Assembly: GCF_031312535.1 (NCBI RefSeq) | Contig: NZ_CP133594.1 | Location: 744,001-808,000 of the forward strand | Length of the DNA: 64,000 nt | Direction: 5' to 3' | Origin: Methanolobus mangrovi | Lineage (GTDB): Archaea; Halobacteriota; Methanosarcinia; Methanosarcinales; Methanosarcinaceae | Shown here: in pieces, positions 1 through 64,000 of the stretch | Numbering within the stretch: the first letter of the stretch is position 1 | Layout of the letters: each line of letters opens with the position of its first letter | Notes under the pieces: generated by a model | What the model saw: the letters and a program-made list of their open reading frames with translations, nothing else | Told to the model about the DNA's origin: nothing | Database searches by the model: none | Translations under genes and position numbers: made by a program

Positions 1-142
1 GATTAAATGAATATGCAATGGTCTATGTATCTACAAAGCAGATTTGAATGAGATAAAATAAACATATAAGAGTAAAGAGGGATAAAGCCCCTTTTGTTGT
101 TTATTTGCCAATTTCTGGGCAGTAACCGTATTCTCCCCCGCT

Positions 143-2857
143 TTATCTTATACGTGCAGCTACCACTTTATATTCGGGACATTGGGTATCACTGTCGCAA
201 ACGTCAGATGTTAGATTATTAATCATAACTTCAGAAAAGTGGAAAGTTGTGCTTAATATCCCTTTTTTTACCGCAGTTGAGATCCGGGCTTTGATATCTG
301 TTTTTCCACGTGGTGATTCTACACAGACCATATCGCCATTATTGATCGAATATTCTTTTGCATCATCAGGATGTATCAAAAGTACATCTTCGGTAACTAT
401 TTGTTCATTCGGGGTACGACGGGTCATTGCTCCGCTGTTGTAATGTTCCAATCCACGGTTGGTTGTAATAATGAAAGGATAATCTTTGCTGTGTTCCTGC
501 AGCTCTGACGTTTCCTTATATGTCTGTTTATAGAATGCTCCCTTGCCCCGTTTGAAGTTTTCTTCATGCAATGTAGGAGTATCACCACCGCCATCAGCCA
601 CAGGCCATTGCAATCCGTTCTTGCCCAGATTTTGCCAGGTAATACCTTTAAAGAAAGGAACTATTTGAGCAATTTCATTTAACACATTTTGTGCCGAGTA
701 GTCAGGTTGTGGATATCCCATGCGTTGCATGATCTCCGTTATTATCTGTCCATCGGGTCTGGTGCCGGATAAAGGGTTAACTACTCTGTTCACACGTTGT
801 ACGCGACGTTCTCCATTGGTGAAGGTACCTTCTTTCTCCAAGAACGAAGCAGCGGGTAGTATAACAGTAGCAAGCCTCGCGGTTTCGGTCATGAACAATT
901 CCTGTACAACCAGAAGCTCCAGTTTGCTCAATGCTCTTATAACCATCTGGCTATTTGAGTCCGTTTGAACCACATTTTCTCCGATTATCCACATAGCTTT
1001 CAGTTTATCCTGCAATGCAGCTTCGTACATCTGCGGAATATTATAACCTATATGTTTGGGTAATTTGGCGCCATAAAAATCTTCATACAGGGCATGTATC
1101 TCATCGTTGGTCACATCTAAATAACCTGCACCCTGATTTGGCTGACAACCCATATCGGCTGCACCCTGTACATTGTTTTGTCCACGCAATGGATTAACAC
1201 TCACACCCGGAAGACCTATATTGCCTGTGATCATTGCCAGATTAGCAATCAGCATAACAGTTGAGGTACCCTGTGAATTCTCGGTTGCTCCAAGCCCATG
1301 GAAAGACATTGCATTTTTTGCGGAGGCATAAGCAATTGCAGCTTCATGCACCAGATTACGATCAACACCCGTTATGCTTTCCAGTTCATCAATGTTCTGC
1401 GATAGGATATGTTGTTTGAATTCTTCAAATCCTTCGGTGCGTTGTTCTATAAATGAAGTATCTATCAAATCCTCTTTAATGATATAATAAAAGAAAAGAT
1501 TCATCAAAGCCACATTAGTACCGGGTTTTAGCTGTAAATGGTAATGAGCATAACGTGCCAGTTCGGTCTTACGGGGATCGATCACTATCAGTGTTGTATC
1601 CTTCATGGCGGCTTGCTTGATCTTTGCACCTGTGACCGGATGTGCATCCGTAGGATTAGCCCCGAACACCAAAATACAATCGGTGTGTTTGATATCGTCA
1701 ATTGAATTGGTGGCAGCACCGGTTCCAAAAGTGCGTTGCATACCTAAGGCAGTAGGGGAATGGCATACACGGGCACAGTTATCGATATTGTTAGTGCCGA
1801 TCACTGCACGCATGAATTTTTGCATCAGGTAGTTTTCTTCGTTGGGACAACGTGCTGATGAAATACCGGCAATATGGTCCGGGTCATTTTTTTTAATGAT
1901 CCTATTCAGTTCTGATGCGATAAAATCATAGGCTTCATCCCAGTTTGCCTCCACAAATACACCATTCTTTTTGATAAATGGTGTTCTGATACGGTCGGGG
2001 TGATTATAGAACGAGAATGCAAATCTTCCTTTTAAACACAGATGACCAGAATTGACTTTGCTATCCCATGGGGCTTGTATAAATCTAACTTTTTCGTCTT
2101 TAACAGCTACCTCTAAATTACATCCTACGCCACAATAAGTGCAAATGGTTCGGATCTTTTCATCTGCAATAATGGATTTGGATTCGTACACATCCGATAT
2201 TGCAGAAGTAGGACATGCCTGTGCACAGGCTCCGCAACTTACGCAGGATGATTCAATAAAAGATGTATCCATACCTTTAATGACCCTGCTTTCAAATCCT
2301 CTTCCGGCCATGCTCAGCACGAACATTCCCTGGACTTCGTCACAGGCTCTGACACAACGTGAACAATTGATGCATTTTGACAGATCAGAAGTCATATAAG
2401 GATGACTCAGGTCTCTGGTCCTGTTCAGATTATCTTTGCCAACCGGATATCGTACATCTCTTACACCCACACGTGCAGCTACTTCCTGTAGCTCGCAATT
2501 GTTGTTGACCTCGCAGGTTAGACAATCCAGTGGATGGTTGGTAAGTACTAATTCGATAATGTTTTTACGCAATTTTAAAATACGCTCTGAAGAAGGATAT
2601 ATGTAGATTCCTTCCGAAACCGGTGTATGACACGAGGCCATCACTTTAGCTGGTCCATCCTGTTCTAATGCAACATCCACACTGCACACTCGGCAGGCAC
2701 CAAAGGGCTTTAAATGAGGCGTATCACATAAGGTTGGAATCAGTTTATCGCTATGTGAGCGTTTCACGAATTGCAATATACTTTCGCCTTTCTGAATGGC
2801 ATATGGCTGGTCATTGATATACGCTATTTTGTTCATGTGCATCGTTTTTTCTAACAT
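143..2857 (-). CDS. fdhA: Formate dehydrogenase alpha subunit, bacterial NAD-linked type
   Basis: Molybdopterin oxidoreductase of 904 residues expected to oxidise formate to CO2 in the cytoplasm. The N-terminus is NuoG-like: [2Fe-2S] cysteines C44, C55, C58 and C76, then a H108/C112/C115/C121 cluster site. Two ferredoxin-type motifs follow (KCINCSRCVRACDE and SCVSCGACAQACPT), then the CTYCGVGC [4Fe-4S] motif that opens the molybdopterin domain. The active-site motif CARVCHSP carries Cys365 where selenoenzymes have Sec, followed by the conserved His366. This is the FdsA-like architecture, not the short F420-linked FdhA typical of methanogens. It lies 37 nt downstream of a NuoEF-like subunit, so an operon is likely. 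There is no good Shine-Dalgarno; Met8 (start 2836) is an alternative. Bacterial origin is inference from architecture. Confidence 0.9.
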   Translation of the reverse strand: MLEKTMHMNKIAYINDQPYAIQKGESILQFVKRSHSDKLIPTLCDTPHLKPFGACRVCSVDVALEQDGPAKVMASCHTPVSEGIYIYPSSERILKLRKNIIELVLTNHPLDCLTCEVNNNCELQEVAARVGVRDVRYPVGKDNLNRTRDLSHPYMTSDLSKCINCSRCVRACDEVQGMFVLSMAGRGFESRVIKGMDTSFIESSCVSCGACAQACPTSAISDVYESKSIIADEKIRTICTYCGVGCNLEVAVKDEKVRFIQAPWDSKVNSGHLCLKGRFAFSFYNHPDRIRTPFIKKNGVFVEANWDEAYDFIASELNRIIKKNDPDHIAGISSARCPNEENYLMQKFMRAVIGTNNIDNCARVCHSPTALGMQRTFGTGAATNSIDDIKHTDCILVFGANPTDAHPVTGAKIKQAAMKDTTLIVIDPRKTELARYAHYHLQLKPGTNVALMNLFFYYIIKEDLIDTSFIEQRTEGFEEFKQHILSQNIDELESITGVDRNLVHEAAIAYASAKNAMSFHGLGATENSQGTSTVMLIANLAMITGNIGLPGVSVNPLRGQNNVQGAADMGCQPNQGAGYLDVTNDEIHALYEDFYGAKLPKHIGYNIPQMYEAALQDKLKAMWIIGENVVQTDSNSQMVIRALSKLELLVVQELFMTETARLATVILPAASFLEKEGTFTNGERRVQRVNRVVNPLSGTRPDGQIITEIMQRMGYPQPDYSAQNVLNEIAQIVPFFKGITWQNLGKNGLQWPVADGGGDTPTLHEENFKRGKGAFYKQTYKETSELQEHSKDYPFIITTNRGLEHYNSGAMTRRTPNEQIVTEDVLLIHPDDAKEYSINNGDMVCVESPRGKTDIKARISTAVKKGILSTTFHFSEVMINNLTSDVCDSDTQCPEYKVVAARIR

Positions 2858-2894
2858 CTGATTATCTATTGTCTAAAAGTAGATTTGAAAAAAT

Positions 2895-4544
2895 TCATTG
2901 AAAATAAACTTTTAATTCGTTGTCAAAGCCTTGCAGCGCATTTTTTACGGGTAAAGGAAGTCCGCCTCCCAGGGCACACAGGGAACCTTGTTGCATAGTG
3001 TCCAATAAGTCGCTGAATAATTGCCGATCAATTTTATAATTGCTATCGGTTGCTTTTTGCAACAGTTCGAAACCACGTGTCGAGCCTAATCTGCAGGGGA
3101 AACACTTTCCACAGCTTTCATGCGCTGTGAACTGGAACAGGTGTTTTATGTATTCGATAATCGGGAAGTTTTCGGGAATACTTACAATGGAGCCATGCCC
3201 TAATAAAAAGCCATTTTCAGCAAATGATTCAAAAGAGACCTGTAAGGAGTTAATCATTGATACCGGAACCAAACCTCCTAATATTCCTCCAATGTGCAAA
3301 GCTTTTACATCGCTCTTGAAACCGCTACCTAATTCTTCGATTACGGTTTTAAGCGGAGTGCCCATTTCAACTTCATAAATCCCGGGTCTATTAAAGAAAC
3401 CATCCAATGAGATTAATTTGGTGCCTTTAGATTGTGACGAACCTATCCGGTTAAAAGCATCTCCACCGTGTTCAACAATAAAGGGGACATTAGCAAAGGT
3501 TTCAACGCTGTTCACCAGCGTAGGCATATTGAATAAACCCTGTTGTGCCGGGAACGGTGGACGAACGCGTACTTCAGGGCTTTGTCCTTCTATGGATGAA
3601 AGCAATGCCGTTTCTTCGCCGCATATGTAGGCACCCTGAGCTTTGATCAATTTGAATACGAACGAAAAACCTGAGTTTTGTATATTATTTCCCAGTAAAT
3701 TTAGATCTTCAAGTTCTCTGATGCTTTGCCTGATTACCGTCTGTGATTCAGGATACTCAGCCCTGATATATACCACACCGGTATTCGCACCACTTACGTA
3801 ACCTGCTATCAGCATACCTAATAAAACTCTCAATGGTTGTTGTTCCAATAAGTATCGATCAGAGTAGGCTCCGGGATCACCTTCGTCAGCATTGCAAACA
3901 ATGAACTTATATTTGCCTTCGGCTTCTTTAATAGTTTCCAGCTTGAATCCCATCGGGAAGCCAGCCCCTCCACGCCCTCTTACATGTGCTTTATGGACCT
4001 CATCCAGCACTTGATCAGGGGTTTGTGTAAATAAGTACTTCAGTTGTTTGGCAAATAACTCCACAGTTAACGGATTTTGCATTAAGATGGCTGTTCCCTG
4101 TGCCTGAGTCCCATATGTTTCTTGTGTAGCAGTTTTTGATCTAATTAATGAAGCAATGTTAGTAATATCTTCGCCGGAGTAATTCTGTCCATTGTAATAG
4201 AATGCACTATTCTCATGGCACCTGCCAAGACAGGTCATTTCACCAATCTCTTCTTCTTTCAAGTGATTTTTCAGTTCACTTTTCACTCGTGGTTGTGTAC
4301 CGGCGCATAAGCAAGCGCTTCCGTTACATACATATGCTTTTTTGCCTTTGTTTTCAGGTCGAAGAAAATCATAAAATGAGAGTGTGCTATAGATATTGGC
4401 TTCACCCAGCAAATATTCTCTGGCAATTTCTTGCATTTCCTGCAAGTCAGGTGTGCCACTTTCTTCAGCCAGCTGACCTAATTTCTCAAAAAGGTTTTCA
4501 TGTAAACCTTTACGAGCGGATAAATAACTTAAATTTTCTGACAT
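2895..4544 (-). CDS. NAD-binding NuoE-NuoF fusion, formate dehydrogenase beta/gamma subunit
   Basis: A 549-residue diaphorase-type subunit that passes electrons from the formate dehydrogenase to NAD+. Residues about 1-120 are a thioredoxin-like NuoE domain with [2Fe-2S] ligands C73, C78, C105 and C109. The rest is NuoF: the FMN/NAD motif RGRGGAGFP at 189-197, CNADEGDPGA, GEETALL, and a C-terminal [4Fe-4S] site ESCGKCFPC with a distant fourth Cys in SLCALGG. The fused E-F layout matches FdsB/HoxF/HylB-type subunits of bacteria. It is the first gene of the two-gene unit. A gamma or delta subunit and the chaperone FdhD are not visible in the window but could lie beyond base 1. NAD(P) as acceptor is inferred from the FMN/NAD motifs. 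Confidence 0.88.
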   Translation of the reverse strand: MSENLSYLSARKGLHENLFEKLGQLAEESGTPDLQEMQEIAREYLLGEANIYSTLSFYDFLRPENKGKKAYVCNGSACLCAGTQPRVKSELKNHLKEEEIGEMTCLGRCHENSAFYYNGQNYSGEDITNIASLIRSKTATQETYGTQAQGTAILMQNPLTVELFAKQLKYLFTQTPDQVLDEVHKAHVRGRGGAGFPMGFKLETIKEAEGKYKFIVCNADEGDPGAYSDRYLLEQQPLRVLLGMLIAGYVSGANTGVVYIRAEYPESQTVIRQSIRELEDLNLLGNNIQNSGFSFVFKLIKAQGAYICGEETALLSSIEGQSPEVRVRPPFPAQQGLFNMPTLVNSVETFANVPFIVEHGGDAFNRIGSSQSKGTKLISLDGFFNRPGIYEVEMGTPLKTVIEELGSGFKSDVKALHIGGILGGLVPVSMINSLQVSFESFAENGFLLGHGSIVSIPENFPIIEYIKHLFQFTAHESCGKCFPCRLGSTRGFELLQKATDSNYKIDRQLFSDLLDTMQQGSLCALGGGLPLPVKNALQGFDNELKVYFQ

Positions 4545-4967
4545 AGGATTCGTGAGTCCTGTTACAGTAGGTTGATTTTTAGCTCTAGCTAGTTTTGAGC
4601 CAAATAATAGCTATGACATGTTCATTCAGGGGATTAAGTTAAATTCGATTTTAAAATCAATTTTAATACATTATTCAATCGTAAAATCAATTGGATAATG
4701 GGTATTATTTCCCTCTGCAACTACACATTTAACTACGTTTTATGTAGTTAAATAAATATTAATACTGTAAACTGTTGTTTTTGTACAAAACGCTTTCGAG
4801 TCAGGAGCAACCATTCAAAATCTTTTAAGACACTGTAATTTTGGATTGGAGAGAAATGTTATCCATTTTTTGGCTTTTCCTGAAAGGACGCAATACCCGA
4901 AGCGAAAAGCAATGAAGAATAAAAAATAGGTTCAGACAATTTTTTAAGGGTTGCAATCAATTTAATA
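4545..4967. promoter_or_regulatory. 423-bp divergent intergenic region between formate dehydrogenase and MDR genes
   Basis: No long gene is supported. It holds a perfect 12-bp palindrome GATTTTAAAATC (4647-4658), the 10-mer AAAATCAATT twice (4653-4662 and 4684-4693), and a perfect 10-bp inverted repeat at 4727-4753. A 19-codon mini-ORF with a GGAG site lies at 4857-4916. A 7-bp stem GCTTTTC/GAAAAGC (4873-4879 with 4904-4910) falls inside it. The repeats are plausible operators for the divergent genes; no binding protein is known. Confidence 0.45.
4727..4753. promoter_or_regulatory. Perfect 10-bp inverted repeat, candidate operator
   Basis: Arms ATTTAACTAC (4727-4736) and GTAGTTAAAT (4744-4753) flank a 7-nt spacer. 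The repeat is about 185 bp upstream of the NuoEF-like start and 230 bp upstream of the MDR gene. It is not followed by a T-tract in either direction, so an operator is more likely than a terminator. Confidence 0.4.
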
Positions 4968-4982
4968 ATGAGAGGTATCCGG

Positions 4983-5957
4983 ATGAAAGCAGTGGTGTAT
5001 GAAAGATATGGTTCGCCTGATGTTCTTGAATTTAAAGATATAGCCAAACCTGTCCCAAAGGATAATGAGTTCCTCATAAGGATACATGCCACAACAGTGA
5101 ACAGAACTGACTGTGGACTGCGGGAGGCTGATCCTTTTATTGCACGCTTTTTCACAGGTCTCATCAGACCAAAGAATAAGATACTTGGGACTGAATTTGC
5201 CGGGGAGGTCGAAGCAATAGGCAAAGATGTGAAGCAATTTAAAAAAGGCGATCATGTCTTTGGACATAGCGGAGATAAATTTGGTGCTCATGCTGAGTAC
5301 ATTTGCCTGACCGAAGATGATCCGGTGGCAATAAAACCGGATAATATGACCTATGAAGAAGCTGCCTCGGTTTGCGATGGTGCAATACTGGCATTGACCT
5401 ATCTTAGTAAAGCAAACATTCAGAAAGGGCATAAAGTCCTTATATACGGAGCCTCCGGGTCAATTGGTACTGCAGGGGTGCAGCTTGCCAAATACTATGG
5501 GGCTGAGGTTACAGGAGTATGCAGCACCACGAATTTAGAAATGGTGAGCTCTCTGGGAGCAGATGAAGTGATTGATTACACTAAAGAAGATTTCACCCAA
5601 ACCGACCAAACGTATGAAGTTGTTTTTGATGCGGTGGGTAAAAGTTCATTTTCCCGTTGCAAAAATCTTCTAAAAGCAGGTGGAATCTATTTCTCTACAG
5701 AACTTGGATACATGGCCCAGAATCCATTTCTGGACTTGTGGACCTCAATGTTCGGTAGCAAAAAGGTAATGTTCCCGCTTCCAAAATACACCAAAAAGGA
5801 TGTTCTCTTTTTCAAAGAACTTATCGAGATGGGAAAGATAAAAGCTGTTATTGACAGGCAGTATACATTGGAGCAGATTGTAGAGGCTTACATGTATGTC
5901 GAAAAAGGGCACAAAAAGGGAAATGTCGTAATAACTCTGGACCGTGGCTCTCAATGA
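4983..5957 (+). CDS. NAD(P)-dependent MDR-family alcohol dehydrogenase / quinone oxidoreductase
   Basis: Zinc-independent-looking medium-chain dehydrogenase/reductase of 324 residues. The N-terminal GroES-like domain ([15 protein letters not shown], then [12 protein letters not shown]) is followed by a Rossmann domain with the nucleotide-binding stretch [23 protein letters not shown]. The catalytic-zinc Cys and the structural Cys4 lobe of classical zinc alcohol dehydrogenases are not evident, so a quinone- or enone-reductase type is more likely than an alcohol dehydrogenase; the physiological substrate is unknown. The start at 4983 is chosen over 4968 because AGAGGT (4971-4976) sits 6 nt upstream and the family begins MKA. 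It is transcribed away from the formate dehydrogenase and appears to be a single-gene unit. Confidence 0.85.
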
Positions 5958-5999
5958 ATTGTAATGTACGGTGTAAAAGACGTTCTTTAGTAATATACA

Positions 6000-6012
6000 G
6001 TATATTTAAATA
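6000..6012 (+). promoter_or_regulatory. TATA box of the 6081 gene
   Basis: The A/T run TATATTTAAATAA lies about 70-80 bp upstream of the start at 6081. It would place transcription initiation near 6030, leaving a leader that contains the AAGGAGT ribosome-binding site. Assigned by motif only. Confidence 0.4.
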
Positions 6013-6080
6013 ATAGAAACTCAGTATATGACTTCCGTCCACTATTGCCAAGCATACTTTCACTTCAAGGAGTCTCCACA

Positions 6081-6692
6081 ATGAAATTGCCTATATCCAT
6101 AAAGCACGCACTGATCGAAGCAATGATCAAACAGTACACTGAGAATTCCCCATCTTCCAGGATTGGTGAAGAACCTCTCATGTTCTCGGTCCCACTGGCA
6201 AATATTCAGGAAGATGCAGAGGATTTCAAAATAACTGAATCCGACATTAATGCCACGGTTGTCGAAAATCCCGGTTCCCTGTCCCTCAGCGAAGAATCCG
6301 GTCCCCTGCTTTTTGTTCCACCTTTTACCCGGACCTGTGAGCGCTATGATGAAGCTCTCAATTATATCAAGGAAAACACATTATCCAATAAAAAATTCAC
6401 ACTTGAGTATGACCCTGCAATTAAGGAATCCCTTATCTACCATTTCTTCAGTGGTTCCATCGTCATGATAGTGCCTGATGGCATGACCAGCCTGTCCCAG
6501 CTAAATTTTGCTCTCATGGCTGGTGGAAGTAAACTTCGTGCGATCATGGATAACACAGGTGGTGGCTGGGTTTATGTTTTCCCTAAATACATCATGGAAT
6601 ACATGGAATGTGGCAAAACACCAGTGATGGATACCAATGTTCAACAGGTTCTCGCAAGTTATCTTGAAGATATATTTCCCGGTGAAGACTAA
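6081..6692 (+). CDS. Hypothetical protein, 203 residues
   Basis: I do not recognise this family. The predicted protein is soluble, has no signal peptide or membrane segment, and is acidic at the C-terminus. The centre (about residues 80-180) alternates charged helices with hydrophobic strands, including IVMIVPDGMTSLSQL and GGGWVYVFPKYI, suggesting a compact alpha/beta fold. The start at 6081 is preferred over 6045 because AAGGAGT lies at 6068-6074, 6 nt before the ATG, and the region between the two ATGs carries no clear domain. It has its own TATA-like promoter and no close operon partner. Confidence 0.7.
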   Translation: MKLPISIKHALIEAMIKQYTENSPSSRIGEEPLMFSVPLANIQEDAEDFKITESDINATVVENPGSLSLSEESGPLLFVPPFTRTCERYDEALNYIKENTLSNKKFTLEYDPAIKESLIYHFFSGSIVMIVPDGMTSLSQLNFALMAGGSKLRAIMDNTGGGWVYVFPKYIMEYMECGKTPVMDTNVQQVLASYLEDIFPGED

Positions 6693-6939
6693 AGGTTCGA
6701 TTACCTCTTAAGCAATTCAAACAATCCTACCTCAGATATCATCATTCTCATGATGGTCTTTTCACTTTTATATTTTCTTTAATTTCTCTGATAAATCATA
6801 CTCTCTTTTTTTATCCATATCTTAGATTAGTAACAATTATCAGAATGAAAGTTTCAAAAAAAATAATTCAGTACAGGTCAATAACTAATTGGGTAATGAT
6901 TTTCTTAAAAACATTTAAATTGTGTAATGGGGGAGTTAA

Positions 6940-8199
6940 ATGAAAATTAAGAACAAAATATTGATTTGTATTTTTATTACTTTATTCTTTATAAGTGTGC
7001 AAACTGTAGAAGCTCATGATTTTCTACTTGCACAAGGTACAGAAGAGCAGATAACTTTAAATGGATCATATCAAGGTGATCCTGTAATCTACGAAGACAT
7101 AATCGCCTGGAATGACAAACGCAATGGTAATTGGGATATTTATATGTACAATATCACTTCTGGAAACGAATCTTCAGTCACTACAAATGAATTTGACCAA
7201 TATTATCCTGCAATCTACGAGGATAGAATTGTTTGGTATGATAATCGCAGTGGTAACGATGATATCTACATGTATAATATCACTTCAGGCGATGAAGACC
7301 AGATTACCATAAATGAATCCGCTCAGTTAGATCCTGCAATTTACGGAAACTTCATAGTATGGACTGATTACCGTTATGGTCCTCTGGGTGACATCTACAT
7401 GTACAATACCACTTCATATACTGAATTCCCTGTGGCTGTGTACCATCAATCCCAATGGACTCCTGCAATCTATGGGAATAGGATAGTATGGGGAGATACC
7501 CGCAGTAACTGGAACATCTACATGTACAATGTCAGTTCAGGTAATACAACTCAGATAACAACAAACGAATCTAAGCAATATATTCCGGTAATTTATAAGG
7601 ATCTTATAGTTTGGTATGATGAACGTAATGGTAATGGTGACATCTATATGTATAACATTACTTCAGGTAATGAATCTCAGGTAACTACAAACGAATTCAA
7701 TCAGTACTATCCTGCAATCTACGAAGATAGAATTGTCTGGATGGATAACCGTACTGGAAACTGGGATATCTACATGTACAATATCACTTCAGGAAAAGAA
7801 TACCAGATTACTACAAACACATCCATGCAGTCTAATCCTGCAATCTACAAAGACAGGATTGTCTGGATGGATTATCGTAATGGTAATTCGGATATATACA
7901 TGTTCACTCTGGATCTTGTTGAAAAGGATCCATCAGAAGCAATTGGAGATTTCAAAGAACATGTTTTTGGTCTGCATAATGCAGATGCTTCTACCAAAAA
8001 AACCCTCAATGTAAAACTTGATAACGTTATCAATAAGCTTGATAAAGAAGACTATGACAAGGCTATCAAGAAACTGGAGGATTTTATTAAATTCGTTAAT
8101 GAGATGGTAGAAGAAGAAAGATTGGATAGTGCTCAGGCTGAGTTTCTAATTGATCAAGCGGAGAGACTCATTAATCTGATACAAAATTATGAAGGGTAA
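6940..8199 (+). CDS. Secreted seven-bladed TolB-like beta-propeller with helical C-terminal domain
   Basis: A 419-residue exported protein. A signal peptide (about 1-25, ending VEA) is followed by seven repeats of about 42 residues, each with the core PAIYxDRIVWxDxRxGNxDIYMYN; repeat 4 is slightly short. Seven blades match a closed propeller of the TolB/DPP6-like type common in methanogen surface proteins. From about residue 325 an all-helical segment (KKTLNVKLDNVINKLDKED and following) resembles the FIMAH-type helical domain of secreted archaeal and bacterial proteins. There is no C-terminal sorting signal or membrane anchor, so it may be released or held by partners. GGGGGAG lies at 6929-6935. 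The repeats are too even for a decayed gene. Confidence 0.85.
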   Translation: MKIKNKILICIFITLFFISVQTVEAHDFLLAQGTEEQITLNGSYQGDPVIYEDIIAWNDKRNGNWDIYMYNITSGNESSVTTNEFDQYYPAIYEDRIVWYDNRSGNDDIYMYNITSGDEDQITINESAQLDPAIYGNFIVWTDYRYGPLGDIYMYNTTSYTEFPVAVYHQSQWTPAIYGNRIVWGDTRSNWNIYMYNVSSGNTTQITTNESKQYIPVIYKDLIVWYDERNGNGDIYMYNITSGNESQVTTNEFNQYYPAIYEDRIVWMDNRTGNWDIYMYNITSGKEYQITTNTSMQSNPAIYKDRIVWMDYRNGNSDIYMFTLDLVEKDPSEAIGDFKEHVFGLHNADASTKKTLNVKLDNVINKLDKEDYDKAIKKLEDFIKFVNEMVEEERLDSAQAEFLIDQAERLINLIQNYEG

Positions 8200-8221
8200 T
8201 TACCCTTCATTGATCTTTTTT
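8189..8221. terminator. Palindromic terminator between convergent genes
   Basis: A perfect 22-bp palindrome at 8189-8210, with core GAAGGGTAATTACCCTTC at 8191-8208, overlaps the propeller gene stop codon and is followed by a CTTTTTT run. It sits between convergent genes. The T-tract is on the plus side, so the clearest role is ending the propeller transcript. Confidence 0.65.
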
Positions 8222-8238
8222 GCAGAAACTATCCTCAT

Positions 8239-10167
8239 TCACTGCTGTTTATCCTTCTTCAGTAGTAGTACCATAAAGACACCCAGCAGCAATGCAGTTA
8301 TAATAGGCCCTGCAGTTGGTACAGCGTTCGGTTCCCAACCATTGTCATCAGGTTCGTAACCATAATACTCACCAACATCTTCATCGCTTACAACAAAACC
8401 GTCGAACTGGGCTGTGACGTTTGCAGTGTTGACGTAATGACCATATTTTGCAACATCATCCATTTCACATTCCATTGATTCACCCGGAGAAAGTGTATTC
8501 TTTGGACATGGGATGATACCCTGTTTGTCATCAGTCAGTACAATGTTTCCAAGCGGGACATTTCCTGTATTGGTGATAATGTATTTCCATGTTATAGTAT
8601 CACCTATGACTATTCCCGTAAGACCATCCGTATCTTTATCTAGACCATTGGTATATTTTTCAACATCAACGCATGGTATTACTTCAAGGAAACCTGCATC
8701 CAGGGCCATATCAATTTCTCCTGGATCTAGTGCAATACAGGTTGTTAGTCCCGTAGCAGGGTTAGCATCACTATCTGCAGTATCATCAGCACCCTGGTTC
8801 TGCGGACTGAAGATATACCCTGCAGGGAGGACAAAGCCTACAGAGTAGTTACCTGATTCAAGGCCTATGAATTGATAAGTCCCGTTTGAATTCGTGATTG
8901 TTGTAGCAAGATGATTACTTTCACAATCAAAGAGTTCCACGGTCACATTGGGGATACCTGATTCATTTGTATCCTGTATTCCGTCATTATTAAGATCATT
9001 CCATGCAAGATTTCCTATGCCCCCCCACTGAATAGATGTAACACCTGCATCCCTGTTCTGGTAATCAGTACCTGATCCAAGGAAGATACAGGTGGTAAGC
9101 CCTGATGTAATATCGACATCGCTATCTATGCTATCGAAAGTACCCTGATCCTGTGGACTGAAGAAATATCCTGCTGGAAGTGCAAACTCGATATAATATT
9201 CACCTGGCGTAATCCCTGAGAACTGGTAAAATCCGGTTGCATCAGTTATTGTCATAGCAAGGAGATTTCCATAACAATCATAGAATTGCACAGTCGCACC
9301 GGAAAAACCTTGCTCTCCTGCATCCTGCATACCATTAATGTTGAGGTCCTCCCAGACAAAGTCACCAATTGAAGCAGGCTGATACATACCAGCATCCCAT
9401 GTATTATCCACCTCTCCTGAACCAATTACATCAGGATTCGTTCGTCCTGTTGTAATATCAGCATCACTATCTATGGTGGCATCGGCACCCTGGTCCTGTG
9501 GACTAAAAAAGTATCCTGCTGGCGGAACAAAACCTATTGAATATTCACCAGGTGTCAATCCTGTAAATTGGTAAAATCCGTTTGAATACGTAACTGTCGT
9601 TGCAAGGAGATTGTTGGCAGAATCATAGAGTTCTACAGTTACACCGTCGATTCCTGTTTCATTCTCCTCCTGTATACCATTAGCATTGAGATCTTCCCAG
9701 ACAAAGTCGCCGATTGAAGCAAGCTGATGTATACCAGCATCCCACGTATAATCTATCTCTTCGGGATTAAGTATTGTACAAACTGTCTGTCCTGTTGTAG
9801 CATCTGCGTCACTGTCCATGGCATCATCAGCACCCTGGTCCTGTGGGGTAAAAATATATCCAACAGGAGCTTCAAATTCTACGAAATAATCACCCTCTTC
9901 AGCTATGAAATTGTAGTTTCCTACTGCATCAGTAACTGTAGTATCTACGAGATTACCATCACAACTGTATATATTTACGGTCACACCGGCGATTCCCGGT
10001 TCACCTGGATCCTGTATGCCATTAACGTTGAGGTCTTCCCAGACAAGATCACCCATGGAAGAATTACCTACTGCGGCAGACGTCGTAGATATTAATGCTG
10101 CAGATGCGATCAATACAAGTAGAAATCTGATTCCTATCTTTAGTGAATTACATTTAGAATGATTCAA
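8239..10167 (-). CDS. SdrD B-like repeat surface protein with VPXXXP-CTERM sorting signal
   Basis: A 642-residue exported protein. After a signal peptide (about 1-32) come four SdrD-B/prealbumin-like repeats starting near residues 34, 150, 265 and 380. Each opens IGDFVWEDLNxNGIQ and closes with a SPQDQGADxxxDSDAD calcium-type loop. A DUF11-like domain beginning VDVEKYTNG (about 499-605) follows, then VPTAGP, a hydrophobic helix and KKDKQQ at the C-terminus. VPxxxP plus helix plus basic tail is the VPXXXP-CTERM signal processed by archaeosortase B, so the protein is probably lipid-anchored on the cell surface. No archaeosortase gene is in this window. The last domain is closely similar to the second DUF11-like domain of the beta-helix protein at 40195-42549. 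The two 5' regulatory motif copies lie at 10233-10243 and 10313-10323. Confidence 0.88.
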   Translation of the reverse strand: MNHSKCNSLKIGIRFLLVLIASAALISTTSAAVGNSSMGDLVWEDLNVNGIQDPGEPGIAGVTVNIYSCDGNLVDTTVTDAVGNYNFIAEEGDYFVEFEAPVGYIFTPQDQGADDAMDSDADATTGQTVCTILNPEEIDYTWDAGIHQLASIGDFVWEDLNANGIQEENETGIDGVTVELYDSANNLLATTVTYSNGFYQFTGLTPGEYSIGFVPPAGYFFSPQDQGADATIDSDADITTGRTNPDVIGSGEVDNTWDAGMYQPASIGDFVWEDLNINGMQDAGEQGFSGATVQFYDCYGNLLAMTITDATGFYQFSGITPGEYYIEFALPAGYFFSPQDQGTFDSIDSDVDITSGLTTCIFLGSGTDYQNRDAGVTSIQWGGIGNLAWNDLNNDGIQDTNESGIPNVTVELFDCESNHLATTITNSNGTYQFIGLESGNYSVGFVLPAGYIFSPQNQGADDTADSDANPATGLTTCIALDPGEIDMALDAGFLEVIPCVDVEKYTNGLDKDTDGLTGIVIGDTITWKYIITNTGNVPLGNIVLTDDKQGIIPCPKNTLSPGESMECEMDDVAKYGHYVNTANVTAQFDGFVVSDEDVGEYYGYEPDDNGWEPNAVPTAGPIITALLLGVFMVLLLKKDKQQ

Positions 10168-10312
10168 AATTGACTTTACAAAATGTTGATATGCCCTAAT
10201 GATAAAACCCCCTTATAATCAACCAAACAAGCAGAACAATGTCTGCCGGTTAGAACTCCTATAATAGAATATGTTTGGATGCTGATATTAAATCAAATGA
10301 AAATAAAATTCA

Positions 10313-10323
10313 GAACAATGTTC
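10313..10323. promoter_or_regulatory. GAACAATGTTC palindrome upstream of surface protein gene
   Basis: The odd palindrome GAACAATGTTC lies about 150 bp upstream of the SdrD-repeat gene, with a degenerate copy GAACAATGTCT at 10233-10243. The core AACAATGTT recurs upstream of two other surface-protein genes (43203-43211, and inverted at 44619-44627). A shared regulator is inference. Confidence 0.35.
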
Positions 10324-10378
10324 AGTAACATCAAAAGGTAATGTTATAAGTATGGAAAACATTTCTTAAAAAGTAAAA

Positions 10379-11152
10379 TCAGACAAATACTGACTTCAAA
10401 TATCCAAAAACGATGTCATTGAACTTGTCATATTGCTCGATCGAGCATACATGACCGCAGTTATCAATTATTTCAACCCGGGAATTACTTATTTTTCTGG
10501 TATACCTTAAAGTGTCTTTTAAAAACAGATGATCCTCATTTCCTGAAACAAACAGGATTTTGATATCCTCATTTAATTCATCCAGCCAGATCAAACTATT
10601 CTTTGTTTGCGGGATGAGATCCACCCACTTGCAAAACTCACTATAACCCAGCTTTTTTGCTTCATTCACGAAAATACTCCGTGATCTCCTATGGTTTTTC
10701 CTTGGCAGTATGATGTAGGCAAAAAATCTGTAAAGGATCATATAATTAATCCATCTTTTGAAATTAATTGCAAGAAAAAGCAGGAATTTCGTTCTCATAT
10801 TGAACTTAACAATTCCCCCACCCATAATCAATGAATATACTTTTTCCGGGTAAAGTATGGCAAACCGTAAGCATATTAATGAACTAAAGGAAAAGCCCAG
10901 AAAATGAGCTTTTTCTATATCATGGAAATCTAGAGTATTGTTAATAAGCTGACATACTTTATCAATATCGAGATCATCATTAACTTTTTCCTTATGCATT
11001 TCCAGCACAAGCAGGTTATAGTGCTTTGAAAAGAACTCTGTCTGGTTTTTCCAGGTTCTGGCACTGCCTCCAAAACCATGAATAAATACAATCCAATCTA
11101 CAGAATCTTTTTTATGGTAAACTTCGGCACTAAATCTTTTTTCTTCTGCCAT
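10379..11152 (-). CDS. Alpha/beta-hydrolase fold protein
   Basis: A 257-residue serine-hydrolase-type protein. The oxyanion motif HGFGG is at 25-29, the nucleophile elbow GFSFS at 86-90 (Ser88), the acidic residue in SGNEDHLF (Asp207) and the catalytic His in NCGHVCS (His234). A basic, hydrophobic lid region (about 115-160) separates core strands and could contact membrane or a lipid substrate. The gene overlaps the 3' end of the radical SAM gene by 23 nt, which implies translational coupling and a shared pathway. The substrate is unknown; esterase, thioesterase or C-C hydrolase are all possible. Confidence 0.82.
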   Translation of the reverse strand: MAEEKRFSAEVYHKKDSVDWIVFIHGFGGSARTWKNQTEFFSKHYNLLVLEMHKEKVNDDLDIDKVCQLINNTLDFHDIEKAHFLGFSFSSLICLRFAILYPEKVYSLIMGGGIVKFNMRTKFLLFLAINFKRWINYMILYRFFAYIILPRKNHRRSRSIFVNEAKKLGYSEFCKWVDLIPQTKNSLIWLDELNEDIKILFVSGNEDHLFLKDTLRYTRKISNSRVEIIDNCGHVCSIEQYDKFNDIVFGYLKSVFV

Positions 11153-12416
11153 CAGTTATTCCTTTCTTAAAAGCAAGGTATTTTAAAAACAGAGGGAAAT
11201 TTTTCTGGTTATGCTCAGGCATTTTCTTAAATAGCTCCTCTGAAAGTGCTTCCCATTCTATGGCCCGCTCATAACTTTTCTCGGCAAGATGTTCAGGTGA
11301 TTCCGGATTTGCCATATGGGTCGATTTCGCTCCACCGGCATTAACAACGTCAATAATTGCCTGAGGATTATCTATCAAAGGACATGGACGCAGTGGATTC
11401 TGTGAAAATGGCTGAGCATCTCTAAATGTAGTAAAGAACTTTGATCTGAGAGCTTCAGCAAGTGAGATATCATGTATATTTGAATCAGAATAGTGGCAGA
11501 ATGCACATGGTTCAACGTCACCCTTGGCGTTAATATGCGCAAAACCAGCACCTGCTCCAAGACAACCAAAACACAGGTGACCGTTGTTCCAGAAATCAAC
11601 TATCACATAGTCGTGTTTTATACAGTAATCCCTTACTTTTTCCTGTACGTATGCCCTTTGTTCAGCAGTACATACCAGAGAAGTATCAGCATCGCTGCCT
11701 ACCGGAATGTACTGGAATAACCAGCCAAACCAGGCACCTTTCTTGCGCATGTGATCAAGAAATTCATCACTGGCTATTGTTTTATAGTTATTTGAATGAT
11801 AACAGGCTGAAAAAGCAAATCCAATGTTTCTGGATCTTAAAATATCCATAGCTTTGATCGCTTTATCGTAAACGCCCATTCCTCTTCTAAAATCAGTTTC
11901 TTCTTTTGTCCCTTCAATGCTTATGAAAACATTCAAATTACCCAATTCAGCCATTTCGTCAGCGAATTCGTCATCGATCAAAGTTGCATTGGTAAAAGCT
12001 CCGAAAGTCATTTTATTATGCTTTTTGCATAATTTAAGAATATCTTCTTTCCTGAGTAAAGGTTCGCCACCGGTCATCAAACAATCCATGATCCCTAACT
12101 TTTCAGCCTGATTTAGAATGTCATCAAACTTTTCATATGAAATGTTGTGGCCGCTTTCATAATCCTGAGACCAGCATCCTTTACACTTTAAATTACAATT
12201 ACTCGTAGGGTCTACAAGAAGAACCCTGGGAATAGAGCATTTATTTTTAAATCCATTATACAACTCTTTCAAAGTGATGAAACCACCCATGGTCAAATGA
12301 GTTGTTATTCCCCTAGCTAAAAAAAATTGCTTACACCTGTAGATGTAAGCCTTATGATGTGGGAACGGGGGTATTCTTTCTTTGTTCCCATTGATCATTA
12401 AATGTTTCAATTGCAA
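11130..12416 (-). CDS. Radical SAM enzyme with Cys-rich C-terminal region
   Basis: A 428-residue radical SAM protein. The cluster motif CNLKCKGC (C74, C78, C81) is followed by the SAM-binding MTGGEPLLRKED. The C-terminal third has further cysteines (HLCFGCLGAG, EPCAFCHYSD, RPCPLID), as in SPASM-type auxiliary-cluster domains, and then a helical tail. The product is unknown. It sits in a tight three-gene unit: 4 nt after the membrane protein gene, and overlapping the hydrolase gene. The start is uncertain: TTG at 12416, TTG at 12410 with GAGG about 8 nt upstream, or ATG at 12398 are all in frame. Confidence 0.85.
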   Translation of the reverse strand: MQLKHLMINGNKERIPPFPHHKAYIYRCKQFFLARGITTHLTMGGFITLKELYNGFKNKCSIPRVLLVDPTSNCNLKCKGCWSQDYESGHNISYEKFDDILNQAEKLGIMDCLMTGGEPLLRKEDILKLCKKHNKMTFGAFTNATLIDDEFADEMAELGNLNVFISIEGTKEETDFRRGMGVYDKAIKAMDILRSRNIGFAFSACYHSNNYKTIASDEFLDHMRKKGAWFGWLFQYIPVGSDADTSLVCTAEQRAYVQEKVRDYCIKHDYVIVDFWNNGHLCFGCLGAGAGFAHINAKGDVEPCAFCHYSDSNIHDISLAEALRSKFFTTFRDAQPFSQNPLRPCPLIDNPQAIIDVVNAGGAKSTHMANPESPEHLAEKSYERAIEWEALSEELFKKMPEHNQKNFPLFLKYLAFKKGITDGRRKKI

Positions 12417-12420
12417 AACC

Positions 12421-13281
12421 TCAAACCTGTTTTTTAGTCACAGATACTTTTTGTGGAATTACTCCATCAAAAACAAATTCACCATCAGAATTTGAGGTCA
12501 AGCTGGTTATTTCAAGTCCCGGAACAACTGTATAGATACGAGGGAAATAATTTTCCATTACACTTACGCTTTCTTCTTCCATATATTTGCCTGGAAGTGA
12601 AATAGCTCCTAGATTAAATTCTTCCGGTTCACCATTTAATTGGTTGTTCGTAACACTGATCTGTCCCTTACTATAGATATTTAATCTATCAGGTAAAGGA
12701 AGAGGGACATCACCTGCAACATCTGAATATAGATCTTCTTTAAGTCTTTTTATATCAGCAGTACTTGATCCTTCCATGGTCCCATCGGGTGAAACTTTTA
12801 CCTGTAAGTCATCAAACCACCAGAATCCAGGTGCTATCTCATTTAATAGAGCTGTCGACTCCTCTGCAGTTAAAGTAAACTCTTTTCTTTCATATTCTGA
12901 GAATTCAAAATCATAATCCTGAATTGATTTTTTTTCTGCATTCTTTTTGTATTCTTCTAATTCTTCACCAGTCATGCCTTCATACTCTATTTGCATACCG
13001 GTTTTTTCAAGAGCACTTAAATAGTCTTCATGAGTGTATTGCACCCCTAGATCTTTAGGTCCAAGTAATGAAAAACTTGCATAGACCCAGAATACACTGC
13101 CTAGAATTAGTACTAAAGCTACTAAAAATACATATTTAAGTTTACCTTTATCGTTGCTAATTGTATCACCAACCATTATCCCAACATTGACAATCACATA
13201 TAATTGTAGAGGTTGTAGTTTTATTGCACTCTGTGAAAAGACGAACAAAACTAAGAACATTTCACATGTTTCCAACCACAT
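12421..13281 (-). CDS. Membrane-anchored protein of unknown function
   Basis: The 286-residue reading frame has one clear membrane helix (KYVFLVALVLILGSVFWVYASF) followed by an extracytoplasmic-looking beta-rich domain of about 210 residues with many acidic residues and no recognised motif. It is the first gene of the cluster with the radical SAM enzyme and the hydrolase. Two starts are possible: 13281 (AGGAAAG upstream and a TATA-like TTATTTAAAAG near 13318-13328), or 13176, which gives a conventional short cytoplasmic leader before the helix. I cannot decide from sequence. No homolog is recognised. Confidence 0.7.
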   Translation of the reverse strand: MWLETCEMFLVLFVFSQSAIKLQPLQLYVIVNVGIMVGDTISNDKGKLKYVFLVALVLILGSVFWVYASFSLLGPKDLGVQYTHEDYLSALEKTGMQIEYEGMTGEELEEYKKNAEKKSIQDYDFEFSEYERKEFTLTAEESTALLNEIAPGFWWFDDLQVKVSPDGTMEGSSTADIKRLKEDLYSDVAGDVPLPLPDRLNIYSKGQISVTNNQLNGEPEEFNLGAISLPGKYMEEESVSVMENYFPRIYTVVPGLEITSLTSNSDGEFVFDGVIPQKVSVTKKQV

Positions 13282-13439
13282 TATATACTTTCCTATTTGA
13301 ATCAGTCATATATTTTTTCTTTTAAATAAGTAACAATATTTAGTAATTAAGATTCCAAAATTATATCGCAGTTTAAACTAATTTAACTATGTGCACAATA
13401 CTTGCATGTTCATTTTTTTAATTTTATGGAGGAGAACAA

Positions 13440-14066
13440 ATGATACAGATCAAGGGGAGTAGCACTGCATTTATCATAGTGGATACACAGAATTTCGTTC
13501 TTCATGAAAATGGGTTTGGTGTTGACTGGGGTGCCTGGAACTTTGCTCAGCAAAAGAATATGATTAAGAAAACGGTCAAAGCCATGGAAATATTCAGAGC
13601 AGCAAAAATACCTATAATCTTTGTTATAATGGAACTGCGCCCTCAAATATCGCAGGCCATAAATGCGAATTTACCGGATATACCTTTCTGGAAACAACTC
13701 AGGGAAATGGACTTCAAGAAAATAAGTCCCGAAGAAGGAGAATTCCAGGGCAGGATCATCGACGAGTTCACTCCTCACCCGGAAGACCTCATAGTTGTCA
13801 AACATCATACAATGAGTGGTTTTCATAACACGGACCTCGACAGGATACTCAGGGCTTTGCACTGTGATACTCTGCTATTTGGAGGCGCTGTGACAAACCT
13901 CTGTGTTGAAAGTACGGTTAGGGGGGCTTTTGACAGGGGATATAATTGTGTTGTGTTGAGTGACTGTGTTGCTTCGGTCAGTGAAGAAGCTCAGCGGTTT
14001 GCAACAGACTTTATATTTCCTATCCTGGGCAGGGTTTGTACTTTTGAGGAGCTTGAGATATTATGA
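13440..14066 (+). CDS. Isochorismatase-family cysteine hydrolase
   Basis: A 208-residue protein with the cysteine-hydrolase triad of the isochorismatase/nicotinamidase superfamily: Asp15 in FIIVDTQN, Lys121 in VVKHHTMSGF and Cys155 in AVTNLCVEST. The fold length is normal for the family. Members hydrolyse amides such as nicotinamide, N-carbamoyl compounds or isochorismate; nothing here selects among them. The start follows a strong GGAGGA site at 13427-13432. It is monocistronic as far as I can see, divergent from the 13281 gene with about 158 bp between them. Confidence 0.87.
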   Translation: MIQIKGSSTAFIIVDTQNFVLHENGFGVDWGAWNFAQQKNMIKKTVKAMEIFRAAKIPIIFVIMELRPQISQAINANLPDIPFWKQLREMDFKKISPEEGEFQGRIIDEFTPHPEDLIVVKHHTMSGFHNTDLDRILRALHCDTLLFGGAVTNLCVESTVRGAFDRGYNCVVLSDCVASVSEEAQRFATDFIFPILGRVCTFEELEIL

Positions 14067-14206
14067 AGGCACATTCGGTAAAAATACACATTAGCTAAGT
14101 ACTAATATATGATACATCGAAATATGAGCCACATTGGTTTGGAAAATTACCTGCTATAAGAAGTTTTAATAAGCGATTGAACCCTACTTAATATTGGGGA
14201 GTATTT

Positions 14207-14389
14207 ATGGAAAATGAAAAGAGTTCCAAAAAACAGGTTTTTCCGATGTTTCCAGTAATAATATTAGTTACTGGCATATTGTGGCTAATAAATGACTTGC
14301 ACATATTAACAATCGATATTCCGTGGTTTCCCATAGTTTTGATAATACTTGGAATTGGCTGGATCATAGACTTTTATAAAGGAAAGTAA
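14207..14389 (+). CDS. Small two-helix membrane protein, LiaI/LiaF-like (DUF5668-type)
   Basis: A 60-residue protein with two hydrophobic helices (VFPMFPVIILVTGILWLI and FPIVLIILGIGWII) joined by a short loop. This is the repeated pattern of LiaI/LiaF-like transmembrane domains. The basic termini suggest both ends are cytoplasmic. The GGGGAG site is about 7 nt upstream. A role in envelope stress sensing is known for bacterial relatives and is only an analogy here. Confidence 0.75.
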   Translation: MENEKSSKKQVFPMFPVIILVTGILWLINDLHILTIDIPWFPIVLIILGIGWIIDFYKGK

Positions 14390-14535
14390 AAATCAACTCT
14401 TTTTTTATGGATTTGATCATTGAAGAAATATCGTTAAATAAAGTTTTGAAATAAACTTTTAAAATCACAATGGTCTCACAAAGTCACAAACCATAAATAC
14501 AACTTTCTCCAAATATAAAAAAGGAGATTGGTAAA

Positions 14536-15147
14536 TTGGATTTATCCATTGTGATACTTGTTATTTGTCTGGTAGGATTCGCAGCCATTCACAGCCTTCT
14601 GGCAAGCTTGCCCTTTAAACGCTTCATCAGGCGGTCTTTAGGTTCTAAAGCAGACAAGTTGTATATGCCAGTCTATAACGTCATTGCGGTTATTACGATA
14701 GTGCCACTGGCATACCTACTCTATAAGAATCCGGGCCCATTTATATACATAGTACCGTCTCCATGGCGCTGGTTAATGGTTGGTGGACAGGTAATTGCTG
14801 CCATAATTGGTCCAAGGGCTTTGAAGGATGCACCACATCGATTTAGGCTGCATTCACAGCTATCTGCACCGGATACCCCTGAAGCAGGTCATCTGGATAT
14901 CCATGGTGTTTATCGATGGATAAGAGATCCATTCCTGTTCTCCGGACTGGTCATAATGTGGCTAACTCCGTTTATGACAGTTAATCTGCTTATCATATAC
15001 ATCCTGACTACCATATATCTGATCATGGGGTCCCTGCACTGGGAAAGCAGACTTGTGGCACAGTTTGGCAACGAATATCTTGAATACCAGGAAAATGTTC
15101 ACAGAATAATCCCTCGCTTAAAGGGATATCATGAGAAAAAAAGATGA
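14536..15147 (+). CDS. Isoprenylcysteine methyltransferase-like (ICMT/NnrU-type) integral membrane protein
   Basis: A 203-residue multi-spanning protein with about five membrane helices. The segment GVYRWIRDPFLFSGL, followed by helices and EYLEYQENVHRIIP, resembles the SAM-binding C-terminal part of ICMT/PEMT-family methyltransferases, and the N-terminal half is NnrU-like. Substrates of archaeal members are not established; lipids or protein thiols are possible. The start is TTG at 14536, supported by AAGGAG at 14521-14526, 9 nt upstream, and by the lack of a nearby in-frame ATG. It is convergent with hgcB, 79 bp away. Confidence 0.8.
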   Translation: MDLSIVILVICLVGFAAIHSLLASLPFKRFIRRSLGSKADKLYMPVYNVIAVITIVPLAYLLYKNPGPFIYIVPSPWRWLMVGGQVIAAIIGPRALKDAPHRFRLHSQLSAPDTPEAGHLDIHGVYRWIRDPFLFSGLVIMWLTPFMTVNLLIIYILTTIYLIMGSLHWESRLVAQFGNEYLEYQENVHRIIPRLKGYHEKKR

Positions 15148-15178
15148 TCCTGATCAACTTCTTTGCATGTCCGTTACT

Positions 15179-15196
15179 AAATAAAAAAGAAATAAG
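15179..15196 (-). terminator. T-rich terminator downstream of hgcB
   Basis: On the minus strand a run rich in T (reverse complement of AATAAAAAAGAAATAAG) starts about 30 nt after the hgcB stop. Archaeal transcripts commonly end at such tracts. There is no stem of note. Confidence 0.35.
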
Positions 15197-15226
15197 CACA
15201 CTTTTCAGTTATCGCTAATTTCATGA

Positions 15227-15559
15227 TCACAGTTTTTCAATGAGAAATGGATTCTTTGAATTCCCACCACAGCAGCTTCCATCTCCACAGCCACACTCAG
15301 CACTATCCATATCCTTGCCCCTGAGTGCTGCACTGATCATTGCCCATGCACAACCGACACCACTCTGCACTTCAATTGCCTGGACAGGGCAGTTAAGGGC
15401 ACATGCGCCGCATTCCATACATGCAGCTGGTCGCACGAGTTCAACATGTTCTTTTCCTTCAGAAAAGACCCCGTGGGGACAGACCTGCGTACATCGCAGG
15501 CAGTTGATACATTTATCAGGATAATATTGAAGCGTATTCTCAACATAAGAATCAAACAT
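15227..15559 (-). CDS. hgcB: HgcB, 2[4Fe-4S] ferredoxin of mercury methylation
   Basis: A 110-residue ferredoxin. Two cluster motifs bind [4Fe-4S]: C17/C20/C23/C27 and C47/C50/C53/C57. Beyond them are the HgcB hallmarks: a lone Cys70 (GVGCAWAM) and a C-terminal cysteine cluster ending in the vicinal pair C96-C97, the proposed Hg(II) ligands. HgcB is thought to reduce the corrinoid of HgcA and hand over Hg(II). The start overlaps the hgcA stop by one base (TGATG), so the pair is translationally coupled. The identification rests on this context plus the cysteine pattern. Confidence 0.95.
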   Translation of the reverse strand: MFDSYVENTLQYYPDKCINCLRCTQVCPHGVFSEGKEHVELVRPAACMECGACALNCPVQAIEVQSGVGCAWAMISAALRGKDMDSAECGCGDGSCCGGNSKNPFLIEKL

Positions 15560-16629
15560 CAGATCACCTTCATTAATCTAAATATTCCAAGCAGAATTGA
15601 GATTACAATTCCTGACCCGGCTATAAAAGCCATGAAAGGTACATACCTGAAGATCTCTTTTTTAACACCGGTCCTTGAAGTGAATGTAGTACAACCTGTG
15701 AAGTTAAGGGCTAAGTATGCAGTCACAGCAGGCATGACCAGAAGAAAAACCAATGCTTTTAGTACATTAGGCCAGAGAGACGTTACGGAATCTGCAGCAA
15801 ATGTAAGTGCAAAAGGGATAGCGACAATTTCCCCCAGGATCAATCCTTTAGTGCTGAAATCATGTGTTGGAATAAAGGGAAGCAGGACCGGAAATAATAC
15901 GGTTCCTGTTAGTACTGTGGTGATTGCAGCAAGAGCTGCAAGAGGGCCTGCAAGGAAGTAAAGAACAATAGCAACAGCAAGCGTAGGCAATGCTGCATGA
16001 ACCAACTCCATAGGTGTCAGTACCAGCCGATTCCATAATGAGAAATGAACCCTGCGCATTTCAGGTGTGGCCTTGTGTGTTTTAAGGTATTCAGCAAGGT
16101 CATTTGCACGTACGGGACCATATTCGACCCTGAATCCAGAACGACGCTGTACTTCATGTGCCGAGATTCCCGGAGCACTGAGCTGCGGTAGTATGATAGT
16201 TCGATGCTGAACAATGTCAGAAAGTCCTGACCATGAGATACGTCTTACGAGTTCTTCTGTTCCGAATGTACCCTTACCAGCAGCACACCATACATTAATG
16301 CCTTTTGTATCCAGGACAAGAATATAACAGTCAATACCAGCAAGTGCGGAGCGGAGCGCATCAAAGCTCATTGTGTAGTTTGCCGAAACAAAGACCGGAG
16401 AATCTGCATCAGGGTTTCCCAGTTTGTAAAGGTTGGGTTTGACAATATACCCCATCCTATTTACGCCCCAGCGGGCAAGGAAGTGACCAAAACGGTCTTT
16501 AAGTGTGAGAGTACTTGTAATCGTAAGGATTTCACATGCCGGAATATCGTGAGTAAAAGTAATAAATGAAAGTTTATCCGATTTCGGTGCACATGAGCAC
16601 GTTGAATCTGCAGTCTTGTCATTCTCCAT
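15559..16629 (-). CDS. hgcA: HgcA, corrinoid membrane methyltransferase for Hg(II)
   Basis: A 356-residue protein that transfers a methyl group from a corrinoid to Hg(II), making methylmercury. The diagnostic cap-helix motif NVWCAAGK is at 112-119; Cys115 is the expected lower axial Co ligand. The C-terminal half has about five membrane helices, as in characterised HgcA. An unusual Cys-bearing N-terminal tail (TCSCAPK) precedes the corrinoid domain. The start at 16629 is favoured over 16665: a TATA-like element at 16690-16700 would start transcription near 16670, leaving almost no leader for 16665, whereas 16629 has AAAGGAAAG upstream. The longer form would add 12 residues. hgcB follows directly. 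No ars-type regulator is adjacent. Confidence 0.96.
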   Translation of the reverse strand: MENDKTADSTCSCAPKSDKLSFITFTHDIPACEILTITSTLTLKDRFGHFLARWGVNRMGYIVKPNLYKLGNPDADSPVFVSANYTMSFDALRSALAGIDCYILVLDTKGINVWCAAGKGTFGTEELVRRISWSGLSDIVQHRTIILPQLSAPGISAHEVQRRSGFRVEYGPVRANDLAEYLKTHKATPEMRRVHFSLWNRLVLTPMELVHAALPTLAVAIVLYFLAGPLAALAAITTVLTGTVLFPVLLPFIPTHDFSTKGLILGEIVAIPFALTFAADSVTSLWPNVLKALVFLLVMPAVTAYLALNFTGCTTFTSRTGVKKEIFRYVPFMAFIAGSGIVISILLGIFRLMKVI

Positions 16630-16689
16630 GTGATTTTCTTTCCTTTCTTCAATAGTGCTGTGCATTAATCAAGTGCTTCTTTTAGTATT

Positions 16690-16700
16690 CTTTTAAATAC
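16690..16700 (-). promoter_or_regulatory. TATA box of hgcAB
   Basis: On the minus strand the element reads GTATTTAAAAG. It is 61 bp or more upstream of the favoured hgcA start and predicts initiation near 16670. Motif-based only. Confidence 0.4.
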
Positions 16701-16808
16701 ACATAAGGATTGCCTTTGTGCTGAATGCAGAAATAGGGCTGTACTCATATGCTAAGATATTATGTGAATCTGAATAGAGAAAGGTGAAAGAGTTGGGGAA
16801 TGAAAGAG

Positions 16809-17528
16809 TTAATATGGAATCTCAAGTGCATGGATTATTCTTTCAGTATTCTCAGGGTCATTGAATATAAGACGGATATTTCTATTTTTGAAATAGTAAA
16901 GTCTCATATTTTCGTCGATATGGGATTGGCCTGGCTGTATCTTTATTCCTTTTGCTTTGGAAGGGGATGTGGCGTTCAGAGTTATGTCTACGAGCTTTCC
17001 GAGACTTTCAAGACAACTGAGAGATTGTGTGGTATTTTTTAATGCTTTCAATTTGATGACTGTTTTATTCCTTATATCCAATACTTCTGATGACGAATTA
17101 TGGCTGACAGGTATGAGGCGACGGCAATCACTTTTTATTCTTTTTAGAATATGGCCATCGTTTTGTAAATACTCGGTTTTGATATGTTCAGATATCTTGA
17201 AGGCATCATAGGTTTCCATGTTATCGATGAATCTCAGAATACTGTCATAGTCTACAGAGATTATGGGATAATTGTTACTTTCGATCTGAATTATTTGGTT
17301 TAGAAAGATTTCCTTAGTAACGTTTATCGGGTAATTGAGATTCACAGAGTCAGTGAAAGGAAATAAGAACAGAGATTGGCGACTGGCGGAAGGAATAATA
17401 TCCCCAAGATGGGAATTGATTTCTCTTACGTTGGCTTTTGTTTCGTTCTGAGCATTGTACAATAATTCGATCGTTTTGTTCTGCAAGGAATAAATCATTG
17501 TTCTGAGATCGTTATTGTTGTCAGCCAT
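16809..17528 (-). CDS. Hypothetical protein, 239 residues
   Basis: I do not recognise this protein. The first 50 residues (ADNNNDLRTMIYSLQNKTIELLYNAQ) look helical, perhaps a coiled coil. The remainder is mixed, soluble and moderately basic, with no signal peptide or membrane segment. The start at 17528 (ATG GCT GAC) is preferred over the upstream GTG at 17567 because a TATA-like tract (minus strand, 17550-17562) lies inside the longer frame and would start transcription near 17530, giving a nearly leaderless mRNA. It lies upstream of hgcAB on the same strand, but with about 180 bp between them and a separate TATA box for hgcA, so co-transcription is unlikely. Confidence 0.65.
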   Translation of the reverse strand: MADNNNDLRTMIYSLQNKTIELLYNAQNETKANVREINSHLGDIIPSASRQSLFLFPFTDSVNLNYPINVTKEIFLNQIIQIESNNYPIISVDYDSILRFIDNMETYDAFKISEHIKTEYLQNDGHILKRIKSDCRRLIPVSHNSSSEVLDIRNKTVIKLKALKNTTQSLSCLESLGKLVDITLNATSPSKAKGIKIQPGQSHIDENMRLYYFKNRNIRLIFNDPENTERIIHALEIPY

Positions 17529-17696
17529 CAACCATTCTCTTAGCATTAAAATTATATATATTTTCACTGCGGAGTCCCTGATTCAATAGCAGATTTTAAA
17601 AAAAATTAATGAAATACATTACATTTAATTCATATTGCCATAATCTTTATCAATCAAACACATCGTATTTGAAATAAAATAGTTTTGGGAACACGA

Positions 17697-18356
17697 ATGA
17701 CAGTCGCTGAAAATATAAGAACGATACTTGAAGAACTCGGAAATACAAAACTTGTCTGCGTCACAAAGACAGTTGCTTCATTAAATATAAATGAAGCTAT
17801 CGAGGCCGGAGCCGCCATTATAGGGGAGAACAGGGTTCAGGAATTCGAGGATAAATGTGATGGGGTCCTGCCCTGTGAAAGACACCTGATAGGACATTTG
17901 CAGACAAACAAGGTTAAAAAAGCCGTTGAATTCTTCGATGTGATCCAGTCAGTTGACTCCATGAAGGTACTGCAAGAGATCGATAAGAAGGCTGAAGATA
18001 TTGGCAAAATACAGCAGGTATTCCTTCAGGTAAACATAGGAAAAGAGCCACAGAAATACGGTTTTGGACTGGACGAGATCGGACAGGTTATAACAGAGAT
18101 CAGGTCACTGAGGAATATCCGGGTTACAGGACTCATGTGCATACCACCTTATGTGCCTTCTGAGCAGGCGCGGCCTTATTTCAAGAGAATGAAAGCACTC
18201 TTTGATGAATTGAAACAGGAACATCAGGGTAAAGAGGATAACATCGATATCCGGGAACTGTCCATGGGAATGTCCGGTGATTACAGGGTTGCTATTGAAG
18301 AAGGGGCTACCATGGTTCGTATAGGTTCTGCGATATTCGGGAACAGGCATTACTGA
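17697..18356 (+). CDS. YggS/PLPBP family pyridoxal-phosphate homeostasis protein
   Basis: A 219-residue fold-type III PLP protein, a bare TIM barrel like the N-terminal domain of alanine racemase. It contains the PLP lysine in VCVTKTVAS, GENRVQEFEDK, HLIGHLQTNK and the C-terminal SMGMSGDYRVAIEEGATMVRIGSAIFG phosphate-binding region. Family members buffer PLP and affect amino-acid and keto-acid pools; no catalytic activity is established. ATG at 17697 with GGGA 6 nt upstream is preferred over TTG at 17685. A T-rich run (18367-18385) after the stop may end transcription. Confidence 0.93.
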   Translation: MTVAENIRTILEELGNTKLVCVTKTVASLNINEAIEAGAAIIGENRVQEFEDKCDGVLPCERHLIGHLQTNKVKKAVEFFDVIQSVDSMKVLQEIDKKAEDIGKIQQVFLQVNIGKEPQKYGFGLDEIGQVITEIRSLRNIRVTGLMCIPPYVPSEQARPYFKRMKALFDELKQEHQGKEDNIDIRELSMGMSGDYRVAIEEGATMVRIGSAIFGNRHY

Positions 18357-18511
18357 ATATTCTAATATCTCTTTTTTACTCTTTTATTCATAGTTCATTT
18401 AATCTTAAGAATGTCACCCTCTTGAAGGTGATATTAATATAGAAGGCATGAGAAATACTAGATTAGTTATAGCAATATTCATTTTTAAATATCGGGCTAC
18501 ATATAAATAAG

Positions 18512-18520
18512 TTTATATAT
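18512..18520 (+). promoter_or_regulatory. TATA box of the DUF1638 gene
   Basis: TTTATATAT lies 48-56 bp upstream of the ATG at 18568. It predicts initiation near 18542, leaving a leader that carries AAAGGAGG just before the start. Confidence 0.45.
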
Positions 18521-18567
18521 ATGCCTGTGAGACCTCCATATCTCAAAAGTTAAAAGGAGGATACAAA

Positions 18568-19389
18568 ATGCCAATGTTGTATCTGATATCCTGTCGTATG
18601 TTCGAAGATGAACTTGTTCATATATTTGAGAGGGAAGATGATAATACCCGTTTGCTTTTGATTGAAAATGAAAACATCCAGAATTTTGAAAAGAAACTGA
18701 ATGAAGTATCTATAGACTATGAAAAAATATCAGTTGCTAAACTACCTCCAAAATCTGGGCGGACTGATGAATTTGTAGTGGTCCTGAATATTCTGGAATT
18801 TGCACTGGGTGCAAATCCTTCTCGCCTAAAGGATAAAGTATATGAAACCATCGAAGAAGTAAATGGATTATTTGATGGAATACTGGTTTTTTACGGTCTC
18901 TGCGGCAATGCTTTAATTTCTCTTGAACTTGATTTTGAGTATATGGGGATTCCTGTAAGAATTCTCAAAGATGCTTATGGAAATATTGTAGACGATTGTA
19001 TATGTGCCTCTTTTGAAGATAAGAACGCCTATATTGAGGCTATCATGGGGGATAGGAATGGCAAAGGCACTTACTTCCTTACGCCAATGCAAGCAGCTAA
19101 CTGGAGGAAGATGCTTGTTCTTACGAAGGTAGCTTCAGACCCTGACAATATCAAAATGATGAAAAGGGTTTTTGATTACTCAGGCTACAATAAGGTCGGA
19201 AAGATAGATACCGGGCTATGCTACGAAAAGAAGTTTGACAAAACCGTAGATGAATTTGCCTCGATATTTGATTTTAAAAAAGTTATATTCAGCGGATCTA
19301 CAAAGATAACTGATAATTGCTACCAGTCTATTAAAAGAGAGCTTATTCTTGCATCTTCAGCTAAAAAAGAAAACCAGAACAGCAATTAA
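18568..19389 (+). CDS. DUF1638-like protein
   Basis: A 273-residue soluble protein. The opening MLYLISCRMFEDEL, the conserved LPP segment, and DGILVFYGLCGNAL in the middle match the DUF1638 pattern of methanogens. DUF1638 genes are often found near corrinoid methyltransferases and their activases in methylotrophic methanogens; none is visible here, so the gene is isolated from that context. The several Cys residues (Cys9, the GLCG cysteine, and later ones) could bind metal. The reaction is unknown. A strong AAAGGAGG site fixes the start. Confidence 0.75.
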   Translation: MPMLYLISCRMFEDELVHIFEREDDNTRLLLIENENIQNFEKKLNEVSIDYEKISVAKLPPKSGRTDEFVVVLNILEFALGANPSRLKDKVYETIEEVNGLFDGILVFYGLCGNALISLELDFEYMGIPVRILKDAYGNIVDDCICASFEDKNAYIEAIMGDRNGKGTYFLTPMQAANWRKMLVLTKVASDPDNIKMMKRVFDYSGYNKVGKIDTGLCYEKKFDKTVDEFASIFDFKKVIFSGSTKITDNCYQSIKRELILASSAKKENQNSN

Positions 19390-19443
19390 TTTTGTACTTC
19401 CATAAACATAAGATTTAACAGCATACAAACTCATGCATTAATT

Positions 19444-20319
19444 ATGGGTGACAGAGAAAAGAATGTGGGCTTTGCTGCATCCCTTAACATACTTTTCACA
19501 ATAATAGAAATTATAGGCGGACTTTTAACAAATAGCCTGGCATTACTGGCAGATGCACTGCATGATTTCGCTGACAGCGTTGCCTTAATAGTGGCCTGGC
19601 TGGCTGAAAGGAAAGCAAAGAAGCCTGCAACGAGTAAAATGACTTTCGGATACCGCAGGTTATCCCTATTATCTGCTGTATTTGCAACTATAGTGCTTAT
19701 TGCAGGGTCATTGTTCATATTGTCCCAGGCTATTCCGCGTCTGATGAATCCGCAACCAGTGAATGCAGAAGGAATGATCCTGATCGCAATTATCGGAGTC
19801 ACTATAAACGGACTGGGATATTTCAGATTGAAAAAAGGCCTGAGCCAGAATGAGAAAATATTATCATGGCATCTTCTGGAAGACATTTTGGGATGGGTAG
19901 TCCTGCTCATCGGGGCAATAATCATCAGGTTCTGGGATAAGCCTGTCATTGATCCTTTAATGACATTGGGATTCACGGTTTTTGTATTATGGGGAGTTTC
20001 AAAAAACGCAAAGGAATCCTTTAACCTCCTTCTGCAAGGTGTTCCTGAGAATATCAACATTGATGAGGTCAGGGAATCCATCTTATCGGTTAAAGGAGTG
20101 AAAATGGTTCATGACATCCATATATGGTCTCTGGAAGGGGAAACACATGTTTTGACAGCTCATATTGTTGTTGAAGACGAATATCTGCAACAGCCTGATA
20201 AAATAAAGCAATCTATCAAAAGCAAATTAGCAAAACATCACATAGAACATTCGACACTTGAACTGGAAAGAGAAGGATTTTGTTCTGAAACAGAATGTAT
20301 TTTTGAATCAAATGAATGA
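19444..20319 (+). CDS. Cation diffusion facilitator (CDF) metal exporter
   Basis: A 291-residue, six-helix metal/proton antiporter expected to export Zn2+ or a related divalent ion across the cytoplasmic membrane. The two metal-site motifs are HxxxD: His40/Asp44 in TM2 (ADALHDFADS) and His143/Asp147 in TM5 (WHLLEDILG), the pattern of zinc-type (ZitB/CzcD-like) members. The C-terminal cytoplasmic domain (about 205-290) has VHDIHIWSLEGETHVLTAHI, and ends with two Cys (GFCSETECIF) that could add a metal site. It follows the DUF1638 gene by 54 nt without a good ribosome-binding site. The stop codon lies within a tandem AATG repeat. Confidence 0.93.
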   Translation: MGDREKNVGFAASLNILFTIIEIIGGLLTNSLALLADALHDFADSVALIVAWLAERKAKKPATSKMTFGYRRLSLLSAVFATIVLIAGSLFILSQAIPRLMNPQPVNAEGMILIAIIGVTINGLGYFRLKKGLSQNEKILSWHLLEDILGWVVLLIGAIIIRFWDKPVIDPLMTLGFTVFVLWGVSKNAKESFNLLLQGVPENINIDEVRESILSVKGVKMVHDIHIWSLEGETHVLTAHIVVEDEYLQQPDKIKQSIKSKLAKHHIEHSTLELEREGFCSETECIFESNE

Positions 20320-20330
20320 ATGAATGAATG
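20311..20330 (+). repeat. Tandem repeat (AATG)x5 across the CDF stop codon
   Basis: Five perfect copies of AATG cover the last codons and the stop of the CDF gene. A change in copy number would shift the frame and alter the C-terminal residues. Confidence 0.8.
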
Positions 20331-20354
20331 TGTTGATTACCATTCATCGATTAT

Positions 20355-20392
20355 TATTAAAAAAAAGTATTTACGGCCTGTAAAGGCCGTAA
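20355..20392 (-). terminator. Hairpin terminator of lon
   Basis: A perfect 8-bp stem TTACGGCC/GGCCGTAA (20371-20378 with 20385-20392, 6-nt loop) lies 21 nt beyond the lon stop. On the minus strand it is followed by a run of eight T. This is an intrinsic-terminator layout reading leftward; the A-rich side shows it serves lon rather than the CDF gene. Confidence 0.75.
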
Positions 20393-20413
20393 TCAACTCC
20401 TGCATATATCTAT

Positions 20414-22801
20414 TCAGATATTATGTGCAGATGTCAAATGGTTTCCTGTGTACGAGACCACCGGCCTGGGCAAATCAATCCCCAGAGCTTCTATCAAAAC
20501 CTCTTCAATGGTTTCTACCGGAACAAAGTTAAGTTCATTCCTCACGTCTTCGGGTACATCTTCCAGATCCCTTTCATTCTCTTTTGGCAGGATGACCTTT
20601 TTTATACCTGCCCTGTGAGCCGCCAGCACCTTTTCTTTAATGCCTCCCACAGGCAGTACTGCACCACTCAGTGTGATCTCACCTGTCATGGCAAGTTTCG
20701 GGTCAACGACCTTGCCTGTGATAAGCGATGTCAGTGCGGTGAAGAGGGTCACGCCTGCTGAGGGACCGTCTTTAGGTGTTGCACCTGATGGCACATGGAT
20801 ATGGATATCACTTGCAGTAAAGTCAAAGCTGCTTGCAGTGTTTGCAAGCCGTGACCTGACAAGACTCAGTGAGATCTGTGCTGACTCTTTCATTACATCC
20901 CCAAGCTGGCCGGTGAGCGTAAGCTTTCCGTTTCCGGGCATGAATGTTCCCTCTATGAAGAGAATATCTCCTCCGACCGGAGTCCAGGCAAGTCCTGTGA
21001 CCACACCGGGTACTTTCTCATTTCTGGCTTCATCCTGACGGATCAATTCCTTTCCGAGGATCTCTTTGAGCATATCAGCTTTTACAATATATGGGAGTTC
21101 AGCTTTTCCTGATACGATCCTTTCGGACACGAACCTTGCAGTCCTTGCAAGCTGCTTCTTCAGTCCCCTAACTCCTGCTTCACGGGTGTACTTATCGATG
21201 ATTATCTTCAGGGCATCATCCTCAACCCTGAGCTTATCAACATCAAGGCCGTGGTCCTCCAGTGTGATCGGCAGCAAATGATCTCTTGCAATTGCAAGCT
21301 TCTCATTTTTCGTGTAGCCTGATATCTCGATGATCTCCATCCTGTCAAGCAGTGGTCCCGGAATGTTTGCCAGAGAGTTGGCAGTGGCTATGAACAACAC
21401 CTCGGACAGATCATATGGGACTTCCAGATAATGATCAGAGAATGTGCTGTTCTGCTCGGGGTCAAGGACTTCCAGAAGGGCGCTTGCCGGGTCTCCTGCA
21501 TAGGAAGTTGAAAGTTTGTCTATCTCATCAAGGATAAACACAGGATTCTTTGTTCCCGCCTTTTTAATACCCTGCACGATCCTTCCTGGCATAGCTCCGA
21601 TGTATGTCCTTCGGTGTCCTCTGATCTCTGCTTCATCCCTGACACCGCCAAGGCTGACGCGGACATATTCCCTGCTAAGGGCATCTGCAATACTCTTTCC
21701 AAGACTTGTTTTCCCGGTTCCGGGAGGTCCTGTGAAGAGTATAATGGAACCCTGTTTCTCATGCTTCAGTTTCATTACAGCCAGATGCTGGATTATTCTC
21801 TCTTTGACCTTTTCAAGTCCGTTGTGATTGTTTTCAAGCACATCACGGGCTTCGACGATATCAATGCTCTTTTTCTCTTCTACCGTCCACGGGAGGTCAA
21901 GCAGGAGGTCCAGATAGTTCCTGATAACATGGCTTTCAGGATTATGATTGCCACCGGTCTCAAGTTTCTTCAACTCTGAAAGTGCCTTCTTTTTTACTTC
22001 ATCAGGCATCTTTGAATTCTCAATTCTTTCTCCGTATCCACCTTCACCTGAGATCGGATCCTCGTTTTCATTGAGCTCTTCCTGAATTACCTTCAGTTGC
22101 TCACGCAGCATAGCCTCTCTATGTGACTTACTCACATTTTCGGCAACTTTCTTTGCTACTTCAATCCGGACATTAATGTTCTCTTTCTGGTTTGTCAGAA
22201 TATAGAGGAAAGTCAGATAACGTTCACGAACAGAAGCAGTTTCCAGAAGGTTTTGTTTATCTGCCAGTTCTATAGGTATGAATGGCATTACATGTCCCAT
22301 GATCAGGTCAATGCTATCCATGCTGTCGATAGGCTTAACGAACTGCTCGGAACTCTGGAAACGATCACTTATCTCATGTATGGTCTTTTTTACATCTGCT
22401 ACTATCTCTTTCTGGAGTTCCTCATCAAGATCATTGATGTCAGGAACTGGTTTATATGTAGCATAGAATATTCCGTCTTTATGGTACAGGGAAGTAGTCT
22501 CTACTCTCTGGATAGAGTTTGCAGAAACCAGATATCCTTTTTCAGTAGGTAGTATGGATATGATCTCGAGCAGATTTCCTGTTCTATACAAAGAATCTTC
22601 TGACATGTCTGAAAGCTCCGCTCCGCTTTTCATTGTCAGGCCTACTGCATACGCAGATTCGTCCTTTCCCATCTCAGACAAAAGTATTTCCCCGGTTGTT
22701 TTATCAGTCAGGAATTTTGTCTGACTTAGAGGGTAGACCACTATCTCAGCGAGCCTGATTACGATATTCTCTCTGTAACTGCTAGTTTGTTGTGGAGTCA
22801 T
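20414..22801 (-). CDS. lon: ATP-dependent protease Lon, bacterial LonA type
   Basis: A 795-residue AAA+ serine protease. An N-terminal LON substrate-recognition domain (about 1-200) and a helical linker lead to the ATPase: Walker [10 protein letters not shown] near 357, Walker [10 protein letters not shown], and sensor residues. The protease domain follows, with catalytic Ser in KDGPSAGVT (about 680) and Lys in [14 protein letters not shown] (about 722). There are no membrane helices between Walker A and B, so this is soluble LonA and not the membrane-bound LonB that is usual in archaea. It lies 70 nt after a marR gene, probably as an operon, and ends at a hairpin terminator. Acquisition from bacteria is inferred from the type. 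Confidence 0.96.
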
Positions 22802-22871
22802 TGTTTCTCTTTTTTTATTCCTTTCAACTTGTTTAGTTCGCTTTAACCTAACTATCTGTGAACAAAAAAAA

Positions 22872-23291
22872 TCATTTCACCTTTTGTAGAATTTGTACAA
22901 GAGTATCCATATCTTTTTCATCCAAAGACCCTGCCATCCTTTCTACAAGTTTTAGCAGGGAATTACGTTCTAAGCGAGCTATTGTCTGCCCTTTTTCGGT
23001 TAAACGGATGTAAAAGATCCTGCCATCCAGAGGGGACTGTTCTCTATACACGCATTCCATTTTTACGAATTTGTTGATCATCTCTGTGATTGTGGGTTTG
23101 GAATTTCGGGTAATTTCAGCAAGTTTACTGAATGTTACTTCCTCGCATTCATCAATAGCTTTCAGATATCTCATTTGTTTTATGGTAATATCTGACAATC
23201 CACATTCAGAGAAGACACTGGAAGAGCATTCACTTTTGACCCTGAACAGGTTTTCAAAAGTTATAAATAAATGCTCTTTTTTGTTCATCAT
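22872..23291 (-). CDS. MarR-family transcriptional regulator
   Basis: A 139-residue winged-helix regulator. It has helix-turn-helix residues [21 protein letters not shown] followed by the wing [13 protein letters not shown], flanked by dimerisation helices at both ends. MarR proteins bind short palindromes as dimers and respond to small phenolic or oxidising ligands. It is directly upstream of lon and preceded by two dyads of its own, suggesting autoregulation and control of lon; that is inference. Confidence 0.92.
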
Positions 23292-23292
23292 T

Positions 23293-23331
23293 CTAACCTG
23301 GATTGTTAGTTAGGGATTACCTAAATATAAA
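23293..23331 (-). promoter_or_regulatory. marR-lon promoter with two adjacent dyads
   Basis: Just upstream of the marR start are CTAAC/GTTAG (23293-23297 with 23305-23309) and TTAGG/CCTAA (23310-23314 with 23320-23324). They abut a TATA-like element (minus strand TTTATATTT, about 23323-23331). The dyads cover the expected transcription start, an ideal place for MarR repression. Confidence 0.5.
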
Positions 23332-23387
23332 CCTGTCGCATAAATGCATCAGTCCTGTTATGAAAAAAGCTGGCACAAAACAAACGA

Positions 23388-24176
23388 TTAATCTAATTCA
23401 GTTACCGGCACGCAATCTTCCAGATAATATTCAAAAAGCTCTTTTGTCCAGTCAACTGCACTCTGACCTTTACATAAGACAAACCTGTTATCAAATTCTC
23501 CATTACTTTTTAACATACTTATTAGAGAATGAACACTGTCAAATGTAAAATATAAAAATTTCATCTTTTTATTGTAGACATACATCTTGAAGGATTTATT
23601 CTTAATAAAATGTACGAATTCTGTCCGATATTCCGTTCTTATTTTGTTAAGTAGTTCCTGGGAAACAATATAGTATATAGTAACATTACTTTCAAGCATT
23701 TCTGTGAATATCGAATTAAAACCAGGGTAAAGTATAGTAGTAATTACGTAAACAGTAGAGGAAACTTTGTATTCAGGATTAAGCGATTTATGAATAGAAT
23801 ATAATTCCGTAAGAGGTGGATGTATTATTTCACAATCCTTAAGTTCACCTATTTTCTCCAAAAGGTAAGGTGGAATGAAATCAAGATTACGAGTTCCCCA
23901 GTAATCAATACCTTCATCAAAAACATCAGTTGTGCCTAATAGAGGCACCATTTCATTGACTACCAGTTTTCCAATGGTTGTCAATTCGTAAGCGTCATCA
24001 TAGTGAGAAACAAGGTAATGATCTTCCAGAATTCTCATCTGTGGAAGTAAAGCTTGCCTGGTCGTTCCCAGGGAATTGAGGAGTATCTCCATCTCCTGAG
24101 GCTCATTTTGTAATAATAAGAGCACATTCTTTCTTTTATCGGACCTAAACACGACATCAAGCAACGTTTTTTTCAT
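23388..24176 (-). CDS. DUF1724 winged-helix regulator (Msr-like), paralog 1
   Basis: A 262-residue regulator of the methanogen HTH-DUF1724 family. Residues 1-80 form an ArsR-like winged helix (KKTLLDVVFRSDKRKNVLLLL, TTRQALLPQMRILED), followed by the conserved WGTRNLDFIPPYLLEKIGEL and the DUF1724 C-terminal domain ending KELFEYYLEDCVPV. Characterised relatives in Methanosarcina (Msr proteins) control methylsulfide methyltransferase genes; the targets here are unknown. The start at 24176 is supported by GGTG 8 nt upstream and by alignment with the two paralogs; an upstream GTG at 24218 has no ribosome-binding site. Confidence 0.87.
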   Translation of the reverse strand: MKKTLLDVVFRSDKRKNVLLLLQNEPQEMEILLNSLGTTRQALLPQMRILEDHYLVSHYDDAYELTTIGKLVVNEMVPLLGTTDVFDEGIDYWGTRNLDFIPPYLLEKIGELKDCEIIHPPLTELYSIHKSLNPEYKVSSTVYVITTILYPGFNSIFTEMLESNVTIYYIVSQELLNKIRTEYRTEFVHFIKNKSFKMYVYNKKMKFLYFTFDSVHSLISMLKSNGEFDNRFVLCKGQSAVDWTKELFEYYLEDCVPVTELD

Positions 24177-24513
24177 GTATGGAACACCCAATCCTAATAA
24201 TTTTCCTATGTTCGACACTAACTAATTAAATTGTGCTAATATTAAGTTGTTGCACATAAAGTTTATCCCTTACTTATACATTTTTTAAACTTACTTTCAT
24301 GTCTCCTGAAGGCATTTTAAAGAGATATGATTGTGATACTATGATTCACCAAATCCCCATATAATTTTCTGTGAAGCATTGTTTCCAAATATTTATCCGG
24401 CTTGATGACGTAAATATAATTGGGGTTTGAATATAATCATTTTCATCTCCAGAATTACTCAGAGATTAAGATGGTTAGCCCAATACATCAATTTAGATTG
24501 ATCCAGGTAAATC

Positions 24514-25083
24514 ATGATAACAAGAGTTTATATTTCCCATTGTGAACAAGATGATTTTCTTGCTCAGGAACTGGCCCGTACTTTGTGGGCTGTGAATCTG
24601 GAGAGCTTTACCTCTCTGTCCAAAAAGACCGAGGCACTCTCTCAGGCAGAGTTAATGAGTTTTGGCATTCGCCATTCTGACTGCGTAGTATTTATTCTCA
24701 CTGCGGAAGGAATAGCATCTCCTAGGGTGAATCAGGAAATAGGCATGGCGGCAGGTGCCGGTCAGCTGATAATTCCACTGGTAGAGAGCGGAGAAACATT
24801 ACCGTTGCTGATACGTCATTTGAATTCCATTGATTTTTCCATAGATACCTATGATGATGCATTGGGGAAGTTGGTATACAATATAAGGCAGTTAACACGC
24901 CTGGACTGGCTGAAGATAAAATGTCCATATTGCGGAGAGGAAATGACCCAGTACATCACTCCAGAGGATGAGATTGAAAATGCACTTCTTACAGGTACCG
25001 GTCTTAAAATCATGTGCACTTACTGTGAAAAAGTGATTGTTCTAAATCCGAGGACATTCAGGCCTATTTCTCCTACATTTTAA
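24514..25083 (+). CDS. TIR-domain protein with C-terminal zinc ribbon
   Basis: A 189-residue protein. Residues 1-120 have the TIR pattern: strand A RVYISHCEQDDFLAQEL, then SDCVVFILTAEGIASPRVNQEIGMA, where Glu75 occupies the NADase catalytic-Glu position of TIR enzymes. The C-terminus carries a Cys4 zinc ribbon (C137, C140, C168, C171). It may be an NAD+-cleaving or signalling protein, or only a scaffold; key Ser/Phe residues around the active site cannot be judged by eye. No defence genes surround it. It is divergent from DUF1724 paralog 1 and convergent with the UPF0182 gene. Confidence 0.75.
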   Translation: MITRVYISHCEQDDFLAQELARTLWAVNLESFTSLSKKTEALSQAELMSFGIRHSDCVVFILTAEGIASPRVNQEIGMAAGAGQLIIPLVESGETLPLLIRHLNSIDFSIDTYDDALGKLVYNIRQLTRLDWLKIKCPYCGEEMTQYITPEDEIENALLTGTGLKIMCTYCEKVIVLNPRTFRPISPTF

Positions 25084-25178
25084 GCTGAGACTTTACTCTG
25101 GTAAATAAAAAAAGATAAGAGGATTGTAATGGACACTCAAACAGCATCATTACACAATCCCAAATCCAGCCTGGCAGT

Positions 25179-27926
25179 TCATAGCGTTGTATCAATGTCT
25201 GCTTCTTCCAGAACCTGAGAAAGCTGGTTAAGTATCTCTTCCATCCTGTCTATCTCCTCTCCATATCCAGCCCAGTCGCCTTCAGCAAGATAGTCCTGTG
25301 CTTTGTTGTAATGATCCAGGGCTTGCTGTGCAAGTTCTCGTGCTGTTCCTGGTATATATGGCTGGCCAGTTTCGTCCTGCACATCGATTCTGCCTTCAAC
25401 AAGCATTTGCAGTGATTCCTGCAGATCCTCAGCCATAACAACCTTCTGTCCTGATGAAACCACAACTCTCCTGAGTTCAGGTATCTCGGACTCTTCGGCA
25501 CTTATGAATATAGGCTCGGTGTACAATATCGAATTACCAATCGGTACCACCAGCAAATTACCCCTTATGACCCGGGAACCTGTCTGGCCCCAGAGCGTCA
25601 GCTGTTCGGAAATATCCGGGTCCTGATCTATCCTGGATTCAATCTGGGTAGGTCCGTATATCAGTTCTCCTTTTGGCAGTTCATAATGTTTGATCTCACC
25701 GTAATTCGGCTCATCACATCTGGCTGCGATCCAGGCGATCATATTCTCCCTGTTTCGGGGTGTGAAGGGCTGCAGTAATACATATTCCAGTCCGCCACCG
25801 TTAGGGAGTTTTGTGATCATGTAATAGGGTTCCATTTCAATACTACTTCCGCGGTAGACCTCATTTGGAATTTCCCATGCATCCTCTTTGTTATAAAAAG
25901 TCTCAGCATCTGTCATGTGATAGTTCTCGTACAGGTCCATCTGAACCTTAAAGAAATCCTTTGGATAGCGGATATGCTCCTTCAGGCCTTCAGGCATCTC
26001 ACTGAAAGGTTTGAACAGGTCTGGGAATATCTTTGAATACGTATTTACCACAGGTTCATCTTCCATAACATAGAAGTCAACAGTCCCATCATAGGCATCT
26101 ACAACAACTTTGACGGAATTTCGGATATAGTTGATATCATAGAATTTAGTCCCGTAGTAGCTTTCAGAATATGGATACTTATCAGCCGTAGTATAGGCAT
26201 CTATTATCCAGTACACTTTTCCGTCAGAGATCACAGGATACGGGTCACTGTCATACTTAAGGAACGGAGCTATCATTTGTGCTCTTTCTTCGATCTGTTG
26301 ATGATACATCAAACGTGAACTATCATCTACATATTCACTCAGGATGAATTTAGATTCGCCAAAAGTGAATGCAAAGATCAGTCTTTTAACAAACGAATCG
26401 AGAACTATTCCACTTTTACCTTCATATTGTGTGAATACGTTCTGTCCTCCCTTTGGGTAGTCGAATTCTTCTTTTCCTGAATCTGCTATTTTATAGTCAT
26501 TTGTGACCTCTCCATAATAGATCCGGGGATTATCAACATCGAATTCACCTGTCGGCGGGATATCCTGCAAAACAAATTCAGGTCTGCCATCACTTGTCTT
26601 GGTACTTACCGGATTCATCACAATTCCAAAACCATGGGTATAGACCAGACGTTCATTTACCCATGTTTTAGCTTCAGGTGCCAGTTGCATGGTATCCAGT
26701 TCCCTGGCTGATATCATGTATTGTTTATAGCCGTCGTCCATCTGGTACCTGTCAGTGTCAACATCATTGAACGTATAATATGTTCTGATCTGCTGGAGTT
26801 GCTTGTAGGTTTGCTCAAGAGCTCGCCGGTCCCATATTCTTATGTTCTCAGTAATCTGGGTATTATTTTCCAGTTCTGACAGGGTCAGATCAGTATTGGC
26901 TTGGAAAGGTCTTTCTTCAATATCCGATAGGCCAAAGGCCATTCTTGTATAATTTATGTTATATTCCAGATACGGTTTTTCCAGCTGGATCTCAGTGGGT
27001 TCCACTTTGAACTGCTGGTAAACATCCGGTACAAAAGAGCTGCCCATGATAAACAATATTAACAGAACTATACTGGCGATTGGTATCTTTATGTTCTTCA
27101 GTTTTACATTTGCCAGTAAAGCAACAGCAGTCAGGAATGATAATATTGTAAGTATATTGAATATTGGAAGTCTTACATGAACATCCGTGTAGCCTGCACC
27201 TGATACTACTCCCTGCTGTGAGAACAATATCTCATATCTGTTGAGGAAAAATCCGAAAGCAATTAATGCAAACAGAAATGCAAGCAATGTTGATATGTGG
27301 ATAAGGACCTTAACGGGCAGGTCATCCAGTATATCCTTTACACTATTTGTCGGATACAGGAAGTAAGAAGATTCAATATTGTCCGTTTCAACTGTTTTTG
27401 ATCTGAATATGGGTTCAAGTCTGATCATGTAGAGGATCAGGACCATTATGAGTGAAATAACGGTGAGTATCAGGAATACGCCCCTTATCATATGAATGAA
27501 CGGGAGCTGAAATACATAGAACCCTACGTCATTCATTAGAATAGGGTCAGTTATTCCAAACGATGTGCTATTCAGATAAAGGAGAATTGTTCTCCAGTTG
27601 CTGCTGAATGCCAGCCCGAAAATGAATGAGAATGCTGCGATTACTATTAAAACAACCTGAGAATCTATCTTATCATATGTGAGTTTCCTCTCAGCAAGTA
27701 TCTTACTGATGGAATTACCTGCAAACTTTGCATTTATGTAAAGGAAGGCAAAAGCAAGTATGAATCCAGGTATGATCGCAATTAATTTCCATTGTAATAT
27801 TGTTGTGAACACGGACGTATATCCGATCATATCAAACCACAGATAATCAGTATAAATTCCCACAAGGGGTCCTATACCCAAAAAAAGTGCCAGAATTAAA
27901 AAGAAAATTATTCTTATATCTCTCAT
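25179..27926 (-). CDS. UPF0182 family integral membrane protein
   Basis: A 915-residue protein. The N-terminal third (about 1-300) has seven or so membrane helices, beginning RIIFFLILALFLGIGPLVGIYTDYLWFDMIGY, a UPF0182 signature. A large extracytoplasmic domain follows, containing RIWDRRALEQTYKQLQQIR, YTHGFGIVMNPV and the C-terminal ALDHYNKAQDYLAEGDWAGYG. The length is normal for the family. The function is unknown despite its wide occurrence in bacteria and methanogens. GGGGT precedes the start, and a 55-codon lipoprotein-like reading frame lies 10 nt upstream on the same strand. Confidence 0.92.
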   Translation of the reverse strand: MRDIRIIFFLILALFLGIGPLVGIYTDYLWFDMIGYTSVFTTILQWKLIAIIPGFILAFAFLYINAKFAGNSISKILAERKLTYDKIDSQVVLIVIAAFSFIFGLAFSSNWRTILLYLNSTSFGITDPILMNDVGFYVFQLPFIHMIRGVFLILTVISLIMVLILYMIRLEPIFRSKTVETDNIESSYFLYPTNSVKDILDDLPVKVLIHISTLLAFLFALIAFGFFLNRYEILFSQQGVVSGAGYTDVHVRLPIFNILTILSFLTAVALLANVKLKNIKIPIASIVLLILFIMGSSFVPDVYQQFKVEPTEIQLEKPYLEYNINYTRMAFGLSDIEERPFQANTDLTLSELENNTQITENIRIWDRRALEQTYKQLQQIRTYYTFNDVDTDRYQMDDGYKQYMISARELDTMQLAPEAKTWVNERLVYTHGFGIVMNPVSTKTSDGRPEFVLQDIPPTGEFDVDNPRIYYGEVTNDYKIADSGKEEFDYPKGGQNVFTQYEGKSGIVLDSFVKRLIFAFTFGESKFILSEYVDDSSRLMYHQQIEERAQMIAPFLKYDSDPYPVISDGKVYWIIDAYTTADKYPYSESYYGTKFYDINYIRNSVKVVVDAYDGTVDFYVMEDEPVVNTYSKIFPDLFKPFSEMPEGLKEHIRYPKDFFKVQMDLYENYHMTDAETFYNKEDAWEIPNEVYRGSSIEMEPYYMITKLPNGGGLEYVLLQPFTPRNRENMIAWIAARCDEPNYGEIKHYELPKGELIYGPTQIESRIDQDPDISEQLTLWGQTGSRVIRGNLLVVPIGNSILYTEPIFISAEESEIPELRRVVVSSGQKVVMAEDLQESLQMLVEGRIDVQDETGQPYIPGTARELAQQALDHYNKAQDYLAEGDWAGYGEEIDRMEEILNQLSQVLEEADIDTTL

Positions 27927-27936
27927 AACATACCCC

Positions 27937-28104
27937 TTATTTTAGTGTTCTATCAAAGAATGTAACCATCTGCCAGTAGGCATCTTCGGCTTCGAAACTA
28001 TGTGATAACTCTATTCTCCAGCATGAGTCCATGTGGCTGTTTCTTGTGCAACCCGATAACCTAACAAAAACTATTATTAACAGACAAAGAAGTGAATATT
28101 TCAT
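27937..28104 (-). pseudogene. 55-codon lipoprotein-like frame, probable internally deleted secreted hydrolase
   Basis: An uninterrupted frame starts after GGGG and encodes a lipoprotein signal peptide MKYSLLCLLIIVFVRLSGC, where LSGC is the lipobox. After about 15 further residues it ends SFEAEDAYWQMVTFFDRTLK. That ending resembles the C-terminus of dienelactone-hydrolase/prolyl-oligopeptidase enzymes, where a His loop is followed by a helix and a FFDxxL finish. The whole catalytic core is missing. The simplest reading is an in-frame deletion joining the signal peptide to the tail; a real short lipoprotein is the alternative. It lies 10 nt upstream of the UPF0182 start and may now act as a leader. 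Confidence 0.55.
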
Positions 28105-28153
28105 TTAAACCCCAATTAAAATATACAATACTATCTTATTTCTATAATGCGCC

Positions 28154-28165
28154 TGCCTATAGGCA
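28154..28165. promoter_or_regulatory. Perfect 12-bp palindrome upstream of the UPF0182 unit
   Basis: TGCCTATAGGCA lies about 50 bp upstream of the short lipoprotein frame and about 70 bp beyond the stop of DUF1724 paralog 2. There is a T-tract on neither correct side for a terminator of paralog 2, so an operator is more likely. The rest of 28105-28236 is A/T-rich and empty. Confidence 0.35.
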
Positions 28166-28236
28166 AAAATAGAGTCATTTTTAGCAAGTGCTATTTGAAT
28201 AATTTATTAAAGTACTGAATAGAATACAGTAGATAC

Positions 28237-29025
28237 CTATATTTTATCTATTGGCACAGCATTTTTTAAATAATGATCAAAAAGCTCTTTTCCCCATTTG
28301 AGTGCCAGGGGGCTACTGGAAACCAAATAATTATGGTCGTAATCACCATTTTTATCCAGGAATCTGATCATAAAAGAATATTCATTGTAGCCAAATGACA
28401 TGAAACGCATTTCTCCGGGATACAAATACAATTTGTTGAGGCTGCTATTCAGCAAACTCCTGAAATCATCATCTGCTTCCTCTCTTATTTTAGAAAGGAG
28501 CTCTGAAGAAACTACCATACAAAGCTTCACCCCATTTTCCTTGAAATCTGCAAGTACTGATGGAAATGTAGGGAATAAGAATGCAGTGACAGATGTTTGG
28601 TAATTTGATATTTTAGCTTTTTGAAGGACAGGTTTATTTGGTTCGGAGATCTCTGTCACAGGTACGCTTTCAGCCAGAGTATATGGTGCAAGTTCCCCTA
28701 TTCTCTTTAAGAGATGTGGCGGAATAAAATCAAGGTCATGAGTCCCCAAGAAATCTAAATTACCTTCAAAGACATCAGTGATACCTAATAAAGGAACCAT
28801 CTCATTAACAATGAGCTTTCCAATATTTGTTAATTCGTATTTGTCGTTCGCACCGGTGATAAGGTGATGATTTTCCAGAATCCTGATCTGTGGCAGCAAT
28901 GCAGCTCTTGTTGTATCCAGTGACATGAGAATGAACTCCATTTCTCTGGGTCCGTTCTGCAACAATAAAAGCACATTCTTTCTTTTCTCAGAGGAAAACA
29001 TGACATCGGTCAAACTTTTAGACAT
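28237..29025 (-). CDS. DUF1724 winged-helix regulator (Msr-like), paralog 2
   Basis: A 262-residue regulator with the same architecture as the 23388 gene: winged helix (SEKRKNVLLLLQNGPREMEF, TTRAALLPQIRILEN), the conserved GTHDLDFIPPHLLKRIGEL hinge, and a DUF1724 C-terminal domain ending GKELFDHYLKNAVPI. ATG at 29025 with GAGGAT upstream is preferred over GTG at 29034. It is followed by paralog 3 in the genome (103-113 bp upstream on this strand), probably a tandem duplication. The ligand and targets are unknown. Confidence 0.87.
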   Translation of the reverse strand: MSKSLTDVMFSSEKRKNVLLLLQNGPREMEFILMSLDTTRAALLPQIRILENHHLITGANDKYELTNIGKLIVNEMVPLLGITDVFEGNLDFLGTHDLDFIPPHLLKRIGELAPYTLAESVPVTEISEPNKPVLQKAKISNYQTSVTAFLFPTFPSVLADFKENGVKLCMVVSSELLSKIREEADDDFRSLLNSSLNKLYLYPGEMRFMSFGYNEYSFMIRFLDKNGDYDHNYLVSSSPLALKWGKELFDHYLKNAVPIDKI

Positions 29026-29137
29026 ATGGGACACATCCTCTTATAATCAGATTACGTTTACAACCTCTCTAATTGCAAATTTAGTATTTGACTTATAACT
29101 AATTGTCCACATGTGTGATGATTATTCAAAAACAATA

Positions 29138-29923
29138 TTATGGTTCTGCTATCAAGGTTGCATCCTTCAGATAATAATCAAAAAGGTCTTTGCCCCACTG
29201 AAGTGCTTTTGGATCTGAAAAGAATAGCTGTTTATTATCATATTCGTTGTCTTTTGATAACAGCCTTAAGATTAGATGATAATCACTTAATGCAAAAGAT
29301 CCGATTTTAATATCTTGTTCATACAAATAAAATTTGATGTTTTCATGCATTAGATGGTTTTTTAAATCATCATAATATTCAGTTTTTATTTTTCTTAGCA
29401 GTTCTTTTGTAATTATAATAGATACATCTATATTATTATCAATAAACTTATATACTGTAGGGGGGAAACTTGGATGCATAAAAGTGAATATGAAATACAA
29501 TGAACCGGAGCTGTGTGCCTGTTCAATAAAATCCTTGTTGATTTCATACATACTTACCAAACTGGGACTTATAATTTCAGCATTTTTGTTCTCATTTAAC
29601 CTTTTTAAAAGATAAGGTGGAATGAAATCAAGGTTATGAGTGCCCCAATAATCAATATCAATGTCCAGGAAATCAATAGTATCCAATAAAGGAGTCATTT
29701 TATCAACTATTAGTTCCCCAATAGTTGTCAATTCATAAGTATCGTTATAATGAGTGACAAGATAATTATCTTGCAGAATTTTAGTTTGAGGAAGTAACGC
29801 CTGCCTTGTTGTTTTCAGGGTTTTTAGAAGTGTTTCCATTTTCTTTGGTTCTTCCTGTAACATTATCAACATATTTTTTCTTTTTTGAGACTTGAATAAC
29901 ACATCGAGTAAACTTTTTTTCAT
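29138..29923 (-). CDS. DUF1724 winged-helix regulator (Msr-like), paralog 3
   Basis: A 261-residue third paralog: MKKSLLDVLFKSQKRKNMLIML, TTRQALLPQTKILQD, YWGTHNLDFIPPYLLKRL and the C-terminal GKDLFDYYLKDATLI. It is closer to paralog 1 in the N-terminal half (both have the TTRQALLPQ recognition helix and the DYWGT hinge). The start at 29923 is supported by GGATGGT upstream; the frame stays open to 29935. Three copies in 6.5 kb suggest local expansion with divergence of the C-terminal sensing domain. Confidence 0.87.
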   Translation of the reverse strand: MKKSLLDVLFKSQKRKNMLIMLQEEPKKMETLLKTLKTTRQALLPQTKILQDNYLVTHYNDTYELTTIGELIVDKMTPLLDTIDFLDIDIDYWGTHNLDFIPPYLLKRLNENKNAEIISPSLVSMYEINKDFIEQAHSSGSLYFIFTFMHPSFPPTVYKFIDNNIDVSIIITKELLRKIKTEYYDDLKNHLMHENIKFYLYEQDIKIGSFALSDYHLILRLLSKDNEYDNKQLFFSDPKALQWGKDLFDYYLKDATLIAEP

Positions 29924-30085
29924 TTTAAAAACCATCCAACATATTAAATCACGTTATTGGACTATATAAGTAAATTGGAAAATATGGGTGCAGAATCTTC
30001 AAAAATCTTCAAAACTGAATCATATCATGTTAGATCATCAAATTATATTTTGTTCCAGTCTATTTCCTTTAGAATTTGGGAGAGA

Positions 30086-30093
30086 TATTTATA
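30086..30093 (+). promoter_or_regulatory. TATA box of the MFS gene; near-leaderless transcript
   Basis: TATTTATA is 27-34 bp upstream of the ATG at 30120, so initiation should fall within about 5 nt of the start codon. No ribosome-binding site precedes the ATG, which fits a leaderless mRNA. Confidence 0.45.
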
Positions 30094-30119
30094 CTATGGA
30101 AAATAAATGAATATAGTAA

Positions 30120-31460
30120 ATGACTCCAAATCCGGTATCTTCTGGAGTTACAGAGGGAAAGGCACTTTTTCCTTTATACACGATCACTTTCATAGGTACA
30201 CTGGGATTTGGAATTATCCTTACATTCCTCATATTTCTTGTAACGGACTTTGGTGGTAATGCACTGATATATGGTCTGCTTGTTTCAACCTATCCTGCTT
30301 TTCAATTGATTGGTGCTCCAATCCTTGGGAAATGGTCTGATATTTACGGGAGAAAAAAGATCCTGCTATTAAGCCAGATAGGAACGATGGTTGCCTGGTT
30401 CATCTTTCTTGTTGCTCTTTTCCTGCCGATAACTTCACTAATATCAATTAAGTCCGATCTACTTGGGATGTTCACTGTTACACTTCCTCTGCTAGTCCTT
30501 TTCTTTGCCAGGGCACTTGACGGGATAACCGGTGGAAATGTATCCGTGGCAAATGCATATTTAGCTGATGTAACGCCGGAAAAGGAAAGGAACAAGAACT
30601 TTGGCAGAATGTCTGTAGCGTCAAATCTGGGTTATGTAGCAGGTCCTGCGCTTGCCGGTATTCTGGGTGTGACAATCTATGGAGAACTGATCCCGGTTTC
30701 AGCAGCTTTTCTTATATCCGTCGCTGGCACTATCATCGTAATTATTCTTTTACCTGAGACCCGGACCTGTAGTATTAAGGAATACCCAAAAACAGGTATA
30801 AGAAAAATCCTGGGACAGGAACATAAAGAGTGTTATCAGGTGGAAGGTGCACAGAAGATATCCCTGAAAGAGATATTCATGCTGGACTATATACCCTTCA
30901 TGCTGGCACTGTACTTTTTGATATTTTTGGGTTTCAATGTATATTACACTGCATTCCCTGTCTTTGCCGTTGATGTTCTTAAATGGAATCCGGCACAACT
31001 GGGTATTTACTTTTCTATTATCAGTGCAATGATGGCTTTTGTGCAGGGTCCAATTCTGGGAAAGCTGGCAAAGATATATCCTGAATCCATTCTGATAATA
31101 GCAGGATGTTTTGTTCTTGGGTTGCAGTTCATACTGATCGCCACCGGAAACCTGCTGATGATCTATCTTGCAGGAGTATTCTTTGCATTTGGTAACGGCA
31201 TCATGTGGCCATCGATCCTGTCCATGCTCTCTAAATTTGCAGGAACTGTCTATCAGGGTTCTGTACAGGGTTTTGCTATGAGTGGCGGTAGTCTGGCAAG
31301 TATCATCGGACTACTTGGAGGAGGACTACTATATACGCAATTAAAAGCAAGCTCTTTCCTTATTGCCGGTGCAATAATATATCTGGTATTTTTACTCTCC
31401 TTCAGGTTGATAAAAGCCGAAAAGAGCAGGATGAATAAGAATGATTGGGACTTAAACTGA
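30120..31460 (+). CDS. MFS transporter, TetA/drug:H+ antiporter-like
   Basis: A 446-residue major facilitator protein with 12 predicted membrane helices. The loop 2-3 motif GKWSDIYGRKKILLLSQ is the MFS motif A, and LADVTPEKERNKNFG and GYVAGPALAGILG are typical of the TetA/DHA1 group. A cytoplasmic loop (about 215-250) separates the two six-helix halves. The substrate is unknown; efflux of a small hydrophobic compound is plausible. It is convergent with the pentapeptide-repeat gene. Confidence 0.9.
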   Translation: MTPNPVSSGVTEGKALFPLYTITFIGTLGFGIILTFLIFLVTDFGGNALIYGLLVSTYPAFQLIGAPILGKWSDIYGRKKILLLSQIGTMVAWFIFLVALFLPITSLISIKSDLLGMFTVTLPLLVLFFARALDGITGGNVSVANAYLADVTPEKERNKNFGRMSVASNLGYVAGPALAGILGVTIYGELIPVSAAFLISVAGTIIVIILLPETRTCSIKEYPKTGIRKILGQEHKECYQVEGAQKISLKEIFMLDYIPFMLALYFLIFLGFNVYYTAFPVFAVDVLKWNPAQLGIYFSIISAMMAFVQGPILGKLAKIYPESILIIAGCFVLGLQFILIATGNLLMIYLAGVFFAFGNGIMWPSILSMLSKFAGTVYQGSVQGFAMSGGSLASIIGLLGGGLLYTQLKASSFLIAGAIIYLVFLLSFRLIKAEKSRMNKNDWDLN

Positions 31461-31532
31461 AAGACAAAATATAGTCCTTTAAACGCTACATGCAGGAAAA
31501 AAGAAGCCGCAAAGTTCTATTTACCAGTTTGA

Positions 31533-32051
31533 TTATTCTATTTCAATATCAAAGACATTCAAAAGAGCAATCACTTCAGGAATAGAGAACTTAGTCTTTT
31601 TCAGGAGATTATTATTCGGGTCTATATCGTAGTTCTTTGCATTCCTGAATGATGTGAAGCTCAGGTTTGTATTCCTAAAGAGACTGTTCATTAGATCAGA
31701 GCCTTCAAAATTTGCGTTTTTAAGGTTTGTATTCATAAAATCACAGTCATAAACCTGGCAATTTATAAAATCAGTATTCTCCAGATTTATATCTGAAAAT
31801 ATTGAATAGGATAGAAAAGAGTCTTCAAATCCGATTGTAAATATAAAATCATTGCATTTTGAAAAGTCCAGGCCCTGAATTTTGCAGTTCCTGAACCTTA
31901 CATCCTGAAATCTTGTGTTATTCAAATCTACATTTGGCAAATTGCAGTTTTCAAAATTACAATCAATGAACTTTGAATTTTTAAAGGATATACCTGTAAA
32001 ATTGGTGTTCTCAAAAGATTCTCCTTCAAACTCTTCATCCTGGTATTCCAT
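31533..32051 (-). CDS. Pentapeptide-repeat protein
   Basis: A 172-residue protein built almost entirely of A(D/N)LxX-type repeats, here mostly with F or L in the central position (FENTNFTGISFKNSKFIDC, NFENCNLPNVDLNNTRFQD). They should fold as a right-handed quadrilateral beta-helix. A short irregular stretch (about 65-85) interrupts the coils, and the C-terminus is a helix (SIPEVIALLNVFDIEIE). Qnr/McbG-like members protect DNA gyrase, but most members have no known role. It is 41 nt downstream of the H+-ATPase gene and probably in its operon. Confidence 0.88.
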   Translation of the reverse strand: MEYQDEEFEGESFENTNFTGISFKNSKFIDCNFENCNLPNVDLNNTRFQDVRFRNCKIQGLDFSKCNDFIFTIGFEDSFLSYSIFSDINLENTDFINCQVYDCDFMNTNLKNANFEGSDLMNSLFRNTNLSFTSFRNAKNYDIDPNNNLLKKTKFSIPEVIALLNVFDIEIE

Positions 32052-32092
32052 ATTCTATAACAGTTGTTTCTATCTAATATAGTTTTTTTATC

Positions 32093-34543
32093 TCATCTAT
32101 GGAAAATCAAGCCGCTATGATTCAACAGGTCATATAATCTCACTTTTATGAGGTCAGTTACAACAAAAGCCACCAATGCATACAGCCAGACAAAACCTGC
32201 AAGTTTCCATCCAATTGGCGATATGTAGAAACCATAGACCACAACAAGAGTCGCTAGCAGTTTCGTACCGATGGTTGACCAGAAGAGAATTCCACTTGGT
32301 CTTATGGACCAGAAGGGACCACGGGTACGGGCAAGGAATATTGTAAGATGCCCGGCAACTGCAAGTTTAAGGAATATGAAAGATTGCAAAACATTCTGGT
32401 CCAGATTCAGCACATGCAGTCCGATATAAAAGACTATGAATGAAGATATAACGCCTATAATTCCCAAAAATGTTGCCATACTGAGAACTTCTCTGATATT
32501 CCACTTTTCAGGGATATTGGAGTATTTCACATTATCGTATGCAATAGCCATGATTGGTGCATCATTGAACAGGGCAAGCAATACTATCATGATAGCGGTC
32601 ACCGGATAAAAATTGAAAGCCACAATGGAAATTGCAATAAAGAAGAGTACACGCACAGTTTCGGCTATGCGATAAATCGAGTAACTCTTCATGCGCTGGA
32701 AAATTTTCCGGCTCTCTTTAATTGCATCAATGATAGTTGAAAGTCCGGGAGCTGTGAACACGATATCAGCAGCTGATCTTGCTGCATCCGTAGCCCCGGC
32801 AACTGCAATACCCGCATCAGCTTTTTTAAGAGCAGGAGCGTCATTAACCCCATCTCCTGTCATACCGACAATATGTCCTTCTTCCTGAAGGAGTTCCACT
32901 ATCCTGTACTTATGTTCCGGGAAAACCTGAGCAAAACCATCAGACCTTTCAACAATCTCTTGTGCTTGAAGATCAGTTTTATCCTCAAGCTCTGAGGCAG
33001 TAATGATGTTTGTATCCATACCGATTTGTTGTGCAATCTCCTTTGCAATTGCAACATGGTCACCCGTAACCATTTTGATGTCAACACCCATGGACACAGC
33101 CGTGTCTATGGTCTGTGCTGAGTCGTCGTGTGGCGGGTCATACAGGCCAATAAGTCCTACAAAACTGCATACTCCCATCTCCTCACACCTTGCAACTCCC
33201 AGAGCACGATATCCCCTGGAAGCAAGAACATTTACTTTCTCATCTACTTCTTCTTTGATAGCCTCCTTATTTACTGTCATTTCAAGGATGACCTGTGGTG
33301 CTCCCTTAGCAATCTTAAATTGCCTGCCATCCGGACTTTTAATGCTGGCTTCAGTGTGCTTTATAACAGGGTCGAATGGTTTGAAATCTGCCGTTTCATA
33401 AGCATCAAGCTTTTTATCCATATTTTCCATGGTTTTTATCTTTTTCAGGATAGCATTATCTATGGGATCATTATCCTCTTCTCTGGAAGCCAGAGCACTG
33501 TAGACCAGAAGATCCTCTTCAGTGAAATCAGCAAAGGGTATAAGTTCTGATAATGTCAGCTCGTTCTTTGTTATTGTGCCGGTCTTATCCGAACAAAGTA
33601 CATCCATACCTGCCATTTCTTCAATAGAAACAAGTTTACTTACAATCGCACCTTTTCCTGCAAGATTGGTTGCACCCACAGCCATGGAAACTGAAAGGAC
33701 TGCAGGTAATGCTGCAGGTATTGCAGCAACCACCAGGACAAGGGCGAACTGCAACGTTTCTACAAGACTTTCCTTTCGGAAGATAGCAACAATGAAAACT
33801 ATAGCAACCAGTACGGCAGCCAGAAAGATGAGGTAGTCACCAATTTTGATAATAGCTTTCTGGAAATGGCTCTGGGTCTTAACATCCGCCAGCAGTCTGG
33901 TGGTCTTGCCAAAGAACGTATCCATTCCAGTGGCAAACACAAGGGCACTCATTTCACCTTTCTGGATAACAGAACCGGAATATGCAATGTCATTTGAAGC
34001 TTTATCCGCTGGCAGGGATTCTCCTGTTAGTGCGGATTCATCAACCTGCAGGTAATCGCCTTCAACAAGTTTCAGATCAGCCGGTACAATGTCACCCGAG
34101 CGTACGCGGATCATGTCCCCTGGGACAAGTTCCCTGGCAGGTATCACATTCCATTGCCCATTACGCAACACTCTGGCCTGTAAAGCCATTTTACTTTTTA
34201 GCAACTCAATAGCATTATCAGCCTTATTTTCCTGCCAGAAACCTACTACACCGTTAAGAATCAGTAAAAGTGAAATAATGATAAAATCTTCCCAACGCTG
34301 TATGATTGCCGAAAGTATGGCAGCTATCTCGATCATCCAGGGAATTGGACCCCAAAAATACCCTATGAATTTTATGAAAGGACTTGTTTTCTTTTCAATA
34401 AGCTCATTATAGCCATATTGTTGTAGTCGTTCACTTACTTCAGCATCAGAAATACCCTGCATACCGGAATCAAGTCTGGCAAATAGTTCATCAGCGCTCA
34501 ATTCTTTCGCGTTCTCAATCTTTGACGAAGAAGTTTCATTCAT
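32093..34543 (-). CDS. P3A-type plasma-membrane H+-ATPase
   Basis: An 816-residue P-type ATPase of the plant/fungal proton-pump class. It shows the actuator motif ALTGESLPA, the TM4 motif AAIPAALPAVLSVSMAVGA, the phosphorylation site CSDKTGTITKNELTL, the KGAPQ nucleotide loop and the hinge MTGDGVNDAPALKKADAGIAV. The TM5-TM6 region matches proton pumps of methanogens. It lacks the long autoinhibitory C-terminus of eukaryotic enzymes. It would export protons at the cost of ATP, useful against acid stress or for charge balance. It is second in a likely three-gene unit with a single-pass small protein in front and a pentapeptide protein behind. Confidence 0.94.
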   Translation of the reverse strand: MNETSSSKIENAKELSADELFARLDSGMQGISDAEVSERLQQYGYNELIEKKTSPFIKFIGYFWGPIPWMIEIAAILSAIIQRWEDFIIISLLLILNGVVGFWQENKADNAIELLKSKMALQARVLRNGQWNVIPARELVPGDMIRVRSGDIVPADLKLVEGDYLQVDESALTGESLPADKASNDIAYSGSVIQKGEMSALVFATGMDTFFGKTTRLLADVKTQSHFQKAIIKIGDYLIFLAAVLVAIVFIVAIFRKESLVETLQFALVLVVAAIPAALPAVLSVSMAVGATNLAGKGAIVSKLVSIEEMAGMDVLCSDKTGTITKNELTLSELIPFADFTEEDLLVYSALASREEDNDPIDNAILKKIKTMENMDKKLDAYETADFKPFDPVIKHTEASIKSPDGRQFKIAKGAPQVILEMTVNKEAIKEEVDEKVNVLASRGYRALGVARCEEMGVCSFVGLIGLYDPPHDDSAQTIDTAVSMGVDIKMVTGDHVAIAKEIAQQIGMDTNIITASELEDKTDLQAQEIVERSDGFAQVFPEHKYRIVELLQEEGHIVGMTGDGVNDAPALKKADAGIAVAGATDAARSAADIVFTAPGLSTIIDAIKESRKIFQRMKSYSIYRIAETVRVLFFIAISIVAFNFYPVTAIMIVLLALFNDAPIMAIAYDNVKYSNIPEKWNIREVLSMATFLGIIGVISSFIVFYIGLHVLNLDQNVLQSFIFLKLAVAGHLTIFLARTRGPFWSIRPSGILFWSTIGTKLLATLVVVYGFYISPIGWKLAGFVWLYALVAFVVTDLIKVRLYDLLNHSGLIFHR

Positions 34544-34565
34544 ATCATGTATCCCTCATGGAAAC

Positions 34566-34781
34566 TCACATGGAAAGACTTCCAAACTCACCCCAATGAA
34601 TCACAAAGTATGCTATGGTCCAGACCAGAAGTATGAAGTAAACAACATAAAGAAAAATGGTAATAGGGCCATGGGATTCGGCAATTATCCCTCCAAACTC
34701 TTCTGCATGGGAATTTGAATCTTCCAGATAATTTTGAGCAGATAGTTCACTTTCTACGTTCCCACCGTCGTTAAATTCCAC
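34566..34781 (-). CDS. Small single-pass membrane protein preceding the H+-ATPase
   Basis: A 71-residue protein with an acidic N-terminal tail (about 40 residues) and one membrane helix (TIFLYVVYFILLVWTIAYFVIH). The start is GTG at 34781, chosen because AAAGGGGG lies about 10 nt upstream; the frame stays open to an ATG at 34841, but that would put the ribosome site inside the gene. It ends 22 nt before the ATPase gene, so co-transcription is likely. The size and topology recall small regulatory subunits of P-type ATPases, but no homology is recognised. Confidence 0.65.
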   Translation of the reverse strand: MEFNDGGNVESELSAQNYLEDSNSHAEEFGGIIAESHGPITIFLYVVYFILLVWTIAYFVIHWGEFGSLSM

Positions 34782-34880
34782 AATTATACAACCCCCTTTA
34801 AGGAAACATGATGTGGATTTGAAGAATGAAAGGTTCCCCAACCTTTACTTCTTATTAAGAGTGAGAAATCTTACTATTTA

Positions 34881-34943
34881 GTTATATCTATAACTGTACA
34901 ATTTTTCATATTTTAGTATTGTACAAATTATATTAGATATAAC
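34881..34943. promoter_or_regulatory. Nested inverted repeats between divergent H+-ATPase and cytochrome-like genes
   Basis: The outer arms GTTATATCTA (34881-34890) and TAGATATAAC (34934-34943) enclose the inner arms TGTACAAT (34895-34902) and ATTGTACA (34918-34925). All are perfect. The left outer arm continues into a second small dyad GTTATA-TC-TATAAC. The block lies about 100 bp upstream of both divergent genes. It is either a multi-site operator or a cruciform-forming element. Confidence 0.5.
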
Positions 34944-34987
34944 AAATCTGGATGTTTAAGACCTACCCCTTATTCCGGGATAAAAAG

Positions 34988-34997
34988 TATTTAAATA
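34988..34997 (+). promoter_or_regulatory. TATA box of the 35041 gene
   Basis: TATTTAAATA is 44-53 bp upstream of the ATG. The leader would contain GGGGTG about 7 nt before the start. Confidence 0.45.
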
Positions 34998-35040
34998 TCC
35001 AACAACCAAATTATTAATAACTGGAAAATGGGGTGAGTAT

Positions 35041-35574
35041 ATGAAATATAAATTAATTCTTGTATTGTTCTTAGCAGTAATATTGTTGGTAGGAGCACCT
35101 ATGACATCAGCAAAATCAAGTTTTCTGAGTTCTTTCAATAATTACTATGATACCGGAGACACCAGACTAGATTCCTGCGTAATCTGCCATACAGGTCCGA
35201 ATGGTGGTTCATTAAATTCTTATGGAAGAGCATCTGGAGGAAATTTTGTATCGATTGAAGATCGTGACTCTGATGGTGATGGATTTAGCAATATAGATGA
35301 GATCAATGCGTTGACTTTCCCAGGCGATGCCAATGATTTCCCTGAACCTGTACCTGAACTCATATCTGAACCTATCGACAACGTAACTGAAGCACCAGTC
35401 GAAGAAATGATAGACAATCAAAGCATTGAAGAGCCAATTGTCAATGAAACTCAGGAAGAAACAACTACTGAGGAGCAAAGTGAAGAAACAACAACTGAAC
35501 AGCAATCTCCGGGATTCGAAGTTATTCTTGCAATTGCTGGAATATTGTCAGTAGTGTATCTGAAGCGAAAGTAA
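35041..35574 (+). CDS. Surface-anchored candidate monoheme c-type protein with PGF-CTERM
   Basis: A 177-residue exported protein. The signal peptide (1-24, ending TSA) is followed by a small domain with one heme c motif CVICH (C46, C49, H50), then a calcium-type loop DRDSDGDGFSN (about 76-86). The sequence then becomes a long acidic/Thr-rich spacer (about 100-155) rich in N-glycosylation sites. It ends PGFEVILAIAG, a hydrophobic helix and KRK, the PGF-CTERM signal processed by archaeosortase A. The protein should therefore sit in the S-layer space on a lipid anchor. An electron-transfer role is inferred from CxxCH; a structural Cys-Cys-His metal site cannot be excluded. GGGGTG precedes the start. 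Confidence 0.78.
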   Translation: MKYKLILVLFLAVILLVGAPMTSAKSSFLSSFNNYYDTGDTRLDSCVICHTGPNGGSLNSYGRASGGNFVSIEDRDSDGDGFSNIDEINALTFPGDANDFPEPVPELISEPIDNVTEAPVEEMIDNQSIEEPIVNETQEETTTEEQSEETTTEQQSPGFEVILAIAGILSVVYLKRK

Positions 35575-35720
35575 GCAGAAATAAATCAAATTATTAATGC
35601 GTAAACCTGACAGATATATCAGGTTTTTTCATACTTTTCCTGGATCCATTTTTGCTGTCCAACAAAACATAAATACACAGGAACCAATTTTAAAATGTGG
35701 ATTTAAGTGGTGGTTCCTGA

Positions 35721-36161
35721 ATGTCTGAGAGTAATCTGGAAAATGATCTGAAGGCTCTTATGAAAGAGCAAAAACTTGCTGTTCTCGCTACATCTCATGA
35801 TGGGGAACCGTATACCAATCTCGTAGCCTTCGTGGCGAGTGATGACCTTAAACACATCTATTTTGCTACTCCTGTTGCCACAAGAAAATACTCATATCTG
35901 AATGCTTCCCGAAAAGCTTCAATGATGATAGATAATAGGTCTAACAAAGAGAGTGATTTCAAGGACGCTATGGCTGTGAATGCAGAAGGTACTGTTCTGG
36001 AAGTTGAAAAAACCCATGAACTGAATTCACTCTATCAGGAAAAACATCCCTATCTCAAAGATTTCCTTAATTCTCCTTCATCGGCCCTGATGAGAATGGA
36101 AGTTAAAAGATATATTGTTGCTAGCAGGTTCCAGAATGTCGTGGAGATAGATATGGCATGA
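35721..36161 (+). CDS. Pyridoxamine 5'-phosphate oxidase-like FMN-binding split-barrel protein
   Basis: A 146-residue protein. The opening LKALMKEQKLAVLATSHDGEPYTNLVAF and later TRKYSYLNASRKASMMIDNR fit the flavin-reductase/PNPOx-like split barrel that binds FMN or F420. The substrate is unknown; heme, F420 and nitro-compound reductases share the fold. Its TGA overlaps the next ATG (ATGA), so it is translationally coupled to the PEP-utilizing gene, an unusual pairing. Confidence 0.87.
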   Translation: MSESNLENDLKALMKEQKLAVLATSHDGEPYTNLVAFVASDDLKHIYFATPVATRKYSYLNASRKASMMIDNRSNKESDFKDAMAVNAEGTVLEVEKTHELNSLYQEKHPYLKDFLNSPSSALMRMEVKRYIVASRFQNVVEIDMA

Positions 36162-38320
36162 AGGAACTTGTCATTTCTATGGAGGGTATAAATGAAAAAC
36201 ACAGAGAATTTATCGGATCAAAAGCATTCTCCCTTCATACACTTCATGATGAAGGATTAAAAGTTCCTCCATATACGTGTATTACTACCAAAGCCTATGA
36301 AAAATACCTGAGATCCAGCTCACTGAAAGGGCGGATAACACTGGAGCTTGCCAGAAAAGATATCAAGGATATGCGCTGGGAAGAGATGTGGGATCTGTCC
36401 CTGAGAATCAGGAATTTCTTCCTGAACACGCCAATTCCTGAAACACTTGAAAAGGAAATAAGGGACAAGCTGGACAAATATTTGACCGATGTTCCTGTCG
36501 TAGTCAGGTCTTCCGCTCCCGGAGAGGATACAGGTAGTACATCCTTTGCAGGCCTTCACGAATCCTATGTAAATATCCGTGGCCTGGAGGCCATAATTAA
36601 ACATATAAGACTTGTCTGGGCTTCCCTGTGGTCCGATGCAGCTTTTCTCTACAGGGAAGAATTAGGACTCGATATAAAAGACAGCAGTATGGCAGTGATG
36701 ATCCAGGAACTTATAGCAGGTGAAGTCTCAGGTATTGTTTTCAGCAGTAATCCGGAAAATAAAGATCAGATGGTTATCGAAGCAGTCCATGGTCTTAATA
36801 AAGGACTTGTGGATGGTGATGTGGAACCTGACAGATGGATACTTGACAGGGAAAACTCATCCATTATCCAGCATACAAGCCCGTCGAACCGTGAAAGAAT
36901 AACACTCCTGAAGAACACAGGTACTGCACTTGAAAAACCGTCTGATAAAATATCAAACACGGTTCCTTTAAGCGAAAGAGAAGTTCATGAGTTGTATGAT
37001 ATAGCTCTGGTTCTGGAGAAAAGATTTGGCAATCCCCAGGATATTGAATGGACTAAAAAGGACAATGAGACATACATTCTCCAGTCAAGACCCATAACAA
37101 CCACAGATGACAGGGAAAAACTCTGGTATCTCTCCCTTAAAAGAACAATGGCTAATCTGCAAAAACTTCGCATAAGGATAGAGAATGAACTAATACCAGA
37201 AATGGTAAGTGATACCAATGCCATGAGGTCCGTAAAATTAGAAAATATGGATAATATTGGACTTGCCAGAGAGATCATGCGAAGAAAAGAACTGTATGAA
37301 ATGTGGGAGAAACGATACAAAGATGAGTTCATCCCCTTCGCACATGGAATGAGACTATTTGGTCAGGTTTACAACGATGTGGTAAAACCGGATAATCCGT
37401 ATGAGTTCATGGACCTTCTTTCCAGTGCCGGCCTGCTCAGCATCAAAAGGAATGGCCTGCTCAGCAGACTGGCAGGCATGCTGAGAAATGATGTTTCTCT
37501 TATGAATAATGCAAAGAACAACTTAATTGAAGGGGATTTTAAGGACGATTTTGAGGAGTTTTTTGAGAATTACGGACATTCCGGTATTTTCAAAAGCAGG
37601 GAAGAATTGTTAAAACTTATAATGGAAATCGCTTCAAACCCTGAAAAGGAAATGCCTGCTAAAAAAGACACCACTGATATGGAAAAACACTTCATTGCCT
37701 CATTTTCCGAGAAGGACAGGGCATGTGCTGAAGAATTGCTTGACGTAGGACGCATAAGTTACAGATTAAGAGATGACGATAACATTCATCTTGGCAGGAT
37801 CGAAGATCAGTATCTGCAATCACTGAATGAAGCTAAACACAGGGTAGTATCAAGATCATTCAGCATTGATACAGGTGATATCCTTGATGATGATGAGCTC
37901 TTAAAATCGCTTAATGACGAGACCTATATTCCTGTAAAAAAACCGGACGTTAAAAAAGAGACTTTAAACAATAAGGAATACCAGAGGCAGATTCAGGGAC
38001 AGCCTGCGGGAGAAGGACTTGTAACCGGCATCGCTCATGTGATAACAGGGAACGAGGAACTTTTCAACATAAAATTCGGAGAGATACTAGTATGCGATGC
38101 CATTGATCCTAATATGACATTCGTTGTACCTCTTGTAAGCGGAATAGTGGAACGCAGGGGTGGTATGTTGATACATGGTGCCATCATTGCAAGGGAATAT
38201 GGGATTCCCTGTGTAACTGGTATACCGGATGCAACACAAATAATCAGAAACGGTGATGAGGTCACAGTGGACGGGTATCTGGGAATAGTAACCATAAGGA
38301 GAAAGTCAGGTACAGGATGA
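36158..38320 (+). CDS. PEP synthase/rifampin-phosphotransferase-like dikinase
   Basis: A 720-residue protein with an N-terminal ATP-grasp domain of the PPDK/PEP-synthase type (VVVRSSAPGEDTGSTSFAGL, then QELIAGEVSGIVFSSNP and DIEWTKKDNETYILQSRP). A poorly recognised middle (about 340-620) leads to the C-terminal swivelling phosphohistidine domain GGMLIHGAIIAREYGIPCV, whose His is the phosphocarrier. The PEP/pyruvate TIM barrel of true PEP synthase is absent. The ATP-domain, linker, His-domain order matches rifampin phosphotransferase-like enzymes, which phosphorylate a small molecule with ATP. The acceptor is unknown. Coupled to the split-barrel gene by ATGA overlap. Confidence 0.88.
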   Translation: MKELVISMEGINEKHREFIGSKAFSLHTLHDEGLKVPPYTCITTKAYEKYLRSSSLKGRITLELARKDIKDMRWEEMWDLSLRIRNFFLNTPIPETLEKEIRDKLDKYLTDVPVVVRSSAPGEDTGSTSFAGLHESYVNIRGLEAIIKHIRLVWASLWSDAAFLYREELGLDIKDSSMAVMIQELIAGEVSGIVFSSNPENKDQMVIEAVHGLNKGLVDGDVEPDRWILDRENSSIIQHTSPSNRERITLLKNTGTALEKPSDKISNTVPLSEREVHELYDIALVLEKRFGNPQDIEWTKKDNETYILQSRPITTTDDREKLWYLSLKRTMANLQKLRIRIENELIPEMVSDTNAMRSVKLENMDNIGLAREIMRRKELYEMWEKRYKDEFIPFAHGMRLFGQVYNDVVKPDNPYEFMDLLSSAGLLSIKRNGLLSRLAGMLRNDVSLMNNAKNNLIEGDFKDDFEEFFENYGHSGIFKSREELLKLIMEIASNPEKEMPAKKDTTDMEKHFIASFSEKDRACAEELLDVGRISYRLRDDDNIHLGRIEDQYLQSLNEAKHRVVSRSFSIDTGDILDDDELLKSLNDETYIPVKKPDVKKETLNNKEYQRQIQGQPAGEGLVTGIAHVITGNEELFNIKFGEILVCDAIDPNMTFVVPLVSGIVERRGGMLIHGAIIAREYGIPCVTGIPDATQIIRNGDEVTVDGYLGIVTIRRKSGTG

Positions 38321-38357
38321 AAAAGTGTGACGTTTTAAGATGACGGAGGTAGTATGT

Positions 38358-38735
38358 GTGTCAGAAATCTTATTCTGGTTCTATCTAATTAATTCGGTTC
38401 TGTTGATCAACCATGAAATAGACTCAGCTTATTGGAAAGAATGGAATCTCTTCAAATTGCCAGGTGGAATTACAGGATTCCTTATGATACACATCCCATT
38501 GATATTCCTTGTTCTATACGGATTGGTCCTTGTCTTTCAGCAATCTTACACAGGCTTGATATTTTCATTGATCCTGAGTCTTTCCGGGATTTTTGCCTTT
38601 ACAGCACACATGTATTTTATTCAAAAAGGCAGGGATGAGTTCAGAATACCGATCTCGTTATTTATCCTGTCAGCAATTTTGATAGTATCGCTGATACAAC
38701 TAATTATCACGCTCAATTTAATTATTAACTGGTAA
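38358..38735 (+). CDS. Small four-helix membrane protein, DUF6713-like
   Basis: A 125-residue membrane protein with four helices. The N-terminal FWFYLINSVLLINHEIDSAY, with its charged HEID inside the first helix, resembles the DUF6713 family. GTG at 38358 is preferred over ATG at 38340 because GGAGG is at 38345-38349, 8 nt ahead of the GTG, and the homologous part starts there. It follows the PEP-utilizing gene by 37 nt, probably the third gene of that operon. The function is unknown. Confidence 0.75.
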   Translation: MSEILFWFYLINSVLLINHEIDSAYWKEWNLFKLPGGITGFLMIHIPLIFLVLYGLVLVFQQSYTGLIFSLILSLSGIFAFTAHMYFIQKGRDEFRIPISLFILSAILIVSLIQLIITLNLIINW

Positions 38736-38834
38736 GATAATTGCGGGATAGAAAAAGAGAAGGGGCAAAGAGATGTAAATCTATTTGCAAAAACTTCAAA
38801 TTCAATGTTAACGAAGTTCTCCAGGGAGAGTATC

Positions 38835-39473
38835 ATGGATAAAGATAATAAACCTGTAATCAAGGTTTCAAAAAATGGACCACTTATTGTGAAAAACCTA
38901 AAATCACTCAGGAATTCAAAAGGTGTTTTCATTGAAACCCGTTCTACCATGACACTGTGCAGATGTGGGGGATCTGAAAATAAACCATTCTGCGATGGAA
39001 TGCATCTGAAGAATGGATTCTCAGGAGAAAAAAAAGATGACTGTATTCCTGATAAAGTAGACAGCTACGAAGGAAAGCATATCACGATCCATAATAATAG
39101 GGGAGTATGTTCACATATCGGTCACTGTGTCTTCAATTTGCCGTCAGTATTCAGAAAGGGTATGAACCCCTGGATTGATCCTGATGGTGCAGAACCGGAA
39201 GAAATAATAAAGCTCATCAAAACCTGCCCATCAGGAGCATTAAGTTATACCATTAACGGGGAATTGCACAAGGAATATCCTCATGATCCGGAAATCTTTA
39301 TCACAAGGGATGGACCTTACAACATCGTTGGTGGAATCAAGCTTGATGACCCTGATGGCTCAAAGCCTGAAACACAGGATCATTATGCCCTGTGCAGATG
39401 CAGTGCTTCCAAAAATAAACCGTTCTGTGACGGTACCCACCTATTTATTGAATTTAAAGACAGGAAGAACTGA
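38835..39473 (+). CDS. Double CDGSH iron-sulfur protein with central ferredoxin-like domain
   Basis: A 212-residue protein. The N-terminal CDGSH finger is CRCGGSENKPFCDGMH; the C-terminal one is CRCSASKNKPFCDGTH. Each has the 3Cys-1His pattern that binds a [2Fe-2S] cluster of the mitoNEET type. Between them is a Fer4_19/DUF1271-like segment (GVCSHIGHCVFNLP, then KTCPSGALSY). Such fusions are found in bacteria and methanogens with a presumed redox or cluster-transfer role. ATG at 38835 is chosen because AGGGAGAG is at 38823-38830. A separate TATA signal is not obvious, so it may belong to the preceding operon. Confidence 0.88.
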   Translation: MDKDNKPVIKVSKNGPLIVKNLKSLRNSKGVFIETRSTMTLCRCGGSENKPFCDGMHLKNGFSGEKKDDCIPDKVDSYEGKHITIHNNRGVCSHIGHCVFNLPSVFRKGMNPWIDPDGAEPEEIIKLIKTCPSGALSYTINGELHKEYPHDPEIFITRDGPYNIVGGIKLDDPDGSKPETQDHYALCRCSASKNKPFCDGTHLFIEFKDRKN

Positions 39474-39496
39474 ATCTTCCTGCTTTTCATCTGTTT

Positions 39497-39964
39497 TTAA
39501 AAAATACTTTTTATCTTTGAGATAATATTGTCTGATATTATATGAACCTCCATTGACAGAACCATCCCCGTAGTGGCTGCTATAATGAAGCTCAAAGGTA
39601 TTTTATGAAGATCAACACCACCAATTAAGAGCAATGCAATCACTACAATTGCAAGATTTAGCACTATTGACAGGGGACCAATAATCGGATGATGTGAGAA
39701 TCCCCTGTGTTTGAATGCAACCTTGTAAGGCCACCAGATTATCCTGAGGAAACCCCATCTTTTGTAGGGTTTACTGTTTATATCGAGGTCCGGACTCAGG
39801 AAGAACGTTGCAAACAAATAGGACACAGAAAATGCCAATATCATGTAAGTGTTCAGATAAACGGAAGCTATGGCAATTTCTTTCCATATAAGGTAATAAA
39901 GGCCGAATATAACTGTCAGCAGTACTGCAGCGTTTATTGTGTCATGGGTTTTTCCATCAGGCAT
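39497..39964 (-). CDS. DUF2227-like integral membrane metal-binding protein
   Basis: A 155-residue membrane protein with about four helices. Conserved metal-type residues appear as GKTHD near the N-terminus, SPDLDI, and HRGFSHHP in a loop, with a further His in MEVHIISD. The pattern fits the DUF2227 (putative metal-binding) family, related to the YdjM/LexA-regulated membrane hydrolases. The reaction is unknown. It converges on the CDGSH gene with 23 bp between them. Confidence 0.78.
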   Translation of the reverse strand: MPDGKTHDTINAAVLLTVIFGLYYLIWKEIAIASVYLNTYMILAFSVSYLFATFFLSPDLDINSKPYKRWGFLRIIWWPYKVAFKHRGFSHHPIIGPLSIVLNLAIVVIALLLIGGVDLHKIPLSFIIAATTGMVLSMEVHIISDNIISKIKSIF

Positions 39965-40113
39965 TGTTCATCTTCCCTCATAAAATGTTTTAGTTCACCA
40001 ACTATGTAGGTGTTATTATAAAAATAATGCCGAAAATCAACCTGCACATCAGTTATTTCAGAAATCTTATCAGGATATTTGCTAAGTACCTTTTTTTCTA
40101 AAGATTGATTCCA

Positions 40114-40123
40114 AATATATAAA
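40114..40123 (+). promoter_or_regulatory. TATA box of the beta-helix surface gene
   Basis: AATATATAAA predicts initiation near 40147. That leaves 48 nt of leader with GGGGG before ATG at 40195, and argues against the in-frame TTG at 40141. Confidence 0.5.
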
Positions 40124-40194
40124 CTCTCGCAGGATTTAGTTTGAATTGGAGTATTGCAGCTTGTTCTGGAGCTGTGCGTATGGGGGTTGATATC

Positions 40195-42549
40195 ATGATA
40201 GCAATTCGTGGAAAATTTGTAATGGCATTATTCTTATTTTTATTAATTGTAAATATTTCAGCAGCTGCAACGATAACTGTTGATGATGATCCGGGAAAAG
40301 ATTATACTACAATACAGGAAGCGATTAACGCTGCAAACGACACGGATACTATACTTGTGTATCCGGGAACGTACATCGAGAATGTGATGGTTAACAGGTC
40401 GGTATCAATAACATCACAGTCCGGTAATCCTGATGATACTATTGTCGAGGCTGCGGATGGTTTTGATAATGCGTTCAATGTTACCATCGGTGATGTGTTG
40501 ATCATGGGATTCAATATCACAGGAGTGGATGTCGGTCCTTCTTGCGGAGTGTATGTTTCAGATGTCGAGAACGTCAGAATAGTTAACAATCATCTTATGG
40601 ATAACCCAAGCGGTATCCGCTTTAATGCGACAAGTAACAGCAATATAACGAACAATTATATTTATTCAAGTGGCTTCGACGGAATTCTGCTATATTATGC
40701 CAGCAATAATGTAATTGTAAATAATGTGATTATCGAAAGTGGTAACGGAATATATCTTGCATCATCATGTAACAACAATACCCTGACCGATAACACTGTG
40801 CTGGAAAGTCATTTCGGCATCTGGATTTCCAGTTCTGAACATAATACACTTATTGAGAACAATGCATCTGAGAATTATGATGGATTCTACATAGCTGGTT
40901 ATGATAATATACTGAGCAGGAACATTGCACTCTCAAATACAAATGTTGGTATTCTGATCGAGGGTGGTAGGAATAATACCTTTACAGAAAACCTTGCAAC
41001 GAATAATCTTGAAGGTATCTCTCTTCGTCTCTCTAAAAATAATACGGTAAATCATAACAATGCCAGTTTCAATAATGAACAAGGCATAATAGTGAAGAGA
41101 AGCGAATACAACATGTTTAATTCTAATGTCGCGTCATCAAACAAAGGCAATGGTATAGTTCTTGATAATGACAACTATAACAATACACTTGAGAACAATA
41201 CGGCACTGAAGAATGATGATAACGGTATTTTCATTGTGGGTTCACACAACAGCACAATAAGCAACAACACTGCAGCTTCCAATGCATTGGTTGGTATTCA
41301 TCTGCTTGGGTCAAATGACAACTATCTTAGCCAGAATATTGCAAAACTGAATAACAAAGATGGTATTTATATTGAGTATTCATCCGGCAATGTGCTGAAC
41401 AATAATAGTGTGGATTCCAACATGGACAGAGGTGTACGTCTGGCGGATTCCAGCAACAATATCCTGAACAGTAATATCATTTGCAACAACAGTGTATTTG
41501 GTATTCGTTTGTCCAATAGTGATAACAATAGCATCTACAACAACTATTTCAACAACACGAATAACACTGAGATAGCAGGCACCAGCAAAGATAACTCCTG
41601 GAATATCACAAAGACTACCGGTCCGAATATAATAGACGGTCCTTTCCTTGGTGGAAACTACTGGGCAGAACCTGATGGAACTGGCTTCAGTCAGACCTGT
41701 ATAGACGCGAACAACGATGGATTCTGTGATACACAGTTTGACCTCAGTGTAAATGATACCGATTTCCTCCCGCTGAATCTAAATCCGGCTATTGATATTG
41801 AAAAACACATAAATGGAGTGGATGCGGATACTCCTATTGGAGTAGCTCTTCGGGAGAATGAGACTGTAACATGGGAATACATAGTCAATAACACTGGTAA
41901 TGTTATCCTGACAGACATCACAGTTACCGACAATAAATTCGGAGCTATATGTTCAATTGAAAAGTTAATGCCCGGCCAGAGTTCCGTATGTACTGTAACG
42001 GGAACGGTTGAGTACGGCCCCCATGCAAATCTAGGCACTGTGCTGGGAAATTATACAGGTATTGAAGTTGAATTACTGCTGAGTGATGAAGACCCTGCCA
42101 ACTACTTTGGTGCGAATCCATCAATAGATGTTGAAAAGTACACCAATGGTTTTGACATGGATGTAGATTTCACTCCGGGAGTCTATATTGGAGATAATGT
42201 CAACTGGCAATATGTAATTACAAATACCGGTAACGTAACACTTTCCAACATAGTGCTGAGCGATGACATGGAAGGCATAATACCCTGTCCTGTAAATTCC
42301 CTTGCACCAGGTGAATCCATGGTCTGCGAATGGGAGGGTGTAGTATCAGAATATGGTCTGTACCACAATACTGTCAATGTAACTGGTGATTTTGAAGGCC
42401 TCGTAACAAGCGATGAAGATACCGGAGTGTATTACGGTACGGAAGCAGATGATGGTGATTGGCAACCTCCTGCAGTTCCGACTGCCAGTCCTCTGTTAAC
42501 AGCAGGAGTCCTGGGAATGTTCACAATCCTTCTTCTCAGAAGAAAATAA
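40195..42549 (+). CDS. NosD-like beta-helix surface protein with two DUF11-like domains and VPXXXP-CTERM
   Basis: A 784-residue exported protein. After the signal peptide (about 1-24) comes ITVDDDPGKDYTTIQEAINAA, the usual opening of NosD-type right-handed beta-helices. About 20 coils follow (to about 500), each with an N-rich turn such as NNTLTDNTV. Two DUF11-like domains start at about 532 (IDIEKHINGVD) and 641 (IDVEKYTNGFD), the second closely matching that of the 8239 gene. The end VPTASP, a helix and RRK is a VPXXXP-CTERM signal for archaeosortase B, so the protein should be lipid-anchored outside. CASH-type beta-helices often bind or cleave polysaccharide; no catalytic residues are identifiable here. 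The strong terminator at 42559 ends the unit. Confidence 0.88.
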   Translation: MIAIRGKFVMALFLFLLIVNISAAATITVDDDPGKDYTTIQEAINAANDTDTILVYPGTYIENVMVNRSVSITSQSGNPDDTIVEAADGFDNAFNVTIGDVLIMGFNITGVDVGPSCGVYVSDVENVRIVNNHLMDNPSGIRFNATSNSNITNNYIYSSGFDGILLYYASNNVIVNNVIIESGNGIYLASSCNNNTLTDNTVLESHFGIWISSSEHNTLIENNASENYDGFYIAGYDNILSRNIALSNTNVGILIEGGRNNTFTENLATNNLEGISLRLSKNNTVNHNNASFNNEQGIIVKRSEYNMFNSNVASSNKGNGIVLDNDNYNNTLENNTALKNDDNGIFIVGSHNSTISNNTAASNALVGIHLLGSNDNYLSQNIAKLNNKDGIYIEYSSGNVLNNNSVDSNMDRGVRLADSSNNILNSNIICNNSVFGIRLSNSDNNSIYNNYFNNTNNTEIAGTSKDNSWNITKTTGPNIIDGPFLGGNYWAEPDGTGFSQTCIDANNDGFCDTQFDLSVNDTDFLPLNLNPAIDIEKHINGVDADTPIGVALRENETVTWEYIVNNTGNVILTDITVTDNKFGAICSIEKLMPGQSSVCTVTGTVEYGPHANLGTVLGNYTGIEVELLLSDEDPANYFGANPSIDVEKYTNGFDMDVDFTPGVYIGDNVNWQYVITNTGNVTLSNIVLSDDMEGIIPCPVNSLAPGESMVCEWEGVVSEYGLYHNTVNVTGDFEGLVTSDEDTGVYYGTEADDGDWQPPAVPTASPLLTAGVLGMFTILLLRRK

Positions 42550-42558
42550 GATAACTGA

Positions 42559-42590
42559 AGCATCCTTCTATAAGGATGCTTTTTATTTTT
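42559..42590 (+). terminator. Intrinsic terminator after the beta-helix gene
   Basis: A perfect 9-bp stem AGCATCCTT (42559-42567) and AAGGATGCT (42572-42580) with a 4-nt loop, then TTTTATTTTT. The same stem sequence follows the 43311 gene. Confidence 0.85.
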
Positions 42591-42624
42591 GCCTGGAGAC
42601 ATAAGTTTCAAAGAGTTGATTGAA

Positions 42625-42641
42625 CTATATATATATATAAA
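42625..42641 (+). promoter_or_regulatory. (TA)n TATA region of the cupin gene
   Basis: A TATATATATATATAAA run, 37-53 bp upstream of the ATG at 42678. It is a strong TATA candidate; the dinucleotide repeat itself could vary in length. Confidence 0.45.
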
Positions 42642-42677
42642 TTCAATGAAAACGAATGACAGGAATATGGGTAAATA

Positions 42678-43034
42678 ATGCGAATATCAAAGAAAAGATT
42701 ACCTACGACAATCGAATCCGATGCGATGGTTATTCAGGAAGCAGTATGTGGAAACATGAATGTCGGGTATGGAACATATAACGAGCCCACTGATATTGGT
42801 CCTTTGCTTAAAGGATTGCCTGATGATCGTTGTCAGTCCTCACACTGGGGATATGTGCTGAAAGGGAGCATGGTAATAAAATATAAAGACAATGAAGAAA
42901 TTGTCAATGCCGGGGACATTTATTACCTTCCGCCAGGACACATAGCTGTTATGGAAGCTGGAACCGAGATAATCGAATTCAGTCCGGAAGATGAATACAG
43001 TAAAACAATGGAAGTCGTAGAGCAAAATTTGTAA
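42678..43034 (+). CDS. Small single-domain cupin protein
   Basis: A 118-residue cupin. The first motif region is SSHWGYVLKGSMVIKY (metal-type His), the second AGDIYYLPPGHIAVMEAGTEIIEF. The usual HxH pair is reduced to a single His, so metal binding may be incomplete. Its role is unknown; small cupins range from isomerases to binding proteins. It lies between two surface-protein genes but has its own promoter and no export signal. Confidence 0.82.
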   Translation: MRISKKRLPTTIESDAMVIQEAVCGNMNVGYGTYNEPTDIGPLLKGLPDDRCQSSHWGYVLKGSMVIKYKDNEEIVNAGDIYYLPPGHIAVMEAGTEIIEFSPEDEYSKTMEVVEQNL

Positions 43035-43201
43035 TGCCACATGTGGTGTTGAATCTTGATAATGCATTAACCAGTATGCAATCCCAATACCAGCTTCTCT
43101 TCTCTTTTCTTTTTTCTTTGTACCAACCTCCAGTAAAGCATTTTTTCACAGGAATATATCTAAAAAATATTCGGGTAAATTGCCCTAGAAAATGATTTTA
43201 A

Positions 43202-43212
43202 AAACAATGTTT
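43202..43212. promoter_or_regulatory. AAACAATGTTT palindrome upstream of the 43311 gene
   Basis: It contains the AACAATGTT core also present upstream of the SdrD-repeat gene and, inverted, the S-layer gene. It is about 100 bp before the start codon. Confidence 0.35.
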
Positions 43213-43310
43213 AGAATCATAGTTCCCATACATTTATAATTTTTTAGTCTAAATTATAACTTTAGTTAATATAGTCGCCAGTTATTTCAATTGTCAGTGG
43301 GGAAATACAA

Positions 43311-44555
43311 ATGAAAACAGAACAGCATGTGAAAATTGGTTTTGGGGCATTATGTTTGTTTTTTATATGTCTTATCGGTACAGCGTCTGCAATCACTGCA
43401 TCTGATGAAACGGTTTTAATGCAGGGAATAGGAGAAGACTATACAGAAGGAGGATACCTGGATACTGACTTTGGTACAAATATGATGGCAGACTGGTGGT
43501 ATTTGAATGGTCATACAAAGCTTGTGGCAGATGATGGGGAAGAAAAGGATCTTGGATTCTTTGTCACCCTGGCACATCAGGAATCACCTCTAATGGTAGC
43601 TTCTGACGGAACACAGCTCTCCTATATGCTCACATTCTACGGTCTTTATTACGACAACAGAACAGCACTTTTCAACAAAGCTGATACTTACATTCCACAA
43701 GTTCTTCTTGAAAATTATGTAGGAATACACACGCCTTATGTGGACTATATGTTTCCGGACGGGATGAAAAGTTACAATGGTTCACAATCGGAGGGGTATG
43801 AATTAAATTATAAATGTGAGGACATGGAAATGAATCTGCTGTTCTTCACTGATGCAGACAAAACTGTGGATCAGGCTGATGATCCTCTTAGATTCATCAC
43901 ATACGAACACGCCTGTGGAAATCTGAGTGGCTCAATAGTCATTGATGGTAAAAAGTATACAGTGCAGCAGGGTGAAGGATACATGGACCACATGCTATCA
44001 ATGACAAGCACAGAAATAACATGGCCAATGGAGATGCATGGCTGGAGCTGGTCTGAAGCAAGTACGGATAACTATCAGACAGTTTTCTACGGTGTAAGGG
44101 ATATAGTAGGTGACGGCTATGATGAATACTCATACAAACATCTGATATTGATGGAAAAGTGCAGTGGAAAAATTATCTCTGAATATTTCGGAGATGAGGT
44201 AGACGTTGTTGAAAAGAACTGGGTAGACGAAAATCAATACAACAGAAGACATCCACTTAGTACCACATTATATACATCTGACCTGAAGATTGATATTTAT
44301 GCTGATAATATAGCTGTCTTCAATTACACGACACCTATCGAGAATGGTGGATTCGTTGATTTCATGGCCCACCAAAAAGAAGGTACAACTATCCGGTATA
44401 ATGACAGGATCGAAGAAGGAAATGCTTTCTGGGAATACCTGGTAAGCGATATGGGAGCACTGGCACAGCCAGAAGCTGTGCCCACAGCAACTCCTATGCT
44501 TACAGCAGGTGTATTGGGTATGTTTACGATTCTTCTTCTCAAAAGAAAGCAATAG
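43311..44555 (+). CDS. CrtC/AttH lipocalin-like surface protein with VPXXXP-CTERM
   Basis: A 414-residue exported protein (signal peptide to about residue 26). The mature part has features of the CrtC/AttH (hydroxyneurosporene synthase-like) two-lipocalin fold: MADWWYLNGHTKL near the N-terminus and QQGEGYMDHMLSM in the centre, where the GxGYxDH residues are the likely active-site motif. The end VPTATP, a helix and KRKQ is a VPXXXP-CTERM signal. An enzymatic role on a terpenoid or lipid at the cell surface is possible; carotenoid hydratase activity is only an analogy. The terminator after it matches that of the beta-helix gene. Confidence 0.72.
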   Translation: MKTEQHVKIGFGALCLFFICLIGTASAITASDETVLMQGIGEDYTEGGYLDTDFGTNMMADWWYLNGHTKLVADDGEEKDLGFFVTLAHQESPLMVASDGTQLSYMLTFYGLYYDNRTALFNKADTYIPQVLLENYVGIHTPYVDYMFPDGMKSYNGSQSEGYELNYKCEDMEMNLLFFTDADKTVDQADDPLRFITYEHACGNLSGSIVIDGKKYTVQQGEGYMDHMLSMTSTEITWPMEMHGWSWSEASTDNYQTVFYGVRDIVGDGYDEYSYKHLILMEKCSGKIISEYFGDEVDVVEKNWVDENQYNRRHPLSTTLYTSDLKIDIYADNIAVFNYTTPIENGGFVDFMAHQKEGTTIRYNDRIEEGNAFWEYLVSDMGALAQPEAVPTATPMLTAGVLGMFTILLLKRKQ

Positions 44556-44565
44556 CCTCAAACGG

Positions 44566-44589
44566 AAGCATCCTTGTAAGGATGCTTTT
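44566..44589 (+). terminator. Intrinsic terminator after the CrtC/AttH-like gene
   Basis: A perfect 10-bp stem AAGCATCCTT (44566-44575) and AAGGATGCTT (44578-44587) with a 2-nt gap at its apex (so 9 or fewer pairs in practice), then TT. The stem sequence repeats that at 42559. Confidence 0.75.
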
Positions 44590-44618
44590 ACATATTTTTT
44601 AAAGGAACAATCTTTAGG

Positions 44619-44627
44619 AACATTGTT
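44619..44627. promoter_or_regulatory. AACATTGTT motif upstream of the S-layer gene
   Basis: The inverted copy of the AACAATGTT core, inside GGAACATTGTTTC, about 130 bp before the S-layer-domain gene start. Confidence 0.35.
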
Positions 44628-44754
44628 TCAAAAGTGATATTTTAAAGTACCCGAATAGATACATTTAGAAATAATACTTCTGTTGCAAAAAATATTCAAC
44701 TACTTTATTGTTTTCTTATTGGGTGATGTAAAGTGTTATGGGTGGGGTACATAG

Positions 44755-47700
44755 ATGATTACTATAAAGAATTTCTTAATCAGGGTCGTTTTATCTTTTA
44801 TTTTAATAATAGCAATGTCCTGTATAACTGCATCTGCATCTTCAACTGGACCAATATATGCTGGTCCAGATCTTGATACGATTGTAGGTTCTGAAAATTC
44901 AGACTTTCTTGAAATGAATGCTGGTAATTTTGCAGAATTTATTCTTGATGAAAAGCTACGGATATACGGGGGAGATTTTGTATCGGGAAGAACAATAGAA
45001 GAAGAGGGGCTGGTCTATACCACAAACATTGTCCAGACAGCATACGCGGGAGAGTTTGCTGATGAGAATTCAGACATAAACAAAGGTACTTTCCCGCTTA
45101 TTGGACTCTTTACAGAAGAATACGTTTCACTTTCTGACGATGATGCAGGCGAGCTTGTAAAGCTCCTTATCGACTCAGATGACAGGTACACACTCGGTGC
45201 GGATTCTGCATTAGAACTTGGAGAAGGATACGAACTCACTGTAAAGCAGATCGATGTTGATGGTAACAAGGTATGGATGGAATTATCCAAAGATGGAGTA
45301 TTCGTAGAAGATGAAGTTATCGATATAACAGCAGGAGATGCAACCTGGGACTACGATACAAATGTCGGAGACCAGGATGATGTAATTGTCTTCAGGGCAC
45401 TTATTACTGAGATATCTCAAGTTGACAGTCTTGTAGTCGTGGAAGGTCTCTGGTTAATTGATTTCCAGAATGTCAATGAGATCAATGTTGCGGATGAGTT
45501 TGGTGTAATGGAAGTAGACAGTATTAGTGATTCACTCTTGATAGTGAATTACGAACCAATTAATTTACTACCTGATTCAGTACAGGAAATAGCGGAAGGA
45601 CTGAAGTTCAAGGTACTGGATGATAACCTCAATCTCACATTTTATCTTTCAAAAGATGCAGACCCAATATATCCAATAGCTGATTTCACTGCAAATACAA
45701 CATTCGCAATCTCCCCATTAACAGTTCAGTTTACCGACCTTTCTACAAATGCTGATTCCTGGGAATGGGATGTAGATGGTGATAGCATTGTAGATTATAT
45801 CATCAAAGACCCGGTACATACATACACATCAATCGGCTCTTACAATGTCACACTCACTGCAGGCAACATGAATGGTAGTGATACAAAGACTGTGAATGAT
45901 TACATTAGTATTGTTGTTCCAAGAGCGAATGTTTCAATCGAACCGTCTTCAATACCTATATCAGGTAATCTTGAACCGGGAGATATTTTTCAGGTGTCGG
46001 TGGAAGTAGACTGTGAAGAGGATAATTTGAGAGCTATCAGATTAGACGTTGATTATGACAGCAAGTCACTTCAATTCAACAGTGCAAACTATGAAGGACT
46101 GCTTGGATCAGACCCTTTGATATTGTCACGTTCCTCAGAAGGAACCTACTCATTTGATCTAGCAGCCCCTATAGAGACAGCTAGTCCGAAACAAGGTACA
46201 TTACTCACGCTGAACTTCCAGGTGAAAGCCGAAGCTTCAAATGGCATATACGATCTTGACCTGAATGATGTAATCCTTAAGGATGTGAATGTTGCCACCA
46301 TACCGACAATGGTCAATGATGGTCAGGTTTCAGTTACAAATAGTAGCACACTCACAGAACCCACCGTAAGGGTAGTTGCAGATATGGGTCCTTTTGCACC
46401 TGGTAATGAGTTCCAGGCCACCATCGAAGTAAATTCAAATGGATACTCACTGAATGATGTCGGTCTTCAGCTAAATTATGACCCTTCGGCTATCATCGTC
46501 ACCGGCATTACAGACGAAGGTCTTTTTGGTTCAAATACAATGGTTGAACCTGGAAGCGGGGATAACGGTACAGGCCTATTAACGTATGATATCAGTGCTA
46601 CCGAGCTTAACCTTCTACCAATATCCGGTGATATTCTTACTATTGACTTTATGGTAAAGGAGAATGCAACTGATGGTGTATACGACCTTGAACTGGAAAA
46701 TGTTCTGCTCAAAGATGAGAATAATACTGCCATACCGGATGTGCTGGTTAGCAGTACAACTTTCAGAGTCTCGAATGTGTCGAACGTGATGCCAATAGTT
46801 GACATAATATTGCCAAATGACAGTGATATCATTTCAGGCCTACAGAACATTGAAGCTGTGGACCTGTCAGGAGATGAAGATGTAGTTTCAACAGCTTTCA
46901 GAATTTATGCCGACACAAATGGAGATGGTCAGGTTAATGATGGAAACGAATGGTTAAGCCTTGGAATTGACAACAACGGAAGTAATGGATGGAATATTGC
47001 ATTTCTTTCCAATGAACTCCCTGATGGCAAGTATGTGCTTCGTGTGGTCATGACAGATGGTAGCGGCGTAAGTTATGCATACAGATCAATAGAGATCTAT
47101 AATGCTGATAGCCCATTTAGCATGGCAAAAGTTATTTCGAAAACAGGTCCTTTTGTGCCAGGACAAAATTTCCAGGCTACTATCAAAGTGATCTCAAATG
47201 GTTATCCACTGAAAAGTATCGGCCTTCAGTTGAACTATGACCCTTCAGCCATCAATTTTAAAGGTATCACAGATGAAGGCCTGCTCGGTAATAATACAAC
47301 GGTAGGAACCGGAATTGGTGGTAACAATGTAATAGCTTCGGTGGTCTATGGAGTCAATGTAACAGAAGCCATCAATGAATCCATATCAGGCAATCTTTTT
47401 ACAATTGATTTTGAAGTAAATGAGAATGCAACTGAGGGAACATACAGTCTGAATCTGGAGAATGTCGTGTTCAGAGATGAGAATGATACTGTAATACCTG
47501 ATACTGTAGTTTTCAATACTGTAATTCTGATAGCAAATGTCTCGAACACAGATCCAGTAGATGAGAAACCTGGAGATGAGATTCCTGATGAAGAAGAAGG
47601 CATTACCGGTATCATTCTGCAACCCGGATGGAATCTCATATCATTCCCGGAGTATATGGATGAACCATCTATTGACGATGTGCTAAGGGCTTTCAGCGAC

Positions 47701-48126
47701 GATGAGATAGACATTGTGTTCTATGACAATGCAAATTCTGGTATGATGACAGTACCTTCTGAATTTGAACCGCTTAAAGGGTACTGGGTACATAATAAAA
47801 TGTCTGGATCTGTTATTATAGACGAGAACTATCTTAATCCGAAGATACCATCAGGACCCCCCTCCCTAAGATTATATCCTGGCTGGAACGCAATTGGTCA
47901 CACGGTAAAAATTCAACTCCCTGCTGAGTATGCCCTCATTACCATAGATGACTTCTACACCGAGGTAAGAGGTCCGTGGATACCGGCAGAAGAAGACTAT
48001 GCATATGTTGGCTACAACAATAAAGAAGGTATCATTGGAGGAAATCAGGTAGGTACAGATGTCTTCAGCATGAACATGTATGAAGGTTACTATGTATTTG
48101 TTGAAAATGAATGTGTGCTGGCATGA
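44755..48126 (+). CDS. S-layer domain / PKD / triple cohesin-like surface protein
   Basis: A 1123-residue exported protein (signal peptide 1-28). Residues about 30-300 match the methanosarcinal S-layer domain (FAEFILDEKLRIYGGDF, DVIVFRALITEI, EGLKFKVLDDNLNLTFYL). A PKD domain (about 303-386) contains the WEWDVDGD loop. Three cohesin-like domains follow, near 390-530, 535-675 and 785-930, each with LDVDYD/LQLNYDPSAI and VxLKDEN strands. An Ig-like domain separates the second and third, then a linker DEKPGDEIPDEEEG and a C-terminal domain built of two PGWN repeats (IILQPGWNLISFP and LRLYPGWNAIGHT). No sorting signal or transmembrane tail is seen, so it is probably held by the S-layer domain. 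Cohesins imply dockerin partners, none in this window. Confidence 0.85.
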   Translation: MITIKNFLIRVVLSFILIIAMSCITASASSTGPIYAGPDLDTIVGSENSDFLEMNAGNFAEFILDEKLRIYGGDFVSGRTIEEEGLVYTTNIVQTAYAGEFADENSDINKGTFPLIGLFTEEYVSLSDDDAGELVKLLIDSDDRYTLGADSALELGEGYELTVKQIDVDGNKVWMELSKDGVFVEDEVIDITAGDATWDYDTNVGDQDDVIVFRALITEISQVDSLVVVEGLWLIDFQNVNEINVADEFGVMEVDSISDSLLIVNYEPINLLPDSVQEIAEGLKFKVLDDNLNLTFYLSKDADPIYPIADFTANTTFAISPLTVQFTDLSTNADSWEWDVDGDSIVDYIIKDPVHTYTSIGSYNVTLTAGNMNGSDTKTVNDYISIVVPRANVSIEPSSIPISGNLEPGDIFQVSVEVDCEEDNLRAIRLDVDYDSKSLQFNSANYEGLLGSDPLILSRSSEGTYSFDLAAPIETASPKQGTLLTLNFQVKAEASNGIYDLDLNDVILKDVNVATIPTMVNDGQVSVTNSSTLTEPTVRVVADMGPFAPGNEFQATIEVNSNGYSLNDVGLQLNYDPSAIIVTGITDEGLFGSNTMVEPGSGDNGTGLLTYDISATELNLLPISGDILTIDFMVKENATDGVYDLELENVLLKDENNTAIPDVLVSSTTFRVSNVSNVMPIVDIILPNDSDIISGLQNIEAVDLSGDEDVVSTAFRIYADTNGDGQVNDGNEWLSLGIDNNGSNGWNIAFLSNELPDGKYVLRVVMTDGSGVSYAYRSIEIYNADSPFSMAKVISKTGPFVPGQNFQATIKVISNGYPLKSIGLQLNYDPSAINFKGITDEGLLGNNTTVGTGIGGNNVIASVVYGVNVTEAINESISGNLFTIDFEVNENATEGTYSLNLENVVFRDENDTVIPDTVVFNTVILIANVSNTDPVDEKPGDEIPDEEEGITGIILQPGWNLISFPEYMDEPSIDDVLRAFSDDEIDIVFYDNANSGMMTVPSEFEPLKGYWVHNKMSGSVIIDENYLNPKIPSGPPSLRLYPGWNAIGHTVKIQLPAEYALITIDDFYTEVRGPWIPAEEDYAYVGYNNKEGIIGGNQVGTDVFSMNMYEGYYVFVENECVLA

Positions 48127-48140
48127 CTGAATATAGATAG

Positions 48141-48175
48141 AAAGAGGCAAAAGACCTCTTTTATCTTTCATTTTA
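48141..48175 (+). terminator. Intrinsic terminator of the S-layer/cohesin gene
   Basis: A perfect 7-bp stem AAAGAGG (48141-48147) and CCTCTTT (48155-48161) followed by TATCTTTCATTTT. Confidence 0.65.
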
Positions 48176-48302
48176 ATAGGAAAAAACTGGATTGAACCTG
48201 TAAGTCTATTACCAAAATACCTATATAAAGTAGGCTACCTCGAATGCATAAAATGAGCTAAACTCATTATATTTCATTTTACCACAAAACTGAGTTGATA
48301 AA

Positions 48303-48728
48303 TTGGCAATAAAAGATGGAGATACAATTAAAATAGATTATACAGGTACACTTGATGACGGTTCTGTTTTTGATACCTCAGAGAATCGTGGACAGCCACT
48401 GGAATTCACAGTAGGTTCAGGCCAGGTCATAAAAGGCTTTGATGATGCTGTAAGAGATATGGAAGTGAGTGAGGAGAAAGAGTTCAGACTTGAACCGGCA
48501 GAAGCATATGGTGAATATAAGGATTCTCTGGTTGATACCGTATCCCGTGACCTTGTCCAGACAACTATGGAAATGGAGATCGGTAAGATCTTTCTCGTGC
48601 AAACCCCGCATGGACAGCAGATGCCTGCAAAGATTATAGACCTGACAGATGATGAGGTTACATTTGACCTGAACCATCCACTTGCAGGTAAAGCACTGAC
48701 TTTCAGGATAAAAGTTGTAGAAGCATAA
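48303..48728 (+). CDS. FKBP-type peptidyl-prolyl isomerase, short archaeal/SlyD-like type
   Basis: A 141-residue prolyl isomerase/chaperone. It has the FKBP opening IKIDYTGTLDDGSVFDTS, the active-site loop VIKGFDDAVRDMEVSEEKEF, an inserted chaperone (IF) domain at about 70-120, and the closing segment FDLNHPLAGKALTFRI typical of SlyD/FKBP17. There is no His-rich tail. It should assist folding in the cytoplasm. The start is TTG at 48303, as no ATG is available in frame. The HD-domain gene starts 19 nt after the stop. Confidence 0.92.
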   Translation: MAIKDGDTIKIDYTGTLDDGSVFDTSENRGQPLEFTVGSGQVIKGFDDAVRDMEVSEEKEFRLEPAEAYGEYKDSLVDTVSRDLVQTTMEMEIGKIFLVQTPHGQQMPAKIIDLTDDEVTFDLNHPLAGKALTFRIKVVEA

Positions 48729-48747
48729 ATTTAGAATGGCCCATTAA

Positions 48748-49557
48748 ATGAAAGAAGAAGATTTTCTCGTTTTCAACGAATGGTTTTTCCACTATGTAGG
48801 TTCATTCCATACAGATGATCGCTTTATTCGAAAGAACATAAAGCTCAAGGAAGAACATAGCCTGAGGGTATGTGTTAATTCTTCCCTGATAGCAATATCT
48901 GAAGATCTGGATGAAAGGGACCATTATCTTGCAAAAACTATTGGTCTTCTTCATGATATAGGTCGTTTTGAGCAGATCCGTAAATACAGGACTTTCAACG
49001 ATTCCGAATCAGAGAACCATGCTCTTCTGGGAGTGAAGATTCTAAAGGCAGAAGGAGTTCTTTCAGGCCTGCCTCATGAAGAACAGGAAATAATCTTTAC
49101 AGCTATCAAAAATCATAATGTACATATTTTACCTGAAGAGCTTGATCAGCGAACTTTATTCCATTCTAAGATCATCAGGGATGCAGATAAGCTGGATATC
49201 TATAAAGTCCTTACAGACCACTATGCCATAAGGGAAATGTCTCCAAATCCTGCACTTTATCATGGATTGCCTGATACTTTCGAATATAACCGGGACCTGC
49301 TGGAAGATATCTTCAATAACAGGGTCGCAAGCGTCAATAAAGTCGCAACATGTAATGATATGAATCTCACACGTCTTGCATGGTTATTTGATCTCAATTT
49401 CGTGGAAACTGTCATCCTTGTCAGGAAAAGGGACTACATCAAAAAACTGGTAGCTACTTTGCCACAAAATAGTGAGATAGATGAACTCCATGATTACCTG
49501 AACAGATACGTGGATTCAATTTTGTCAATTTCTAAAGAAACCTATTGTGAGTGCTAA
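48748..49557 (+). CDS. HD-domain phosphohydrolase
   Basis: A 269-residue protein with the HD metal-site pattern: His37 in KEEHSLRV, His69-Asp70 in LLHDIGRFEQ, and later an Asp in IIRDADKLD. This fits a metal-dependent phosphohydrolase acting on a nucleotide or a phosphoester. The substrate is unknown. It follows the FKBP gene and may be in its operon. The C-terminal half is helical and without a recognised partner domain. Confidence 0.88.
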   Translation: MKEEDFLVFNEWFFHYVGSFHTDDRFIRKNIKLKEEHSLRVCVNSSLIAISEDLDERDHYLAKTIGLLHDIGRFEQIRKYRTFNDSESENHALLGVKILKAEGVLSGLPHEEQEIIFTAIKNHNVHILPEELDQRTLFHSKIIRDADKLDIYKVLTDHYAIREMSPNPALYHGLPDTFEYNRDLLEDIFNNRVASVNKVATCNDMNLTRLAWLFDLNFVETVILVRKRDYIKKLVATLPQNSEIDELHDYLNRYVDSILSISKETYCEC

Positions 49558-49578
49558 TGTTGACGTGACATCACATCT

Positions 49579-50559
49579 TCATACCAGCACTACAAGCTTA
49601 TCGTTTTCCTCAAGTATCATATCCATAGCTGGATTAACTACATTCTCCCTGTTCCTGTAGATTGCAAGCAGAGTCATCTTATCCTGCGCCTTCAGGTCAA
49701 ACATTATTTCGCCAACTGCTTTTCCCCTATACTTTTCCGGAACATCCATTTCTACGAGATCGTGACCTACAAGAGATGTTGTGACATCTGATATCAGATC
49801 AACAACAGATGGCTCGAAAACTGCCGATGCAAGTAAACGTCCTGTAAAAGTGTCGGTATTGATAACATGGTTAGCACCAAGTGATTTCAGGGTTCCGTAT
49901 CTCTCTTCTGATGTGATGGTCGCAATGATCTCAGCTGATGGATTAAGTTCCCTTGCAAGGGCCGTGGCGAGTATATTAGTGCTATCGTTTCCGGTTTCAA
50001 CTATCACATGTTTTGCTTCAGCTATGTTTGCTTTCATGAGATAGACCTTTTCAATTGGACTTCCCTTGATAAAATGGACTTTACCTTGAAATGGATTCAA
50101 GTCATATATCTCCGATACAAGGCAAATATCCTGAAAATCAGCTATTTCCATTATTGTGGAAGTAATGATTTCATTTGAACTTCCAAGAATGACAACATGA
50201 TCCTTTTGAGTTGAATTATTCAAACCTCTCACCTTTTTCTGATGCATTTCATATATTGATACGGCAACAATAGGAAGCATAAGCACACCTATACCCATGG
50301 TTGGAATATACAGAAGTCTTGCTAGTGGTGAACTTGGGGATACATCTCCAAAACCTACTGTAGTTAACGTGGCTGCTGTGGCATATAGTGAATCAACCAG
50401 ACTCTTCTTGTCAAGGAAATAAAGAATAAGTACCTGAACAGTTGCACTACCTAAGAAAAAAAGCAGTATCCTTTTCTCACTACACTTTATGGACTCAATT
50501 AATCTCATAATCGAGTCATTCATCTTTTCCAGCGGCCATAACACCATATCAATCAGCAC
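49579..50559 (-). CDS. Two-helix K+ channel with RCK/TrkA domain
   Basis: A 326-residue MthK-type channel subunit. Two membrane helices flank the pore loop with the K+ selectivity filter TTVGFGD (66-72). A cytoplasmic RCK module follows: TrkA-N (about 118-235), where the usual GxGxxG dinucleotide motif is altered to ILGSSNEI, and TrkA-C (about 250-326). The altered glycine pattern suggests a ligand other than NAD(H) or weakened nucleotide binding; Ca2+ or a nucleotide could gate it. It probably conducts K+ across the cytoplasmic membrane. It is convergent with the HD gene. Confidence 0.92.
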   Translation of the reverse strand: MLIDMVLWPLEKMNDSIMRLIESIKCSEKRILLFFLGSATVQVLILYFLDKKSLVDSLYATAATLTTVGFGDVSPSSPLARLLYIPTMGIGVLMLPIVAVSIYEMHQKKVRGLNNSTQKDHVVILGSSNEIITSTIMEIADFQDICLVSEIYDLNPFQGKVHFIKGSPIEKVYLMKANIAEAKHVIVETGNDSTNILATALARELNPSAEIIATITSEERYGTLKSLGANHVINTDTFTGRLLASAVFEPSVVDLISDVTTSLVGHDLVEMDVPEKYRGKAVGEIMFDLKAQDKMTLLAIYRNRENVVNPAMDMILEENDKLVVLV

Positions 50560-50792
50560 ATGTTATTATAACATTATTAATATAAATGACTGCTAACAAC
50601 TTTAACATTTATGTATATAAATTTATCATTTTAGTTATGTGCTCAATAAAATATGACTGTTTATTTTCTGATTTCAAAAATGCTTAGATTGGTATTTATT
50701 TTTCTTGATTTGGTGTTCCCACTACTTCTTTTTAGATTAGGTCCCAACACCTCATCATTATGATAATCATTATATAATATACTATAGATATA

Positions 50793-50800
50793 TTTATATA
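50793..50800 (+). promoter_or_regulatory. Strong TATA box preceding the structured intergenic block
   Basis: TTTATATA, in an A/T-rich stretch, is placed 20-28 bp before the first structured bases. It predicts initiation near 50821, where no protein gene follows on this strand. Confidence 0.5.
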
Positions 50801-50820
50801 GCTAAAAAATATATTAGGGA

Positions 50821-51095
50821 TTGCAGTCACACAAGCTGAAGATTCAGGCTGGCTGTACGACCATTCGGTGGTACGATATGGACTTGATTGAAAATAACTG
50901 AAGCTAAAAACGATAAAGATACACGAACGCTAACAAACCTGTCCCACATTACTCCCACACACACACGCGTCAGGTTTGTTACGTTCAGGCTTTAGTCATC
51001 ACGCTTATCTAAATATAAGATGGAGTATGAGCGACAGGGGAAATTTGTTCCTTTGAGGAACAGGGTTATTGTCATTACATTTTCCCCTTTACTTT
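50821..51095 (+). ncRNA. Candidate non-coding RNA, hairpin-rich intergenic block
   Basis: The 623-bp space between the channel and CPBP genes has no protein-coding frame I can support, but about 275 bp of it is full of stems. (1) GTACGACC/GGTGGTAC with loop ATTC at 50855-50874, one mismatch. (2) A 16-bp stem with a single bulged C: GAACG(C)TAACAAACCTG (50925-50941) with its complement at 50971-50986, loop 29 nt. (3) TGTTCC/GGAACA with loop TTTGA at 51046-51062, nested inside (4) AGGGGAAA/TTTCCCCT (51036-51043 with 51081-51088), with T-rich DNA after. A TATA box sits at the right distance upstream. G+C is higher than in the flanks. I do not recognise RNase P, SRP or a known riboswitch. Confidence 0.5.
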
Positions 51096-51182
51096 TATCT
51101 GGATTTATTGCATTTTTCTTTTTATTTTGCTGAATATGGAAATTCGATCAAGAATGAGATCATAGAATAATCACAATTTTAT

Positions 51183-51953
51183 TCAGAAGAATGAACCAAG
51201 AACGACAAATAGTACTAAACTTGCTGTCAGGTTTGCTATGATCGAAGCCTCAAGTCCCTTTTTCCAGTATAGCCATCCAAATACGATTCCGGCTATTCCG
51301 TTCAATAAGATAATACCCATAATATGCATTCGTTCCATATCCATTGATGAGGATGATGCCAGATACCCAAGACCATAGATCAGGCTGACTATAAATATTG
51401 CTAACCAGACACCTACGTTTGTGGGCCTGTTATCTGACGTCTTTTTTATTTTCCATGATATCCAGACAAGAAGTGTCATCAGGAAAAATCTCAATACTAT
51501 TTCTTCCACAATACCTGCATAGAATGAATACATGACCCGTTCCCATAAAGGTGGAGCCATTAAGCGGGTTATCAAAGGTTCGGTGAACATTGAAAAAACG
51601 AACCAGTCCAGAATAAAGATGACGGTGCCTAAAAGAGCACCAAGTAACAAGGATAATTTCATAGTAGGTGCAAAGCTTTCAGGCAGACCGTTGCCTTCTA
51701 ACAGAGATTTTAGAATGGGAACTTCCAGCCCGACTTTATTACCAAGGTATAATCCTGTAAAAATGGATACTAAAAAAAGTATTGTAGCCTGGGCAAACTG
51801 GGTTGCCAGGACTATGGGCAATGAAACACCAAAATCATATATCGCATCACCTGCTATCGAAATAGAATAGGGCAGAGCTAAAAACAGGGTGAACTCAGCT
51901 ACCACGAACAATAGCCAGTAAACATTCCAATCTACAATATCCCTGAGTTTCAT
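51183..51953 (-). CDS. CPBP-family membrane protein with degenerate catalytic motifs
   Basis: A 256-residue integral membrane protein with about seven helices, related to CPBP/CAAX-type proteases. The EExxxR motif is intact (GIVEEIVLRFFL). The second and third metal-site motifs are altered: where FxxxH is expected the sequence is LIYGLGYLA, and where HxxxN/D is expected it is IIANLTASL. Without both His the glutamic protease chemistry is doubtful, so a binding or scaffold role is possible. It lies 37 nt after RuBisCO on the same strand and may be cotranscribed. Confidence 0.78.
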   Translation of the reverse strand: MKLRDIVDWNVYWLLFVVAEFTLFLALPYSISIAGDAIYDFGVSLPIVLATQFAQATILFLVSIFTGLYLGNKVGLEVPILKSLLEGNGLPESFAPTMKLSLLLGALLGTVIFILDWFVFSMFTEPLITRLMAPPLWERVMYSFYAGIVEEIVLRFFLMTLLVWISWKIKKTSDNRPTNVGVWLAIFIVSLIYGLGYLASSSSMDMERMHIMGIILLNGIAGIVFGWLYWKKGLEASIIANLTASLVLFVVLGSFF

Positions 51954-51990
51954 CCCTGCTATTCCTTTTTCAATCTACTGTAAAAATAGC

Positions 51991-53430
51991 TTACATTGAC
52001 TCTTTTGATGCCTTTGTGAAATACTCGATAGCCTGTGCCAGTTCTTCATGGTCCTTAGCATATTCTGCAATGTCAATGTTCTTAAGATAAGCATCGCATG
52101 CCTGTACCAGAGCCATTGCACCTGCACGGGTTCCACCGGGATGAGCGTGGACACCGGAACCCATTGTTGTTATGAAATCCACATTCTCCATTACATCAAT
52201 AAAAGGTTTCAATCTTATAGGATTCAGTCCTCCTGAAACTATAGGACAGCATTTCTTCATACCCCTCCAGCTGTCGTCCTCAAGGATAACATGGTGTGCC
52301 AGATCCTCATTCACAAGACCTATTGCATCCTTATCTGTTTCCGGTATCTTTGTCCAGCTTTGCTTGAAGAAATGACCATTTGAACTGAGATACTGGATAC
52401 CATGTGCAGCAACAACATCCTCTTCAGGGGTCCCTTTCATCTTACCGACACCGGCAGTTCCCGTATGGATTCCTGAAGCACCGGCAAGCCTTGCGAATTT
52501 GGATAAAACCAATACTGAGAATCCCAGTGGGTTTTCCGGTCTGGTAAAAGCTCCATGGGCTGCCCTGTGGAAGTGAATGAAAACATCCGGGTATCTTCGC
52601 CTGAGCGTTTGCACAGCCATCCATCCGGCAGTTATTCCGTCAATGAGAAATGCATAACTTCCAGGTTCAAACCCTGCATTGATTATCATTTCACATCTTT
52701 CGATCATGGTGTCAAAATCAGCAGCTGAAACATTGAAAGAGTGAACCTTTTTCTCTCCGGTTTCTTTGACCGCCTTATCCATGGCCTCTTTTACGTGTTT
52801 TACCATCTTGTCATATGGACAGAAATCCTGGTTAGCCTGAGGCTCGTCATTCTTGACAAAATCCCCACCTCCTGCCCAGAAATCATAACATACTTCTGCA
52901 TATTCTGCTGAAGTAAGTCCCATCTTAGGCTTTATGATAGTTCCAAGGATGGGCCTGTCATACACATTCAGGTATTTCCTCATATCATCAACAGTGTAGC
53001 TAGGACCGTCATACTGCTCAAGCATCGATGGCGGGAACCAGACATCCAGCAGTTTCAATGCTGCCACTTCCTTCATTCCAAGGATGTTTCCTACAATATA
53101 TGTAAGGATGTTCTGGACATTGCCTCCCCTGTCAAAAAGTCTCCATGGATAGGCTATCCATATAAGTTCTCTTTCCAGGTCAAGTTGGTAGACCAATGCA
53201 TTCATTGTTCTGGAAAAAGGAGTTTCCGTGGTTACTTTAAAATTAGTACCTGTAGAGGATTCAGCAGCAACCTCAGCGGCAGCCTGCAAAACATTGAACT
53301 TACCTCCGGGCACCATGTGAAATACACTAAGGAGATATTCTCCGTTTGTCGGGTCTGGTAACTCCAGGTTTACATACGCTTCCTGTTTGGAGTTAAGGGA
53401 CTTGATCAGATCATCATGAATTGAACTCAT
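51991..53430 (-). CDS. rbcL: RuBisCO large subunit, form II/III (Methanococcoides type)
   Basis: A 479-residue RuBisCO. Catalytic features are all present: GTIIKPKMGLT (proton-abstracting Lys), GGGDFVKNDEPQ (carbamylated Lys with metal-binding Asp/Glu), HFHRAAHGAFTR, and the phosphate-binding GSGVHAHPGG. The sequence is the Methanococcoides burtonii-type II/III branch. In archaea this enzyme carboxylates ribulose-1,5-bisphosphate formed from nucleoside monophosphates, feeding 3-phosphoglycerate to central metabolism, not a Calvin cycle. AMP phosphorylase and R15P isomerase are not in this window. The start at 53430 (MSSIHDDLIKSL) is preferred over 53499 as it matches known N-termini. Confidence 0.96.
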   Translation of the reverse strand: MSSIHDDLIKSLNSKQEAYVNLELPDPTNGEYLLSVFHMVPGGKFNVLQAAAEVAAESSTGTNFKVTTETPFSRTMNALVYQLDLERELIWIAYPWRLFDRGGNVQNILTYIVGNILGMKEVAALKLLDVWFPPSMLEQYDGPSYTVDDMRKYLNVYDRPILGTIIKPKMGLTSAEYAEVCYDFWAGGGDFVKNDEPQANQDFCPYDKMVKHVKEAMDKAVKETGEKKVHSFNVSAADFDTMIERCEMIINAGFEPGSYAFLIDGITAGWMAVQTLRRRYPDVFIHFHRAAHGAFTRPENPLGFSVLVLSKFARLAGASGIHTGTAGVGKMKGTPEEDVVAAHGIQYLSSNGHFFKQSWTKIPETDKDAIGLVNEDLAHHVILEDDSWRGMKKCCPIVSGGLNPIRLKPFIDVMENVDFITTMGSGVHAHPGGTRAGAMALVQACDAYLKNIDIAEYAKDHEELAQAIEYFTKASKESM

Positions 53431-53566
53431 GTAATAAAAAAAGTCTGCAATGTATTTTAGTTTTTGGCAGGGATAAGCAGGAACAACGTACAACAACATG
53501 TACTGATTTTCTGTGTTTTTTTACATCTTACAAAAGAATTTAACCTATTGAAGAGTATTTCATTTT

Positions 53567-56230
53567 ATGGATGGGGATGTCAGCTGGTATCGTGCTACTG
53601 CAGAGGAAACTTTCAGTCTTCTGGAAACAAGTAAAGAAGGACTCAGTAAGGATGAAGCTTCTTTTCGCCTATCAAAACATGGGTACAATGAAGTTGAAAC
53701 AAGGAAAAAGCATGGACCTGTCTATCTATTTCTAAAACAGTTTGCTAATCCTCTTATCTATGTGCTGATAGCAGCAGCCATTGTAACTCTGATACTGGAA
53801 GAATATGCAGATTCCGCTGTAATAACAGGTGTTGTTTTTGCGAATGCTATCATTGGTTTTATACAGGAACGTAAGGCGGAACATGCCCTTGAGTCACTAG
53901 CGAAGATGATGCAACCCGAAGCCATTGTATTAAGAGAGGGATTGCGAAAACAAATATCCAGCAGAGAACTGGTTGTCGGTGATGTGGTGCTTCTTGAAGC
54001 CGGTTCCAGAATACCTGCTGATCTGCGTTTGTTCCAGACCAAGAACCTTCGCATAGATGAATCAGCCCTTACCGGTGAATCTGTAGCTGCTGAAAAGAAT
54101 ACTATTCCAATTCCCGGTGAAGACATAGCTCTTGGTGACCAGAAAAACATGGCATTTTCTGCCACACTCATCACACAGGGTATTGGCATGGGAATAGTTG
54201 TGTCAACAGGTACAAGTACTGAAATAGGAAAAATATCGGAACTCATTAGGGAATCCGGGGCTATTTCCACTCCCCTTACACGCACCGTTAATAGCCTTGG
54301 AAAAAAGCTATTCATTGTAATCACTTTTGTTTCGATCTTCACTTATATTGTGGGCAGATTGCAGGGTTTTGATAATCTGGAAATTTTCCTGGCATCTGTA
54401 AGTATGGCCGTTGCAGCCATACCCGAAGGACTGCCAGCTCTTATCACCATATCGCTTGCCATAGGTGTCAAGGCAATGGCCTCAAAGAATGCCATTATAA
54501 GGAACCTGCCTTCTGTGGAAACCCTTGGCTCAGCAACGGTCATCTGTTCAGATAAGACGGGCACACTCACTATGAACCAGATGACAGTTACCTCTGTCTA
54601 CACCCTGGAAGGCCTGTTTGATGTCACAGGTGATGGTTATTCCACTGAAGGTGAGTTCTTCCGGGATAAAATGCGTGTTAACGCCCAGGATTACCAGTCC
54701 CTGCTTGATACGCTTAAAGCAGGAGCTCTGTGCAATGATGCTTACATAAAAGAGGAGGGAGGAATAAACGGCGACCCCACCGAAGGTGCTTTGCTCGTAT
54801 CAGCGATGAAAGTAACCGGTTTCCATCTACCCAGACTGGATTCTTTGCCCTTTGAGTCTGAAAAAAGATTCATGGCTACTCTCCATGAGGACGAAAGTGG
54901 TTCAAATGTTGTATATGTAAAAGGCTCTCCTGAGAAAATAATCAACATGTGCCATTCACAATATGACGGACAGAAAGACACCGAACTTGAAGCAGGAAAA
55001 ATACTTGAAGCCGCTTCCGCAATGGCATCAAGTGGTCTGCGTGTTATCGCAATGGCATACAAACACGTAGACAAATACAAAAAAGAACTGTCCGTGGAAG
55101 ATATCAATGACCTCACATTCCTCGGGTTACAGGGCATGATGGACCCTCCCCGGGATGAGGTAAAGGAGGCCATAAAGAAGTGCAATACTGCTGGTATCAG
55201 GGTGATAATGATCACAGGAGACCATGTACTTACAGCTAATAGTATTGCCGGACAACTTGGCATTACTACAAAAGGAGCCCTGTCAGGATCCGACCTTGAC
55301 AGCATGTCAGATGAACACCTGTTGGAAAATCTAAAATATATATCCGTTTTTGCTCGCACATCTCCTGAGGATAAATCCAGAATTGTACGCCTGTTGCAGG
55401 AGAGGGGAGAAGTAATAGCAGTAACAGGGGACGGAATTAATGATGCACCAGCTCTTAAAAGAGCTGATATCGGGATTGCCATGGGCAGGTCAGGTACGGA
55501 AGTTGCCAAGGAAGCCTCTGATATGGTGCTTACAGATGATAATTTCGCATCCATTGTGAATGCTATCGAAGAGGGCAGGGATGTCTATGATAAGATACAG
55601 AAGGTCATTCTCTGGACACTACCCACCAATGCAGCAGAAGGGCTTGCTATTCTGGCAGCAGTATTGCTGGGAATCACAAATCCTCCGCTTCTTCCAATTC
55701 ATATACTGTGGATTAATACCGTAACAGCCATCGGACTGGGTGTGCCTATCGTATTTGAACCAAAGGAAGATAATCTTCTGAAAAGGCATCCACGTTCGCC
55801 TGACGAACCTCTTCTACTTCCCATTATAAAGCGGAGGATAGTTACTGTAGCCTTGCTGATGGTAGCAGCAAGTTTCCTGCTCTATTTCTTGGAAATAAAT
55901 AGTCGGGGTATGAACATATCAAAGGCACAGACCATAGTACTGAATACCATTGTCTTCTTTGAAATATTTTATCTCTTCAACTCAAAATCCATCTATGAGA
56001 ATGTGCTTGGACGCCTGTTCTCAAATAGGATCATGCTGGGTGGCGTAGCTCTGGTCCTTCTTTTACAGCTTTCCATTACCTACAGTCCTTTAATGAATGA
56101 TGTACTGCGTACGGCTCCCCTGGAAATATTAGACTGGATGATCATAATACTTGTATCAAGTACTGTGTTCTTTGTAATAGAAGCAGAAAAACTGGTTTAT
56201 AAGAGGGTTCAGAAAAAAAGAGGATATTGA
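53567..56230 (+). CDS. P2-like cation-transporting P-type ATPase
   Basis: An 887-residue P-type ATPase with about ten membrane helices. It shows the actuator LTGES, TM4 motif AAIPEGLPALITISLAIG, phosphorylation site CSDKTGTLTMNQM, and hinge VTGDGINDAPALKRADIGIAMG. TM4 PEGLP and TM5 TNAAEGL retain the Glu/Asn ligands of Ca2+-type P2A pumps. In TM6 the Asp of the SERCA NxxTD site is replaced by NTVTA, as in cyanobacterial PMA1-like enzymes. The ion is therefore uncertain: Ca2+, Na+ or another cation. No clear ribosome-binding site precedes the ATG. It is divergent from RuBisCO. Confidence 0.92.
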   Translation: MDGDVSWYRATAEETFSLLETSKEGLSKDEASFRLSKHGYNEVETRKKHGPVYLFLKQFANPLIYVLIAAAIVTLILEEYADSAVITGVVFANAIIGFIQERKAEHALESLAKMMQPEAIVLREGLRKQISSRELVVGDVVLLEAGSRIPADLRLFQTKNLRIDESALTGESVAAEKNTIPIPGEDIALGDQKNMAFSATLITQGIGMGIVVSTGTSTEIGKISELIRESGAISTPLTRTVNSLGKKLFIVITFVSIFTYIVGRLQGFDNLEIFLASVSMAVAAIPEGLPALITISLAIGVKAMASKNAIIRNLPSVETLGSATVICSDKTGTLTMNQMTVTSVYTLEGLFDVTGDGYSTEGEFFRDKMRVNAQDYQSLLDTLKAGALCNDAYIKEEGGINGDPTEGALLVSAMKVTGFHLPRLDSLPFESEKRFMATLHEDESGSNVVYVKGSPEKIINMCHSQYDGQKDTELEAGKILEAASAMASSGLRVIAMAYKHVDKYKKELSVEDINDLTFLGLQGMMDPPRDEVKEAIKKCNTAGIRVIMITGDHVLTANSIAGQLGITTKGALSGSDLDSMSDEHLLENLKYISVFARTSPEDKSRIVRLLQERGEVIAVTGDGINDAPALKRADIGIAMGRSGTEVAKEASDMVLTDDNFASIVNAIEEGRDVYDKIQKVILWTLPTNAAEGLAILAAVLLGITNPPLLPIHILWINTVTAIGLGVPIVFEPKEDNLLKRHPRSPDEPLLLPIIKRRIVTVALLMVAASFLLYFLEINSRGMNISKAQTIVLNTIVFFEIFYLFNSKSIYENVLGRLFSNRIMLGGVALVLLLQLSITYSPLMNDVLRTAPLEILDWMIIILVSSTVFFVIEAEKLVYKRVQKKRGY

Positions 56231-56295
56231 CAGAGCTAGAAGAAAAGTCCAGAGGGATTCCCTAGCTTAAAATTGGAAAATTAAAAGTCAAAGGA

Positions 56296-57342
56296 TCACA
56301 CCAATGGAATTTCCTCACTTCTTATTTCATCAGTCAAAGGGTCCAGTTCATCATGATAGATTTCGATGTGATTGGAGACCTCTTCTGCCTCAGAATACTT
56401 AGCGATATGAAATATACCTTCACCCTCATGTGCAAGTGGAAGGTTTGTTTTCCCAATTATGATACCAGATGTTGAGCTTAATACTTTGGTTTCGATCTCA
56501 CCCAATGGATCGCTTATATAGGCTAATATGTCATCCTTTTGGACCAGTGTACCTAAAGGTATAATAGAACGCAATATTCCACTCTCCGGGGCTCTGACCC
56601 AGTGAGTGGACCTGGAAATTCGAGTGCTATTCTCTTTTTTCTTCCTGCTCTTTTGTCTCATACCCAGAAAAGACATGACTTCAAGAATACCTCTCACACC
56701 TGCCCGAATAGCAACTTCGTCAAATCGGAGTGCTTCGCCTGCTTCATACAAAATGACCGGTATATTTTGCTTGCGGGCTGCCTCACGCAATGAACCATCA
56801 CGAACATCAGAATTGATTATAACAGGCACACCAAAAGCACGGGCCATAGCTTCTGTTTCGGGTTCATCTTCCAAAAAAGCACGAATCTGAGGCAGGTTAT
56901 TCCTGGCAACAGCCCCAGTATGAAGATCGATCACATGGGTGCACTGGCTTATTATTTCTGTCATCAGGATGTTGGCCAGACGAGATGCCATGGACCCATT
57001 CTTTGAACCCGGAAATGAGCGGTTCAGATCGCGCCTGTCAGGCAAATAACGGGATTGTGAGACAAAACCAAATACATTTACAATTGGAATAGCAATGATG
57101 GTGCCTTTTATGTTATTGACAGTTTTATTTGCAAGGATGCGGCGAATGATCTCCACACCATTGATCTCATCCCCATGAATTGCAGCACATATCAGCATGC
57201 ATGGGCCTGGCTTACGGCCATGTACAACATGCAACGGCATTGATGCTGATGTGTGGGTATAAAAACTGGGAATGGGTAACTCGATAGATTGCCTCGTTCC
57301 CGGTTGAATAGTTACGCCTGCAATTGTAATAGGGGGTCGCAT
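56296..57342 (-). CDS. Succinylglutamate desuccinylase/aspartoacylase-family zinc hydrolase
   Basis: A 348-residue M14-type zinc hydrolase. Metal ligands His56 and Glu59 are in AIHGDE and His141 in VIDLHTG; the substrate Arg/Asn motif RRDLNRSFPG is at 103-112. A C-terminal barrel-like domain (about 245-330) contains APESGILRSIIPLGTLVQKGD-type residues. Family members release an acyl or glutamyl-like group from an amino-acid derivative. It starts 3 nt after the rimK stop, so it is the third gene of the rimB-rimK operon; a role in removing or trimming an added glutamate is inference. Confidence 0.87.
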   Translation of the reverse strand: MRPPITIAGVTIQPGTRQSIELPIPSFYTHTSASMPLHVVHGRKPGPCMLICAAIHGDEINGVEIIRRILANKTVNNIKGTIIAIPIVNVFGFVSQSRYLPDRRDLNRSFPGSKNGSMASRLANILMTEIISQCTHVIDLHTGAVARNNLPQIRAFLEDEPETEAMARAFGVPVIINSDVRDGSLREAARKQNIPVILYEAGEALRFDEVAIRAGVRGILEVMSFLGMRQKSRKKKENSTRISRSTHWVRAPESGILRSIIPLGTLVQKDDILAYISDPLGEIETKVLSSTSGIIIGKTNLPLAHEGEGIFHIAKYSEAEEVSNHIEIYHDELDPLTDEIRSEEIPLV

Positions 57343-57345
57343 GGA

Positions 57346-58251
57346 TCAACCTTTTCCACGGGTTCCGGTTTTACCGGGTTTGCTGGCTTTCTCACTATAC
57401 TCAATGATCATACCTGCAATATCCTTACCTGTAGCAGCTTCTATACCCTCCAGACCCGGGCTGGAGTTTACTTCCATTACCAGTGGACCGTGATTAGAGC
57501 GTAATATATCAACACCTGCCACGTTAAGTCCCATGATCTTTGCAGCACGTACAACAGTTGAGCGTTCTTCCGGTGTTATTTTGATAACCTCAGCAGAACC
57601 ACCCCTGTGTAGATTTGACCGGAATTCACCTTTTAATGCCTGTCTTTTCATGGCTGCAACAACTTTACCACCAATAACTAAGCAACGAATGTCCGCTCCA
57701 TTGGCTTCACTGATGTATTCCTGAACCAGGATGTTGGCTTTCACACCCATGAAACCTTCTATTACACTTTCTGCAGCTTTCTGCGTTTCTGCAAGTACTA
57801 CACCAATGCCCTGTGTGCCCTCAAGAAGTTTAATAACAAGAGGTGCACCACCGACCATTTTTATCATGTCCTTTATATCATCAGGCTTACTTGCATAGCC
57901 TGTTACAGGCAGACCGATGCCTTCGCGGGATAGTAACTGTAAAGAGCGCAGTTTGTCTCTGGAACGTGTGATCGCAACCGATTCATTTAAGGGAAAAACT
58001 CCCATCATTTCAAATTGTCGCAGGACAGCAGCACCATAGAATGTCACAGATGCACCGATACGAGGAATAACTACATCAAAGTCCTCAAGTTCCTCACCTT
58101 TGTAGTGAATGGATGGTTTATGGGAAGTAATGTTCATATAAGCTCTCAATACGTCGATCACTTGAACTTCGTGTCCCCTTTCTTCTGCTGCTTCAATTAA
58201 GCGACGAGATGAATATAGTTTAGGATTTCGTGACAATAAGGCAATTTTCAT
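57346..58251 (-). CDS. rimK: RimK, ATP-grasp alpha-L-glutamate ligase of bacterial type
   Basis: A 301-residue ATP-grasp ligase. It follows bacterial RimK closely along its length: [87 protein letters not shown] and [13 protein letters not shown]. Bacterial RimK adds glutamates to the C-terminus of ribosomal protein bS6, which archaea lack. Archaeal relatives CofF and MptN instead glutamylate F420 and tetrahydrosarcinapterin, so a cofactor target is an alternative, but similarity favours bacterial RimK. Its start overlaps the rimB stop by 4 nt (ATGA). The C-terminus is extended and basic ([11 protein letters not shown]). Confidence 0.93.
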
Positions 58252-58730
58252 TTGTCAACCTCAGATTTCAAATCATATACTTTGTTTGTGTTAAGTTTAC
58301 CACATATAAATGATGCACCAGGATCAACCATCATCGAATTATCTATTGCACTGCGACCGAGTAATATCCTGAAAAGCATGGTGTCACGATCTGTAAGTGT
58401 TAATTCAATAGGGTAGCGACGGTTTGCAACAACAACATCTGTTTCGATAACGTAACGCAGCTCTTTATGACCGCCAGAATCAGTCACTTGACGCTGGTCT
58501 TTTAGAGGCGCAATGCATTCTACCTGGAAATTTTGGTTTTTTTGTATTGGATGGACAAAGAACCGGACCATTTCAATACCATCATCTTCGTAAAGGTCAA
58601 TATTAAAAGCATGTAGAGCAGACGTTCTTGCACCTGTGTCCACTTTAGCCTTGATGGCATGTAAACCGAGGTCAGGTAACGCGACCCACTCCCTCCATCC
58701 AAGAATTAATACCTGGTCTTTTTTACTCAT
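58248..58730 (-). CDS. RimB-like retropepsin-fold protease (ATP-dependent zinc protease family)
   Basis: A 160-residue protein of the Zn_protease/RimB group. The [14 protein letters not shown] motif carries the retropepsin Asp, followed by [19 protein letters not shown]. Bacterial RimB, encoded next to rimK, trims poly-glutamate chains added by RimK. It is first in the operon and overlaps rimK by 4 nt, which supports the same partnership here. The usual length is about 150-170 residues. The minus-strand TATA-like element near 58823-58835 may drive the operon. Confidence 0.88.
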
Positions 58731-59006
58731 AAGAACCTGTTAAAGTAGCTAATCTGTTTTTGATCATTTGCCATATAACTTTCCATAAAAACCATTTCTA
58801 TGAAAAAGATCTGTTTATTTCTTTTATTTATATATGATATGATCTTAATTTCGATAACGTGTATTTAAGTATATAGATGTGGTGGAACGAAGCGACCAGT
58901 TTATCCTATTCTTTAAAACCCAGATTATATGCAGGGCATTTCTGGATAAGCATATAAGCATGTAATGTACAATATTTATATTACTAATAAAAGTGGGGTG
59001 TGAAAT

Positions 59007-59753
59007 TTGTCACAAGAAGATTCTAGCAATAAATTATACTATATTGTCTTTGCCCTGTCAATAGCTCTGGTGATAATGGCAGCAGTGCTATATGCCAGTT
59101 CACAAGCAACATCACAACAGAATACTGAACAGACCATCTATATGAACGGATATGCGGAAAATAAAGTAGTTCCTGATACAGTATCATTGAGCATAGGTGT
59201 TGTAGTCCAGTCTCCTACCTCAAAGGAAGCAGTTTCTGAAAATGCAGTCCTGATGAGTGCTGTTATAGATGAACTCAAAGCTCTTGGTCTGGAAGACAAA
59301 GACATCCAGACATCATATGTGTCTGTATATCCCGTTTACAATTATGATGGAAAGGCAACTATTGAGGGTTACTCTGCTTCTAATAATGTGCAGGTAACAA
59401 CCACGATGCTTGACAAACTGAGTGATATAATTGACAGGTCCACTGCCGCCGGAGCCAATCAGATTGGAAGTATTTCTTTTTCAGTATCTGATGAGATGCA
59501 AAAAGAACTCCGTGAAGAGCTTATAGACGAAGCAGTGGCAGATGCAAAGTCAAAAGCCGATATGCTTGCCAATAGTCTGGATGTTAAGATAACAGGTGTA
59601 CTTACATCATCCGTAAGCGACAGCAGTGGGTCCAGATTCTACTATGAGGTCGCAGAATCCTTGCCAATGGAGGAAAGCGCAGTTTCTACGCCCATACAAC
59701 CCGGTGAATCAACCGTTTCAATGTCTGTCCAGGTGACATACCTTATCGAATAA
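59007..59753 (+). CDS. SIMPL-domain (DUF541) exported protein
   Basis: A 248-residue protein with an N-terminal membrane helix (LYYIVFALSIALVIMAAVLYAS), uncleaved or signal-like. The SIMPL/DUF541 core follows: YMNGYAENKVVPDTVSLSIGV, KDIQTSYVSVYPVYNYDG, EGYSASNNVQVTT and SVQVTYLIE. Family members are periplasmic or surface proteins of uncertain role, linked to oxidative stress in bacteria. The start is TTG at 59007, supported by GGGGTG 7 nt upstream. A hairpin terminator follows. Confidence 0.9.
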   Translation: MSQEDSSNKLYYIVFALSIALVIMAAVLYASSQATSQQNTEQTIYMNGYAENKVVPDTVSLSIGVVVQSPTSKEAVSENAVLMSAVIDELKALGLEDKDIQTSYVSVYPVYNYDGKATIEGYSASNNVQVTTTMLDKLSDIIDRSTAAGANQIGSISFSVSDEMQKELREELIDEAVADAKSKADMLANSLDVKITGVLTSSVSDSSGSRFYYEVAESLPMEESAVSTPIQPGESTVSMSVQVTYLIE

Positions 59754-59811
59754 TGTTCATTGCCACATTCAAAAAAGGCCAGGAACAACAAGTATTATTA
59801 AAATTCCAAAA

Positions 59812-59860
59812 AGGATGAATTATGGCACATATGCCCTGAACATCCTCCTTTCTTTTTCCT
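59812..59860 (+). terminator. Hairpin terminator of the SIMPL gene
   Basis: The outer stem AGGATG/CATCCT (59812-59817, about 59841-59846) encloses GGCA/TGCC with loop CATA (59824-59835). A T-rich run (CTTTCTTTTTCCTTT) follows. Confidence 0.6.
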
Positions 59861-59951
59861 TTATGCCGATCATCAGGAAAGCAAGCTTAGCGGAAACTTT
59901 ATACTAATTCAGCCCCTAAAAATTTCAGGTGCATAAGAAAAAGATGATTGG

Positions 59952-62900
59952 ATGAAGAAACTATTATTGCTTTCTGAGGGTAAATCTAAAAATGCAGATA
60001 TTTTACAAAGGATAAAATCCAACGGTTATTCTGTTTATGAGAGATTATTGAACACTGAGAACCTGGATTCTTTCGTCCAACATGAAAAAATCGATGTTAT
60101 ATTACTTTATTTTGGATCAAAAGCTGCTTCTGAGATTGCGAATTACAAGAGTATCCACGAAATCCGAAATGTTCCTATTATCCTTATTGCTTTTTCACTG
60201 AATGATACATATCTTCAGCTTCTTGAAGAATTCTCATTTTCTAATTACCTTATAGAACCCATCTCCGATGATCAATTACGTGCTTCAATTGAATTGAGTT
60301 GCTCTAAACACGTGCACAATAATTTAAAGAATAACTCTGATATCGAGCCTGTAACTGTTGAATATGCAAAACGGTACAGAACAATTACTGAGATGGCAGT
60401 TGATGGTTTCTGGTACATTGATGTGGAAGGCAGGATTCTCGAAGTAAATAGCAAGTACTGTGAAATGTCAGGCTATTCATATGAAGAATTGCTGGGTATG
60501 AGTGTTTTCAATCTGGAAGCCTATATGACCCTTGAGCAGATCATATATCTTATAGACAGAACGAAAAAAGTCGGCAAAGACCTTTTTGAAACCCATCATC
60601 GCAGGAAAGATGGTAAAATACTGGACATTGAAGTAAGTTCCATTTACTCCGATATGATTCCTCCCGGAATATTTTGCTTCCTGAGAGACATAAGTGACCG
60701 CAAAGAGCTGGAACAGTCATTTAAGGAAAGTGAGCGAAGTAAATCAGTTATTCTCTCAAACCTGCCTGGAATGGCATATCGCTGTAATTATGACCGGGAC
60801 TGGACAATGCAGTTTGTATCAGAGGGCTGCTACGAATTAACCGGGTATAATCCTGAGGATCTTCTTGGAAATAGAACTATTTCCTTTAATGACCTGATAG
60901 AGCCGGAATACAGAGAACATCTGTGGAATAAATGGGAAAGGACCCTTGCCAGAAATGAGACATTCCAGGATGAATATACAATAACTACTGCCTCCGGTGA
61001 AAATAAATGGGTATGGGAGCAGGGTAAGGGCATCCGTGACGATAAAGACAATATAATAGCTCTTGAAGGATTCATTACTGATATAACCCAACATAGAATA
61101 GTAGAAGAAGAGCTCAGGGAAAGCGAAGCACGCTACCGCAACCTCTTTGAAAACAATCATTCGGTCATGCTCATAATCGATCCTGACAGTGGAGTCATTA
61201 TTGACGCGAATCCGGCAGCAGTTAAATATTATGGATGGACACGAGAAGAGCTGCAGCTAAAAAGTATCATGGACATTAATACGATGTCTCCTTCTGAGAT
61301 AGAAGAGGAAATGGGGTTTGCAAGGATAGAACATCGTAATTACTTCCATTTCAGACATCTTCTGGCTAATGGTTCTGTAAAAGATGTTGAAGTTTTCAGT
61401 GGCCCTATTACAAGAAAAGGACGCACATTGCTTTATTCTATAATTCATGATATTACAAAACGTAAACTTGCAGAAGAAGCCTTGCTGAAAAGTGAAGAGC
61501 TATTCAGGACCACTTTATACAGCATTGGTGACGGGGTAATTACTACCGATACAGCCGGACGCCTGCAGCAAATGAACCATATCGCTGAGGAACTGACAGG
61601 ATGGACCGAGGCTGAAGCAAAGGGCAAGCAGCTTGAAGAGGTCTTTGATATTATAAACGAACATACAAGGCTGCCAGTGGAGATCCCGGTTCGCAGAGTG
61701 TTAAGAGAAGGACAGATAGTAGGTCTGGCAAATCACACACTGCTGATCTCGAAAGATGGTACGGAAATACCTATAGCAGATAGTGGTTCACCAATTGTTG
61801 ACAAAAATGGCAGGATAGTAGGGGTTGTGCTTGTGTTCCGTGACCAGAGTGATGAACGGACTGCCCAGGATGCAATAGCTGAAAGTGAAGCACGTTTCCG
61901 CCTTCTTGTAGAAAATGCACCTGAAGCCATCTTTGTTCAGACAGACTGGAAGTTTGCATACCTCAATCCTGCGGCATTAAAACTTCTGGGTGCAGATTCT
62001 CAGGAACAATTTATAGGGCAGCCTGTTCTTGATAACTTCCATTTTGATTCACACACTTCTGTAAAAGAACGAATCCATCTCCTGAATGATAAGAAACAGA
62101 GTGTTCCAACAATAGAGGAAATATGTCTTCGTCTTGATGGAAGCTCTTTTCTTGCAGAAGTATCTGCGGTTCCGGTCACTTATGATGGTTCTGAGGGAGC
62201 TCTTGTGTTCTTCCGCGATATAACTGAAAGAAAACAAGCCGAAGAAGAGATACTCAAGGCAAAGATGGTATCTGATAATGCAAATCGCAGTAAGAGTGAA
62301 TTTCTGGCAAATACAAGCCATGAACTAAAAACTCCTTTAAGTTCTATTATCGGTTTTTCAGACCTGCTTCTGGAAGGAAATATGGGAGAACTGAGCGATA
62401 AACAGAGAAAATACGTCGGCACTATTAACCAGAACGGTCACTTACTTCACAACCTGATAAACAATATACTTGATATTTCCCAGATCGAATTTGGTGAAAT
62501 GGAACTGAACTGTCAACGGTTCAATCTGGCTAATGCTATCCAGGATGTTTATTTAATGATGTCAATATTGTCTAACAAAAAAGACATTACAATTACAATG
62601 AACATTGCCCTGGAACAAACAGAAATTGTGGCTGACAACATAAAGATAAAAGAAATTCTGTATAACCTGATAGATAATGCCCTTAAATTCACCCCAAAAG
62701 GAGGGACAATAACGATCAATGCCATGCAAAGGGACAGTGAATATGTACAGATGTCTGTTGGCGATACAGGCATTGGAATCTCTATGCAGGGCATAGAAAG
62801 AATATTTGACCCATTCTATCAGGCTGACGGCTCAAGCACACGCAGATACAGGGGAACCGGATTAGGTTTAGCAATAATCAAGAAATTTGTCAAAATGCAT

Positions 62901-62993
62901 GGCGGCAATATCTGGGTTAAAAGTGAAGTTGGAAAAGGAAGTGTATTCTTCTTTACAATTCCTATAAACAAATATCTAGTTGTAAAAGAGTGA
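59952..62993 (+). CDS. Five-PAS sensor histidine kinase with degenerate receiver domain
   Basis: A 1013-residue soluble kinase. Residues 1-120 resemble a response-regulator receiver, but at the phosphoacceptor position the strand IDVILLYFGSK has no Asp, so this domain cannot be phosphorylated normally. Five PAS/PAC units follow (about 140-255, 265-385, 390-510, 515-640, 645-765), each with the NPA/NxxY-type core. The HisKA domain has the H-box TSHELKTPLSS with His790, and the HATPase domain has LIDNALKFT, GDTGIGIS and GTGLGLAIIKKFV. No membrane helices are evident, so the signal is cytosolic. There is no adjacent response regulator. It fits the many orphan PAS kinases of methanogens. Confidence 0.92.
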   Translation: MKKLLLLSEGKSKNADILQRIKSNGYSVYERLLNTENLDSFVQHEKIDVILLYFGSKAASEIANYKSIHEIRNVPIILIAFSLNDTYLQLLEEFSFSNYLIEPISDDQLRASIELSCSKHVHNNLKNNSDIEPVTVEYAKRYRTITEMAVDGFWYIDVEGRILEVNSKYCEMSGYSYEELLGMSVFNLEAYMTLEQIIYLIDRTKKVGKDLFETHHRRKDGKILDIEVSSIYSDMIPPGIFCFLRDISDRKELEQSFKESERSKSVILSNLPGMAYRCNYDRDWTMQFVSEGCYELTGYNPEDLLGNRTISFNDLIEPEYREHLWNKWERTLARNETFQDEYTITTASGENKWVWEQGKGIRDDKDNIIALEGFITDITQHRIVEEELRESEARYRNLFENNHSVMLIIDPDSGVIIDANPAAVKYYGWTREELQLKSIMDINTMSPSEIEEEMGFARIEHRNYFHFRHLLANGSVKDVEVFSGPITRKGRTLLYSIIHDITKRKLAEEALLKSEELFRTTLYSIGDGVITTDTAGRLQQMNHIAEELTGWTEAEAKGKQLEEVFDIINEHTRLPVEIPVRRVLREGQIVGLANHTLLISKDGTEIPIADSGSPIVDKNGRIVGVVLVFRDQSDERTAQDAIAESEARFRLLVENAPEAIFVQTDWKFAYLNPAALKLLGADSQEQFIGQPVLDNFHFDSHTSVKERIHLLNDKKQSVPTIEEICLRLDGSSFLAEVSAVPVTYDGSEGALVFFRDITERKQAEEEILKAKMVSDNANRSKSEFLANTSHELKTPLSSIIGFSDLLLEGNMGELSDKQRKYVGTINQNGHLLHNLINNILDISQIEFGEMELNCQRFNLANAIQDVYLMMSILSNKKDITITMNIALEQTEIVADNIKIKEILYNLIDNALKFTPKGGTITINAMQRDSEYVQMSVGDTGIGISMQGIERIFDPFYQADGSSTRRYRGTGLGLAIIKKFVKMHGGNIWVKSEVGKGSVFFFTIPINKYLVVKE

Positions 62994-63161
62994 ATTTTTG
63001 AATTTGTACACCAACAACAGGGTAGAATCAGTTTTAAATACTTAAAATAACATTAACGTTAAAATATCAAGTATTAATTTGAATAAACTAGTATAGTCTT
63101 ATTTTATTTATTTACTTACTAGCTCCTGATGGTACTTGTCTAATCATATAAAGGAGTAGAT

Positions 63162-64000
63162 ATGAGAAAAGAGCAATATGATTTTCCTCTAGGTGATTTC
63201 ATCTCTGAGGACAACTTTGATAAGATCAAGGAATTTTCTGAAGGTAAAGAAACACCATTCCTTGTTGTGAATCTGGCAAAAGTTGAAAGAATGTATGATG
63301 AGCTTGTCAAAAACATGCCTTTTGTGAAGATATATTACGCAATGAAGGCAAATCCTCTTGATGAGGTCATAACGGCCCTTAAGAATAAAGGATCTAATTT
63401 TGATGCTGCCACAATATATGAAATCGACCAATTGATAAGACTTGGAGTCCAGCCAGAGAAAATAAGCTATGGTAACACTATCAAAAAGGAAAAAGATATT
63501 GCTTATGCATATGAAAAAGGCGTTCGTCTTTTTGTTACGGACTCAGAGAGCGACCTGCATAAAATTGCACGAAATGCTCCGGGATCCAGGGTATTCTTCC
63601 GTTTGCTAACTGAAAGTGACGGTGCAGACTGGCCATTATCCCGAAAATTCGGCTCTCACCCGGATATAATCTATGAACTGATAATTCAGGCACATGACCT
63701 CGGTCTGGAACCTTATGGCCTCTCATTCCATGTAGGTTCCCAGCAGCGTGATATAGGACAATGGGACAATGCTATCTCAAAATGCAAGTATCTTTTTGAA
63801 GCTGTAGCCCTTCAGGGCATCAAACTCAAAATGATCAACCTTGGTGGCGGATTCCCTGCCAAGTACCAGTCTCCTGCCAACGAGCTTGAAACATATGCTC
63901 ATGAGATACTCCGTTTCATACAGGAAGACTTTGGGGAGGACCATCCGGAGATAATCATTGAACCAGGTCGCTCACTTGTGGCTGATGCCGGAATAATTGT
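63162..64000 (+). CDS. Fold-type III PLP decarboxylase (ornithine/diaminopimelate decarboxylase-like), 3'-truncated
   Basis: An open frame running off the window end, at least 279 residues. The PLP lysine is in KIYYAMKANP near residue 65. SFHVGSQQ, NLGGGFPAKY and EPGRSLVADAG are the sheet and phosphate-binding segments of the alanine-racemase-like ornithine decarboxylase/LysA family. The specificity loop lies partly beyond the window. Proximity of the AxxKANP and HVGSQ motifs favours a polyamine-type (ornithine, arginine or carboxynorspermidine) decarboxylase over LysA, but this is not decisive. AAGGAG at 63151-63156 fixes the start. Confidence 0.88.
   Translation, partial: MRKEQYDFPLGDFISEDNFDKIKEFSEGKETPFLVVNLAKVERMYDELVKNMPFVKIYYAMKANPLDEVITALKNKGSNFDAATIYEIDQLIRLGVQPEKISYGNTIKKEKDIAYAYEKGVRLFVTDSESDLHKIARNAPGSRVFFRLLTESDGADWPLSRKFGSHPDIIYELIIQAHDLGLEPYGLSFHVGSQQRDIGQWDNAISKCKYLFEAVALQGIKLKMINLGGGFPAKYQSPANELETYAHEILRFIQEDFGEDHPEIIIEPGRSLVADAGII

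Follow-up and report, generated by a model that had tools for sequence, protein, structure and literature searches.

The block at positions 50,818-51,095 (+ strand) of the Methanolobus mangrovi window, the whole stretch of 64,000 nucleotides analysed here (contig NZ_CP133594.1, positions 744,001 to 808,000), is almost certainly a genuine gene for a structured non-coding RNA. Judged by its sequence, the gene represents class I of a Methanolobus RNA family that has several copies per genome and a common cold-box promoter; class I is the member next to RuBisCO. As far as the published main text describes them, the cold-box sRNAs of M. psychrophilus R15 very probably belong to this same family. 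The best overall explanation, and one that we consider reasonably likely, is a stand-alone cold-induced, trans-acting sRNA gene with a C-rich loop and a ribosome-binding-site (RBS)-like P2 loop.

Locus, conservation and structure of the RNA

The flanking genes are separated by 623 bp (50,560-51,182). The G+C content of the block is 42.1%, vs 22.3% in the remainder of the gap, and no frame within it is open beyond 54 codons. Both properties had been pointed out in an earlier sequence-only reading, which proposed a candidate undescribed structured RNA without a protein frame, preceded by a TATA box. The TATA element (50,789-50,801), the 16-bp stem with its single bulge (50,925-50,941 with 50,971-50,986; bulged C at 50,930) and the nested pair ahead of a T-rich run (51,037-51,043/51,081-51,087 enclosing 51,047-51,051/51,057-51,061) were all found as described there; the conserved upstream box, which is part of the unit, had been left out. 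The features are as follows.

50,752-50,776, + strand: upstream box TCATCATTATGATAATCATTATATA, conserved and presumably the 'cold box', immediately 5' of BRE/TATA (alignment of 18-30 copies)
50,787-50,801, + strand: TATA-box promoter element GATATATTTATATAG, near-invariant across all copies
50,818-51,095, + strand: structured non-coding RNA (conservation profile, covariation, excess of G-U over A-C cells); 3' end presumably in the T-rich tract, up to ~51,135
50,822-50,857, + strand: P1 hairpin, TGCAGTC (50,822-50,828) with GGCTGTA (50,851-50,857), inner CTGA/TCAG; 96.6% of cells paired, two-sided changes in 3 of 7 pairs
50,861-50,881, + strand: P2 hairpin, loop GGTGGTACGA (50,867-50,876) followed by ATG; RBS-like element with an almost invariant loop
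50,898-50,995, + strand: P3b helix, CTGAAGC (50,898-50,904) with GCTTTAG (50,989-50,995), enclosing an AAAAACG stretch and P3a; 93.2% of cells paired, two-sided changes in 2 of 7 pairs
50,925-50,986, + strand: P3a, 16-bp helix with one bulge, GAACG(C)TAACAAACCTG / CAGGTTTGTTACGTTC (inverted repeat I6); 95.9% of cells paired, two-sided changes in 5 of 14 pairs
50,942-50,970, + strand: P3 loop TCCCACATTACTCCCACACACACACGCGT, C-rich and single-stranded, a candidate seed for pairing
51,021-51,032, + strand: box TGGAGTATGAGC, in tandem repeats in some relatives
51,037-51,087, + strand: P4 closing stem GGGGAAA/TTTCCCC around the P5 hairpin GTTCC/GGAAC (51,047-51,051/51,057-51,061); from the minimum free energy fold, terminator-like
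51,063-51,073, + strand: box GGGTTATTGTC, also present in the 5' leader of a cold-box mRNA for a zinc-ribbon-like protein in two species
51,088-51,135, + strand: T-rich tract, presumed archaeal transcription terminator (from sequence)

By plain DNA similarity, 50,790-51,095 was matched in 22 of the 27 genomes of the genus, its own counted; the best match in a relative had E = 2.8e-89, and three further related places were found in the own genome. Across nine orthologues, identity was 0.7-0.94 over most of about 50,760-51,080, lower at variable loops and linkers, and fell off again beyond ~51,080; the flanking gap had 0.2-0.6. The conserved stretch, about 50,752-51,080, corresponds to the promoter box and the RNA, and the remaining gap is not conserved. 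RuBisCO lies next to the RNA gene in at least 17 loci, the own locus included, in convergent orientation with its 3' end towards the RNA. Neither the window nor ten loci with related copies matched a family of Rfam 15 at the curated threshold, and a search relaxed to E <= 10 gave nothing better than a chance match (E = 9.4).

Folding of the block was moderately unusual on the + strand (z = -2.5; 3 of 200 shuffles were equally good) and weaker on the - strand (z = -1.7). In the predicted minimum free energy structure, P1 falls short of its full conserved length and P2 is not in its best pairing. We accept the block as a structured RNA because the comparative evidence, confined conservation together with covariation, is decisive, whereas folding alone is moderate. 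In the alignment used for the structure test (A2; 21 class I sequences; structure P1, P2, P3a and P3b), 94.6% of cells were paired, vs 24-39% in slid controls. Changes on both sides occurred in 10 pairs, vs a shuffled mean of 3.7 (none of 500 shuffles was as high; slid controls, 2-5). On a tree built from unpaired columns, the changes that preserve pairing numbered at least 13 (independent, on both sides) and 39 (on one side), so the compensatory changes proposed as a check on the earlier reading are present in relatives. The covariation is located in two helical domains, and RNAalifold recovers P1 and P3 unaided. The + strand is supported as the RNA strand, since G-U cells (55) exceed A-C cells (20); with the less stable fold of the opposite strand, this led us to reject an antisense RNA.

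The closing pair of P3b (84-194) is altered in 8 sequences. The pairing of P2 is weaker within class I. Class III paralogues re-pair it as AUGUCC/GGACAU, UGUCC/GGGCA or AUCCC/GGGAU, and the P3 stem is likewise re-paired. P5 keeps its pairing despite sequence change among relatives (GTTCC/GGAAC, GGTC/GACC, GGCC/GGCC and GTCCC/GGGAC). In the P3 loop, CACATTACTCCCAC is kept in close class I orthologues, and other classes have CCCTC-type loops. The class II C-rich loop, UUCCCUCUGCA...CAUCAUCUCUCCC, is nearly constant and parts of its stem vary, a pattern that would follow from the loop being the functional part. By eye, the class I loop (UACUCC) could form a pseudoknot with the box (GGAGUA); this pairing was set aside, as both sides are nearly invariant in close class I orthologues and it is not general in other classes.

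The family, its promoter and its relation to cold-box sRNAs

The covariance model R1, which comprises the upstream box, TATA, P1 and P2, matched all 27 genomes of the genus, with 3-11 matches each at E <= 0.01. Matches in six other genera of the taxonomic family were mostly weaker; over 186 genomes of the order, all 36 genomes matching at E <= 1e-4 fell in that same taxonomic family. The own genome contains four strong copies (794,752; 281,625; 2,406,084; 1,499,118). Since R1 includes the promoter, the weaker matches (several in the own genome, and about half of the nine at E < 0.014 in R15, which has four strong copies) include mRNA leaders.

The 25-nt upstream box is common to all aligned copies, in the own genome and in R15, and the pattern of box plus TATA had 5 matches (4 sites) in the own genome vs 0 for the reversed control. 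Transcription would start about 25 nt 3' of the TATA element, near 50,818-50,822.

In the main text of their report, Li et al. (2015; PMC5378194) described nine highly conserved cold-induced sRNAs of R15, with induction at 8 °C and a 'cold box' upstream of their promoters. They also reported an internal start at R15 position 26,651, within the gene for the sensor kinase Mpsy_0031; a product from it would retain HisKA/REC but not the PAS domains. In our genome G043, position 26,651 corresponds to about residue 664 of a 1,200-aa PAS/HisKA/REC kinase; G043 is thus R15. The R15 sRNAs and the present family share the genus, the multi-copy, highly conserved intergenic character and a conserved motif 5' of the promoter. 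We infer their identity from these traits. The published main text gives no sequence, structure or function, and R15 differs in that class I itself has no DNA-similar copy there. The term 'undescribed' of the earlier reading holds with regard to Rfam and is to be qualified by the nine R15 sRNAs, which are very probably the same family. Cold induction of the window RNA through the box is itself probable, by analogy with these R15 sRNAs. The literature searched contained nothing after 2015 on the cold box, and we found no public sequence model, structure or distribution for the cold-response family.

The RBS-like P2-loop element GGUGGUACGAUAUG also occurs at the start codons of cold-box mRNAs. 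In the own genome near 1,074,950 (L159), GGTGGTACGA-ATG lies ahead of a small zinc-ribbon-like protein gene; the leader of this gene has a cold box and, near the transcript start, GGGTTATTGTC, both there and in R15 (L158). At L160, GGTGGTACGAAA-ATG precedes a gene for a secreted-looking protein, and at L184 (G066) a P2-type element lies within the loop of a GGTC/GACC hairpin. At L182 (G033:C3:431150-431750), four copies of GGTGGYRCGRTATGAAWGCTGCW lie in tandem 3' of a cold-box promoter. Copies one to three each open a four-codon ORF (MKAA/MNAA), and the fourth provides the start of a gene whose product has a signal-peptide-like N-terminus. Cold-box promoters were also seen ahead of two conserved genes for small proteins (L150/L162 and L152/L153), one encoding MKTER... 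and the other a coiled-coil protein, neither with a Pfam family above cut-off. Five cold-box mRNA products in all were compared with Pfam, and none had a family above its cut-off.

Further RNAs or RNA-like elements were observed. A second cold-box RNA of the own genome (L151/L102; 696,471-696,750) has a 5' ATCAACAAACAT able to pair with a 3' ATGTTTGTTGAT beside the two 3' boxes, and similar 3' ends occur in several species. A short box pair GTGGAGTATGAGCGGGTTGGGGAGTGGGGGTTATTGTC with a terminator-like arm AACCCGCTC (L089; own genome, 321,214-321,260) is nearly identical genus-wide and has no obvious cold box. Two tandem copies of a possible RNA GAGCAAGG...GGTGGTACGATATG...CCTTGCTC, with the P2 element in common, lie at 1,814,136-1,814,335 of the own genome (L197/L198). 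In R15, three closely similar copies (L165-L167) are extended at the 3' side by a long stretch with abundant GTGGG/GGAG repeats. Divergent cold-box RNAs in two genera (L154, own genome; L155, R15; L183, G070) each lie 5' of a gene resembling a GMP-synthase-like amidotransferase.

Possible action on translation and alternative explanations

In the proposed mechanism, cold would act through the cold box on transcription of the class I sRNA, and the RNA might then affect translation in trans in the cold, a step to which we attach low confidence. The long P3 stem would display the C-rich loop, which could pair with purine-rich Shine-Dalgarno (SD) regions, and the P2 hairpin would display its RBS-like loop and imitate the start regions of cold-box mRNAs. 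During activity of the cold regulon, the outcome could be repression of translation initiation or competition for it. From the sequence features, we regard the chances for and against a trans action on translation initiation as evenly balanced, and SD pairing as a doubtful means of it. Against 42 start regions of window genes, the best binding of the C-rich loops fell at about -16 to -4 of the start codons. The observed energy was -4.5 kcal/mol vs -4.6 to -5.6 for shuffled class I loops. As composition-matched shuffles bind equally well, SD pairing is possible and its specificity is unsupported; we rejected an anti-SD specificity of the loops, the effect being one of C-richness only. Mimicry of an RBS by the P2 loop is suggested by resemblance. 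The AUG after the loop is missing in some class I members, and thus the sRNA resembles a start-site mimic rather than a peptide gene.

The 3' boxes GGAGUAUGAGC and GGGUUAUUGUC are short and near-invariant. Several copies carry them as tandem repeats (L025 has at least four GGTTATTGTC), and in two species GGGUUAUUGUC is also present in the leader of the zinc-ribbon mRNA; together, these observations point to a shared binding factor. One alternative, rather unlikely and drawn by analogy, is accordingly phrased by us as a decoy: the P2 loop and both boxes would bind an abundant cold-induced RNA-binding protein or the 30S subunit, which the RNA would titrate as bacterial CsrB-type sponges do. The many GUGG/GGAG stretches in R15-type copies would suit such a role, and CsrB/RsmY likewise carry short, repeated GGA-containing boxes beside hairpins. 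However, the boxes of the present family differ from these and are longer, neither box is present in class II paralogues, there is no known protein partner, and the box pair is equally explicable as a docking site inside the RNA.

A dual-function RNA or a leader remnant, in which the P2 loop is a working ribosome-binding site for a mini-ORF (MDLIENN in the window copy), seems improbable to us. Most copies do have an SD-like GGUGG followed at proper spacing by AUG, and each of the four tandem elements in G033 opens a short ORF or the downstream gene. However, the AUG is missing in L009, L011, L022 and L002, the ORFs are mostly 2-14 aa and unconserved between copies, and nucleotide changes track helices rather than codons. 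A protein-coding reading was therefore rejected, the mini-ORF not being conserved.

The sequence-only reading had also offered a trans-acting sRNA, a structural RNA or a mobile-element remnant; the first two fit. A remnant whose palindromic ends form the stems is scarcely credible: there are several copies per genome, but the gene keeps a genus-wide fixed place beside RuBisCO, with covariation and its own promoter, and its flanks contain only AT-rich, chance-like inverted pairs and no long G+C-rich, transposon-like inverted ends. Of the 51 stretches in public genomes with the exact pattern of the two 3' boxes, only one was labelled other than Methanolobus or Methanosarcinaceae; viral contigs gave no match, on which ground a viral origin was rejected.

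Comparison with known sRNAs and significance

The C-rich loops of RsaE-type bacterial sRNAs pair with Shine-Dalgarno sequences. The window RNA is alike in presenting unpaired C-rich loops of the CUCCC/CCCUC type on a stable stem. However, it is archaeal and larger, and the likeness is one of loop type, pairing specificity being unsupported beyond composition. Among the intergenic sRNAs of Methanosarcinales are sRNA154, sRNA162 and sRNA41 of Methanosarcina mazei, some of which act on translation initiation. The window RNA, which has no Rfam match, is set beside them by description, as an intergenic sRNA of the same order.

To our knowledge, there are few archaeal sRNA families in which covariation has been demonstrated genus-wide. 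The present analysis supplies a sequence model, a structure and a distribution for a putative cold-response RNA family, and ties the sRNAs and mRNAs of a putative cold regulon to a common promoter box and start-site element. We also put forward, as a speculation with the odds clearly against it, a cold regulon of RNA modules, in which one cold-box promoter would drive sRNAs and mRNAs with the common start-site element GGUGGUACGA(U)AUG and, in part, the GGGUUAUUGUC box; the sRNAs would serve as decoys or competitors that set mRNA translation in the cold via a dedicated factor. If true, this would add a new mode to the post-transcriptional control of the cold response in archaea. The family provides a concrete handle on the use of sRNAs by archaea in cold adaptation, and with it, translation control in the cold becomes testable.
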